IMG/VR virus record: IMGVR_UViG_3300009158_003091
Span: 1-33,587 of that record
Origin: a virus
Direction: 5' to 3' (one strand)
DNA length: 33,587 bases
The position numbers were made by a program, and so were the translations under genes. Below are positions 1 to 33,587 of the stretch, piece by piece. Each line of letters begins with the position of its first letter. Positions within the stretch are counted from its first letter, which is position 1. The notes under the pieces were generated by a model. The model saw only the letters and a list, made by a program, of their open reading frames with translations. It searched no databases and was not told the DNA's origin.

Positions 1-1
1 G

Positions 2-685
2 TTAAGAGATGCCATTAATGGTATCAGTATTCCAGATACTTCAACTTTCGTATTGAAATCAGGAAGTACCATGACAGGAGCATTAAAGCTTCCTGCTGGC
101 GATCCCACAGATCCATTACATGCAGCAAACAAACAATATGTTGACAATAAATTAAGCACAGTATCTCCGGGGGGTAAATATCTTCCTCTTTCTGGTGGTG
201 CGATGACTGGAGCAATAACACTTCCTTCGGGAGATCCAGCAAATGATCTTCATGCTGCTAATAAACAATATGTAGATAAATTTAAACCATCTCCATTAGT
301 TTATCTTCCTCTTTCTGGTGGAACAATGACTGGAGAATTGAATATAAAGGGATTTTCCGAAACAAATACCACAGCAGATCTTAATGCCGCCATAGCAAAT
401 TTAAATTTGCTATTGGGTAATACATTTTCATTTAATTTAGGAAGTGGTGCATCTTCTTTTACTTTATCGAATGTACCAACTAATTCTTTTAGTTTTACAA
501 TAATTTTGACTCAAAAAGGAAGTCCTGCTGGTACGGTATTATGGAATTTTGGAAGTTCTTATACTGTAAAATGGGCAAATGGTGCTTCGCCTATTGTATC
601 TGCGGAAGTTGGAAAAGTTGATATATATTCATTCATGGTAGTTGGTACTACAATATATGGATTTGTTGGTGGTCAAAGATTTTAA
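2..685 (+). CDS. Tail fibre protein, C-terminal part (5' end outside window)
   Basis: The reading frame is open from the window edge, so this is the C-terminal 227 residues of a longer protein. It has three copies of a phage tail-fibre repeat: LPLSGGTMTG followed by a D-P-x-(D/N)-x-LHAANKQYVD segment (the third copy keeps only the first half). The motif is typical of long trimeric fibre shafts. The last ~110 residues are a Ser/Thr/Gly-rich beta-type tip ending in GGQRF. A TTG at 53 could be called as a start, but the frame runs upstream of it with fibre-like sequence (TSTFVLKSG), so I treat the gene as truncated by the window. The NHL-propeller gene follows 5 bp downstream, suggesting both are virion adsorption components. 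Exact fibre type (short, long, accessory) is not determinable. Confidence 0.8.
   Translation, partial: LRDAINGISIPDTSTFVLKSGSTMTGALKLPAGDPTDPLHAANKQYVDNKLSTVSPGGKYLPLSGGAMTGAITLPSGDPANDLHAANKQYVDKFKPSPLVYLPLSGGTMTGELNIKGFSETNTTADLNAAIANLNLLLGNTFSFNLGSGASSFTLSNVPTNSFSFTIILTQKGSPAGTVLWNFGSSYTVKWANGASPIVSAEVGKVDIYSFMVVGTTIYGFVGGQRF
53..345 (+). repeat. Tail-fibre shaft repeat units (three imperfect copies)
   Basis: Copies lie at about 55-146, 179-277 and 302-340. The segment encoding LPLSGGxMTG is almost identical at DNA level in the second and third copies (from 179 and 302). This is an in-frame protein repeat, a likely recombination substrate for fibre exchange. Confidence 0.75.
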
Positions 686-690
686 TTATT

Positions 691-2619
691 ATGCCAATAG
701 GAAACGCATTAGCTGTAATAAGAAGCACTGATGATCGATATATTCCCTACAAAGTAACAACTTTTACCGGGAGTTTAACTTACGTGGGATATATGGATGG
801 AGTTAATAGTTATTATTTTTCTCCTCCTACGTTAACTGGCGGAAAAAGATTATCAATTGATAATAACTCAAACATAATAACAACAACAAATTTCAGAACA
901 GTTTTAATTGATATTAGAGAAAAAAATAAACATATATCCGACATATATGGAAAAATGTATCAGACAATTGCTTATCATACTGATGGTAAAAGTATAAGAT
1001 GTATTAGCAACATGATATCTTTGTATGGAACTGTAGATAATTTTTTAACAGATTTGGGTGGTTCTGCATCGGGTGATGTTGATGGAGGTGCTGCGACCAG
1101 ATTTGACAGCGGAGCAAAATTTAATAATATAAATGGTGGAATTTTTGATTCTGATGGGAATGCATATGTATGTGATACGGGAAATTCCAAAATAAAAAAA
1201 ATAAATTTTTCGACTTTAAAATCATCCACATTTGTATCCACGGGATTTACTTCTCCAGTTGGAATAACACGAGACAATCTTGGAAATTTTTATGTTGTTG
1301 ATAAAGCAAGACATGTCATTAAAAAAATAACAAGTGGCGGAACAGTCTCTTTGTTTGCAGGTGTTGAAAACACTAGTGGTTATTTGGATGGATCTGGAAG
1401 TACGGCTAAATTTAGCAATCCATGGAATATAACATGTGATAATAATAATAATTTATATGTAGTAGAAGAAATAAATAAATGCATTAGAAAAATAACACCA
1501 GATGGTACAGTTTCTACATTAGTTGGGATTTCTTCTTCTACAACAAATAGAGATGGTGTTGGGAGTTATGCTTTATTTAAGGAATTAAAAGGTATAGTTT
1601 TTAGACCATTTTCAAATAAATTATATGTAACTGGAAGTAATACATTAAGAGAAGTCTCTTTGGATGGAACAGTTAAAACAGTTGCTGGTACAGAAACTAG
1701 AACCACGGATATAGTTGATCGAGATATCGTTGCCGAATTTTCGTCATTAAAAGGTATGTGTTTTGATTCTAATGGTATCATACACATCATCGATACCAAT
1801 TGTATAAAAAAAATAACAGGAGTAACTAAAGTATTTTCTGGTTTAACCAACACATTTGTCGGATTAAATCCAAAAGCAGGAGGAGCTAATGGAAATGGGC
1901 TTTTTGCTGAATTTAATTCTCCCGAATTTTTAGCTTTTGATTCCGACAATAACTTATACGTAAGCGACACAAAAAATCATGCAATAAGAAAAGTAACTCC
2001 TGCTGGAGATGTATCAACTTTTGCGGGTTTGGTGGGAAGTTCTGGTTATGCTGATGGTAATGGAATTAATGCCAGATTTAATGAACCATTAGGAATCGCT
2101 TGTGATAGTTATAATAATGTATACGTATCGGATTCAAAAAACCATTGTATACGAAAAATAACTCCTGCTGGAGATGTGACCGCATTTGCTGGTACGAATG
2201 TTAGTGGTTTTGTGGACGGTATCAATACAACCGCAAGATTCAATACCCCTAAAGGGTTAGCATGCGACAACAATAATATGCTTTATGTGGCTGATAGTGA
2301 AAATTCAGCCATTCGTTCTATTGAAACTAACGGAACGGTTTCAACAATAGAACAAGATAAAATTAACAAATCTAATAAAAAACCAATTGATATTAAATTT
2401 AATTCTAAAAATTTAAAATTATATATTACGTATGATGGTCTGGCTTCTGTGATTTCAGACAAACCATATCAAACTATAGGAACTGGTGACGGAAGCACTG
2501 ACGGAACCGATACTACTGCAAAATTCAAAACTCCGTATTCTCTAGCAATAGATAATGCAGGATCAGTCTATGTAACCGATCCTGCCAATAACAATATACG
2601 TAAAATAACTCCAGCCTAA
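691..2619 (+). CDS. NHL-repeat beta-propeller protein, probable virion adhesin
   Basis: A 642-residue protein built mainly of NHL-type blades. The recurring unit is D-x-x-x-N-x-Y-V-x-D-x-x-N-x-x-I-R-K-I followed by (T/S)PAG(D/T)V(S/T)xFAG and DGxGxxAxFxxPxG. Roughly nine or ten units can be read from about residue 145 to the end, which is more than one six-bladed propeller. The first ~140 residues are a different beta-rich domain that may attach it to the virion. No signal peptide is evident. ATG at 691 follows the fibre gene by 5 bp. NHL propellers bind proteins, glycans or nucleic acids; adsorption to the host surface is inferred from the neighbouring fibre gene. Its stop overlaps the stop of the convergent gene at 2616. 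Confidence 0.8.
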   Translation: MPIGNALAVIRSTDDRYIPYKVTTFTGSLTYVGYMDGVNSYYFSPPTLTGGKRLSIDNNSNIITTTNFRTVLIDIREKNKHISDIYGKMYQTIAYHTDGKSIRCISNMISLYGTVDNFLTDLGGSASGDVDGGAATRFDSGAKFNNINGGIFDSDGNAYVCDTGNSKIKKINFSTLKSSTFVSTGFTSPVGITRDNLGNFYVVDKARHVIKKITSGGTVSLFAGVENTSGYLDGSGSTAKFSNPWNITCDNNNNLYVVEEINKCIRKITPDGTVSTLVGISSSTTNRDGVGSYALFKELKGIVFRPFSNKLYVTGSNTLREVSLDGTVKTVAGTETRTTDIVDRDIVAEFSSLKGMCFDSNGIIHIIDTNCIKKITGVTKVFSGLTNTFVGLNPKAGGANGNGLFAEFNSPEFLAFDSDNNLYVSDTKNHAIRKVTPAGDVSTFAGLVGSSGYADGNGINARFNEPLGIACDSYNNVYVSDSKNHCIRKITPAGDVTAFAGTNVSGFVDGINTTARFNTPKGLACDNNNMLYVADSENSAIRSIETNGTVSTIEQDKINKSNKKPIDIKFNSKNLKLYITYDGLASVISDKPYQTIGTGDGSTDGTDTTAKFKTPYSLAIDNAGSVYVTDPANNNIRKITPA

Positions 2620-2858
2620 TCTAGGCACTCTTCGACCTTAAAGTCATGATTCATGCTGGGGAATCTTTGATTAATATATTTCTGTAATGCTAATGGCTTG
2701 ATCCATTTATCACTCTTTTCTAGATCTATTTTAGATTTAGAAGCTTGTTGATTGATTAATTCTACTGCTTCCATTAAGCATAACCATCTGGAATAAGAGT
2801 CCACAGACATTACGTGCTCTGCATTTGATTTAGTAGTTACGGATATTTTTTTTACCAT
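2616..2858 (-). CDS. Small protein, possible late transcription coactivator gp33
   Basis: An 80-residue protein, last gene of the 3669-to-2616 operon; its ATG overlaps the stop of the preceding gene by 7 bp. Residues ~25-70 read as a helical domain (LMEAVELIN, then DLEKSDKWIKPLALQKYI). The spacing resembles what I recall of gp33 proteins of T4-like phages: acidic helix, a K-x-x-x-x-L-x-x-K-I core, then an LN-like segment. In T4, gp33 bridges RNA polymerase and the sliding clamp through a C-terminal LDFLL motif; here the end is EECLD, so that motif is poor or absent. Identity as gp33 is an inference from pattern only; otherwise it is an unassigned small phage protein. Confidence 0.5.
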   Translation of the reverse strand: MVKKISVTTKSNAEHVMSVDSYSRWLCLMEAVELINQQASKSKIDLEKSDKWIKPLALQKYINQRFPSMNHDFKVEECLD

Positions 2859-3247
2859 ATAAAGTTTTTTGTTAAAAAGCCCAGCATTAATGTATTGATC
2901 TCATCCGAAGATACGTCAATATTATTAGCCATTAAACATTCTAAGGCTGTTGTCATAATATCAAAATTCTTACGAATCGTCAAGTTCTTAACATTATCTT
3001 CTTTATATTTCGAAGTTAAAAATTCACGAATAATATGTAATACATGTTTTAAAGAATCATTTCCGGAAGAAGACATGGTTCTACGCATATTCGCCATATC
3101 ATAAACACGAATTAAATCTTTATTTTTTGTAAGAAGAAAAATATTAATCTCATCTTTAATCTTTTGAATATCCACCGTTATGGTAGGTAGATGTGTTATT
3201 GATGAAGGAACTAATTGAGCATTAGCTAACTCTTGTGAATTAAACAT
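2852..3247 (-). CDS. Hypothetical phage protein, 131 aa
   Basis: Not recognised. It is a mostly helical soluble protein with no membrane segment or cysteine motif. Residues ~24-50 are rich in Lys/Asp/Ile, and a Met-Ser-Ser-Ser-Gly segment sits mid-protein. ATG at 3247 follows the stop of the upstream gene by 2 bp, and its own end overlaps the next gene by 7 bp. It is therefore the middle member of a three-gene operon driven from the promoter at 3676-3704. The operon order (membrane/zinc protein, this gene, gp33-like gene) gives no firm functional clue. Confidence 0.65.
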   Translation of the reverse strand: MFNSQELANAQLVPSSITHLPTITVDIQKIKDEINIFLLTKNKDLIRVYDMANMRRTMSSSGNDSLKHVLHIIREFLTSKYKEDNVKNLTIRKNFDIMTTALECLMANNIDVSSDEINTLMLGFLTKNFIW

Positions 3248-3249
3248 AA

Positions 3250-3669
3250 TTATGGTGTTTGTATTTTCTTATATGCTTCGATTAACTGAGCTTCTGCATT
3301 ATCTAGATCAATAATATCAGTTTGGCAAAATGTTCTAACATTTACATCAACCGAGATAAACTTATCACATTCCCCACATTTAAACGAATTATCTTCGCCT
3401 AATTGAATAGGAACAAACATGGATTTTTCCAAATAACAAGGACACTTAACATCCAATCCTTGTTTTGAGAATTCTTTAATTCTTTCGTTTTTAATCTTCT
3501 CAGCAATGATTTCTAAATATTTTGTATAGAGATTATAAATTACAAATTGTGCCAAAGAAGCACCAACAAAATACTTAATGAAACTTAATGTGTTATCACA
3601 AAATAACAACGAAATAGCAGTACTGACGCTAATCAGTATCAGTAGAGGTTTTAGGATAGTAAATACCAT
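3250..3669 (-). CDS. Membrane-anchored protein with zinc-ribbon-like C-terminus
   Basis: A 139-residue protein. Residues ~1-25 (ILKPLLILISVSTAISLLF) and ~28-50 form two hydrophobic segments, suggesting a helical hairpin in the inner membrane. A charged helix follows (~50-70). The C-terminal half has two cysteine pairs, CPC near residue 76 and CGEC near residue 98, spaced like a zinc ribbon, plus a further Cys. This combination is not one I can name. The ATG at 3669 follows a predicted promoter by 6 nt and is the first gene of its operon. A role at the host membrane (for example recruiting replication or a superinfection function) would be speculation. Confidence 0.65.
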   Translation of the reverse strand: MVFTILKPLLILISVSTAISLLFCDNTLSFIKYFVGASLAQFVIYNLYTKYLEIIAEKIKNERIKEFSKQGLDVKCPCYLEKSMFVPIQLGEDNSFKCGECDKFISVDVNVRTFCQTDIIDLDNAEAQLIEAYKKIQTP

Positions 3670-3675
3670 CCCCGA

Positions 3676-3704
3676 ACTATACAGGAATTCCTACCAGTTA
3701 TCAA
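3676..3704 (-). promoter_or_regulatory. sigma70-type promoter for the 3669-to-2616 operon
   Basis: On the minus strand, TTGATA (3704-3699), 17 bp, TATAGT (3681-3676), then 6 nt to the ATG at 3669. The -35 box lies inside the end of the upstream gene. The expected transcription start falls at or next to the start codon. Confidence 0.6.
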
Positions 3705-4044
3705 CCTCAAAAAGTTCTAAAAATTTAGGCAATTCAATAATCTTTTGATTGATTGAATCCATTTCTTGTCGTGCTCTTTTTAATCCAGATTTTTGAGATT
3801 TTTTAACTGATGGATTCTGGATAGAATTATCCAATTCATTCGTCAATGTCATTGTTAATTCTAATAATTGTGAAAATTTCTGTTTAAAATTCTGTATTTG
3901 ATAAGGAAGTTGCACATTTTTCGTATCCAAAGGACTTCCGCCCGGAGTATGAATTTTTAAGGAATTCATAGAACCGGGACTATCCCCTGTGACTTGCACA
4001 TTATTGTTTTCGATTGTATTTTCCCTTAAATTTTTCTTTTTCAC
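3691..4044 (-). CDS. Hypothetical late protein, 117 aa
   Basis: Not recognised. The first ~45 residues are Asn/Ser/Gly/Pro-rich and probably disordered. Residues ~48-110 are predicted helical and may form a coiled coil. The end, PKFLELFEVDNW, is hydrophobic and acidic. The start is a GTG at 4044; a TAAATAAT late-type box lies 12 nt upstream and leaves no room for a ribosome binding site. Divergently transcribed from the late gene at 4080. The small size, late box and low-complexity N-terminus suggest a structural or assembly accessory protein, but nothing shows which. Confidence 0.6.
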   Translation of the reverse strand: MKKKNLRENTIENNNVQVTGDSPGSMNSLKIHTPGGSPLDTKNVQLPYQIQNFKQKFSQLLELTMTLTNELDNSIQNPSVKKSQKSGLKRARQEMDSINQKIIELPKFLELFEVDNW

Positions 4045-4048
4045 TTAA

Positions 4049-4056
4049 ATTATTTA
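4049..4056 (-). promoter_or_regulatory. Late-type promoter box TAAATAAT for the 4044 gene
   Basis: Minus-strand TAAATAAT, first T 12 nt before the GTG start at 4044, no -35 element. It matches the core of the T4 late promoter TATAAATA and sits back to back with the box at 4069. Confidence 0.6.
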
Positions 4057-4068
4057 CCATTTTGGGAC

Positions 4069-4076
4069 TAAATAAT
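4069..4076 (+). promoter_or_regulatory. Late-type promoter box TAAATAAT for the 4080 gene
   Basis: Plus-strand TAAATAAT followed by CAC and the ATG, so the first T is 11 nt before the start codon. No -35 box and no Shine-Dalgarno. Divergent partner of the box at 4049. Confidence 0.65.
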
Positions 4077-4079
4077 CAC

Positions 4080-4508
4080 ATGAGTAATCTTTTTCAAAAA
4101 GCATTTGTGAATGTTCTTCGTGAACAACCTGAACCAGAAAATATTTCTGATTCAGAAGCAATGGTACAGACCCTAGATAAGGGAACTGATCCGTCCATGC
4201 TTGATGTGGAAGGTGGACCTGAAGCAGAACATCTTGCTGCTACTTCTAAGATTCAAGCTGGTATGGTTCAGACTTTAAATGAATGGATTGCTAAATTAGA
4301 TGAATTTTCCAATTTCCTAAACAGCCCTTCTGATCCAAATTCGATGCAATCCAAGCTTAAAAATTCTATTCGTGATACTATGTTTGATAAGATTCGTGTA
4401 GCAGAAACCAAAAAGATTGCTCGTGTTTCGATGGAAATTACTTCACTAAACGAGATGTTGAAGGGATATGCTGCTACCTCACAGGATTCTAAATACCGGG
4501 GAATTTAA
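4080..4508 (+). CDS. Late protein with capsid-targeting-like N-terminus, 142 aa
   Basis: The ATG at 4080 is chosen because the late box TAAATAAT sits 11 nt upstream; an open extension back to 4014 would run through that promoter. The N-terminus MSNLFQKAFVNVLRE is a short amphipathic helix ending in L-x-E, like T4 internal-protein capsid-targeting sequences that are removed by the prohead protease. The rest is an acidic stretch (residues ~16-45) and a helical domain (IQAGMVQTLNEWIAKLDEF onward). No catalytic motif. Probable internal capsid or core protein by inference; function unknown. Confidence 0.65.
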   Translation: MSNLFQKAFVNVLREQPEPENISDSEAMVQTLDKGTDPSMLDVEGGPEAEHLAATSKIQAGMVQTLNEWIAKLDEFSNFLNSPSDPNSMQSKLKNSIRDTMFDKIRVAETKKIARVSMEITSLNEMLKGYAATSQDSKYRGI

Positions 4509-4538
4509 ATTTATAAGTTGTTGATAAACAGCAATTTA

Positions 4539-5531
4539 TCACTTAACAGACACTGCATTTTTAATAATAAATTCAGGAGAAATGACATTGATATCTATCG
4601 CCATAGAAATGTCATTAAAATCCTTGTAAATCTTACCGATTTTCTCAGGCCACAAGAACACAGTTTCTCTAACTTTAAGAAGTTTTTTTGTTTTGTTTAA
4701 TGCAGCACTATCCTTGTGCTGAGAATCTAGAACCCAAATCCTTTTATGAAAAGGGAATTTATTGATTTGTTCTTGTTGTTTAACCGAGAATAATTGATAA
4801 GAATTTTCTTGGATGCCTCCAACAGCTACTCCGTTTTTAACAAAACAAGAATTAATTGGTCCTTCAAAAATAAAGATTGTATCATAATTTAGATCCACCT
4901 TATCAATATTAAATAAGGTTTTGTCTCCACCTATTTTAGAGATATATCTGGGTCTTTTATCTTCATCAGATTCTAGTATAGTTCTAGTCTGATAATACAC
5001 AATTTTACCATTCTCGTCATAAAATGGTAAAATCAAACGATTTTTATGAACTTTATCTGTCAGAGAAATATATAATGCCTTGGGACGATTAATCGCATTA
5101 ACTATTTTTCTGTGTTCAATAAATTCTAAAGTCTTCTGGACTACTGAATTATTTCTATAAAAATCTATCTGAGATTTATCAAATAAATTAATAGAATCTT
5201 TAGGAAGAGTCTCTGCTTGGTATTTTGGTTTCTCTTCTGCTCCAGACAAAAACAGAACCGAACTATTATTCAATTCTTCTTTTAATTCCCAGAATGAACA
5301 TCCCGTGATGTCCATTACCCATTTTACGGGATTTGAGTTATAGCCACAATTATGGCAATACAATCTATTATCTTTGGGAATATAATAGAAACGCTTCTTA
5401 ACAAGCCAAGAATTTCCCTCTCTACACATAGGACAAGAGCCCTGATATGTATCAGTAAATTTATTCTTTCTAGCCGCTCCAGCAAACTGGAAGAATTTCT
5501 GAGCTATAAAATCTTCGGGTAGAATCAGCAC
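4539..5531 (-). CDS. 61: DNA primase, T4 gp61 type
   Basis: A 330-residue primase that makes RNA primers for lagging-strand synthesis with the gp41 helicase (not in this window). An N-terminal zinc-binding motif is visible: C33-x2-C36 and C59-x2-C62. The TOPRIM-type catalytic part has the acidic motif IFIFEGPINS (Glu223) and a later VLDSQ (Asp269), followed by FLWPEK and a D-F-N-D-I segment matching the gp61 C-terminal region. Length is close to T4 gp61 (342 residues). The start is GTG at 5531, the only standard codon after an in-frame stop, and a predicted promoter ends 6 nt before it. Convergent with the late gene ending at 4508, with 30 bp between. Confidence 0.88.
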   Translation of the reverse strand: MLILPEDFIAQKFFQFAGAARKNKFTDTYQGSCPMCREGNSWLVKKRFYYIPKDNRLYCHNCGYNSNPVKWVMDITGCSFWELKEELNNSSVLFLSGAEEKPKYQAETLPKDSINLFDKSQIDFYRNNSVVQKTLEFIEHRKIVNAINRPKALYISLTDKVHKNRLILPFYDENGKIVYYQTRTILESDEDKRPRYISKIGGDKTLFNIDKVDLNYDTIFIFEGPINSCFVKNGVAVGGIQENSYQLFSVKQQEQINKFPFHKRIWVLDSQHKDSAALNKTKKLLKVRETVFLWPEKIGKIYKDFNDISMAIDINVISPEFIIKNAVSVK

Positions 5532-5537
5532 AAAAAT

Positions 5538-5566
5538 ATGCTATCACAACTATCCACCCGAATCAA
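5538..5566 (-). promoter_or_regulatory. sigma70-type promoter for primase gene 61
   Basis: On the minus strand, TTGATT (5566-5561), 17 bp, TAGCAT (5543-5538), then 6 nt to the GTG start. Weaker -10 than the others, and one of two cases with 17 bp rather than 16 bp spacing. Confidence 0.45.
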
Positions 5567-5569
5567 CAA

Positions 5570-5773
5570 TTAATGGCACTGATGAGTAATATCCTGCCTT
5601 GTAGCAGCATCAAGAACTTTAACGGTTCCTTTACGGATGAATACACCAGACTTGGGATCAATCCAGACTGCTTCAACATAAATCTTGTCGCCATACTGAC
5701 GTTCTGAAATCTTTGGCTGTGACATTTCACCACTGATTGGTGAGGGAATACGAATTGCTCGAACAATATCCAT
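5570..5773 (-). CDS. Hypothetical small protein, 67 aa
   Basis: A 67-residue protein, beta-rich with IYVEAVWIDPKSG and a C-terminal TRQDITHQCH. Not recognised. I start it at the ATG at 5773 because a late-type box, TAAATAAG, ends 4 nt before it; a longer frame back to 5854 would run through this box and the 3' end of the preceding gene. The upstream gene's stop codon (5778-5780) is part of the promoter box. The -35 of the primase promoter lies just past its stop. Confidence 0.6.
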   Translation of the reverse strand: MDIVRAIRIPSPISGEMSQPKISERQYGDKIYVEAVWIDPKSGVFIRKGTVKVLDAATRQDITHQCH

Positions 5774-5776
5774 ATT

Positions 5777-5784
5777 CTTATTTA
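5777..5784 (-). promoter_or_regulatory. Late-type promoter box TAAATAAG for the 5773 gene
   Basis: Minus-strand TAAATAAG, first T 11 nt before the ATG. The stop codon of the upstream gene (Lys-AAA then TAA) is embedded in the box. Confidence 0.55.
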
Positions 5785-6050
5785 GTTTGTTCACTGTTAT
5801 AAACAAATTGTTTTTCCAAAATGGAATAAACATCACTAGGTAGCTTCTCGACAATTTCTACGATTTTATTCTCCATACCAAAATCAAATTTATCTTTTGG
5901 TATTTCTCTATTAATATTTTTGGGAATCGAGATAAATTTTAAATTATTTTGATCTCCACCCACATAAACTAAAATTTCACCAACGTATGTTCCAGTTGTT
6001 ACTGCATACGAATAACCTTTAATTGGATGCTCTTTGGACTTGCCAAACAT
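5778..6050 (-). CDS. Hypothetical conserved-type phage protein, 90 aa
   Basis: A 90-residue protein with a beta-rich N-terminal half (YSYAVTTGTYVGEILVYVG, then LKFISIPKN) suggesting a small SH3-like barrel. A helix-rich tail (residues ~60-85) follows. No catalytic motif. The ATG at 6050 lies 3 nt after the stop of the gene at 6054-6398, so it is translationally grouped with the clamp operon. Not recognised with confidence; a replication accessory role is only suggested by position between the clamp and primase genes. Confidence 0.62.
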   Translation of the reverse strand: MFGKSKEHPIKGYSYAVTTGTYVGEILVYVGGDQNNLKFISIPKNINREIPKDKFDFGMENKIVEIVEKLPSDVYSILEKQFVYNSEQTK

Positions 6051-6053
6051 AAA

Positions 6054-6398
6054 TTAAATATTATCGTGATCACCACCCATAGCATTCATGTGCATAAAAA
6101 CTCTAGCTAATGCAGTATATAATGCATCTGCATCTAACTGCGTTTTTGCATTCGTAATGACAATAGGCTGATTATTGGTATCGTATCCAATAAGAATAAA
6201 CGAGCGAAGAAACTCTTCGAGAGTAGAAGAAATAGCTTCTAATTCAATATCTTGTTTCCTCAGATCATCTTGTATACTTTCGAGTAAAACTTCATTTAAA
6301 AGCTTCTGAATATCCGTAGAAGAAAATTTAGAGTCTTTCTTTTTATCCACAGGTACTTTTTTCTTTTTAGGTGTTTCGTCGCCTTTATTTTGTTGCAT
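6054..6398 (-). CDS. Hypothetical protein with Lys-rich N-terminus, 114 aa
   Basis: The ATG at 6398 is preferred over an upstream alternative at 6482 because a good SD (AAGGAAAGGA) lies just upstream, and because the longer version would overlap the neighbour by ~98 bp. With this start the overlap is 14 bp. Residues ~8-25 are Lys-rich (TPKKKKVPVDKKKDSK). The remainder is helical (TDIQKLLNEVLLESIQDDL), then a beta segment and a helix with LYTALARVFMHMNAMGGDH. Not recognised. Presence of an SD fits an operon-internal gene, unlike the SD-less promoter-proximal genes. Confidence 0.65.
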   Translation of the reverse strand: MQQNKGDETPKKKKVPVDKKKDSKFSSTDIQKLLNEVLLESIQDDLRKQDIELEAISSTLEEFLRSFILIGYDTNNQPIVITNAKTQLDADALYTALARVFMHMNAMGGDHDNI

Positions 6399-6747
6399 TA
6401 AAATTCCTTTCCTTAAAGAAGTTATCGTTTGGATCAATGGTAGAAATACCACGATCAACCAATAATTGAACAATAACTTCAATCGATTCGGTGCTTATAG
6501 AAAAATTCTTGGGGAAGAAGTTTCCCCCATCATTAAATTCAAACATGATTTCATCATTGAAACTTTTGTTATTGTAGCAAGTAACAAAAATAGATGCACC
6601 ACCGGGATCAATCATAACCGTCCATCTACGAGAATCATGTATTCCATACTGCTGAAAAATTCTCAACACGCCGAACTTACAATCACGAAGTCTCTTGATG
6701 AAGTATCCGGGGGTTTTAATTTTATTCTGTTGGCGTTTGTTCAACAT
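6385..6747 (-). CDS. Conserved hypothetical phage protein, 120 aa
   Basis: A 120-residue protein with a basic N-terminus (KRQQNKIKTPGYFIKRLRD) and a compact alpha/beta core containing RRWTVMIDPGGASIFVTCY and FEFNDGGNFFPKN. I believe this core is shared with hypothetical proteins of marine T4-like phages, but I cannot verify this. It starts at 6747, 1 nt after the clamp gene stop, and overlaps the next gene by 14 bp, so it belongs to the clamp transcript. The size is close to T4 RegA (122 aa) and it sits downstream of the clamp, but the sequence does not look like RegA. Confidence 0.7.
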   Translation of the reverse strand: MLNKRQQNKIKTPGYFIKRLRDCKFGVLRIFQQYGIHDSRRWTVMIDPGGASIFVTCYNNKSFNDEIMFEFNDGGNFFPKNFSISTESIEVIVQLLVDRGISTIDPNDNFFKERNFNATK

Positions 6748-6748
6748 A

Positions 6749-7489
6749 TCAAGAAACGTGGGCGGTTGAAATATATTTCAATTTATAGTTATCATCAACT
6801 ATATCAAATGCAATTACACCCTTATTTGTGTTGAGACGAACATCCATATCACTGGATTTCACCGAAGAAATATTCCTAAACAAATCAAAATTAAATGCTA
6901 GAGATTTAGTCATTTCATCACCACCAAAAGCTTCACACAGAATAGTACTGTAACTATCAATATTACTTCTGGTCTTGTCGGTCATTTCACCAATAACTCT
7001 TCCATTATCTGTACTGATATAGATCTTATTACTATCAGAAAGAAAAGTACTACTCTTTAATAGAGTTGTAATAACAGAATTATTAAGTTTGAAATGTAAA
7101 TTATATTCAAACGAATTAATCTTATCGATATTAAAATTAGGTGCTCTAACGATATTGTCATTAATCAAATGGAACTTAAACTTAGTTCCCGATGATTTAT
7201 ATTCGACCGTATTATCATTCAATTGTAGTTCAATCACGTCTTCTTGAATACAATCAAATGCTTTAATAAATTTCTTAATATCTGAAAAACTAAGATTTTT
7301 ATTCTGAGTATATTCTAAAACTTCCACATCAGAAGAAGTGGCATAAAGACTGAAATTATTATCAGGAGTTCTATTTAAATTAAAGATAGAATCTTCGGTA
7401 ACAGTTAGAGTACAAAGATCGTTGATCCTTGATATCGGCAACAAGAATTTTTGTAAAAAATTTGTTTTATTGAGAATTTTGAGGATCAT
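6749..7489 (-). CDS. 45: Sliding clamp (DNA polymerase processivity factor), gp45-like
   Basis: A 246-residue protein whose two-domain beta/alpha pattern fits the PCNA-type clamp of T4-like phages. It begins with a short helix (LNKTNFLQKFLLPIS) then beta strands. Near residue 145 the second half repeats the helix-strand arrangement (FKLNNSVITTLLKSSTFLSDSNKIYIST), and residues ~190-215 contain the last helix. T4 gp45 is 228 aa. In T4 the ring tethers gp43 to DNA and activates late transcription with gp55 and gp33. ATG at 7489 has SD GGAAAG and overlaps the upstream gene by 23 bp. Assignment is by fold pattern and context; sequence identity to T4 is low. The clamp loader genes are not adjacent. 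Confidence 0.7.
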   Translation of the reverse strand: MILKILNKTNFLQKFLLPISRINDLCTLTVTEDSIFNLNRTPDNNFSLYATSSDVEVLEYTQNKNLSFSDIKKFIKAFDCIQEDVIELQLNDNTVEYKSSGTKFKFHLINDNIVRAPNFNIDKINSFEYNLHFKLNNSVITTLLKSSTFLSDSNKIYISTDNGRVIGEMTDKTRSNIDSYSTILCEAFGGDEMTKSLAFNFDLFRNISSVKSSDMDVRLNTNKGVIAFDIVDDNYKLKYISTAHVS

Positions 7490-7940
7490 GACTTTCCAAT
7501 AAAGATATCATCTTTGATATGGACTTGTCTAGTCTTTTCAACATTTTCTCAAGATCATCAATCCTTAAATTAATAGATTTTGCAGTGATGCTATTATCAA
7601 AATTAAATTCAAATTGGTTAGGATCTGACTGTGGAACCACTGGTTGTTGCTGTGGTAGAACTCGATTCATTTGAGGAGGCATTTGTTGCATTTGCGGCTG
7701 CACAGGTGCCCTATTAAATTGTTGTGGATGTGCTCCACGAGAGTGTTGATTCGTTTCGGAGATAACACGTTCTGCCAACCTTTGAAATTCGTGCTTCTTT
7801 GGTGATAAAGAAGAATTTGCACTTACAATATTGTTATCAAATTTTGCAATATCGCTATATGTTTGTCCTAGAAATCCGATCAATGTATTTTGAAGCTCGG
7901 CAGGGTCGATATCGGGAAATTCTGATACTAATGGGTCCAT
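7467..7940 (-). CDS. Hypothetical protein with Gln/Pro-rich linker, 157 aa
   Basis: The start is the ATG at 7940; a longer frame to 7967 would begin inside the gp32 terminator hairpin. Residues ~1-60 are acidic and helical. Residues ~70-110 are Gln/Pro/Met-rich low complexity (MQQMPPQMNRVLPQQQ). Residues ~118-150 form a probable coiled coil (INLRIDDLEKMLKRLDKSI). No enzyme motif. Its own promoter sits in and behind the terminator, and it leads the operon that continues with the sliding clamp. Possible scaffolding or replication accessory; not recognised. Confidence 0.65.
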   Translation of the reverse strand: MDPLVSEFPDIDPAELQNTLIGFLGQTYSDIAKFDNNIVSANSSLSPKKHEFQRLAERVISETNQHSRGAHPQQFNRAPVQPQMQQMPPQMNRVLPQQQPVVPQSDPNQFEFNFDNSITAKSINLRIDDLEKMLKRLDKSISKMISLLESHDPQNSQ

Positions 7941-7944
7941 AATA

Positions 7945-7972
7945 TAGATACAAAAAAGCCCCGACATTTCAA
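7945..7972 (-). promoter_or_regulatory. sigma70-type promoter for the clamp operon
   Basis: On the minus strand, TTGAAA (7972-7967), 16 bp, TATCTA (7950-7945), then 4 nt to the ATG at 7940. The -35 box occupies the loop of the gp32 terminator hairpin. Confidence 0.55.
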
Positions 7973-7987
7973 GTGTCGGGGCTTTTT
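7952..7987 (-). terminator. Rho-independent terminator of gene 32
   Basis: Stem arms 7958-7966 and 7974-7982 (GCCCCGACA pairing with TGTCGGGGC), 7-nt loop, and flanking A/T runs that extend the stem and give the U-tract on the minus transcript. It lies 17 bp after the gp32 stop. Confidence 0.9.
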
Positions 7988-8004
7988 AAAAACTCAATTA
8001 AAAA

Positions 8005-8838
8005 CTAGTCGCTCAAGCCTTTGAGCAGTTCATTCACCATTTCATCTGAAATCTCTTCCTTGTCAGAATGAGAAGGAGTAGTTTCAGTTAAGACCTTAAC
8101 AGTGGATGCAACTGTGTGAGGAACTGAAAAATCTTCCTTACAGAGGAAATGTGTTGACCACATATCCATAAGTTCTTCTTCAGACTTTGCCGTGTTAACT
8201 GCACGAAGATCATGAATGCTGTTGTAGATTTCGTTTTGCTTTTCTTCAGAAAGACCAAGATCCATCGGAGAAGTGAAACGACTGCTATCATAAGAAACCC
8301 ATTCACCCTGCTTCTCGACCTTTAGCTTGAGGTTTACACCGTTCGCAGAAAGATCAAAAATCTTGGAACCGAATTCATCAGAATCATCGCCACTGATTGC
8401 AGAAGAAATCATCTTGTCGAGCTTCTTGCCATAACGGAAGATCTTAACAGTTCCATTGTTTTCTGGATTTACGGGATCATCCACAACGTAGACATTAACA
8501 AACCATTGTTCGTTCCACTTAACAGATTCGATCTTTTGCTTTTCTTCAGGTGTGCCCTGATTCTTCATGCGATAGCGTTCCTTGCCAATCGGGTCAGTTT
8601 GGCCGAAAGTCTGAAGACTAAGAGCTGAAACATATTGACCAGTTGCGAAACTGTTCCAACCATGAGTATAGAAATGAAAGAAAGTATTTTCTGGTTCCTT
8701 CACATTTGGAAGTAGACGAAGAACATAGGTATTACCAGCCTTGAACTTTAGGATTTCCTTATATAGAGGATTTCCGCTAGAGGTTTCGCTCTTTGCGAGA
8801 GCTTCTTTGATTGATTGGAACATTGATGCGTTGAACAT
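8005..8838 (-). CDS. 32: Single-stranded DNA-binding protein gp32, zinc-less type
   Basis: A 277-residue ssDNA-binding protein that coats unwound DNA and coordinates replication and recombination. The central OB-fold region is recognisable by WFVNVYVVDDPVNPENNGTVKIFRYGKK (113-139) and a later FDLSANGVNLKLKV segment. The region that forms the Cys/His zinc finger in T4 gp32 is replaced by HGWNSFATGQYVSALSLQTFGQ (59-80), with no cysteine; the only Cys is near residue 240. The C-terminus is acidic and helical (KEEISDEMVNELL), as in the T4 protein-interaction domain. It is transcribed from its own promoter (8906-8933) with a ~60-nt leader and ends at a strong terminator, so it is an independent, probably highly expressed and autoregulated unit. 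Confidence 0.9.
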   Translation of the reverse strand: MFNASMFQSIKEALAKSETSSGNPLYKEILKFKAGNTYVLRLLPNVKEPENTFFHFYTHGWNSFATGQYVSALSLQTFGQTDPIGKERYRMKNQGTPEEKQKIESVKWNEQWFVNVYVVDDPVNPENNGTVKIFRYGKKLDKMISSAISGDDSDEFGSKIFDLSANGVNLKLKVEKQGEWVSYDSSRFTSPMDLGLSEEKQNEIYNSIHDLRAVNTAKSEEELMDMWSTHFLCKEDFSVPHTVASTVKVLTETTPSHSDKEEISDEMVNELLKGLSD

Positions 8839-8899
8839 AGTTAATTTAGTATTTTAGGTTTTTTAGTTAGTTTAATTGATCAGAACCTTTTCTGAACTT
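8839..8899 (-). promoter_or_regulatory. Structured 5' leader of gp32 mRNA (candidate autoregulatory site)
   Basis: The minus-strand leader starts near 8899. A hairpin (stem UCAGAA with UUCUGA, loop AAGG at 8886-8889) lies near the 5' end. Its loop could pair with CCU about 23 nt downstream (8857-8855) to make a small pseudoknot. From there to the AUG the RNA is A/U-rich with repeated ACUAA units and no SD. T4 gp32 represses its own mRNA by nucleating on a 5' pseudoknot and spreading over an unstructured A/U-rich leader; the architecture matches. Function is inferred. Confidence 0.5.
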
Positions 8900-8905
8900 G
8901 TGGAG

Positions 8906-8933
8906 ATCATATCATGCTATTGAGGCTGGTCAA
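8906..8933 (-). promoter_or_regulatory. sigma70-type promoter for gene 32
   Basis: On the minus strand, TTGACC (8933-8928), 16 bp, TATGAT (8911-8906). One of the best matches in the window. It overlaps the 3' end of the upstream gene and, unlike most others, is followed by a long leader. Confidence 0.75.
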
Positions 8934-9225
8934 CAGTTTTTTGAGATTCTTTGTAGATTTTATAAACCGTAATGGCTTTTTGAGTCGTAAAGAACTTGAG
9001 CGGAAAGGTTTGCCCTTCTGGATAAATCTTGAATGGAGCCAAGAAAAATTCGTTGATGTTCACCTCTTTATGTTTGGTGAAGAACATTTCTAGCTTTTGC
9101 AGGCACAGTGCCGTGGTATCATTAATCTTGGAGAATTCTTGCCTTAGCTTGAAAGGCAGGTTTTTTGCCCTTCTTGACACGCTTAGGTGCGCGTTGTAAA
9201 TTTTCTTTTGTAAATCCGTACACAT
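8917..9225 (-). CDS. C-terminal part of a conserved phage hypothetical protein (possibly split by frameshift)
   Basis: A 102-residue frame with a coherent, family-like sequence: LQKKIYNAHLSVSRRAKNLPFKLRQEF, then LEMFFTKHKEVNINEFFLAPFKIYPEG and FFTTQKAITVYKIYKES. I recall this (FKxR, FF, APFKIYP, TQKAI..Y) as a widespread T4-like phage family of longer proteins. The frame starts at ATG 9225, which overlaps the upstream gene by 104 bp in the +1 frame. A weak SD (AGGA, 9 nt before the ATG) exists. The large overlap and the apparent lack of an N-terminus suggest that this and the 9499 frame are one gene joined by a +1 shift, broken by mutation, or miscalled. The gp32 promoter lies in its 3' end. 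Confidence 0.65.
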   Translation of the reverse strand: MCTDLQKKIYNAHLSVSRRAKNLPFKLRQEFSKINDTTALCLQKLEMFFTKHKEVNINEFFLAPFKIYPEGQTFPLKFFTTQKAITVYKIYKESQKTVDQPQ

Positions 9226-9499
9226 CTTTCTTAATCCTAGTACCCTGATTTGAATTTAAATATTTTGAAATATATTTGCTTTTGGAAATGGTGGCATCGT
9301 AATCGATAAAATATTTGAATAGATCGTAATCGTTATCGATTGTAAGCATGTATTTTAATAAAATTTTATATGCATCGTTTTTTAACACCAATAAAAAAAT
9401 ATTGGGTAGATTCATCTTTTTACCATTAATGGTGCAGATTAAACTACAGAAGCATAAAAAATTATGTGTATTTTCATTCTTATTCGAATCCAAATCCAT
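9122..9499 (-). CDS. Hypothetical protein, probably N-terminal part of the split gene
   Basis: A 125-residue frame preceded by a predicted promoter with 8 nt to the ATG. Residues ~30-95 look like an ordinary helical protein (LPNIFLLVLKNDAYKILLKYML, DLFKYFIDYDATISKSKYISKYL). The last ~30 residues overlap the 9225 frame and become a featureless basic tail (KRVKKGKKPAFQAKARILQD), as expected when a frame runs past a shift. The natural junction would be near 9215 (after KKDVYG), moving into the +1 frame. Alternatively this is an intact gene that overlaps its neighbour. Confidence 0.55.
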   Translation of the reverse strand: MDLDSNKNENTHNFLCFCSLICTINGKKMNLPNIFLLVLKNDAYKILLKYMLTIDNDYDLFKYFIDYDATISKSKYISKYLNSNQGTRIKKDVYGFTKENLQRAPKRVKKGKKPAFQAKARILQD

Positions 9500-9507
9500 C
9501 TTGAATT

Positions 9508-9535
9508 GATTTAATCATTATAGATTTAAAATCAA
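9508..9535 (-). promoter_or_regulatory. sigma70-type promoter for the 9499 gene
   Basis: On the minus strand, TTGATT (9535-9530), 16 bp, TAAATC (9513-9508), 8 nt to the ATG. Confidence 0.5.
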
Positions 9536-9536
9536 A

Positions 9537-10226
9537 TTATTTATTATATTCCTTTAAGAAGGCTTCGTTGCTTTCAGCCCATTTTTTGTCGTGAATTGAA
9601 AGAAGCCCCGGTGAACTATGGATCACATGAATTGGATATACACCCAATCTAAGGCCCTGACGATTTGCATCAATACAACTAGAAATATCATAATGATGGA
9701 ATGTATAATTCTCGTTAAACTTCCAGTTAGTTTTTGTTACAGTTGGGATATGAATTGCCATGAATAAGCCGTCCATAATAGCCACTCGGGATGGAGTAGG
9801 TCCAAAAGGAGTAGTCATAGTCTGATTTTTATTGCCCGCAGGATGTGCAACTTCTCCTCTTTGTTGGTTTCTTTCAGTCATAATATGCCACAATGCAGGA
9901 TTTTTTAGTACTGGATTCAGTCCTCCAGCAAGACCAATAATATTATAATTCAACTGCTTGTGAGCACTGGAAAGTTTTTCGTATAGTTTCAGATCATCAA
10001 TGTATACGTCATCGTGTACACATACCACGAATTCAACTTCACTGTCTTTATACTCTTGAAGTTTCCTGTTGTATATCACAGGCATTCCTTCTTTATTATT
10101 CCAAATAATATCTAATTTAACATTTGGAGTGTTCAAACCATCTGAATATGATCTGTATAATGGAAGAGTATGTGCTTCTTCTTGTAATTTTCTAGTTCCT
10201 GATACTAATACTACTTTTGGACTCAT
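9537..10226 (-). CDS. Glycosyltransferase-like protein (GT-A fold), 229 aa
   Basis: The N-terminal part has a GT-A style beta/alpha core, with VVLVSGTRKLQEE at the start and FVVCVHDDVYI at residues 67-76, where HDD is the metal/sugar-nucleotide binding site. Later segments (GLAGG, then MDGLFMAIH and FHHYDISSCIDANRQGLRLGVYPIHVIHSS) match small phage/bacterial glycosyltransferase-like proteins of the family with a conserved HxDxxxP/Y core. It would transfer a sugar to phage DNA, virion protein or a host glycan; the acceptor is unknown. ATG at 10226 is 6 nt behind a predicted promoter. It is an isolated gene among replication genes and divergent from the late gene at 10272. Confidence 0.7.
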   Translation of the reverse strand: MSPKVVLVSGTRKLQEEAHTLPLYRSYSDGLNTPNVKLDIIWNNKEGMPVIYNRKLQEYKDSEVEFVVCVHDDVYIDDLKLYEKLSSAHKQLNYNIIGLAGGLNPVLKNPALWHIMTERNQQRGEVAHPAGNKNQTMTTPFGPTPSRVAIMDGLFMAIHIPTVTKTNWKFNENYTFHHYDISSCIDANRQGLRLGVYPIHVIHSSPGLLSIHDKKWAESNEAFLKEYNK

Positions 10227-10232
10227 TAATAA

Positions 10233-10260
10233 AGTTTATCAAAAAAGAATCCATTTTCAA
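10233..10260 (-). promoter_or_regulatory. sigma70-type promoter for the 10226 gene
   Basis: On the minus strand, TTGAAA (10260-10255), 16 bp, TAAACT (10238-10233), 6 nt to the ATG. It abuts the plus-strand late box at 10261. Confidence 0.6.
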
Positions 10261-10268
10261 TAAATAAT
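10261..10268 (+). promoter_or_regulatory. Late-type promoter box TAAATAAT for the 10272 gene
   Basis: TAAATAAT followed by GTT and the ATG at 10272; first T 11 nt before the start. Preceded by A, giving ATAAATAAT, the closest match here to T4 TATAAATA. Confidence 0.65.
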
Positions 10269-10271
10269 GTT

Positions 10272-10994
10272 ATGAGTATTCTTAATCGACCCGGTTGGGC
10301 CAATCGCAAACTTATTAATGAAGGACGAGTTTACCAAGATGAACTAAAACGTAGGATCTTGGATCTCTTTGATCGTCCTTCATTGGGTCGTTCACCAAAT
10401 TATGTTGTGGATAATATTTACAACACCCTTCGTTCCCAAAATAATAACGAAGATTTTGATACCAGCAGCATCAATGATGAAGATATTATCAAAATCACTA
10501 TTGATACTGCACAGAATATCAGCCGTGGACAATGCAAGCCACAGTTAAAAATTCAGATTTCTACTGTTTCTGGAGAAGAAGAATCCGAAATGGTGCATGA
10601 TGAAGAAGAGCATGAAGAAGAGCATGAAGATCCAGTTCAAGCTGCCATGATGTTTGGTACGGAACAACCAGTCGAAGCAGAATCTGAACAAGAACCCGAA
10701 GCTCAAGGTTCTGAAGAATACCAAGAAATGGAATCCGAAGAACCAGAGGAAGAAGATGAAGAATCACTTGATATGGAAGGTGAAGAATCCGCAGAACAAG
10801 TTAAAACTTGTAAATGTGCCGAGACTCAATCAATTGGATCTGTAGGTTCTCCAAATGCTCAACCCAAGAGGAAACAAGAACCAGTTAAAGAAGCTGTAAA
10901 ACTTTCTCCCAAAGCAGTAAATCAGTTGCTCCAAGAAAATTATATTAAGTCTAGGCAGCATAAATTTACCATCGAAGAAAAATATCGATTCTAA
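10272..10994 (+). CDS. Late protein with long acidic domain, 240 aa
   Basis: Three regions are visible. Residues 1-95 are a basic-to-neutral folded domain (GWANRKLINEGRVYQDELKRRILDLFDRP). Residues ~100-175 are an extremely Glu/Asp-rich low-complexity stretch with almost no basic residues. Residues ~178-240 contain CKCAE, then a basic helical end (KLSPKAVNQLLQENYIKSRQHKF). This polarity resembles scaffolding, decoration or histone-chaperone-like proteins, but no family is recognised. A late box sits directly on the start codon and a strong terminator follows the stop by ~5 bp, so it is a monocistronic late unit inserted between minus-strand replication genes. Confidence 0.7.
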   Translation: MSILNRPGWANRKLINEGRVYQDELKRRILDLFDRPSLGRSPNYVVDNIYNTLRSQNNNEDFDTSSINDEDIIKITIDTAQNISRGQCKPQLKIQISTVSGEEESEMVHDEEEHEEEHEDPVQAAMMFGTEQPVEAESEQEPEAQGSEEYQEMESEEPEEEDEESLDMEGEESAEQVKTCKCAETQSIGSVGSPNAQPKRKQEPVKEAVKLSPKAVNQLLQENYIKSRQHKFTIEEKYRF

Positions 10995-10998
10995 AAGA

Positions 10999-11025
10999 AA
11001 AGGCCACCTTTTGGGTGGCCTTTTT
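10999..11025. terminator. Bidirectional terminator between convergent genes
   Basis: A 10-bp stem, arms 10999-11008 and 11014-11023 (AAAGGCCACC with its complement), 5-nt loop, with A and T runs on the two sides. It serves the plus-strand gene ending at 10994 and the minus-strand gene ending at 11027. Confidence 0.9.
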
Positions 11026-11026
11026 G

Positions 11027-11251
11027 TTATCCGTGTAGGATTACTTGTCCTTTGAAATTTTCTTGCAGCACTAAACTTCGTGCTGTTTCTAAAATATTCT
11101 GAATTGGAATATTTTGCCAATTCAGAATTCTTGTATCGGCATTTCCAACCTTAATAACCAAAACATTAGATTCTGCATGTACCGCAACAGATTTTCCTGT
11201 TTTAGAAAATTCGGAGAAAATCAAAGAGGAAACATCATTTAGATTATTCAT
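11027..11251 (-). CDS. Small hypothetical protein co-transcribed with uvsX, 74 aa
   Basis: The ATG at 11251 is chosen because the best SD in the window, GGAGGTGA, lies 5 nt upstream, within the last codons of uvsX; an upstream start at 11275 lacks this support. The start overlaps the uvsX stop by 8 bp, indicating translational coupling. The protein is a small alpha/beta fold (VSSLIFSEFSKTGKSVAVHAESNVLVIKVGN, then a helix and LQENFKGQVILHG). Not recognised. Its position suggests a recombination accessory role. Confidence 0.7.
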   Translation of the reverse strand: MNNLNDVSSLIFSEFSKTGKSVAVHAESNVLVIKVGNADTRILNWQNIPIQNILETARSLVLQENFKGQVILHG

Positions 11252-12380
11252 GTGAGTCACCTCCTTCAATTTCAACTTCTTCGGATTCTACTTCTAATTC
11301 TTTTTGTTTGATTTCTTTATCTTGCATAGCAGAATAAACCCATTCTGTTTTGATTCGTTCTTCCAGCAATGGAATAATCTTGCTGTCCCAGAATTCAGAA
11401 TCATTTATAAAAGTCTTGGCATATCCAATCTTTTCACCATTAAAAACATAAGTAGATCCAGTTTGTTGAAGAACTCCTAAATCTACTGCTAGTTCTAGAA
11501 GACCATAATATTTGTCTACTCCTGTACTGAAAGACAGATAAATTTCTCCTTGTAGATATTGCTTGATGAAGCGATTCTTGGAAGTCAATGCACGCAAAAG
11601 AATTCCCACATAATTTTTCTGGAGAGCAGCAACAGAACCAGTTTCTGATTTGACTTCAGCTTCTTTAATAGGCTTTCTGGAAATCTGAACAGAAAGACTA
11701 GGCATATAAATAGTGCTCTTTCCACCACTCATAGTCTTAATAAGTGTTGGATGCATTTCTGAAGGATTATCATAAACATGATTTGTAATAACAATTCCAG
11801 TTTTAGTAATTGCAGCTAATTGGGTGCATGTTTGCAATAGAGATTTGATTGCGCGTGCCCTAGTCCCCATATCCACAGAACTAGAATCTTTTTCAATTCG
11901 AGCATTTTCAATTGAACTTTGTAGATTCCCAAGAGAATCAATTGCGATAATAAATTTACCTTCGAGTTTATTTTCGCGAACTGCTGTGAGGAATTTATGA
12001 ATACTATTACGACATTGTTCTACATTGAATACAGGAACATACTTAACTTTTGATGCATCCAAACCCAATCGTTCAGCACTATCCGCATCAATAGCATTTT
12101 CAGTATCGAAAATAACAGCAGTCAATCCTTTCTTCTGGGCATTTGCCAGAATCTTCTGAACAAACAAACTTTTTCCTGTTTGGGATTCTCCATATAGCAT
12201 GGTCACCCTTCCCATCGGGATTCCCCCATCTCGGAGCTTTCCACTCATGATTCCATTCAAAACATACGAACCTGTATCAATCCATGAATCAACCCGGCTA
12301 AGGCTAGTTTTATCCAAAAAGCTAGCAAATGGATTACCTTCTTCTAGAGTTTCTAATACTTTACTGATGTCTTTATCCAT
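11244..12380 (-). CDS. uvsX: UvsX recombinase (RecA/Rad51 family)
   Basis: A 378-residue strand-exchange ATPase that forms filaments on ssDNA for recombination-dependent replication and repair. The RecA core shows Walker A GESQTGKS (64-71), an acidic VIFDTENAID segment, Walker B-type FIIAIDSLGNL, and a conserved ITNHVY plus MSGGKSTIYM region. The C-terminus is acidic (EVESEEVEIEGGDSHE), as in T4 UvsX. T4 UvsX is 391 aa. ATG at 12380 is 7 nt behind a predicted promoter. A small gene overlaps its stop and uses an SD inside its 3' end. Its loader UvsY and helicase partner UvsW are encoded ~10 kb away in this window. Confidence 0.93.
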   Translation of the reverse strand: MDKDISKVLETLEEGNPFASFLDKTSLSRVDSWIDTGSYVLNGIMSGKLRDGGIPMGRVTMLYGESQTGKSLFVQKILANAQKKGLTAVIFDTENAIDADSAERLGLDASKVKYVPVFNVEQCRNSIHKFLTAVRENKLEGKFIIAIDSLGNLQSSIENARIEKDSSSVDMGTRARAIKSLLQTCTQLAAITKTGIVITNHVYDNPSEMHPTLIKTMSGGKSTIYMPSLSVQISRKPIKEAEVKSETGSVAALQKNYVGILLRALTSKNRFIKQYLQGEIYLSFSTGVDKYYGLLELAVDLGVLQQTGSTYVFNGEKIGYAKTFINDSEFWDSKIIPLLEERIKTEWVYSAMQDKEIKQKELEVESEEVEIEGGDSHE

Positions 12381-12387
12381 AGCCTAT

Positions 12388-12415
12388 ATGTTAGCACGAG
12401 CCCATATCAATACAA
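12388..12415 (-). promoter_or_regulatory. sigma70-type promoter for uvsX
   Basis: On the minus strand, TTGTAT (12415-12410), 16 bp, TAACAT (12393-12388), 7 nt to the ATG. The -35 lies immediately beyond the terminator of the upstream gene. Confidence 0.5.
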
Positions 12416-12416
12416 G

Positions 12417-12448
12417 AAAAAACCACCAGAAAATTAATTCTGGTGGTT
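12417..12448 (-). terminator. Rho-independent terminator after the 12823 gene
   Basis: An 11-bp stem, arms 12421-12431 and 12438-12448 (AACCACCAGAA with its complement), 6-nt loop. The A-run at 12417-12420 gives the U-tract for minus-strand transcription. Separates the small gene from uvsX. Confidence 0.88.
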
Positions 12449-12472
12449 TAACCATTTCATCTTATGTCTCTT

Positions 12473-12823
12473 TTATGCTTCGTCAAAAAGTTTAACTGTA
12501 GGAGCGGCTCCAGCTTCAGGTTGAGCAGGAGCTGGATTAAATACACGAGTATATTGTTCCATCAAACGTGCATCAATCGTAACATTCCCAGTAGTAATAG
12601 AAGCTAGATTGAATGTCCATTCAGTACCAGAACCGCGAACAGATTGATCAATAAATTCCGCAAAAAACAAAGGAATTAATTGAACTTGAAGTTGACCATT
12701 CTGGGTTTGTGAAACATTAATCATCGCTGGGTTCTTCACAGTTACCTGTGAATCCGTAGATGATACTTGTTCTCCGAGAATAGTTCGTCCAATCGAATCA
12801 ATAAATGTAATAGTGTTACTCAT
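12473..12823 (-). CDS. Small Lsm-like conserved phage protein, 116 aa
   Basis: Residues ~4-60 read as a small five-strand barrel with an Sm1-like signature: ITFIDSIGRTILGEQ, then D-S-Q-V-T-V-K-N-P-A, and a second block LQVQLIPLFFAEFI. This resembles the phage Lsm/Hfq-like proteins found next to polymerase genes; I believe similar proteins occur in cyanophage-type T4 relatives. The C-terminal ~40 residues are Pro/Ala-rich and end VKLFDEA. It has its own promoter and terminator, so it is a single-gene unit between uvsX and gene 43. RNA binding or translational control is inferred from fold resemblance only. Confidence 0.7.
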   Translation of the reverse strand: MSNTITFIDSIGRTILGEQVSSTDSQVTVKNPAMINVSQTQNGQLQVQLIPLFFAEFIDQSVRGSGTEWTFNLASITTGNVTIDARLMEQYTRVFNPAPAQPEAGAAPTVKLFDEA

Positions 12824-12834
12824 AGTTCAATATA

Positions 12835-12862
12835 ATATTAACATCCGTCAATTCGTTTTCAA
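12835..12862 (-). promoter_or_regulatory. sigma70-type promoter for the 12823 gene
   Basis: On the minus strand, TTGAAA (12862-12857), 16 bp, TAATAT (12840-12835), 11 nt to the ATG. The -35 overlaps the stop of gene 43. Confidence 0.55.
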
Positions 12863-15438
12863 CTGAAAATATCGTCTAAATCACACATTAATTGATCATT
12901 TGGTTTTCGGGGAATCCAATTCATTACGTTGTAAAATCGTTCGATACATTTATACATGTCTTTCTCAAACATCTCTTGCATGTCTGGTTTGAAGATATCT
13001 CGGAATTCTTCTGGATATCGAGTTTTATAAGCAATTGCTTTGATCCCATACATGTTTGGAGTCTCTACATAAAAATATTTGATCTTATCGCCGCTTACGA
13101 TCTTTTCATATTTTTTATCTAATCCGTATTCATCGATCAACAAATTGTAAAAGTAAGCTGCTTTGACATGACATGGCATTCCTTTCACAGTAGTAAATCC
13201 ATTACATTGCATTGAATATTTGTCTAAATTTTTAATCCCAGACAACAGTGAAATATCACTAACATTCATATTAATAAAAGTATCATAAGCATCTTTAAAG
13301 ATCTGATTCGTGGATGATTCAGATTTTGTCATGATCATATTCTGGATAATTTTCTTTACATAAGGCTTAATTGCTTTGGGCATTGTTGTCCGCACAATTT
13401 CCACTCCAGTGTATTTCCAGTCATCACATGGAATTCCTTCTTTATCCAAGACATGGAAAACATATCTTTTCTTTTCTAGAAAGATTGCTGCATCGCACAT
13501 CAATTCTCGTTTGAATTCAAAACGACAATCATTTGTATTGAGAGTTCTTTCTGACCACTTTTTAATATTTGTATTGATATAATCCTGAAGTTTATCAGCC
13601 ACTTTATAAGCTTCTTCAGTAACTTTACCGTTTACAGAAAATTCGGGAATTACATTTGTAATCAATACACCCAAGCTATCGGTATCACCGAAAATTAATC
13701 CATTTTCAATTTCTTTATCATCTGTGATGGTTGTGTTTTCCCTGATAAAATTCTTATAAAGTTCACGGGCTTGTTTAATTACTGCTTGTCCCGTTAATGT
13801 AATGGATTCGGCAATATCGGTATCACCAACGGGGCAATATTTATTTGCCGTAGCTCCGTACACCGAATTAAGCAGCCTTTTTATCGATTGTTGCTTAACG
13901 TCCAGATAAGAAATTCGGTTTTCAATTTCCTTTTTCTTCTGTTCATTTTCAGAAGGTTTTTTGTTGATCTCGCTTATTTGTCTTTTGAGAGACTTCAATT
14001 CTTTCTGGATCTTCACACGTTTCTTATAAAACTGATCCACTAGATCTGATAAGATTCCTCGTTTCTTTTGCGTAAACAAAACTTTGGATCTAGAAATGGC
14101 AATTTTCTCTTTTTGAATAAAGTTATTAAACTCTTTTAGATTAAAATCCACAACAATCCCATCCACATTTCGAATTGAAATCCTATCATTGATTACAGAA
14201 ATAATTTTCCCAACTTTGGTTTCTGGAGATGTATTCAATGTGATCATTGTGTTTGGATACAGTGAATTCGCATCAAATGTTACAACTCCAGAATGATGTC
14301 CAGCAATTGGATCGGCTACATATCCACCTTGAAAATCTCTTTCACCATTTTCATCCACAACAAAAGTACAGAGTCTTTGTTTTCTTTTTCGTGCTTCAAT
14401 ACCAGCAGCACCCGTAACCACACTTACTGTTCCAAGAGCAGATTCAAATGTTGTGCATCCAGTATATGATAACATCCTCAACAACTCGATATATTTCAGA
14501 CGCTCTTCTAGTTTAACTAGAATTCTAACGTCTTGAATGTTGTAATCTACGAAAGTTTCCCAGTCATTTGTCATTAGTTCATACAAACTTTGATCACCAT
14601 AATCGACTTTGGATTCATCTAATTCAACTTGACCGATATAATCCAGCTTATAACTTTCACGATTCGATGGGCAGAATTTTTTGTAAATGTCCAAGTAATC
14701 CACACAAGAAATACCATCTAGTCTGTGAATAGTATCAACACTTCCGAATTTTCCTGCAACAGTTTTAATATATCTTCTTTTATAAGGAGACAAATCATCC
14801 GCTGCTTCTTTGCCAAGAATACGTTCCATTCGATTTACAATATATGGAATATCATATCGATCAGATGACCATCCAGATAGAATATCAAATGGATTTTGTT
14901 TAATGAAATTTAAAAAGCCTTCGAGTAAATAATATTCAGATCCACAGTAATAATAAGTTACGTCTGATTCTTTTGCTGCGTATGGTTGTGTACCCCATAC
15001 GAAAAATCTTTTAGAGATCGAATCATAAATTGTAATTACATTAATTTCATCATTCGGATTGTCGGGAGAAGAAAATCCATTTGCTCCCACAGCTTCAATA
15101 TCCACAAAATAAATCTTCAATGGAAATTCAGCGAATCCATCGGTATCGTTATGCTTCCAATATAGATCAATTAATGTCTGTTGAACTGGATTGTAGTTAT
15201 CGAAAATCCTAGTCAGTCCACGTTCTTTTAGGAACTTTTGTTTGTTATAAGAATTATCAAACTCTTTGCGCCTTAACGGAGTGCCGAAAATACTCTCTTC
15301 ATTACCATTAATATCTTCGTAATAAAAATAAGGATGGCATTTTATCGATGTAGTAATACGTTCACCCTCATCAGACCAAGTATAAACGTCTACGACTTGA
15401 TTCTTGAAGTCGTAGACGGCGTTTCTATATCCTCGCAT
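12859..15438 (-). CDS. 43: DNA polymerase, family B (gp43)
   Basis: An 859-residue replicative polymerase with proofreading exonuclease. Exo I is FVDIEAVG (Asp113, Glu115), Exo II is SGWSSDRYDIPY (188-199) and Exo III is YNIQD (299-303). Polymerase motif A is DANSLYPN (389-396), motif B is K-R-L-L-N-S-V-Y-G (520-528) and motif C is FGDTDS (583-588). A charged insertion of ~70 residues (455-515, Lys/Glu-rich, probable coiled coil) lies before motif B. The protein ends CDLDDIFS, resembling the clamp-binding tail of T4 gp43 (SLDFLF). All catalytic residues are present. The mRNA has a strong hairpin at codons 8-17. The predicted promoter is 7 nt from the ATG. Confidence 0.95.
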   Translation of the reverse strand: MRGYRNAVYDFKNQVVDVYTWSDEGERITTSIKCHPYFYYEDINGNEESIFGTPLRRKEFDNSYNKQKFLKERGLTRIFDNYNPVQQTLIDLYWKHNDTDGFAEFPLKIYFVDIEAVGANGFSSPDNPNDEINVITIYDSISKRFFVWGTQPYAAKESDVTYYYCGSEYYLLEGFLNFIKQNPFDILSGWSSDRYDIPYIVNRMERILGKEAADDLSPYKRRYIKTVAGKFGSVDTIHRLDGISCVDYLDIYKKFCPSNRESYKLDYIGQVELDESKVDYGDQSLYELMTNDWETFVDYNIQDVRILVKLEERLKYIELLRMLSYTGCTTFESALGTVSVVTGAAGIEARKRKQRLCTFVVDENGERDFQGGYVADPIAGHHSGVVTFDANSLYPNTMITLNTSPETKVGKIISVINDRISIRNVDGIVVDFNLKEFNNFIQKEKIAISRSKVLFTQKKRGILSDLVDQFYKKRVKIQKELKSLKRQISEINKKPSENEQKKKEIENRISYLDVKQQSIKRLLNSVYGATANKYCPVGDTDIAESITLTGQAVIKQARELYKNFIRENTTITDDKEIENGLIFGDTDSLGVLITNVIPEFSVNGKVTEEAYKVADKLQDYINTNIKKWSERTLNTNDCRFEFKRELMCDAAIFLEKKRYVFHVLDKEGIPCDDWKYTGVEIVRTTMPKAIKPYVKKIIQNMIMTKSESSTNQIFKDAYDTFINMNVSDISLLSGIKNLDKYSMQCNGFTTVKGMPCHVKAAYFYNLLIDEYGLDKKYEKIVSGDKIKYFYVETPNMYGIKAIAYKTRYPEEFRDIFKPDMQEMFEKDMYKCIERFYNVMNWIPRKPNDQLMCDLDDIFS
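15388..15417 (-). promoter_or_regulatory. RNA hairpin in codons 8-17 of gene 43 (candidate operator)
   Basis: A perfect 11-bp inverted repeat (GTCTACGACTT and its complement) around an 8-nt loop, CAAGAATC on the mRNA strand, nt 22-51 of the coding sequence. An outer AAC/GTT pairing can extend it. T4 gp43 represses its own mRNA by binding a hairpin with an 8-nt loop at its start region; here the mRNA seems leaderless and the hairpin lies inside the gene. Regulatory function is inferred. Confidence 0.5.
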
Positions 15439-15445
15439 TCCATGA

Positions 15446-15473
15446 GAATAACATGGAATTTTCTTCTTATCAA
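15446..15473 (-). promoter_or_regulatory. Weak sigma70-type promoter for gene 43
   Basis: On the minus strand, TTGATA (15473-15468), 16 bp, TTATTC (15451-15446), 7 nt to the ATG. Good -35 and conserved spacing but poor -10, so it may need an activator or be read from upstream. Confidence 0.35.
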
Positions 15474-16678
15474 GGATTGTATCGCTTCAAATTCACCCTT
15501 TTGGGATCTCCATATGGAGTGGTGAATAATTCCATATAGCAATCTAGATTCTTGTCTAATTCCATGAATCGATCTTCTGCGACTGCCCTGCGCTTAGGAG
15601 CATTCTTTTTATAATCCCATCCGCTCTTTAATTCTTTTGCAATACAATCCAACATTTCTTCACCAGATTTGAACTTAATCTCGGCATTTTCATAAGTGCA
15701 AAGATCCTGACATACAGCAGGAAGACCAAATGCACATGCTTCGATATATTTCAAATCACTCTTGGCTTTATTAAAAGGATTATCTTGGAGAGGAGCAACC
15801 ATCATCTGAACACCCAATTCATGAATTTTTTCTGGATAATTGTAAAGCCGCTGCCAAGGATGAAATTCAATATCTCCATTCTGGATATATGGACGTAAAG
15901 GAGGAGGAAATGCTCCCATAAATACCCATTGATATTTTTTACGACTATCAATTATAGCTTTGAGAACATGTTCGAAATCGTCTTTCTGACCAGTTCGGTT
16001 TTCCACATCAAAGTGAGCACCGCTACCTGCATAAAGGATTCGAGGCTTTTTCTTATTTTTTTCATACAAAGATGTAATTCTGGCTTGATCGTAATAATGC
16101 CCGATCCAGAATTTAGCAGGGAAGTTTGGAATTACGGTAATTTCTTTTTTACCAGTTCTCTTTTGATAAAGTTCACGCATGTAATTGCATGTGACACTGA
16201 CTTCATCACACATGTTGATAATCTCAACTACATTGTTTCTAATTTCATCAGACACGAAAGCAGTTTTAAATTTATTGTAATCTGGAATATCTTCACGGAA
16301 CACGACATCATCTACTTCATAAATGAGTTTAAATTTGTATTGAGGTTGGATACTCTTGAGAAATTTAATGAATTCTTTTTGAGGTGAAGTTGCTTGTCTC
16401 TGAAGGCGCAAACTGGAAACTCCAGAATAAAACTGTGGATGAAGCACCATAACCGTGCTGTCTTGAACCATTGCCTTGCCTTGATAATTTAATAAATGAT
16501 TCAACCAACCCATTCTATACAAACCGCATCCACTATTATCTGCTCCATACTGAACTACTCTAGGTAGCCTAACTTCAGGGGGTTGCGCTGGTTTTGTTGA
16601 TGCTTCCTCTATTTTCGTAAGTGGTAAAATAGGCTCAAATTTAGAAAAAGGTTTAGGTATTGAAAATTGAGGAATCAT
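15470..16678 (-). CDS. Glycosyltransferase, GT-B fold (GT4-like), 402 aa
   Basis: A two-Rossmann-domain sugar transferase. The N-terminal domain has VVQYGADNSGCGLYRMGWLNH, a segment seen in phage GT-B proteins, and YEVDDVVFREDIPDY. The C-terminal domain has RILYAGSGAHF, then HPWQRLYNYP and the nucleotide-sugar site KSDLKYIEACAFGLPAVC, with the E-x7-E type motif reduced to its first half. The first ~40 residues are Pro-rich and probably disordered. It lies between gene 46 and gene 43 and ends 32 bp before the polymerase start. Sugar and acceptor are unknown; modification of phage DNA, of virion proteins or of a host surface glycan are all possible. Confidence 0.8.
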   Translation of the reverse strand: MIPQFSIPKPFSKFEPILPLTKIEEASTKPAQPPEVRLPRVVQYGADNSGCGLYRMGWLNHLLNYQGKAMVQDSTVMVLHPQFYSGVSSLRLQRQATSPQKEFIKFLKSIQPQYKFKLIYEVDDVVFREDIPDYNKFKTAFVSDEIRNNVVEIINMCDEVSVTCNYMRELYQKRTGKKEITVIPNFPAKFWIGHYYDQARITSLYEKNKKKPRILYAGSGAHFDVENRTGQKDDFEHVLKAIIDSRKKYQWVFMGAFPPPLRPYIQNGDIEFHPWQRLYNYPEKIHELGVQMMVAPLQDNPFNKAKSDLKYIEACAFGLPAVCQDLCTYENAEIKFKSGEEMLDCIAKELKSGWDYKKNAPKRRAVAEDRFMELDKNLDCYMELFTTPYGDPKRVNLKRYNP

Positions 16679-16686
16679 TTTCAGAA

Positions 16687-16714
16687 TATTTAGTTATCAT
16701 CCCAAAAAATACAA
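16687..16714 (-). promoter_or_regulatory. sigma70-type promoter for the 16678 glycosyltransferase
   Basis: On the minus strand, TTGTAT (16714-16709), 16 bp, TAAATA (16692-16687), 8 nt to the ATG. The -10 equals the late-box core, but the -35 and the longer 8-nt gap place it in the sigma70 class. Confidence 0.5.
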
Positions 16715-16755
16715 TATTTTTTCGTAGCTTGTCTTTGTCGGGATGAGTTTTTTAC

Positions 16756-16763
16756 TAAATATA
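16756..16763 (+). promoter_or_regulatory. Late-type promoter box TAAATATA for the 16768 nuclease
   Basis: TAAATATA with first T 12 nt before the ATG. A TTGTCG sits 15 bp upstream (16735), so a sigma70 reading is also possible. Confidence 0.5.
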
Positions 16764-16767
16764 GTAT

Positions 16768-17535
16768 ATGTTTAATTGTAAAATATGCAATAAAGAATTT
16801 AAATCTTATCAAGCGGTAGCATCACATCAATCGTTCCACAAAATAATAAACGAAGCTTGTGATATATGTGGAAAAGAATTTACCAGTCAACATGCCTTGA
16901 ATGGTCATAAAGTTTGGCATAATAAATCACATCAAGAACGAATCGAAAAAATTAATTCAAAAACTACAGAAAAACACAAAGAAGCAGTTTCTGAGTATAT
17001 GAAAAATCCAATATTCTGTAAAAATTGCAGTATTGTTCTTAATTATAAACAATATATTTTTAGAAAAAATAGAATTGGAAAAAACGGTTCTCCTAGAGAT
17101 GTTTTTTGTGGTCAATCTTGTGCTGGTTTTTATACAGCTAAAAATAAAACACATGGTTATCGAAGATCCAAATTAGAAATTGAAATAGAAAAAATCATAA
17201 CAGAAAAATATCCACATTTAGAAGTCGATTATAATAAAAAGAATACCATTTTATCTGAATTAGATATTTATATACCTCGTTTGAAATTAGCTTTTGAATT
17301 AAATGGAATTTTCCATTATGAGCCTATATATGGAAAAGATTGCTTAGAAAAAATACAAAGTAACGACAATCGCAAAATTCTAGCATGTGCAGAAAAAGAA
17401 ATAGAATTATGTGTTATTGATAGTAGCGGCCTCAAATCCATGACCAAAAAAGAAGAGGTAACGAAATATTTAAATATCGTTACCTCTATCATTGATCAGA
17501 AAATGGCTCGTTTAAATTACACGAACGGATTGTAA
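16768..17535 (+). CDS. Zinc-finger endonuclease, probable free-standing homing nuclease
   Basis: A 255-residue protein with two classical C2H2 fingers: C4-x2-C7-x12-H20-x3-H24 and C31-x2-C34-x12-H47-x3-H51. A zinc ribbon follows (CKNC near residue 88, CGQSC near residue 117). The C-terminal nuclease domain (~130-240) has SKLEIEIEKIITEKYP, SELDIYIPRLKLAFELNG and FHYEP, with later K and CVID segments. This resembles the EDxHD/Vsr-like PD-(D/E)xK nucleases used by phage homing genes. It is the only plus-strand gene inside the minus-strand block from 11027 to 22732, and its end overlaps the end of gene 46 by 19 bp, as expected for an inserted selfish gene. Specificity unknown. Confidence 0.8.
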   Translation: MFNCKICNKEFKSYQAVASHQSFHKIINEACDICGKEFTSQHALNGHKVWHNKSHQERIEKINSKTTEKHKEAVSEYMKNPIFCKNCSIVLNYKQYIFRKNRIGKNGSPRDVFCGQSCAGFYTAKNKTHGYRRSKLEIEIEKIITEKYPHLEVDYNKKNTILSELDIYIPRLKLAFELNGIFHYEPIYGKDCLEKIQSNDNRKILACAEKEIELCVIDSSGLKSMTKKEEVTKYLNIVTSIIDQKMARLNYTNGL

Positions 17536-19325
17536 TTAATTCTTTTCGTTACATCATCTCGCTTTTCCAAAAATACAACTTCTCCTGTGGCAGCTTTGAT
17601 ATTTTCTTTTCTGTGTGAAATTACCAAAACACATTCATCATATTTTTCAACACGTTCATGAATAATTTTAGTAATCAATTCAAGACCCTTTTCATCCAAA
17701 CAGCTATCGAATAATTCATCATAGATACTGATGTTGTATGTAACATCTCCCTGTAATCTACGGATGTCCATGAATGTAAACAGACAGGCAAAATCCACTG
17801 CCTTACGTTCTGCTCCAGAGAAATTAGAATAAGAACAGATTTTATTCTTGGTATTCACAATCTCTTCTTCAAAGTATTCATTGAAGTAACACAAACAATT
17901 CGCATCTAACCTAGTCAAATATGTTTGAATCCTATCATTGAACATCATCAAAATCTTCTTAACCAAATAAGATTTCACCCCTTCTTCAGAAACAATAAAC
18001 TTTACTGTGTCCAAAAGATTAATTTGAAATCTATATTGATTCACAGAAGCTTTTAATGTCTCTAAATTAGAAGTGTGTTCCAAAATCATTGGATCAATCT
18101 CAGTAACATTACTCTTGAGTTCTTCAATATCATGATCCAATTGTTTGATCCAGTCATCCAACTGTTTGATTTTATCTTTGGTATTAACTCGCTTTTGTTC
18201 GTTTAGATTATATTGATTAACTCGTTCGGAACAATTCTCAATTGCAATTTCCAATTTCTTTTTGGTGTTTTTGGCATTATCAATTTTTTCAATTAGTTCT
18301 TTTAAAGTATTTTTATCAGAAATAATAATATCTTTTAGAGTTTGAATTTCATCTTGTATTGATTGCTTATCGTGTTCTTCTATGGCTCGAAGACACACAG
18401 GACATTTGTCGTCCGAAGTTCCAATCTTCTTTAATGCAGTTTCATTATTTGAGATTTTTGCAACAAATTTAAACTTTTCTTCGTTTAATGTATTTATTTG
18501 CTTTTCGGTATTATCCTTGGCTTTTTTAAGCTTAGTACAATTTGCTTTTACTTCATCAATATTAAAGCCAATTTCTTTCTCAAGATCAGCCAAAAGTGTA
18601 TTCTTTTCTTTGGTATTACTAATCTTTCGGTTTTCATATACTGAAATTTTATTCTTTCTATTATTCAGAATAGTATCTCTCTGTGCATTACAGGATTTCA
18701 AATTCTTTTCAGAATCCTCCATCTTGTTCAATTCAATATCATATGCTCTTTTAGTTTGATTGTAATCTTCACGAGCAGCCAGAAGCATCTTGCTAAAGAT
18801 ATCCAAATTAAAAATACCTTCGATAAATTTACGTTTATCCACCTTGGATTTTGCCATGAATGGAATCGTGTTATTCAAAGTCATGATAACACAGTTCTCA
18901 AACACACTAGGACTGGCATTGATTAGTTCATGAATAAATTCTTCAGTATTTTTAATCGTATCCCTAGTGATATCCTCACCATTCTTATAGAAAAATAGTT
19001 TGGTGGGATTGATCATTCGGATAATCTTGTACGAATTCTTAGAATTTTCCAGAATTACATCGAACTCCAAAACAACTTCACACGATCCACTCGTAAATGA
19101 ATTTGGAATAAGATCCTTTTTCAATTCACGAATTGTTGTGCCAAAGATTGCAAAATATAATGATTCAATCAATGCAGATTTACCAATGCCATTCTGACGA
19201 TCTGATTTGTCTCGATTAACACCCGTTACAATGTTCAATCCTCTCTTAAATTCCAATTCCACAGGCTCATTTCCAAATGAGAGGAAATTCTTAACTGTGA
19301 TTTTATTAAAGTTTACACGTTTCAT
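17517..19325 (-). CDS. 46: Recombination nuclease ATPase subunit gp46 (SbcC/Rad50 family)
   Basis: A 602-residue SMC-like ATPase. With gp47 it resects DNA ends to feed UvsX and helps degrade host DNA. Walker A is NGIGKS (45-50), preceded by an unusually long polar segment after TGVN. Long coiled coils flank a zinc-hook CPVC near residue 310. The second half has the signature-like SNFSGAERKAVDFACLF and a Walker B/D-loop region ISIYDELFDSCLDEKG, then VISHR. T4 gp46 is 560 aa. The ATG overlaps the gp47 stop as ATGA, indicating coupled translation and a 1:1 complex. Confidence 0.93.
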   Translation of the reverse strand: MKRVNFNKITVKNFLSFGNEPVELEFKRGLNIVTGVNRDKSDRQNGIGKSALIESLYFAIFGTTIRELKKDLIPNSFTSGSCEVVLEFDVILENSKNSYKIIRMINPTKLFFYKNGEDITRDTIKNTEEFIHELINASPSVFENCVIMTLNNTIPFMAKSKVDKRKFIEGIFNLDIFSKMLLAAREDYNQTKRAYDIELNKMEDSEKNLKSCNAQRDTILNNRKNKISVYENRKISNTKEKNTLLADLEKEIGFNIDEVKANCTKLKKAKDNTEKQINTLNEEKFKFVAKISNNETALKKIGTSDDKCPVCLRAIEEHDKQSIQDEIQTLKDIIISDKNTLKELIEKIDNAKNTKKKLEIAIENCSERVNQYNLNEQKRVNTKDKIKQLDDWIKQLDHDIEELKSNVTEIDPMILEHTSNLETLKASVNQYRFQINLLDTVKFIVSEEGVKSYLVKKILMMFNDRIQTYLTRLDANCLCYFNEYFEEEIVNTKNKICSYSNFSGAERKAVDFACLFTFMDIRRLQGDVTYNISIYDELFDSCLDEKGLELITKIIHERVEKYDECVLVISHRKENIKAATGEVVFLEKRDDVTKRINYNPFV

Positions 19326-20371
19326 TTCAATGTTTTCTGATAAAGATCAATGGTATAGGTAATCAATTCTTTTTTGTTATTGGTATCCATCATTTCGATG
19401 AACTCAATAATTGCTTGTTGTAGGTCAACTCCATAAAAATGTGGCTTGTCTTCGTCCAAATCATATTCAGAAAAATTCGATTCGTATTCAACATTGAATT
19501 GACTAGGATTTAAAGATTTGTATACGTTTAATAAAAATTCAATGTCATCTGGCGACACCCGACGATCTACCTTGAATTTAATCATGTTATTATTAAACAA
19601 GGCTTTTACGCTGTCCGTAAGAGTTTTCTCCGAGATCAAATGAGATAATGTCACATTGTGATGCTTCGGAGAAACTTTATTTTCAATAAATTCAGTTTCT
19701 CCCGTGGGAATATTCAATGTATAGTAGCCCTTCACTGTGCCAGCATCATTGAAATCCATCTGGAACGGATTCCCAACATAAAGAATTTTTCCTTGATCGT
19801 AATGCTTTTCGTCCCTGAGATGGAAGTGCCCAGAAATTACAAATAGAGATTTAGACAAAATTTCATCAGCCGTGAAACCATCATCACACAATGCATATGT
19901 GTTCATGCGGAACAATTTGATCTCGAAATGACCAAAGGTAATATCAGCATTTGGAATCTGGTCAAGTTTAATTCCCCATGGAATAAAATTAATCCTTTTA
20001 CCAAAAACATCCACTGTTATTGGCTTATCCACAATCGTGATATTCGGCCAATGAGAATATTGAGAAATAGAATTTACTTCAGATGTATCTTTGAGAAAGC
20101 AATCATGATTTCCCACAATCATGATCACATTAAAATCTTTGAATAGCTCTAGAAGCCTAGAGCCGAAATGAAGAGTATCAACAGATACTTCGTCTCTAGT
20201 ATGAAAGTAATCACCAGAAAAGATTACATCTTTAATTCCTTTTCTGGTGATATCATCAATGAACCACTCAGCCCACTTCCACGTTATTTCGTGCCAAAAT
20301 TTAGAATCACGATGAACTCCGATATGAATATCGGAAAAAATCGCAACAGTTGAATTTCGAATAATCGACAT
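19322..20371 (-). CDS. 47: Recombination nuclease subunit gp47 (SbcD/Mre11 family)
   Basis: A 349-residue metallophosphoesterase nuclease partner of gp46. The five-motif set is complete: SDIHIG (13-18), GDYFH (53-57), GNHD (87-90), GHFE (147-150) and GHFH (181-184). T4 gp47 is 339 aa. The C-terminal ~120 residues are the capping/ATPase-binding part. ATG at 20371 is 6 nt behind a strong predicted promoter that lies within the end of gene 55, so 47-46 forms its own transcription unit even though 55 is just upstream. gp46 overlaps its stop by 4 bp. Confidence 0.94.
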   Translation of the reverse strand: MSIIRNSTVAIFSDIHIGVHRDSKFWHEITWKWAEWFIDDITRKGIKDVIFSGDYFHTRDEVSVDTLHFGSRLLELFKDFNVIMIVGNHDCFLKDTSEVNSISQYSHWPNITIVDKPITVDVFGKRINFIPWGIKLDQIPNADITFGHFEIKLFRMNTYALCDDGFTADEILSKSLFVISGHFHLRDEKHYDQGKILYVGNPFQMDFNDAGTVKGYYTLNIPTGETEFIENKVSPKHHNVTLSHLISEKTLTDSVKALFNNNMIKFKVDRRVSPDDIEFLLNVYKSLNPSQFNVEYESNFSEYDLDEDKPHFYGVDLQQAIIEFIEMMDTNNKKELITYTIDLYQKTLK

Positions 20372-20377
20372 TCAGCT

Positions 20378-20405
20378 ATCTTACAAGAGTTCTAGTCCGA
20401 GTCAA
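20378..20405 (-). promoter_or_regulatory. sigma70-type promoter for genes 47-46
   Basis: On the minus strand, TTGACT (20405-20400), 16 bp, TAAGAT (20383-20378), 6 nt to the ATG. The -35 is inside gene 55 coding sequence. Confidence 0.65.
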
Positions 20406-20862
20406 CGGAAAAAGAAGAATCATCGGTAGAATCAAAAATCGGACGAACATAAATATGCCCCTCTGCGGTGGACATTTCTTCTTCATATTTTCGTTGACGA
20501 TACTCAACTAATGTGTCATGATGCTTCTTTTCTTTCTTAATTCTATTAATAAAAGCATGAAATGCAATTGTTGTAAAGTACCCGAAAGGGGATGTCTCAG
20601 ATTCGACATTGAACTTTTTACGTTTCAATGCACTGAACATCTTAATAAGAGCATCTCCAATCATGTCTTCTTTATACGAATAATTCAAAAACTTGGGGTT
20701 ATAGCCCAAACCTTCTGCAATTTTATTTAGACATTCACCAAGATAGTTGGTACAATCACCAGATTCATAATAAAGTTTTATCTCTCGTTTGAATTTTTCG
20801 GGGTCTACGTAAAATTGTTCTTTCGAAGGTTTAGGCTTAATTTCATTAATAATTTCTTCCAT
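20392..20862 (-). CDS. 55: Late transcription sigma factor gp55
   Basis: A 156-residue sigma70-family protein that directs host RNA polymerase to late promoters. The conserved sigma region-2-like core is YKEDMIGDALIKMF (helix), SETSPFGYFTTIAFHAFINRIKKEKK (~88-113), matching T4 gp55 in order and wording (for example [22 protein letters not shown] there). It is shorter than T4 gp55 (185 aa), and the acidic C-terminus ends DDSSFSVDSD without the hydrophobic LDFLY-type clamp-binding motif. Its presence agrees with the TAAATA late boxes in the window. A promoter ends 8 nt before its ATG. Confidence 0.85.
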   Translation of the reverse strand: MEEIINEIKPKPSKEQFYVDPEKFKREIKLYYESGDCTNYLGECLNKIAEGLGYNPKFLNYSYKEDMIGDALIKMFSALKRKKFNVESETSPFGYFTTIAFHAFINRIKKEKKHHDTLVEYRQRKYEEEMSTAEGHIYVRPIFDSTDDSSFSVDSD

Positions 20863-20870
20863 GGACTATT

Positions 20871-20898
20871 ATAATAAACTATTAATTATAATAATCAA
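20871..20898 (-). promoter_or_regulatory. sigma70-type promoter for gene 55
   Basis: On the minus strand, TTGATT (20898-20893), 16 bp, TATTAT (20876-20871), 8 nt to the ATG. It sits in a 36-bp intergenic region that is nearly all A/T. Confidence 0.55.
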
Positions 20899-22335
20899 TT
20901 AACTTTCCTCAATTTTATATTGACTGTAAGAGATTTTTTCGTCAGTATAAATCTTTTTCCTTTTATCGGCATGGTCAGATCCATATTCCAACTGATCTGC
21001 GATATCAATAATCGTAAGTTCGTTTTTGTTCGCATTTAAACGAAGTCCACGACCAATACTTTGTACGGTGCGAACAAAGCTCTTCCCACCAGCAGCAAAA
21101 ACAATCATGTGTAAATTTTTAATGTTTACACCAGTGGAGAAAATAGCACTTACGGCAATACAAACCACATTATTGCTGCTCTCCATAATGGCTTTTACTT
21201 TATCGCGATCTTCAACGTCTACTTCTCCACGAATAAAAAATACTTGTTTATTTTTTAATTCCGACGAAAGCAAATCATATAAATGCTGACCATGATCAAT
21301 ATTGTTGATCAATATGAGAATATTATTCTGGAAGTTGGTGCATGTTGAGCGAATAATCTTGTTTCTAAAATTATTATAAGAGATGAAAATTAATTCATTT
21401 CTGTAATTGTCTGTGGGACTATTGGAATTTGCGATTCGTTGTGGACGTGTTTTATAAATTAGATTAAACATTTTCACATGAACATTGGTAAGTACATTCT
21501 CCTCACGAAGTTCGTATGAATTTTTCTTAATCAAGACGGGTCCGATCTTACCAAGAACATTCCATTTATTAAGATCATCATCTGGTAGAGTTCCAGTGAA
21601 CCCAAATTTATTTGGTGTTTTAATCTTCTCGATTAATTTGGAAGATTTATTTCCCTTTCCGATTTTGTGAGCCTCGTCCACCATTAACAAATCAATATCT
21701 TGAATCCATTTGTTTGTATCAAATTTATTCCTGACGATATCAATATTTGCAATAATTATGTTTGCATCAAAATCTGGTTTGATGCTACCTGTCCATCGAG
21801 TCACGGTAAAACTTACATTGTATTCCAAAAATTCTTTGTATGTTTGATTGACCAGTCCTAAATCTGGAACTATAATAAGGCACTTGAAAGCTTTTAAATC
21901 TTTTGAATAAAGATAAAAGTTATCTGCGATAGTTGCCATGGTTAAAGTTTTACCAGCTCCTGTTCCAAGCACGGCAACGCCTCTTCCGATGGCCATACAC
22001 TTGTTTACGGCATCTTCTTGGTAATCACGTAAATTAAGCGTTAAACGCTTAATGATGGGCTTATCGAGCTTTGGATTAATTTGCTTTAATGCTTCTGTGG
22101 TGAAATCAAATTGTGTTTTGTAACCTTTTTGTTTCAAAAAGGATTGTATTTCACCAATTAAACCGATATCAAATGTTCCGTTTGGGGCAATGCAATAAAT
22201 TCTTTTCTGCACAAAGAACGAACGATTAAACTTTGCTGCTGGATTTTCGACAGAAAAATATTCTCTTATTTCCGAGAAATGATCACCAGAAATAATCCCT
22301 TTATTTCGTTTTGCATCATAATCGATCTTAATCAT
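20899..22335 (-). CDS. uvsW: UvsW helicase (SF2, DNA/RNA unwinding)
   Basis: A 478-residue ATP-dependent helicase that in T4 unwinds R-loops and branched DNA, switching from origin- to recombination-dependent replication. An N-terminal substrate-binding domain (~1-95) precedes Walker A GTGAGKT (124-130), DEAH (220-223), motif III GFTGT, and motif VI QSIGRGLR near residue 430. T4 UvsW is about 500 aa. It begins 1 nt after the uvsY stop and is co-transcribed with it; gene 55 follows 36 bp later with its own promoter. Confidence 0.92.
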   Translation of the reverse strand: MIKIDYDAKRNKGIISGDHFSEIREYFSVENPAAKFNRSFFVQKRIYCIAPNGTFDIGLIGEIQSFLKQKGYKTQFDFTTEALKQINPKLDKPIIKRLTLNLRDYQEDAVNKCMAIGRGVAVLGTGAGKTLTMATIADNFYLYSKDLKAFKCLIIVPDLGLVNQTYKEFLEYNVSFTVTRWTGSIKPDFDANIIIANIDIVRNKFDTNKWIQDIDLLMVDEAHKIGKGNKSSKLIEKIKTPNKFGFTGTLPDDDLNKWNVLGKIGPVLIKKNSYELREENVLTNVHVKMFNLIYKTRPQRIANSNSPTDNYRNELIFISYNNFRNKIIRSTCTNFQNNILILINNIDHGQHLYDLLSSELKNKQVFFIRGEVDVEDRDKVKAIMESSNNVVCIAVSAIFSTGVNIKNLHMIVFAAGGKSFVRTVQSIGRGLRLNANKNELTIIDIADQLEYGSDHADKRKKIYTDEKISYSQYKIEES

Positions 22336-22336
22336 C

Positions 22337-22732
22337 CTACATTTGTTCGAGCTTGATATTCTCGATCATATTTTTCATATCTTCTGTTAATTTGGAAAAG
22401 ATCCAAATTTCATCTTGCAAATATTGTACAAGATGTTCGTTGATTCTAATCTGTTCATCCAAGTCTTGGATTTCTGGAATGGTTTCCAGAGTTTTCTCAA
22501 GACTAGCCTTGGAAAGTTTCACCGGAGAAGAAACTTCTGCTTTTTGAATTAAAGATTTTAAAATTTTAGCTTTCTTCATTTTTAAATCCGAAAGCTCAAG
22601 ACGATGATCATTAAGTCTGGAAACCCAGAAATGCTTTTTGGACGGAACCAACATTGATGCATCTTTTAAATTAAATGCATCAATTTTAAGATCTTCCGAA
22701 ATCTCTTTTTTATATCTTTGATATAGCTCCAT
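22337..22732 (-). CDS. uvsY: UvsY-like recombination mediator
   Basis: A 131-residue helical protein; T4 UvsY is 137 aa. It begins YKKEISEDLKIDAFNLKDASMLVPSKKHFWVSRLNDHRLEL, which follows the UvsY N-terminal pattern (LQEE..KD..ID...L..EA...), then basic KMKKAKILKSLIQKA and C-terminal helices. UvsY loads UvsX on gp32-covered ssDNA. Adjacency to uvsW, as in T4, strongly supports the call. It is the first gene of the uvsY-uvsW unit, 9 nt after a good promoter. Confidence 0.82.
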   Translation of the reverse strand: MELYQRYKKEISEDLKIDAFNLKDASMLVPSKKHFWVSRLNDHRLELSDLKMKKAKILKSLIQKAEVSSPVKLSKASLEKTLETIPEIQDLDEQIRINEHLVQYLQDEIWIFSKLTEDMKNMIENIKLEQM

Positions 22733-22741
22733 TATGGATTA

Positions 22742-22769
22742 ATTTTACCATTAATCATAAATAATTCAA
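22742..22769 (-). promoter_or_regulatory. sigma70-type promoter for uvsY-uvsW
   Basis: On the minus strand, TTGAAT (22769-22764), 16 bp, TAAAAT (22747-22742), 9 nt to the ATG. Its -35 overlaps the plus-strand late box at 22758 and the start codon of the gene at 22769. Confidence 0.65.
22758..22765 (+). promoter_or_regulatory. Late-type promoter box TAAATAAT for the 22769 gene
   Basis: ATAAATAAT with first T of TAAATA 11 nt before the ATG. It is interleaved with the divergent early promoter of uvsY, so the two may exclude each other. Confidence 0.65.
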
Positions 22770-22978
22770 TGGACAGATTTGATGAATTATATGAAAAACT
22801 AATGGAATCCATGACTTCAAATGTTTTTGGAACTCCTGTTGGTGCTCCTCCAATCGGAAGCACTGTGAATCAGATGTATAATTCTGATAGTTATGCTCCA
22901 AATGATATGCGTTTTGTTCGTGCTACTCCTAAAGTTCAGAGAAGGAACATGGCAAAATCTAAAAAGAAGAGTAAGTAA
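22769..22978 (+). CDS. Small late protein with capsid-targeting-like N-terminus, 69 aa
   Basis: The N-terminus MDRFDELYEKLME is an amphipathic helix ending L-M-E, the same pattern as other late proteins here. A Gly/Pro/Asn-rich middle (GTPVGAPPIGSTVNQ) and a strongly basic C-terminus (RRNMAKSKKKSK) follow. If cleaved after Glu13, the product is a 56-residue basic peptide, like T4 internal capsid proteins that bind packaged DNA. Late box directly upstream. Not recognised by sequence. Confidence 0.65.
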   Translation: MDRFDELYEKLMESMTSNVFGTPVGAPPIGSTVNQMYNSDSYAPNDMRFVRATPKVQRRNMAKSKKKSK

Positions 22979-22983
22979 ACCAA

Positions 22984-23394
22984 ATGAAAGATTTGGGTCA
23001 TTGGACTACCGAGTTAGAAATTCCAGAAAATCCTTTTGGAATGATTTATGTTATTACGAATAAAATTAATAACAAAAAATATATTGGAAAGAAGCAAATC
23101 TTATCCAAAAGGAAAAAACCACCATTAAAAGGCAAAACGCGAAAAAGGATAGTGATCGTTGAAACCGACTGGAAAACTTATACATCCTCATCGAATAATC
23201 TGAATTTGGACATTAAAGAACATAAAATTGAAAATTTTTCGTTTCAAATTATCCGTTTCTGCGAAAGTAAGAGTGAAATGGCATATTTCGAGGCAAAAGA
23301 ACAGTTTGATCGGGAAGTTTTGCTAAAAGATGAATATTACAACGAAATAATAAATCTCAGGCTTCGCAAAATTTCCAATAATTTGAAGAAATAG
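22984..23394 (+). CDS. GIY-YIG nuclease-like protein (SegE type), 136 aa
   Basis: Residues 19-37 (GMIYVITNKINNKKYIGKK) are the GIY and YIG strands in diverged form. Residues ~40-60 are a Lys/Arg-rich insertion. TDWKTYTSSSNNL (residues ~61-73) and FSFQIIRFCESKSEMAYFEAKEQFD with a late Glu (~115) complete a GIY-YIG-like domain. The layout matches the SegE-type family of T4-like phages: small free-standing homing nucleases or conserved relatives. It lies 5 bp after the 69-aa late gene with no promoter or SD of its own. Confidence 0.72.
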   Translation: MKDLGHWTTELEIPENPFGMIYVITNKINNKKYIGKKQILSKRKKPPLKGKTRKRIVIVETDWKTYTSSSNNLNLDIKEHKIENFSFQIIRFCESKSEMAYFEAKEQFDREVLLKDEYYNEIINLRLRKISNNLKK

Positions 23395-23400
23395 CAAAAT

Positions 23401-23460
23401 TCTGCATTAATTTTCATAAATCTGCAAAAATCTTTAATAATTTGCAATAATTCTATTGAC
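23401..23460 (+). repeat. Three tandem 20-bp repeats upstream of a promoter
   Basis: Three consecutive 20-bp units start at 23401, 23421 and 23441, each beginning T(C/T)TGCA followed by an A/T-only stretch with TAAT or TTTAAT. A looser TTCGCA copy lies inside the end of the preceding gene (about 23363). The third unit ends in the -35 box. Exact 20-bp phase suggests protein-binding iterons (operator or origin-like). Confidence 0.5.
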
Positions 23461-23483
23461 TTCCAAAATTTGTAGATTAAAAT
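23456..23483 (+). promoter_or_regulatory. sigma70-type promoter for the 23509 gene
   Basis: TTGACT (23456-23461), 16 bp, TAAAAT (23478-23483), 25 nt before the ATG. Among the strongest promoters here, and the only clear sigma70-type one driving a gene in the 22769-26678 plus-strand late run. Confidence 0.7.
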
Positions 23484-23508
23484 AATTTTAGGTTTCTAAA
23501 AACTTCAC

Positions 23509-24018
23509 ATGTTTCAAAATCTAGAAATTCCAGAATATAATATAAATTTAATTAATCTCAATTTTTTGCTAAATGATAAAATAGAATTAAATATAGCAAA
23601 TTTTTTATATGATAATAATTTAAATCTAAAATTAAATAGCAGAGATTTAAATAATATATTCAAACATTTTATAATTAGTGAAATTATTGCAAATTTTAAA
23701 ACTAATTATAATAATATTTTAATTTTTAACTTTTCGTATAATTTAAAATATTTGCAGAACTTTGATGAAAGTTTATGTACAATTATATTAAACAGGATAA
23801 TTGAGAAGTCAAGCAAAATATTTAATTTTTCTTTATTTACAGTAGAAAAAAATATTATTGTCGATAAAAACTTGATTTACGAGTTTAAGCAAATTATTGA
23901 GAAACGAAAAAAGAGTAATTTTAATTCTGCAAAAAAGTTTTGTGAAAAGAGCAATTTGACAGAATTATTGGACAAAGTGAAGAACAGTGACAAAACAAAA
24001 CTGATAATGAGTAAATAA
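23509..24018 (+). CDS. Very AT-rich hypothetical protein, 169 aa
   Basis: Not recognised. It is dominated by Asn, Ile, Leu, Lys and Phe (for example INLINLNFLLNDKIELNIANFL), with visibly higher A/T use than its neighbours. No membrane segment is clear, although ILIFNFSYNLKYL is hydrophobic. The C-terminus is Lys-rich and ends MSK; the terminal Lys and stop form part of the next late box. An early-type promoter with 20-bp repeats drives it in the middle of a late-gene run, so it is expressed on a different schedule from its neighbours. The composition suggests acquisition from a different source or a small host-takeover gene. Confidence 0.6.
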   Translation: MFQNLEIPEYNINLINLNFLLNDKIELNIANFLYDNNLNLKLNSRDLNNIFKHFIISEIIANFKTNYNNILIFNFSYNLKYLQNFDESLCTIILNRIIEKSSKIFNFSLFTVEKNIIVDKNLIYEFKQIIEKRKKSNFNSAKKFCEKSNLTELLDKVKNSDKTKLIMSK

Positions 24019-24019
24019 T
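24012..24019 (+). promoter_or_regulatory. Late-type promoter box TAAATAAT for the 24023 gene
   Basis: First T 11 nt before the ATG. The upstream gene's last codon (AAA) and stop (TAA) lie within the box. Confidence 0.6.
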
Positions 24020-24022
24020 TGA

Positions 24023-24469
24023 ATGAAATTTGAAAAATTTATTTACAAAAAATTTTCGGTGATGCTTGAAGCCGATCAAAATCCTGAAATGGGTGGAAAT
24101 TCCGTAGAATCACAAGCACCAGAAGGAGCCCCAAATCCTCCTGAAAATTCCGCCACAACTCAAGATGGGGAACAAGTTCGGGAGCAAATTAAAGCTGCGA
24201 CAGGAAAATTATTGCAGCTCATGAAAGATTTTTCTGGATTCATTCGTAAAGAACGTGATGTTGAGAATATCATCATCAAGCCAAGTGCTCAACATATTTC
24301 GGATTTGTTGGATTTGATGCAAGAAAGCGAATTAAGTGCAGATCCATTGATGGGATTATCCAAAATTGAAGATGCTGTAAAAAAAGCACAAGGTCATTAC
24401 AATCCAGAAACTACTAGTGTAGCCGTAGAAGGTTTCTCTGACTGGAAATCTTATATCAGAACTAAATAA
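24023..24469 (+). CDS. Late protein with capsid-targeting-like N-terminus, 148 aa
   Basis: MKFEKFIYKKFSVMLE at the N-terminus is a basic amphipathic segment ending in Glu before Ala-Asp, resembling the T4 internal-protein leader MKTYQEFIAE. Residues ~17-50 are Pro/Glu/Asn-rich and disordered. Residues ~52-125 are helical (VREQIKAATGKLLQLMKDFSGFI, IIIKPSAQHISDLLDLMQE). No enzyme motif. First gene of a run of four that share N-termini of this kind. Probable internal capsid or core protein by inference. Confidence 0.62.
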   Translation: MKFEKFIYKKFSVMLEADQNPEMGGNSVESQAPEGAPNPPENSATTQDGEQVREQIKAATGKLLQLMKDFSGFIRKERDVENIIIKPSAQHISDLLDLMQESELSADPLMGLSKIEDAVKKAQGHYNPETTSVAVEGFSDWKSYIRTK

Positions 24470-24470
24470 T
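24463..24470 (+). promoter_or_regulatory. Late-type promoter box TAAATAAT for the 24474 gene
   Basis: First T 11 nt before the ATG; the upstream stop (Lys-AAA, TAA) is embedded in the box. Confidence 0.6.
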
Positions 24471-24473
24471 CCT

Positions 24474-24866
24474 ATGCCATACGAATTAAAAAGTGCAGGA
24501 AAAGGAAAATCTAAAGTTTGTAAAAAAGGCGGTAAAAAATGCTTCAGCAAAAAACCGCTTCCAAAAGCAAAAGCAAAAGCTCAAATGAGAGCAATCTACA
24601 GGAGCGAAAATATGCAAAAAGAATCTTTTGATCAACTTGTTAATGGTTATCTATCAAAATTTATTTTTGAAGATGCAATGGCTGCTTCGGTTCCTCCAAG
24701 TGCAACACAACCCGCAAAAATGACTGATCCCGCAGTGGTTCAGATGCAACAAGCGAAAAAGAAGAAACTAGCACAAGATGCAGCTTCCGCAAATAAAGTT
24801 CCAACCGAAGCAGAAGCCGCAGCATTCAAGGCTGGCGCAGAAGCCGCTAAAAAACGTGAAGTTTAA
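24474..24866 (+). CDS. Late protein with two modules and probable internal start, 130 aa
   Basis: Residues 1-46 form a basic Cys-containing module, MPYELKSAGKGKSKVCKKGG then FSKKPLPKAKAKAQMRAIYRSE. It recalls a short MPYEL...AxxQxRAI motif I have seen in large DNA viruses and phages. Residue 47 is a Met preceded by a strong SD. From there the chain starts a second module, MQKESFDQLVNGYLSKFIFE, with the same targeting-like pattern as the neighbouring late proteins, then an Ala/Lys-rich tail. The gene may therefore make a long and a short product from one frame. The next gene starts inside its 3' end (11-bp overlap). Confidence 0.65.
   Translation: MPYELKSAGKGKSKVCKKGGKKCFSKKPLPKAKAKAQMRAIYRSENMQKESFDQLVNGYLSKFIFEDAMAASVPPSATQPAKMTDPAVVQMQQAKKKKLAQDAASANKVPTEAEAAAFKAGAEAAKKREV
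24600..24614 (+). promoter_or_regulatory. Internal ribosome binding site and start codon in the 24474 gene
   Basis: AGGAG at 24600-24604, 7-nt spacer, in-frame ATG at 24612. The spacing is near ideal. It would produce an 84-residue short form beginning MQKESFDQLV. Confidence 0.6.
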
Positions 24867-25269
24867 TGCAATAGTCCAATCCTTGCTTGAGAAAGCATCC
24901 CAGATAATTTTTCTTCCCAAAGAGAAAATTATTATTGGCGGTGTTGGGACATATATTGCAAAAGTAGATAGTGGTAATGATGCTTATTGTGTTTTACATG
25001 GCGAAAATATTGATTTTAATGACCATGAAGTAACATTTAATACTCATGATGGCAAAACCATTAAAAAACCTTTTATAGACACCATTACGATCAATGTGGG
25101 GGCGGGAACAGAAGAGAAGCGACCCATCGTTGAGTTTGACATCAAAATTAAAGGTCAAATTTATAAAAACGTCAAGTTCTCTATTGCAAACCGAAAAGAT
25201 AACGAAGAAAAAGCTTTATTGGGTTTGGAGTTTCTCAAACCATTAAATGCACTAATTCAAGTTAAATAG
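24856..25269 (+). CDS. Retropepsin-like aspartic protease with targeting-like N-terminus, 137 aa
   Basis: The start is taken as the GTG at 24856, giving MKFNAIVQSLLE; a longer frame from 24778 is mostly the out-of-frame shadow of the upstream gene. The protease core has the catalytic D38-S39-G40 in TYIAKVDSGNDAYCVLH, an EEKRPIVEFDIKIKG strand pair and the hydrophobic-hydrophobic-Gly motif ALLGLEFL near the C-terminus. This is the layout of clan AA pepsin-like proteins of the retropepsin/Zn_protease (RimK-associated) family, which act as dimers. The first 12 residues fit the L-x-E late-protein leader. In T4 prohead maturation uses the serine protease gp21; this one may be an additional, packaged or maturation protease. 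Confidence 0.75.
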   Translation: MKFNAIVQSLLEKASQIIFLPKEKIIIGGVGTYIAKVDSGNDAYCVLHGENIDFNDHEVTFNTHDGKTIKKPFIDTITINVGAGTEEKRPIVEFDIKIKGQIYKNVKFSIANRKDNEEKALLGLEFLKPLNALIQVK

Positions 25270-25270
25270 T
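25263..25270 (+). promoter_or_regulatory. Late-type promoter box TAAATAGT for the 25274 gene
   Basis: First T 11 nt before the ATG; the protease gene ends within it (Lys-AAA, TAG). Confidence 0.55.
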
Positions 25271-25273
25271 GTT

Positions 25274-26029
25274 ATGAAACAGTTTTCCAAATTAATGGAG
25301 AATACATTACGTTCTTCTAACCTACGAAGGGTTAGATTGAAGGTAGATCCTGCTTTTTGTGAAAACGGAGAAATTTCCAAGTATCAAGGTTACGAAGGAT
25401 ATATTTTAGCCGAAGATGGAATTAGTGCAAAAATATATTTTGAAGCATTTGAAGGCGGAACAATAGCAACCGTTCCATTCAAAAGTTTAGATTTTTTAGG
25501 AGAAGGAATATTTAGCGATATTGCGGGAGCAATAAAACATGCTGTGGTAAGTCCTTTTCAAAAAGATAGTGAATTTCATCCACTCAATAAATATTATAGC
25601 TCCACAGCATATAGAGAAAAACAAAAAGACAAACCTGATTATTCTTCTGATCAAGAAATTACTGGCAGCGAAGTAAATTCTTCTCAATCTCAAGATAAAT
25701 TCTCTTCTCAAGTTTTAGAAAAACTTTCTGAGAAAATTTTAATTTCCAGAACAGTAAACAACAAAACTATTAATTTTGTTGACGGTGGGAAAAATCTAGG
25801 AACTTACGAACTTAATGTAAAAGATACTTTGGGAAACAGAGTAAATTATAAAACTATTTTAATTAATAAAAATAAAAACGAAAAGGTAAATGAAAATGCT
25901 CTTTATCTTTTATCCGAAACTGATTTAAATAAATTGAGATTAGTTGAAATGAATGAAACTTTAATTAAAGATTTTATTCGCCAGCAAGTTATAGCTGAAC
26001 AGAAAAGAACACAAAGAAGTAACCCATGA
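25274..26029 (+). CDS. Late hypothetical protein with targeting-like N-terminus, 251 aa
   Basis: The leader MKQFSKLME fits the L-x-E pattern. Residues ~17-80 look like a KOW/SH3-like beta domain (RVRLKVDPAF, KYQGYEGYILAEDGISAKIYFEAFEGG). A Ser/Gln/Asp-rich linker (~120-145) leads to a C-terminal domain containing ILISRTVNNKTINFVDGGKNLGTYELNV and ending in helices (LIKDFIRQQVIAEQKR). No family recognised. It overlaps the next gene by 4 bp (ATGA). Confidence 0.62.
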   Translation: MKQFSKLMENTLRSSNLRRVRLKVDPAFCENGEISKYQGYEGYILAEDGISAKIYFEAFEGGTIATVPFKSLDFLGEGIFSDIAGAIKHAVVSPFQKDSEFHPLNKYYSSTAYREKQKDKPDYSSDQEITGSEVNSSQSQDKFSSQVLEKLSEKILISRTVNNKTINFVDGGKNLGTYELNVKDTLGNRVNYKTILINKNKNEKVNENALYLLSETDLNKLRLVEMNETLIKDFIRQQVIAEQKRTQRSNP

Positions 26030-26412
26030 GCTTAAAATTTTTTAATCTTATATCCGAAGCTACACCAACTACTTTGGCTGGCGGGGCAGTTGCGCCCAGT
26101 TCTGCTAGTAAAATACGTGCAGCAAGAAGTCAAAATGCCTCTCAACAACCTGTTGCAGCAGCACAAACAACGCAACAAAATCCTCCACAAGCTCGTAAAA
26201 CCCAACAGCCAAATACAGGAACTTCTACAGTTACACAACCACAAAAAGTTGATATCAACAAACGTGTGGATGAAATTTACAATAATATAGAACAAGAAAT
26301 ACAGGATTGTTTTTCTTCTAAAAATAGAAATTCCGTAAAAGATCCAATCTTTTTGGAGAAAGTAAAATGGTTATTTCTTTTGGCTAAAAGTAATACTACC
26401 ATTAAGAGGTAA
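26026..26412 (+). CDS. Late protein with targeting-like N-terminus, 128 aa
   Basis: MSLKFFNLISE-A is the closest match here to the T4 internal-protein leader (MKTYQEFIAE-A), with Glu followed by Ala at the expected cleavage site. Residues ~12-80 are Ala/Gln/Thr/Pro-rich, disordered. Residues ~82-128 are helical (INKRVDEIYNNIEQEIQDCF, DPIFLEKVKWLFLLAK). Coupled to both neighbours by ATGA and TAATG overlaps. Probable internal capsid protein by inference. Confidence 0.62.
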   Translation: MSLKFFNLISEATPTTLAGGAVAPSSASKIRAARSQNASQQPVAAAQTTQQNPPQARKTQQPNTGTSTVTQPQKVDINKRVDEIYNNIEQEIQDCFSSKNRNSVKDPIFLEKVKWLFLLAKSNTTIKR

Positions 26413-26678
26413 TGGAAACTGATTTGGCAAAAGTATATTCTTCTTCAGTACAACCTAGAGGAACTGTACTAGGTTCTGGAAGTTCTTTTTCTGCTCCTCC
26501 AGTCTATCAAAGAGATCCAGCACTAGCAAAATTAGAACATTCTGTGTTTTCGCAATTGGCTAATATTGTTCAAGAAGAAAACAAGCCTAAGCCTGTATAT
26601 AAGACAAATGGATTGCAGGTTCTTTCAGTTGAAGATGCCATTAAAGAATTGTTAGAATTAGAGCACAAAAGCCAATAA
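26412..26678 (+). CDS. Small late hypothetical protein, 88 aa
   Basis: It starts at an ATG overlapping the upstream stop (TAATG), with AGAGG just before it. Residues 1-35 are Ser/Gly/Pro-rich and disordered; residues ~38-88 are helical (PALAKLEHSVFSQLANIVQEE, VEDAIKELLELEHK). No motif recognised. It is the last member of the operon that starts at 25274; phoH follows with its own late box. Confidence 0.58.
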   Translation: METDLAKVYSSSVQPRGTVLGSGSSFSAPPVYQRDPALAKLEHSVFSQLANIVQEENKPKPVYKTNGLQVLSVEDAIKELLELEHKSQ

Positions 26679-26684
26679 TTTAGT

Positions 26685-26692
26685 TAAATATT
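26685..26692 (+). promoter_or_regulatory. Late-type promoter box TAAATATT for phoH
   Basis: First T 12 nt before the ATG, no -35 at the expected distance and no SD. Confidence 0.55.
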
Positions 26693-26696
26693 AACG

Positions 26697-27440
26697 ATGG
26701 CAAAATCATCTAAACCTGAAAAGGTAACAAAGGAGTCTCCTTATGTCTTTCAAAGAGACAAAATGAGTCAAGAACTAAAAATCAAAGAATTACCTTGGAC
26801 CGACAAGCAAAAAGAAATTATAGATTTAATTTTAGATAAAAAGACAAAAATAGTTTTTTTGAGCGGCCCAGCAGGAACTTCCAAGAGTATTTTATCGACA
26901 TACTGTGCATTACGAATGCTAAACGATAAAAAAATAAGTGATATTGTCTATATTAGATCTGTGATCGAGAGTGCATCTAAATCATTGGGATTCTTGCCCG
27001 GATTAGCCGAAGAAAAAATGGAACCATATGCTGCTCCGCTCATGGATAAAATTGAAGAATTAACATCTTTATCAGTATGCAAAAAATTAACTGCTGAAAA
27101 ACGCATTGATGCTATTCCAATTAACTTTTTACGTGGAGCATCTTTTAATGTTAAATTCATTATCGCTGACGAAATGCAAAATGCAGAATTTTCCGAAATC
27201 ACCACAATTATAACTCGTATTGGTAATTTCAGTAAATTTATATTCTGTGGAGATCCAATGCAAACAGATCTAAGAGAAAAATCCAAATCTGGTTTCAAGC
27301 CAATGTACGACATTTTCAACAATGAAGAATCTCGTGAAAACGGTATTTTCTGTGTAGAATTAGGAAAAGAAGATATCGTTCGTTCTGAGATTCTAAAGTT
27401 CATCGTTGACAAATTAGAAATTTACAAACAAACCAAGTAG
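26697..27440 (+). CDS. phoH: PhoH-like P-loop ATPase
   Basis: A 247-residue ATPase of the PhoH family, common in marine T4-like phages. Walker A is GPAGTSKS (57-64), and Walker B is FIIADEMQNA (154-163). A conserved R-S-V region (IVYIRSVIESASKSLGFLPG) and an arginine-containing C-terminal motif FCGDPMQTDL complete the fold. Bacterial PhoH2 relatives are RNA helicase/RNase fusions; the phage protein has only the ATPase domain, and its role (RNA metabolism, phosphate stress or lipid metabolism) is not settled. The late box implies late expression. Confidence 0.92.
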   Translation: MAKSSKPEKVTKESPYVFQRDKMSQELKIKELPWTDKQKEIIDLILDKKTKIVFLSGPAGTSKSILSTYCALRMLNDKKISDIVYIRSVIESASKSLGFLPGLAEEKMEPYAAPLMDKIEELTSLSVCKKLTAEKRIDAIPINFLRGASFNVKFIIADEMQNAEFSEITTIITRIGNFSKFIFCGDPMQTDLREKSKSGFKPMYDIFNNEESRENGIFCVELGKEDIVRSEILKFIVDKLEIYKQTK

Positions 27441-27458
27441 TCGAATTTTTGTTTGCTT

Positions 27459-27486
27459 TTGTATCCCGATCTCCCTACGATAAGTA
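27459..27486 (+). promoter_or_regulatory. sigma70-type promoter for the Nudix gene
   Basis: TTGTAT (27459-27464), 16 bp, TAAGTA (27481-27486), 5 nt to the ATG at 27492. Confidence 0.5.
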
Positions 27487-27491
27487 TTATC

Positions 27492-27929
27492 ATGGAAGAT
27501 AAGGACACGAATAAAATTGCAAAAATTTTGTTATTGGATCGTGGGAGAGTTTTGCTTTTGATGTCAAAACATTTGAAGAAATACCATCTCCCCGGTGGTC
27601 ATGTGGAGAAAAATGAAACCTTCACACAAGCAATTCGAAGAGAAGTTAAAGAAGAAACTAATTTAACTATTTCTTGGTGTAATGTGATTTTTAGCAAGCC
27701 TAATTTCACTCTGTACAAGGGTGGAGTTTATGCTTCTACGGTTAAAATAAGTGATGAACATGATAGTTATGTTTGGGCTAAAATCGAAGATGCCCATAAG
27801 TATCCATTGTGTGATTACACCAAAAGAGATATAGCTGGTCTTCAGAAGTATTGGCACAATAAGAAAATGCGCCAGAAGCGTCAAAAGGAATATGATGAAG
27901 AAATGGAGAAATCCATGTTGAAAAAGTAA
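27492..27929 (+). CDS. Nudix hydrolase, 145 aa
   Basis: A pyrophosphohydrolase of the Nudix superfamily. The box is G36-x5-E42-x7-R50-E51-V52-x-E54-E55-x-N57-L58, complete except that the usual last Gly is Asn. The start is ATG 27492 rather than an upstream TTG (27453), because the promoter -10 ends 5 nt before it and the Nudix fold begins soon after. Substrate is not readable; phage Nudix enzymes include (d)NTP cleaners, ADP-ribose hydrolases and mRNA decapping-like enzymes. The last 20 residues are highly charged. The next gene's -35 lies in its 3' end. Confidence 0.85.
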   Translation: MEDKDTNKIAKILLLDRGRVLLLMSKHLKKYHLPGGHVEKNETFTQAIRREVKEETNLTISWCNVIFSKPNFTLYKGGVYASTVKISDEHDSYVWAKIEDAHKYPLCDYTKRDIAGLQKYWHNKKMRQKRQKEYDEEMEKSMLKK

Positions 27930-27945
27930 TTTTTTCAGATAAGAT
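27918..27945 (+). promoter_or_regulatory. sigma70-type promoter for the 27952 kinase gene
   Basis: TTGAAA (27918-27923), 16 bp, TAAGAT (27940-27945), 6 nt to the ATG. The -35 is inside the Nudix gene. Confidence 0.6.
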
Positions 27946-27951
27946 CATAAT

Positions 27952-28716
27952 ATGAGGATCGCTATATCTGGTACTACAGGAATTGGTAAATCTACCCTAA
28001 TTAATGATTTTTTAAAAAATTGGCCTCTCTATAAGACTCCAGATCAATCTTATAGAGACGTTTTAAAAGAAAAAAACTATCCACATAGCAAGAATTGTAA
28101 CAGAGAAGGCCAATGGGCTATTTTGAATTCTATGCTGGATGAAATGCAGAAGTATTCCAAGGACGATAAAGTTATTTTTGATCGTTGTCCTTGGGATATG
28201 CTTGTTTATTCTCTCTGGGCTTCTGAGAAAGGTTCTTCAGATATTGATAAGGAATTTATCGATAAAATTATTCCAATTGTGAAGAATTCTTTGAAGAATT
28301 TAGATTTGATTTTATTCATTCCAATCTCAAAACATTCACCAGTTCCTATTGTTGATAATGGAAAACGTGAAACTGATCCAGAATACATTGCTGAAATTGA
28401 TTGGATCTTTAAGGCATTGTTTCATGAATATCAGCATAGTCTGGGTAAGACTCCATTTTTTGATGCAGAAGATAGCCCTGCGATTATTGAGATTTTCGGA
28501 AATCCCCAAGAAAGAATCATGCTTATTCAACAATATCTAAATGTTGATGGAGAAGTTATCGGCGACGAAGGAGACTCTATTCTAAATCCAGAAAATATTG
28601 AAGAATTAGAAAAGCTGATGTTAGAGCAGCTTAATGCCGAAGAAAAAGAAAGATATTATAATAAGAACAAATCCATGGTGGATGAGTTCATGAAGACAGA
28701 AAAGCTTAGGATTTAG
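27952..28716 (+). CDS. P-loop nucleoside/nucleotide kinase-like ATPase, 254 aa
   Basis: The P-loop is GTTGIGKS (7-14). The central VIFDRCPWDMLVYSLW segment (DR-x-P lid/base region) and LDLILFIPIS strand match the AAA_28/thymidylate-kinase-like group found in phages. FDAEDSPAIIEIFGNPQERI follows. The last ~60 residues (from ILNPENIEELEK) are a Glu/Lys-rich helical extension beyond the usual domain. Probable role in nucleotide metabolism, next to a Nudix enzyme. Its stop overlaps the convergent gene by 11 bp. Confidence 0.75.
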   Translation: MRIAISGTTGIGKSTLINDFLKNWPLYKTPDQSYRDVLKEKNYPHSKNCNREGQWAILNSMLDEMQKYSKDDKVIFDRCPWDMLVYSLWASEKGSSDIDKEFIDKIIPIVKNSLKNLDLILFIPISKHSPVPIVDNGKRETDPEYIAEIDWIFKALFHEYQHSLGKTPFFDAEDSPAIIEIFGNPQERIMLIQQYLNVDGEVIGDEGDSILNPENIEELEKLMLEQLNAEEKERYYNKNKSMVDEFMKTEKLRI

Positions 28717-29212
28717 TCCTAAGTGCCATGATGTTATAGACCGCAGATTCTGTTGCAGAGCTAGTTAACGCTGACTTTAAAGTCACGATGCCAGAGCTGT
28801 CTATGTTAGATACATAGACAGGATACACGCAAGAATATGCATTTCCGGGGGTGATGATAATATCACCTGATATTAATGTTGATGTGGGTGCTGGTGAAAC
28901 TGTGCCATTTGCTTGATTATTTCCTGCGGCGATTGTGACTTGAGTTTTTCCCAAATATAATGGAATTCCCATTGCGGAAGATAAGGTAGTTACAGAAGAT
29001 GATACTGTGGCAATATTTGTGGTATTGGTTAATATTGCAGTCGTGTTTTGTTCCACAGTAGTTGTGATTACTGTATTTGCTGTGGGTACAATGAAATTTT
29101 TAAAATCTATAATATGAGTACCAGTCGAAGTCTCTACTAGGATAAAATCACCATTTTTAGGTTCGGTGATTTCTGGTAGATCTTTGATATTAAGAAAAAT
29201 TTCGGTAGCCAT
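28706..29212 (-). CDS. Virion structural/fibre-like protein, 168 aa
   Basis: The N-terminus LPEITEPKNGDFILVETSTGTHIIDFKNFIV is a type often seen at the start of phage fibre or whisker proteins. Residues ~45-82 are a Thr/Ser/Asn heptad-like stretch suggesting a trimeric stalk (TTVEQNTTAILTNTTNIATVSSSVTTLSSAM). The C-terminal ~85 residues are beta-rich (GKTQVTIAAGN, SGDIIITPGNAYS). No enzyme motif. It is the only minus-strand gene in the right-hand 10 kb and carries a late box, consistent with a virion part. Confidence 0.68.
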   Translation of the reverse strand: MATEIFLNIKDLPEITEPKNGDFILVETSTGTHIIDFKNFIVPTANTVITTTVEQNTTAILTNTTNIATVSSSVTTLSSAMGIPLYLGKTQVTIAAGNNQANGTVSPAPTSTLISGDIIITPGNAYSCVYPVYVSNIDSSGIVTLKSALTSSATESAVYNIMALRTKS

Positions 29213-29239
29213 TGAAATATTTATGGCAAGAATTAAATT
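29212..29239 (+). promoter_or_regulatory. sigma70-type promoter for the rmlB-like gene
   Basis: TTGAAA (29212-29217), 16 bp, TAAATT (29234-29239), 5 nt to the ATG at 29245. It overlaps the divergent late box at 29216-29223. Confidence 0.6.
29216..29223 (-). promoter_or_regulatory. Late-type promoter box TAAATATT for the 29212 gene
   Basis: On the minus strand, ATAAATATT with the first T of TAAATA 11 nt before the ATG. It is overlapped by the divergent early-type promoter. Confidence 0.6.
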
Positions 29240-29244
29240 TTCTT

Positions 29245-30186
29245 ATGCGAATTCTTGTTACAGGTGGATATGGTTTTATTGGAAGTAATTTTATTAATAA
29301 CATTATTGATAAACCAGAAGTAGAATTGGTTGTGAATGTTGATTCACAGACATATGCAGCAGATCTCAATAATGTTCAGTTGGCAGAACACCCAAAATAT
29401 GCTTCTTATATTCTGGATATTAATGAAACTAGTAAAATTGAACAGGCACTAAAATTCGACAGAATTACACATATCGTGCATTTTGCGGCTGAAAGTCATG
29501 TGGATAATTCTATCACAGGGCCAGAAGCATTCATTAAAACCAATATTAATGGTACTTTTTCTTTACTAGAAGCATCAAAACGATATGGTAATCTACAGAG
29601 ATTTCATCATATTTCCACAGATGAAGTTTTTGGTTCTTTGGGAGATACTGGTTTCTTTACGGAAACTACTCCATACAGTCCTAGATCTCCATATTCTGCC
29701 TCAAAGGCATCTAGCGACCATTTGGTGAATGCATACCACCATACCTATGGAATGCCCATTACGATGTCGAATTGTTCAAACAATTATGGCCCAAGACAGC
29801 ATGAGGAAAAATTGATTCCTAAAATCATCAAAAATATCATGAACGGAAAGAAGGTTCCGATTTATGGGAATGGTAAGAATATTAGAGATTGGTTATATGT
29901 TGATGACCATTGTGATGCCATTTGGGATGTATTAACCCGAGGAAAAAATGGAGAATCCTATAATATCGGTGGTGATTGTGAACGAAACAATATTCAAATT
30001 TTATCAACAATTTGTGGATTAATGAATGTAGAATTGGATAACGTAATTGAATTCGTGGAAGACCGTAAGGGACATGATTTCCGTTATGCAATTGATTGCA
30101 CCAAGATTAAGACCGAATTAAACTGGTCTTCGAAGGTTGATTTTATCAGTGGACTTCTTAAAACAATTGAATTTTACTCAGTGTAG
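29245..30186 (+). CDS. rmlB: dTDP-glucose 4,6-dehydratase-like (RmlB family)
   Basis: A 313-residue extended short-chain dehydrogenase. It would convert dTDP-glucose to dTDP-4-keto-6-deoxyglucose, the entry to rhamnose and other deoxysugars. NAD site GGYGFIG is at 7-13. A conserved HFAAESHVDNSI follows. The active-site region is ISTDEVFGSLG then YSPRSPYSASKASSDHL (YxxxK). SNCSNNYGPRQ and KKVPIYGNGKNIRDWLYVDDH are typical of RmlB. ATG 29245 is preferred over TTG 29212 because the family starts at the Rossmann fold and a promoter ends 5 nt before it. It leads a cluster of glycosyltransferases. RmlA, RmlC and RmlD are not in the window. Confidence 0.88.
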   Translation: MRILVTGGYGFIGSNFINNIIDKPEVELVVNVDSQTYAADLNNVQLAEHPKYASYILDINETSKIEQALKFDRITHIVHFAAESHVDNSITGPEAFIKTNINGTFSLLEASKRYGNLQRFHHISTDEVFGSLGDTGFFTETTPYSPRSPYSASKASSDHLVNAYHHTYGMPITMSNCSNNYGPRQHEEKLIPKIIKNIMNGKKVPIYGNGKNIRDWLYVDDHCDAIWDVLTRGKNGESYNIGGDCERNNIQILSTICGLMNVELDNVIEFVEDRKGHDFRYAIDCTKIKTELNWSSKVDFISGLLKTIEFYSV

Positions 30187-30194
30187 TTTATAAT
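30167..30194 (+). promoter_or_regulatory. sigma70-type promoter for the glycosyltransferase operon
   Basis: TTGAAT (30167-30172), 16 bp, perfect TATAAT (30189-30194), 6 nt to the ATG at 30201. Confidence 0.7.
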
Positions 30195-30200
30195 AATTCT

Positions 30201-30983
30201 ATGAGTGAAAAGATTGGATTGGGTATTGTAACCTATAATAGACCAGATTATTTTAAGAAGATTTTCGCATCGGTTCCGTTAGATGCTGTTGACGAAATCG
30301 TGGTAGTTAATGACGGAACTCCGTATGGGGAATTGTCAGTTCCTCTGATTCAACACGAAACAAATAAAGGTGTTGGGATTAGTAAAAATGATGCATTTAA
30401 GTATCTCTTATCTAAGGGATGTGATTATATCTTCCTCATGGAGGATGACATCATTATCAAAGATGCTGCGGTATTTAAAAAATATATCGAAGCTTCCAAG
30501 GAGACTGGAATTCAACATTTCAATTATAGCCAGCATGGATTGATGAATAAAGTTCCAAATACTAACACACCAGCACCAAAAACTAAAATTGAATATAATA
30601 ATGGAATAAAAATTGAACTATATCCTCATTGTGTTGGTGCTTTTAGTTTTTATACTAAAAAGTGCTTGGATAAAGTTGGCTTGTTAGACGAAGCATTTTA
30701 TAATGCTACAGAGCATGTAGAGCACACCTACAATATTATTAAGCATAATATGCATCCACCTTTTTGGTGGTTTGCAGATATTGCAGATTCAAATCAATAT
30801 TTGGATGATATTCCTTGGTCTCAACAGACTAGTACTATTTCTTCAAAGCCAAATCATACCAACATGGTCATGAAAGGACTAGATCATTTTAAAAATAAAC
30901 ATGGTGTGGAATTGCTTCGTATCATTCCTGAAACATTTGACGTAGTAAAAACAAAATTGAAAGAGATTTATAAAAATGGATAA
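30201..30983 (+). CDS. Glycosyltransferase, GT-A fold (GT2-like), 260 aa
   Basis: Begins IGLGIVTYNRPDYFKKIFASVP and DEIVVVNDGTPYG, the nucleotide-binding start of GT2-type enzymes. GVGISKNDAFKYL then FLMEDDIII (EDD at 81-83) is the metal-binding motif. A later GAFSFYTKKCLDKVGLLDEAFYNATEHVEHTY contains the usual acceptor-side acidic residues. It is the first of four overlapping genes and has the strongest -10 box in the window. Sugar and acceptor unknown. Confidence 0.82.
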   Translation: MSEKIGLGIVTYNRPDYFKKIFASVPLDAVDEIVVVNDGTPYGELSVPLIQHETNKGVGISKNDAFKYLLSKGCDYIFLMEDDIIIKDAAVFKKYIEASKETGIQHFNYSQHGLMNKVPNTNTPAPKTKIEYNNGIKIELYPHCVGAFSFYTKKCLDKVGLLDEAFYNATEHVEHTYNIIKHNMHPPFWWFADIADSNQYLDDIPWSQQTSTISSKPNHTNMVMKGLDHFKNKHGVELLRIIPETFDVVKTKLKEIYKNG

Positions 30984-31710
30984 TTTAACTTTAATTACGT
31001 GCTCATATAACACTCCACAAGTAACGGAGAATATGCTTAAATCTTTTTTAAGCATTCACCCAAATACCAAAGTGTTAATTTCCGAGAATTCTACAAATGA
31101 TGAGACTCGTTGTATTTTAGCAAAATATGATATTCCATTTTTTGTTAACTCTGGTGGGCTGCATGGACCATCGGTAGATTTGCTTCTAGAAAAAGTTAAA
31201 ACTGATTATGCTTTGCTGGTAGACACAGATATTATTTTCCTCAGATCTTGTGTGCCAGCATTTGAAGAATTTAAGAAGAATTCTCTTGCTATCATGGGAG
31301 AGATTGCAGGAGATAGAGGTGGCAAGAAATTGCATAAGCGAGTACATCCTTGGTTTTGTTTTATTGATCTTAAAAAGATCAGAGAAAATGGTATTAAATT
31401 CTTCGATGCTGAAAGAATGCGTAGTCGTGGAGAAATTCGTTATGATGTGGGTTCTTCGTTCTTTGAAGATATTCGTAAAGCTAAATTATTAATTGGTAAT
31501 TTGTTTGGAGAGGGATATTATTTTAAGCATTACGAAGGAATGTCTTGGAGAGTTAATCGATATGGCTCAAAAGATGGTGATCTCGACACGAACGAAAGTG
31601 ATACTCATAATAACGTAGCATTGTATAATTACGGACTCCAAGTAAACGAACGATATCAAAAGGATACCGAAGCATTTAATTCGATAGAATTAGTTTATGC
31701 AAAATCTTGA
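30976..31710 (+). CDS. Glycosyltransferase-like protein, GT-A fold, 244 aa
   Basis: LTLITCSYNTPQVTENMLKSFLSIHP and KVLISENSTND match a GT2-type N-terminus; ALLVDTDIIFL (DTD at 83-85) is the metal site. The C-terminal half (HPWFCFIDLKKI, YDVGSSFFEDIRK, FKHYEGMSWRVNRYG) is a recurrent arrangement in phage/bacterial glycosyltransferases. It overlaps the upstream gene by 8 bp and the downstream gene by 14 bp, consistent with coupled translation. Confidence 0.78.
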   Translation: MDNLTLITCSYNTPQVTENMLKSFLSIHPNTKVLISENSTNDETRCILAKYDIPFFVNSGGLHGPSVDLLLEKVKTDYALLVDTDIIFLRSCVPAFEEFKKNSLAIMGEIAGDRGGKKLHKRVHPWFCFIDLKKIRENGIKFFDAERMRSRGEIRYDVGSSFFEDIRKAKLLIGNLFGEGYYFKHYEGMSWRVNRYGSKDGDLDTNESDTHNNVALYNYGLQVNERYQKDTEAFNSIELVYAKS

Positions 31711-32638
31711 TGTTATAATTCTGTCGTATGCAAGAGACGAAGCGCATTTCGAAATGGTTAAGAAATGCGCTTTATCTTATTTGAAGGACGGAGAACAATA
31801 CATAAACAAAATTATTCTTGTAGAAAGCAATAAGGATTTTGATGTTACTAGATGGAAAAATATTTCTGATAAAGTATTTTATATTAGTCCACCTTTTAAG
31901 TTCAATTACAATAGATTTCTTAATATAGGATTGAAATATTGTGATTCTGAATTTGTTTGTGTTTCAAATAGTGACGTTGTGGTTCAGGAAAATTGTGTTG
32001 GTAATATCTTGAAAGAATTCCAGAAAGATCCAGAATTGATGTCTGCAAGTCCTGTGGATAGAACATGGCACAGGAATTCCTATAATGATTTTCCTGAAGA
32101 TAATTCAATATACTATGGTTATGAAACAACCAAGTACCTTTTGGGATTTAATATCTATTGCAGAAGATCTGTGTATGATATTATTGGGTGGTATGATGAG
32201 AGATTTGATTTTTATCATCAAGACAATGATTATGAAACCTGTTTAAAGGTTAATAAATTAAAACACGCCATGGTGACTTCTGCTCATATTGTACATGGAA
32301 AAGATAAGCCAGATGATGGAGTAACTACTGCGGAAACTCACAGTAAATTAAATCATTCGGCTGGGTTATTTATGAATAAATGGAGGAATGCGCCATTTAA
32401 TAAAAAGTTTGAAAAGTATGTAAAGTTGGCTATCGTGACTGACACACCAATTAATTATTATAGTAATTTCGTGAAATTTTTCCCAAAAGGATCTGATGCT
32501 GTGTATGGTCAGTATATTTTTGATTGTAATATGGAATTAACAGAAGATATCGTAAACAAAATTATTAATAAGATAAATGAACTAGATCCAACAAAGATTG
32601 AAATCGATGCGAACAATTTCGTAGTAAGGAGTTTTTGA
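31697..32638 (+). CDS. Glycosyltransferase, GT-A fold (GT2-like), 313 aa
   Basis: LDVIILSYARDEAHFEMVKKCALSYL and IILVESNKDF form the GT-A start. FNYNRFLNIGLKYCDSEFVCVSNSDVVV (NSD at 91-93) is the donor site, and GFNIYCRRSVYDIIGWYDERFDFYHQDNDYETCLKV is the typical acceptor region with an ED-like acidic cluster. The C-terminal ~90 residues are an extension without a recognised motif. Member of the overlapping glycan operon. Confidence 0.82.
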   Translation: MQNLDVIILSYARDEAHFEMVKKCALSYLKDGEQYINKIILVESNKDFDVTRWKNISDKVFYISPPFKFNYNRFLNIGLKYCDSEFVCVSNSDVVVQENCVGNILKEFQKDPELMSASPVDRTWHRNSYNDFPEDNSIYYGYETTKYLLGFNIYCRRSVYDIIGWYDERFDFYHQDNDYETCLKVNKLKHAMVTSAHIVHGKDKPDDGVTTAETHSKLNHSAGLFMNKWRNAPFNKKFEKYVKLAIVTDTPINYYSNFVKFFPKGSDAVYGQYIFDCNMELTEDIVNKIINKINELDPTKIEIDANNFVVRSF

Positions 32639-33315
32639 TGAAAATTAAAATTTGTATTACATCTAATAAAAATTTCAGTCATAACACATTGCCTATTTTA
32701 TTGCCTTCTTTAAAGGCTAGTGGAATCGAAAATGAAGATATTTTAATCGTAGAAGGTGGTTTTGATGAGAGGACTGTGGATATTGTAAATGGGATGACTC
32801 ATATCAAAACTAATCAAAATTCTATAGAATATACATGTTTGATTGAAATTGTGGAGCATCATATAGAATCTGACTATTGGTTTATGCTTCACGATACTTG
32901 CAGAGTGGGATCAAAATTTAAAGAATTGATGTATAATATTCCTGCGAATGCAGACAAGGTCGCATTAAAAACATGGCCGTCAATGACTATAGGAGCATAT
33001 AAGTATGAATATCTATTAAAACATAAGAAACGATTAATGGATATCAAGAATACTGATTATAGTAGAGAAAAATTACAATACTGGAAGCAGTGGGGAATTC
33101 ATAATGAAGATTATATGCTTTGGAGAGAGAATCAAACCCCCTGTCATGTCTATAATTCTTATTTAGAACACAAAGATAAATTCGTAGTATGCGATGAACC
33201 TCAGTGGTACAAAGATAGTAAAACTATTCGCAGAGTTGAATACTATCCACAATTAGATTTGTATAAGAATAAAGCTAATTGGGAGCCAAAACCATGGATG
33301 GAGATTGATGTATGA
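32638..33315 (+). CDS. Glycosyltransferase-like protein, 225 aa
   Basis: The ATG at 32638 overlaps the previous stop (TGATG). The N-terminal KIKICITSNKNFSHNTLPILLPSL and ILIVEGGFDE resemble a degenerate GT-A start, and YWFMLHDTCRVG occupies the place of the metal motif. The second half is Lys/Trp/Tyr-rich (HKKRLMDIKN, YWKQWGIHNEDYMLWRENQ). Activity is uncertain because the DxD motif is not clear, but the context makes a sugar-transfer role likely. Confidence 0.62.
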   Translation: MKIKICITSNKNFSHNTLPILLPSLKASGIENEDILIVEGGFDERTVDIVNGMTHIKTNQNSIEYTCLIEIVEHHIESDYWFMLHDTCRVGSKFKELMYNIPANADKVALKTWPSMTIGAYKYEYLLKHKKRLMDIKNTDYSREKLQYWKQWGIHNEDYMLWRENQTPCHVYNSYLEHKDKFVVCDEPQWYKDSKTIRRVEYYPQLDLYKNKANWEPKPWMEIDV

Positions 33316-33587
33316 GAATAGCAATTATTGGAGGTGGCTGGGTTGGCTGTCATTTATCTAAAAAATTAAAAGACGAACATACGGTGCATTTATTTTCGGA
33401 TGGCGATGAATTGTTTTCGGGAACTTCATTTACCAATCAAAACAGATTGCATTTAGGATTTCATTATGCCAGAAATTATAAAACCAGAGAATTATGTAGT
33501 ACTACTTTCAATACATTCTTAAATGAATACGATTCTCTAGTTACTAAAGTTGATAGAAATGTTTATTCTGTTCCTTTATATAAATCA
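33312..33587 (+). CDS. FAD/NAD-dependent oxidoreductase, N-terminal part (cut by window)
   Basis: The first 92 residues are visible. MRIAIIGGGWVGCHLSKKLKDEHTVHLF is a dinucleotide-binding beta-alpha-beta fold with G-x-G-x-x-G (7-12 region). SFTNQNRLHLGFHYARNYKTRELC follows, a pattern of FAD-dependent DAO/UDP-sugar oxidoreductase-like proteins. ATG overlaps the preceding stop (ATGA), so it belongs to the glycan operon, perhaps oxidising a sugar or amino-sugar precursor. The rest lies outside the window. Confidence 0.75.
   Translation, partial: MRIAIIGGGWVGCHLSKKLKDEHTVHLFSDGDELFSGTSFTNQNRLHLGFHYARNYKTRELCSTTFNTFLNEYDSLVTKVDRNVYSVPLYKS

Follow-up and report, generated by a model that had tools for sequence, protein, structure and literature searches.

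A perfect hairpin at the start of a probably leaderless T4-type DNA polymerase gene, read as a possible cis-acting element that shifts position among relatives

The DNA polymerase gene (gene 43) of the uncultivated T4-type phage in IMG/VR record IMGVR_UViG_3300009158_003091 carries a perfect stem-loop just inside its coding sequence. The stem itself is missing from close relatives, and the first part of gene 43 in this clade holds far more predicted mRNA structure than its codons require. The best-supported reading, which we put forward tentatively and at a little short of even confidence, is that this is a cis-acting hairpin early in the coding region of a gene that probably lacks a leader, its position and register turning over among relatives. 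We base this on the whole stretch of 33,587 nucleotides of the record, here called the window, and on related viral sequences.

Gene 43 occupies 12859..15438 on the minus strand and encodes a T4-type family-B DNA polymerase of 859 amino acids (phrog_262, E 3e-179). Within it, the window sequence contains an inverted repeat with arms at 15387-15398 and 15407-15418 that are complementary at 12 of 12 positions, with 8 nt between them. In mRNA sense (minus strand), this 12-bp perfect stem-loop (15387..15418) consists of the 5' arm CGUCUACGACUU (15418-15407), the loop CAAGAAUC (15406-15399), and the 3' arm AAGUCGUAGACG (15398-15387). It spans nt 21-52 of gene 43, from the third base of codon 7 to the first base of codon 18. 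A preliminary description of this DNA had recorded a perfect 11-bp stem with an 8-nt loop at codons 8-17; the perfect pairing, the loop size, and the early location were confirmed, while the stem proved one pair longer and its extent correspondingly codons 7-18. The isolated hairpin has a predicted folding energy of -17.2 kcal/mol. Folding with flanking mRNA, also proposed in that description, kept the stem intact, with predicted pair probabilities of 0.89-1.0 whether the mRNA was leaderless (180 nt) or read through from upstream. An Rfam search returned nothing relevant to the hairpin.

How far the stem exceeds chance depends on what is held constant. At the size of the window (AT content 66.6%, earlier given as ~67%), a first-order Markov genome is expected to contain about 0.03 perfect stems of at least 12 bp with loops of 3-15 nt, and synonymous codon permutation of the window's coding sequences gives an expectation of 0.08-0.12. 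Much of the complementarity, however, comes from the V-Y-D...V-V-D peptide: its V-Y-D and V-V-D codons are in part reverse complements of each other, which inclines the region to pairing. In 20,000 synonymous codon draws with the protein fixed, a mean of 9.97 of the 12 positions paired when G-U was included, and all 12 did so in 5.75% of draws. None of the draws produced 12 Watson-Crick pairs, because these need rare codons, for example GTC, which accounts for 7% of Val codons. The 12-bp stem is more than chance would give locally, yet the genome has a general surplus of such stems. The earlier judgment that it was unlikely to arise by chance is borne out by the low expectations, but it has to be qualified by the roughly 10 of 12 pairs that the peptide supplies and by the genome-wide excess.

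We also asked how gene 43 is likely to be transcribed. Upstream of it lies a glycosyltransferase-like gene (15470..16678, minus strand), which is the same upstream neighbor as in close relatives. On the minus strand, a -35 element, TTGATA (15468..15473), overlaps the stop codon of this upstream gene, and its TTGA is conserved in relatives. After a 17-bp spacer, an extended -10 element, TGtTATTCT (15445..15453), ends 6 bp before the AUG, so that the promoter reads TTGATA-17-tgtTATTCT and predicts a leaderless mRNA. The close relatives checked keep the 6-bp promoter-AUG spacing (TTGATT-17-TACCAT-6-ATG and variants), and we found no Shine-Dalgarno sequence at the usual distance from the gene 43 AUG. 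Because the -10 element ends 6 bp before the AUG and this spacing is kept in close relatives, the gene 43 mRNA is probably leaderless; the lack of a 5' leader supposed in the preliminary description fits this arrangement. Leaderless starts may be common in the clade formed by the window and genomes G001-G012, where most genes have no Shine-Dalgarno sequence and many have a sigma70-like -10 element ~6 bp before the start codon. Across 404 genes from 12 clade genomes, including the window, TATAAT-like hexamers peaked immediately before start codons, 98 promoters were counted at up to 3 mismatches versus 29 in shuffled sequence, and Shine-Dalgarno tetramers were nearly absent. The placement of the -10 elements and the scarcity of Shine-Dalgarno sequences point to widespread leaderless transcription in the clade.

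The start codon of gene 43 lies in a second symmetrical element. An 8-bp inverted repeat, ATTCCATG-TTATTCT-CATGGAAT (15437..15459, minus strand), surrounds the -10 element and the start codon; with its 7-nt spacer it would be present in RNA only with read-through transcription from upstream. Start-codon inverted repeats were also seen in relatives (L156, L157, L160, L165, and others), as TACCAT-N6-ATGGTA in many and as TATCAT-N6-ATGATA in those with codon 2 changed to Ile. They may serve as a DNA operator or, in read-through mRNA, form a hairpin.

In the relative L139, gene 43 (2041-6015) is interrupted in frame by a putative intein running from SGWN|CISNGQ to LVHN|CDRYD, the middle of which resembles an endonuclease. 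In L135 (8176-12249), intein-like halves divide gene 43 at the DTDS motif, and a separate 334-aa open reading frame lies between them; the first half has a Pfam Intein_splicing match below the curated cutoff. In the window, an open reading frame at 16768-17535 (plus strand) encodes C2H2 zinc fingers and resembles HNH/homing endonuclease families of phages, and its neighbors run the opposite way.

Conservation of the stem had been set beforehand as a test, and for this particular stem the outcome went against the earlier proposal. Scans of viral contigs yielded ~17 close polymerases whose genes also have the glycosyltransferase gene upstream. The 12-bp stem was present at the homologous place in 0 of 16 close relatives, although the protein was kept, and pairing at that place was about what synonymous draws predict from their proteins. 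Two bases of the window's 5' arm occur in no close relative, and one of them yields a Phe unseen in all of them. A search with the N-terminal peptide found no closer relatives, a DNA-level search of the phage collection gave no match, and a host search in genome contigs gave none either.

Early structure as such, on the other hand, sets gene 43 apart. Compared with a synonymous-codon null, gene 43 ranked first among 33 orthologous groups for extra mRNA structure at nt 9-135, with a mean z of -4.55 (8 of 10 sequences below -2) against -2.87 for the next group and -0.85 for all genes; this test was devised after the hairpin had been seen, and the sister sequences in it are not independent. Of the 28 window genes tested, gene 43 deviated most over the same interval. 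Using synonymous permutations, we obtained a mean z of -4.27 for nt 0-150 in 16 close-clade sequences, and of -4.22 without the window. The excess is confined to the 5' part, z falling to -0.79, -0.32, and -0.08 further along the gene in the close clade. In 38 distant polymerases, nt 0-150 gave a mean z of only -0.63, and nt 51-135 averaged -3.26 in 17 close polymerases versus -0.77 in 53 distant ones.

The structures behind this signal are not one structure. In relatives, the strong gene 43 hairpin lies at nt ~60-115 in a shifting register: L045, L008, L002, L007, L012, L032, and others use the sum-82 register, and L041 and L034 use sum-76, with 14 perfect pairs in L034. The window has a second, weaker hairpin at this site (nt 67-112; 15327..15372, minus strand; z -1.5, P 0.087), and its perfect stem sits 15 nt ahead of it. 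No significant hairpin occurs at nt 51-135 in L040, L042, or L046. RNAalifold predicted no consensus structure for nt 51-128 of 17 relatives, because the registers differ among them, and covariation is weak even in sum-82, the commonest register. What recurs is a hairpin somewhere in the early zone, and not a single homologous structure. The different registers (sum 82, sum 76, and 20-51 in the window) suggest selection for having a hairpin, as opposed to shared descent of one.

Some of these hairpins share a cap. Hairpins in mRNA capped by cUUCGg are known from T4, and the same apex closes the early-coding hairpin in 6 of 18 clade polymerases; the window hairpin differs in having an 8-nt loop with no UUCG. 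The Ser codon TCG, which the cap needs, makes up 6.6% of clade Ser codons and stands at codon 31 in 8 of the 18.

Taken together, these data are best accommodated by a model in which the window hairpin would be the local version of an early-coding hairpin present in most gene 43s of the clade, its place and register turning over. It would lie 20 nt in from the start of the probably leaderless transcript, just past the footprint of the initiating ribosome. There it would most likely act in cis, either by curbing gene 43 translation at initiation or early elongation or by shielding the 5' terminus of the mRNA, and a role as a T4-type gp43-binding operator appears less likely than such cis action. 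What the analysis shows is the hairpin, both in sequence and as a predicted fold, together with the promoter motif and its spacing, the non-conservation of the stem, and the gene 43-specific early structure; the start of transcription, hairpin formation in vivo, and any regulatory effect are deduced from sequence.

The main rival explanation, a serious though less probable one, is that the hairpin is a non-functional palindrome, one of many, in which a V-Y-D...V-V-D quasi-palindrome was perfected by template switching during replication. Template switching is able to make perfect stems (PMC8794818), and the window hairpin resembles such quasipalindrome products (PMC8794818, PMC7202029) in its perfect Watson-Crick arms, its short spacer, and the surplus of stems around it. 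The protein alone already accounts for ~10 of the 12 pairs, and a 5' arm with two bases unique among close relatives, one giving the unique Phe, also fits this origin. The window has 5-6 perfect stems of at least 11 bp within coding sequences where 0.25-0.42 are expected, and 12 relative contigs have 52 where 7.9 are expected (two of the 12 are near-identical in part and were counted twice), mainly with gaps below ~40 nt. Among near-perfect stems genome-wide, single G-U and A-C mismatches occur at about the same frequency, as expected of a process at the DNA level, and the antisense strand folds almost as well as the sense strand (z -2.41). A cause at the RNA level is not demanded, because the antisense folds so well and G-U is no commoner than A-C.

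Template switching should convert one arm from the other. Single cases do look like one-arm rewriting (G002 cds 351, with 1 change in one arm and 9 in the other), but the expected asymmetry was not significant over 74 stems (1.95 versus 1.82, P 0.20), and the window's closest relatives are too distant for such a comparison of its own stem. Nor does a neutral palindrome explain the standing of gene 43 among the 33 groups or the clustering of stems toward 5' ends. In 180 genes, 20 stems of at least 10 bp fell in the first 240 nt, 18 in the middle, and 2 in the last 240 nt, and this 5' bias was absent in distant relatives. The 5' ends of bacterial genes can show unusual mutation rates (PMC12725619). 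Early stems were only weakly associated with promoter-adjacent genes (P 0.05 at a stem length of at least 11 bp), and folding differed at 1 of 6 offsets.

The window's other perfect stems within coding sequences include 17454-17487, 28026-28058, 31740-31772, and 5002-5033. Long stems at 7953-7987, 10998-11024, and 12420-12449 lie between genes or at their edges, end in T runs, and resemble intrinsic terminators. L132, L137, and L148 share an 11-bp in-gene stem near nt 210 of a ~980-nt gene, kept through a compensatory A-T/T-A swap (ATTTCCG.../...CGGAAAT versus ATATCCG.../...CGGATAT).

The gp43 operator is among the founding cases of polymerases that control their own mRNA, and the preliminary description had asked whether the window hairpin is a displaced version of it. 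Under this explanation, gp43 would bind the intragenic hairpin and block its own translation, as a displaced form of T4/RB69 control. The likeness is real as far as it goes: both are hairpins that have 8-nt loops and sit near the initiation region of a T4-type polymerase mRNA. A control hairpin inside the coding sequence is also sensible for a gene that probably has no leader, and the excess of early hairpins is specific to gene 43; this much of the proposal stands. Identity with the T4 operator is not supported. In predicted folding, T4 gene 43 forms the known operator, a 5-bp stem with the loop AAUAACUC upstream of the AUG and adjoining the ribosome-binding site, whereas the window hairpin has 12 bp and 32 nt in total, lies inside the coding sequence downstream of the AUG, and is missing in close relatives, with stem, loop, and position all unconserved. 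The T4 element measures 18 nt and that of RB69 16 nt in all, and published operator loop cores are -UAAC- (T4, RB69), -CAAC- (SELEX), and -UAAA- (RB49) (PMC3014915), none of which is found in CAAGAAUC. In relatives, the apical region of the nt 60-115 hairpin often contains UNAC, which in some of them is the UAAC of the T4 loop, but the conserved Val-Thr codons explain this too. Autoregulation is also absent from some T4-related gp43 proteins (PMC3014915). We regard an autogenous operator as improbable, and give equally little weight to the fuller scenario in which gene 43 of the clade lost its leader and the operator moved into the coding sequence, with gp43 still recognizing it despite repeated rebuilding.

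Equally doubtful is the idea that gene 43 merely shows, in a form extreme by chance and with no gene-specific role, the early-coding folding peak of most genomes. A strong peak of mRNA folding downstream of the start codon is known across life (Peeri and Tuller 2020, PMC7063772), and the profile of 180 clade genes matches it, with little folding at the start, a maximum at ~+30 to +120, and little again near the end; distant relatives have a similar shape. Gene 43, however, deviates far beyond every other group, with a z about fivefold the clade average and long near-perfect stems. An intrinsic terminator was rejected, there being no T run after the gene 43 stem on either strand.

A cis-acting hairpin that turns over in the early coding region is the reading we retain. 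A clade with a polymerase mRNA that probably lacks a leader but repeatedly forms hairpins within coding nt 1-120 would illustrate how such control persists where there is no leader, or gives way to structure in cis alone. Its members also form a natural set of differing early-coding hairpins, with which selection on RNA structure may be separated from mutation that makes palindromes.

What the first reader, a model, noticed from the sequence alone, without database searches (positions are those of the whole stretch)
24856..25269. Retropepsin-like aspartic protease in a late operon, with a putative capsid-targeting tag
The 137-aa protein has D-S-G (38-40), a strand pair EEKRPIVEFDIKIKG and ALLGLEFL, the layout of clan AA (retropepsin/RimK-associated Zn_protease) proteins. 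It is preceded by the tag MKFNAIVQSLLE. T4-like phages are known for a serine prohead protease (gp21), not an aspartic one. A packaged retropepsin could mature the head, process injected proteins, or act on the host on entry.
Basis: partly seen in the sequence, partly recalled or inferred. Interest (0 to 1): 0.75.

Follow-up and report, generated by a model that had tools for sequence, protein, structure and literature searches.

The report
Phage RimB-like protease with head-targeting-like tag
A T4-like phage carries a small HIV-protease-like enzyme of the bacterial RimB family, which trims chains of glutamate off proteins; a short leader resembling T4's packaging tag suggests, without proving it, that the enzyme travels inside the virus particle and acts on the host at entry.

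Summary
The gene is real: 137 aa, GTG start at 24856, D38-S39-G40. It is a retropepsin-fold protein of PF05618 (RimB/RloA). Pfam 27.4 bits against a cut-off of 27. An AlphaFold model (pLDDT 91.7) matches Lpg0085, RloA2 and RloA at Z 15-16 and HIV-1 protease at Z 9.7. Asp38 and Gly40 are invariant in 50 phage and bacterial sequences. So are K36, R89 and R113, equivalent to RloA K46, R114 and R137, which hold poly-glutamate.

It does not replace the serine prohead protease. Related phages carry both, but no RimK in the sequence held, and no conserved genome-encoded run of six or more Glu was found. The likeliest substrate is therefore a host-made poly-Glu tail, for example on ribosomal protein bS6.

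Relatives add an N-terminal helix such as MKSFKEYFLEN, very like T4 internal-head-protein tags (MKTYQEFIAEA, MKTFKEFTS). The window's own tag is a different, gp21-cleavable type (KFNAIVQSLLE), apparently taken from an adjacent gene. Similar tags occur on neighbours and on RelA/SpoT-like and 2H-phosphoesterase-like proteins. Another phage's RimK-RimB fusion was found in purified particles.

Fold and family are well supported. Poly-Glu specificity is likely. Packaging is plausible. Target and timing are inferred.

The parts
24856..25269 (+). RimB/RloA-like retropepsin-fold aspartic protease, 137 aa, GTG start
24856..24891 (+). N-terminal tag (M)KFNAIVQSLLE, within predicted helix 2-14; L-L-E|K fits a gp21-type [LI]-x-E cleavage site; absent from bacterial RimB
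   Evidence: resembles MNFNQLVNVLLEK of the gene upstream of the protease in L005
24961..24975 (+). K36-V37-D38-S39-G40: catalytic Asp motif; K36 equals RloA K46 (poly-Glu contact)
   Evidence: invariant K36, D38, G40 in 50 sequences; mapping and PMC12239564
25120..25122 (+). R89, equals RloA R114 (poly-Glu contact; R114A among the strongest losses of activity)
25192..25194 (+). R113, equals RloA R137 (poly-Glu contact; R137A among the strongest losses of activity)
25216..25224 (+). L121-L122-G123, second clan AA hydrophobic-hydrophobic-Gly motif
   Evidence: L121 invariant, G123 at least 90% in 50 sequences
22756..22763 (+). CATAAATA, T4-late-promoter-like octamer just before the first gene of the block (weak evidence)
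   Evidence: TATAAATA itself is not enriched in the window
22769..22978 (+). small protein with tag MDRFDELYEKLMES
24023..24469 (+). conserved operon protein with tag MKFEKFIYKKFSVMLE|A (relatives MKFSKLVKKSYKLLEQ)
24474..24866 (+). conserved operon protein (ESFDxLINxYLSxYIFED-type motif; relatives start MPLKxGKS) overlapping the protease start
25274..26029 (+). conserved operon protein with tag MKQFSKLMEN
26026..26412 (+). operon protein with tag MSLKFFNLISE|A

Best explanation
The gene encodes a phage-borne RimB-type retropepsin: a small protease that works as a homodimer, one Asp38 per subunit, with basic residues K36, R89 and R113 lining the channel so that it binds and cuts runs of glutamate. 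The phages encode no RimK ligase and no conserved poly-Glu protein of their own in the sequence held, so the likeliest substrate is a poly-glutamate tail that the host adds to its own proteins, above all ribosomal protein bS6 (RpsF). Removing it would undo or block the host's ribosome modification. The N-terminal helical tag, of the kind that targets T4 internal proteins into the prohead and is cut by gp21, would load some copies into the head, so that protease enters with the DNA and acts before phage genes are expressed. Shown here (computation): fold, family, catalytic and poly-Glu-contact residues, coexistence with the gp21-type protease in relatives, tag resemblance. Inferred: dimer, activity, substrate, packaging, timing. 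My estimates: retropepsin fold with intact active site 0.97; active protease 0.85; poly-Glu specificity 0.6; packaged in the head 0.5; acts on a host poly-Glu protein 0.4.
For: PF05618 above its gathering cut-off, also above it for the L033, L003, Mosig and YerA41 domains. Profile hits 2pma and 9g58. AlphaFold pLDDT 91.7; Foldseek E 1e-8 to 1e-7 to 2pma/RloA/RloA2, HIV-1 protease 1e-4; Z 16.0/15.6/14.9, HIV 9.7. K36, D38, G40, R89, R113 invariant in 50 sequences; their RloA equivalents K46, D48, R114, R137 line the modelled poly-Glu channel and mutants lose activity (PMC12239564). RimB cuts runs of about six or more Glu (PMC11957791). gp21-type PF03420 found in G001, G002, G003, G006 beside the RimB-like gene. 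No RimK in G001-G004. Tags: L035-L038 MKSFKEYFLEN, L033 MKSFRTFFYEN, L005 MISFMDYFLTEA, L006 MILFKEFYS against T4 ipII/ipIII MKTYQEFIAEA and ipI MKTFKEFTS; positions 4 and 7 carry T4 targeting (PMC9026906). Aromatic-4/7 N-termini are in excess in G001, G002 and T4, and the tag occurs on RelA/SpoT-like and 2H/CPD-like proteins. A RimK-RimB fusion gene product is among YerA41 particle-associated proteins (PMC7354516; architecture).
Against: The window's own tag does not have the F4/F7 register of T4 tags (it has F3, I6/V7). Some relatives lack a clear [LI]-x-E site (L006, L009, L010). Tag enrichment is statistical and the motif is short; G006 shows none. YerA41 is not closely related, and its particle list contains many replication enzymes and so may include contaminants. 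There is no direct proof that hosts of these phages polyglutamylate bS6. Active-site neighbours differ from bacterial RimB (DSGND against DTGA).
Confidence: 0.4

Rival explanations
1. RimB-type protease made late in infection that acts in the infected cell, trimming host bS6 poly-Glu tails or free poly-glutamate, and is not packaged. The N-terminal helix is just a conserved extension, for example for assembly or partner binding.
For: Same fold and residue evidence. The window's own tag is not in the T4 F4/F7 register, and several relatives lack a gp21 site. The jumbo-phage versions L053/L054 lack a tag. Packaging is unproven.
Against: Within the window's family the extension is near-identical to T4 targeting sequences in some members, differs between members while the body is conserved, and recurs on unrelated neighbours.
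Confidence: 0.3
2. Auxiliary head-maturation protease: packaged by its tag, it digests Glu-rich scaffold or core proteins inside the prohead, alongside gp21.
For: Tag resemblance. G001 has an acidic protein with EEEEEEE at 130167-130784.
Against: The poly-Glu run is not conserved: the part of the G005 homologue that is held has no run of five Glu; no run of five or more Glu in the window, G002 or G006. gp21-type protease present. RimB and RloA need about six to eight consecutive Glu.
Confidence: 0.15
3. The fold has been reused for a non-proteolytic or differently targeted role, for example an activator of a host RimK (RimB stimulates RimK) or a decoy, with cleavage secondary.
For: RimB stimulates RimK poly-glutamate synthesis (abstract of PMC11957791). 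The active-site neighbourhood is altered (DSGND).
Against: Asp38, Gly40 and the channel residues are strictly conserved over deep divergence.
Confidence: 0.1
4. Chance ORF, or a non-protease beta-barrel.
For: Single-sequence Pfam score is only just above the cut-off.
Against: 16 syntenic or related phage homologues, conserved motif, pLDDT 91.7 model with Z 15-16 to solved RimB-type proteases.
Confidence: 0.02

Closest known systems
RimB / RloA (PF05618 Zn_protease; Pseudomonas RimB, RloA 9g58, RloA2 9g59; Legionella Lpg0085 2pma)
   Same: Retropepsin fold, D-[ST]-G motif, basic poly-Glu-contact residues equivalent to K46/R114/R137, size
   Different: Phage-encoded; extra N-terminal helical tag; no signal peptide as in RloA; no RimK in the same phage sequence; DSGND in place of DTGA; about 16-32% identity to the bacterial relatives aligned
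Phage RimK-RimB fusions (Pelagibacter phage Mosig, Yersinia phage YerA41)
   Same: PF05618 domain in a phage; Mosig version carries a tag-like N-terminus (FKNYLEEA); YerA41 protein reported in particles
   Different: Fused behind a RimK ligase; the window protein stands alone
T4 internal head proteins IPI, IPII, IPIII (capsid targeting sequence)
   Same: N-terminal tag with aromatic residues 4 and 7 and a gp21-type site in several relatives
   Different: The body is an enzyme; the window tag itself is in a different register
T4 gp21 prohead protease (PF03420, serine)
   Same: Phage protease in a T4-like phage
   Different: Unrelated fold and mechanism; both kinds occur in the same phages
HIV-1 protease (family A2 retropepsin)
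   Same: Single-domain retropepsin fold (Z 9.7)
   Different: Different family, about 20% identity, different substrates

Membership tests
PF05618 / RimB-RloA retropepsin-like proteases | Score above the curated family cut-off | tested here: met
   27.4 vs 27 bits for the window protein; several relatives above, several below the cut-off
PF05618 / RimB-RloA retropepsin-like proteases | Retropepsin fold like 2pma/9g58/9g59 | tested here: met
PF05618 / RimB-RloA retropepsin-like proteases | Catalytic D-[ST]-G | tested here: met
   D38 and G40 invariant in 50 sequences
PF05618 / RimB-RloA retropepsin-like proteases | Poly-Glu-binding basic residues (RloA K46, R114, R137) | tested here: met
   K36, R89, R113 invariant; mapped by profile alignment and PMC12239564
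PF05618 / RimB-RloA retropepsin-like proteases | Association with a RimK ligase | tested here: inconclusive
   No RimK in G001-G004, but records may be incomplete and the host may supply one; the Mosig and YerA41 homologues are fused to RimK
PF05618 / RimB-RloA retropepsin-like proteases | Homodimer, proteolysis of poly-Glu | not testable with these tools
   Needs purified protein
T4-type capsid targeting sequence | N-terminal position, absent from non-phage homologues | tested here: met
   Bacterial RimBs mostly begin directly at the domain; the window-type phage relatives carry an extension
T4-type capsid targeting sequence | Aromatic/hydrophobic residues at 4 and 7 | tested here: inconclusive
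   Met in five of about seven phage clusters (L005, L006, L008, L033, L035); the window itself has F3 and I6/V7
T4-type capsid targeting sequence | gp21-type [LI]-x-E cleavage site after the tag | tested here: inconclusive
   Window LLE|K, L005 LTE|A; L035 FLE|N only loosely; unclear in L006, L009, L010
T4-type capsid targeting sequence | gp21-type protease in the same phage | tested here: met
   G001, G002, G003, G006; the window itself is a fragment in which I did not search for it
T4-type capsid targeting sequence | Protein found inside virions | not testable with these tools
   Only indirect: YerA41 RimK-RimB fusion in particles
T4 gp21 serine prohead protease (PF03420) | Peptidase_S77 sequence and fold | tested here: not met
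   Pfam lists PF05618, two other aspartic-protease families and one weak Tudor match, no PF03420; retropepsin fold

The most novel reading that the evidence does not exclude
A clade of T4-like phages packs a retropepsin into the head with a swappable targeting tag and injects it with the DNA, where it strips poly-glutamate tails from host ribosomal protein bS6 (or another RimK-modified host protein) and so resets host translation at the moment of infection. The same tag system carries other enzymes (RelA/SpoT-like, 2H-phosphoesterase-like) as a family of injected cargo.
Probability: 0.25. Interest if true: 0.85.

Novelty: new variant of a known kind. Interest (0 to 1): 0.6.

Why it matters
If right, phages deliver a retropepsin that edits a post-translational modification of the host ribosome, and the packaging tag gives a simple rule for listing other injected proteins from sequence alone in phages that cannot be cultured. 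It also gives RimB biology a phage angle: ribosome polyglutamylation may matter in phage-host conflict. Even the minimum reading, a stand-alone RimB-like protease beside a normal prohead protease, separates two kinds of phage protease that are easily confused.

Tried and rejected
Single-sequence PDB search: only a weak 9g58 hit; the profile search was needed. First AlphaFold job with 7 close sequences gave pLDDT 40 and was discarded; adding bacterial RimBs fixed it. Replacement of gp21 by this protease: rejected, since gp21-type genes are present in relatives. Genome-encoded poly-Glu substrate: two G001 proteins have runs of at least 6 Glu, but the homologue of the one followed up lacks the run in the part held, and no run of 5 was found in the window, G002, G006 or T4. 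Phage-encoded bS6: none found. TATAAATA late promoters in the window: below the chance expectation. First tree contained a mis-framed YerA41 row; rebuilt, where the nine window-type phage proteins form one group (93/83) but long branches make deeper placement unsure. First genome-contig scan found nothing. Two neighbouring operon proteins have no match in the annotated phage collection. PHROGs: no significant family for the protease. VIA-align rows below the RimB-type and HIV proteases were not interpreted further.

Full report
OBSERVATION. The start is supported by comparison. In relative L005 a separate gene just upstream of the protease begins MNFNQLVNVLLEK; its DNA aligns with the window's start region (VKFNAIVQSLLEK), while L005's protease has another N-terminus, MISFMDYFLTEA. 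The window therefore looks as if the tag of the upstream gene has been joined to the protease body. The surrounding genes are T4-like: a uvsY-like gene lies at 22337-22732 and a PhoH-like gene at 26697-27440; my reading of other T4-type genes on the minus strand (gp43, UvsX, gp32, gp46/47, UvsW) rests on the sequences and general knowledge, not on a search.

FAMILY AND FOLD. Pfam places the protein in PF05618 (Zn_protease; 27.4 bits, cut-off 27), with weaker matches to two other aspartic-protease families. Relatives from viral contigs give 16 phage sequences in which D38 and G40 are invariant. With 39 bacterial relatives the invariant positions in 50 sequences are K36, D38, G40, R89, R113 and L121. 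A profile of nine phage sequences finds 2pma and 9g58/9g59 in the PDB, all of this family. The AlphaFold model built on the 50-sequence alignment has pLDDT 91.7 and pTM 0.81 (a first job with 7 sequences failed). Its best matches are Lpg0085, RloA and RloA2, then HIV-1 protease, with Z 16.0, 14.9, 15.6 and 9.7 in a second aligner. Viral structure predictions include an uncharacterised phage homologue at 42% identity and others named 'ATP-dependant zinc protease' or 'putative protease', so such proteins exist in databases without a studied function. I did not see any paper describing one in the library searched.

SUBSTRATE. RimB removes poly-glutamate tails that RimK adds to bS6 and needs about six consecutive Glu (PMC11957791). 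RloA does the same in vitro; K46, R114 and R137 contact the substrate in the published model, and R114A and R137A have the strongest effects on activity (PMC12239564). By the alignment, with the chain numbering shifted by 20, these correspond to K36, R89 and R113 of the window protein, exactly the residues invariant. I take this as good but indirect evidence for poly-Glu binding. Phage-encoded substrates are unlikely: no run of five Glu in the window, G002 or G006, two proteins in G001, and the one followed up is not conserved in the part of a homologue that is held. No bS6 gene and no RimK in G001-G004 were found, with the caution that these records may be incomplete. A host-made poly-Glu protein is the best remaining candidate. 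The absence of Shine-Dalgarno sites (7-8%, equal to control, against 63% in T4) and an AAATAA element before start codons suggest a Bacteroidota-type host; PMC11957791 reports RimB-RimK hybrids mostly in Flavobacteriales and Rhodobacterales. The host is an inference.

NOT A REPLACEMENT FOR GP21. The serine prohead protease PF03420 is present in G001, G002, G003 and G006 beside the RimB-like gene, and in Mosig, Melnitz-1, YerA41 and T4.

THE TAG. Bacterial RimBs mostly start at the domain; the window-type phage proteins have an added N-terminus, modelled as a helix at 2-14 in the window protein. In relatives it reads MKSFKEYFLEN, MKSFRTFFYEN, MISFSRYFYEN, MISFMDYFLTEA, MILFKEFYS. T4's internal proteins begin MKTYQEFIAEA (IPII, IPIII) and MKTFKEFTS (IPI), read here from the T4 record; in IPIII residues 4 and 7 direct targeting and 8 and 10 processing (PMC9026906). 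N-termini with aromatic residues at 4 and 7 exceed shuffled expectation in T4 (8 vs 2.4, 1/500), G001 (9 vs 3.6, 2/500) and G002 (6 vs 1.2, 0/500) but not G006. A looser motif that includes the [LI]-x-E site is in excess in T4, G001 and the window, where it picks three genes of this operon. Some hits in these lists are likely chance or mis-called genes. In G002 the same tag stands on three adjacent genes, one RelA/SpoT-like and one 2H/CPD-like (both Pfam scores lie below the curated cut-offs), and a G001 tagged protein has a weak ParB_N match. This pattern, one short leader on unrelated bodies, is what a packaging tag would give. The window's own tag is in a different register, so its function as a targeting tag is less certain than for its relatives.

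PARTICLE EVIDENCE. No virion data exist here for the window's phage. Mosig and YerA41 carry RimK-RimB fusions (RimK first), the reverse order of the bacterial RimBK hybrid. YerA41's 'ribosomal protein modification protein' is marked as particle-associated by LC-MS/MS (PMC7354516), and the record calls the fusion a structural protein. I equate the two from their descriptions. That list also holds replication enzymes, so contamination is possible.

VERDICT. Retropepsin fold and RimB-type family: firm. Active poly-Glu protease: likely. Packaged and injected: plausible, near even. Action on host bS6 at entry: a specific and testable guess.

Noticed in passing
L147 421-1950 (G002, IMGVR_UViG_3300027759_000070): Three adjacent genes with near-identical N-terminal tags (MITFKEYYQ, MFTFLEYYQ, MMLFKEFFD); one RelA/SpoT-like, one 2H/CPD-phosphoesterase-like: candidate packaged cargo.
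   Followed up: partly
window, G001, G002 start codons: No Shine-Dalgarno enrichment (7-8%, as control; T4 63%) but an AAATAA element shortly before ATG, in part overlapping the previous stop codon; suggests a Bacteroidota-type host.
   Followed up: partly
L002 7996-9387 and L026 6851-8272: Phage RimK-RimB fusions with RimK first, the reverse of the bacterial RimBK hybrid; Mosig's carries a tag-like N-terminus, and Methylophilales phage Melnitz has RimK alone with (M)TQKFSQFITEE.
   Followed up: partly
window 22984-23394: SegE-type GIY-YIG endonuclease gene inside the + strand block, conserved in relatives.
   Followed up: no
window 10272-10994; G001 114998-115771: Conserved protein with a long Glu/Asp-rich stretch followed by a short Cys-containing end; function unknown.
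   Followed up: no
G001 130167-130784 and 129775-130095 (L047); L137: Acidic protein with a non-conserved EEEEEEE run beside a small basic protein tagged MVSFEEYFYEH (MLSFKEFFLQE in G005).
   Followed up: partly
L036 6896-8122: A transposase-like ORF (IS605/OrfB-like by eye, not searched) sits between operon genes in this relative.
   Followed up: no
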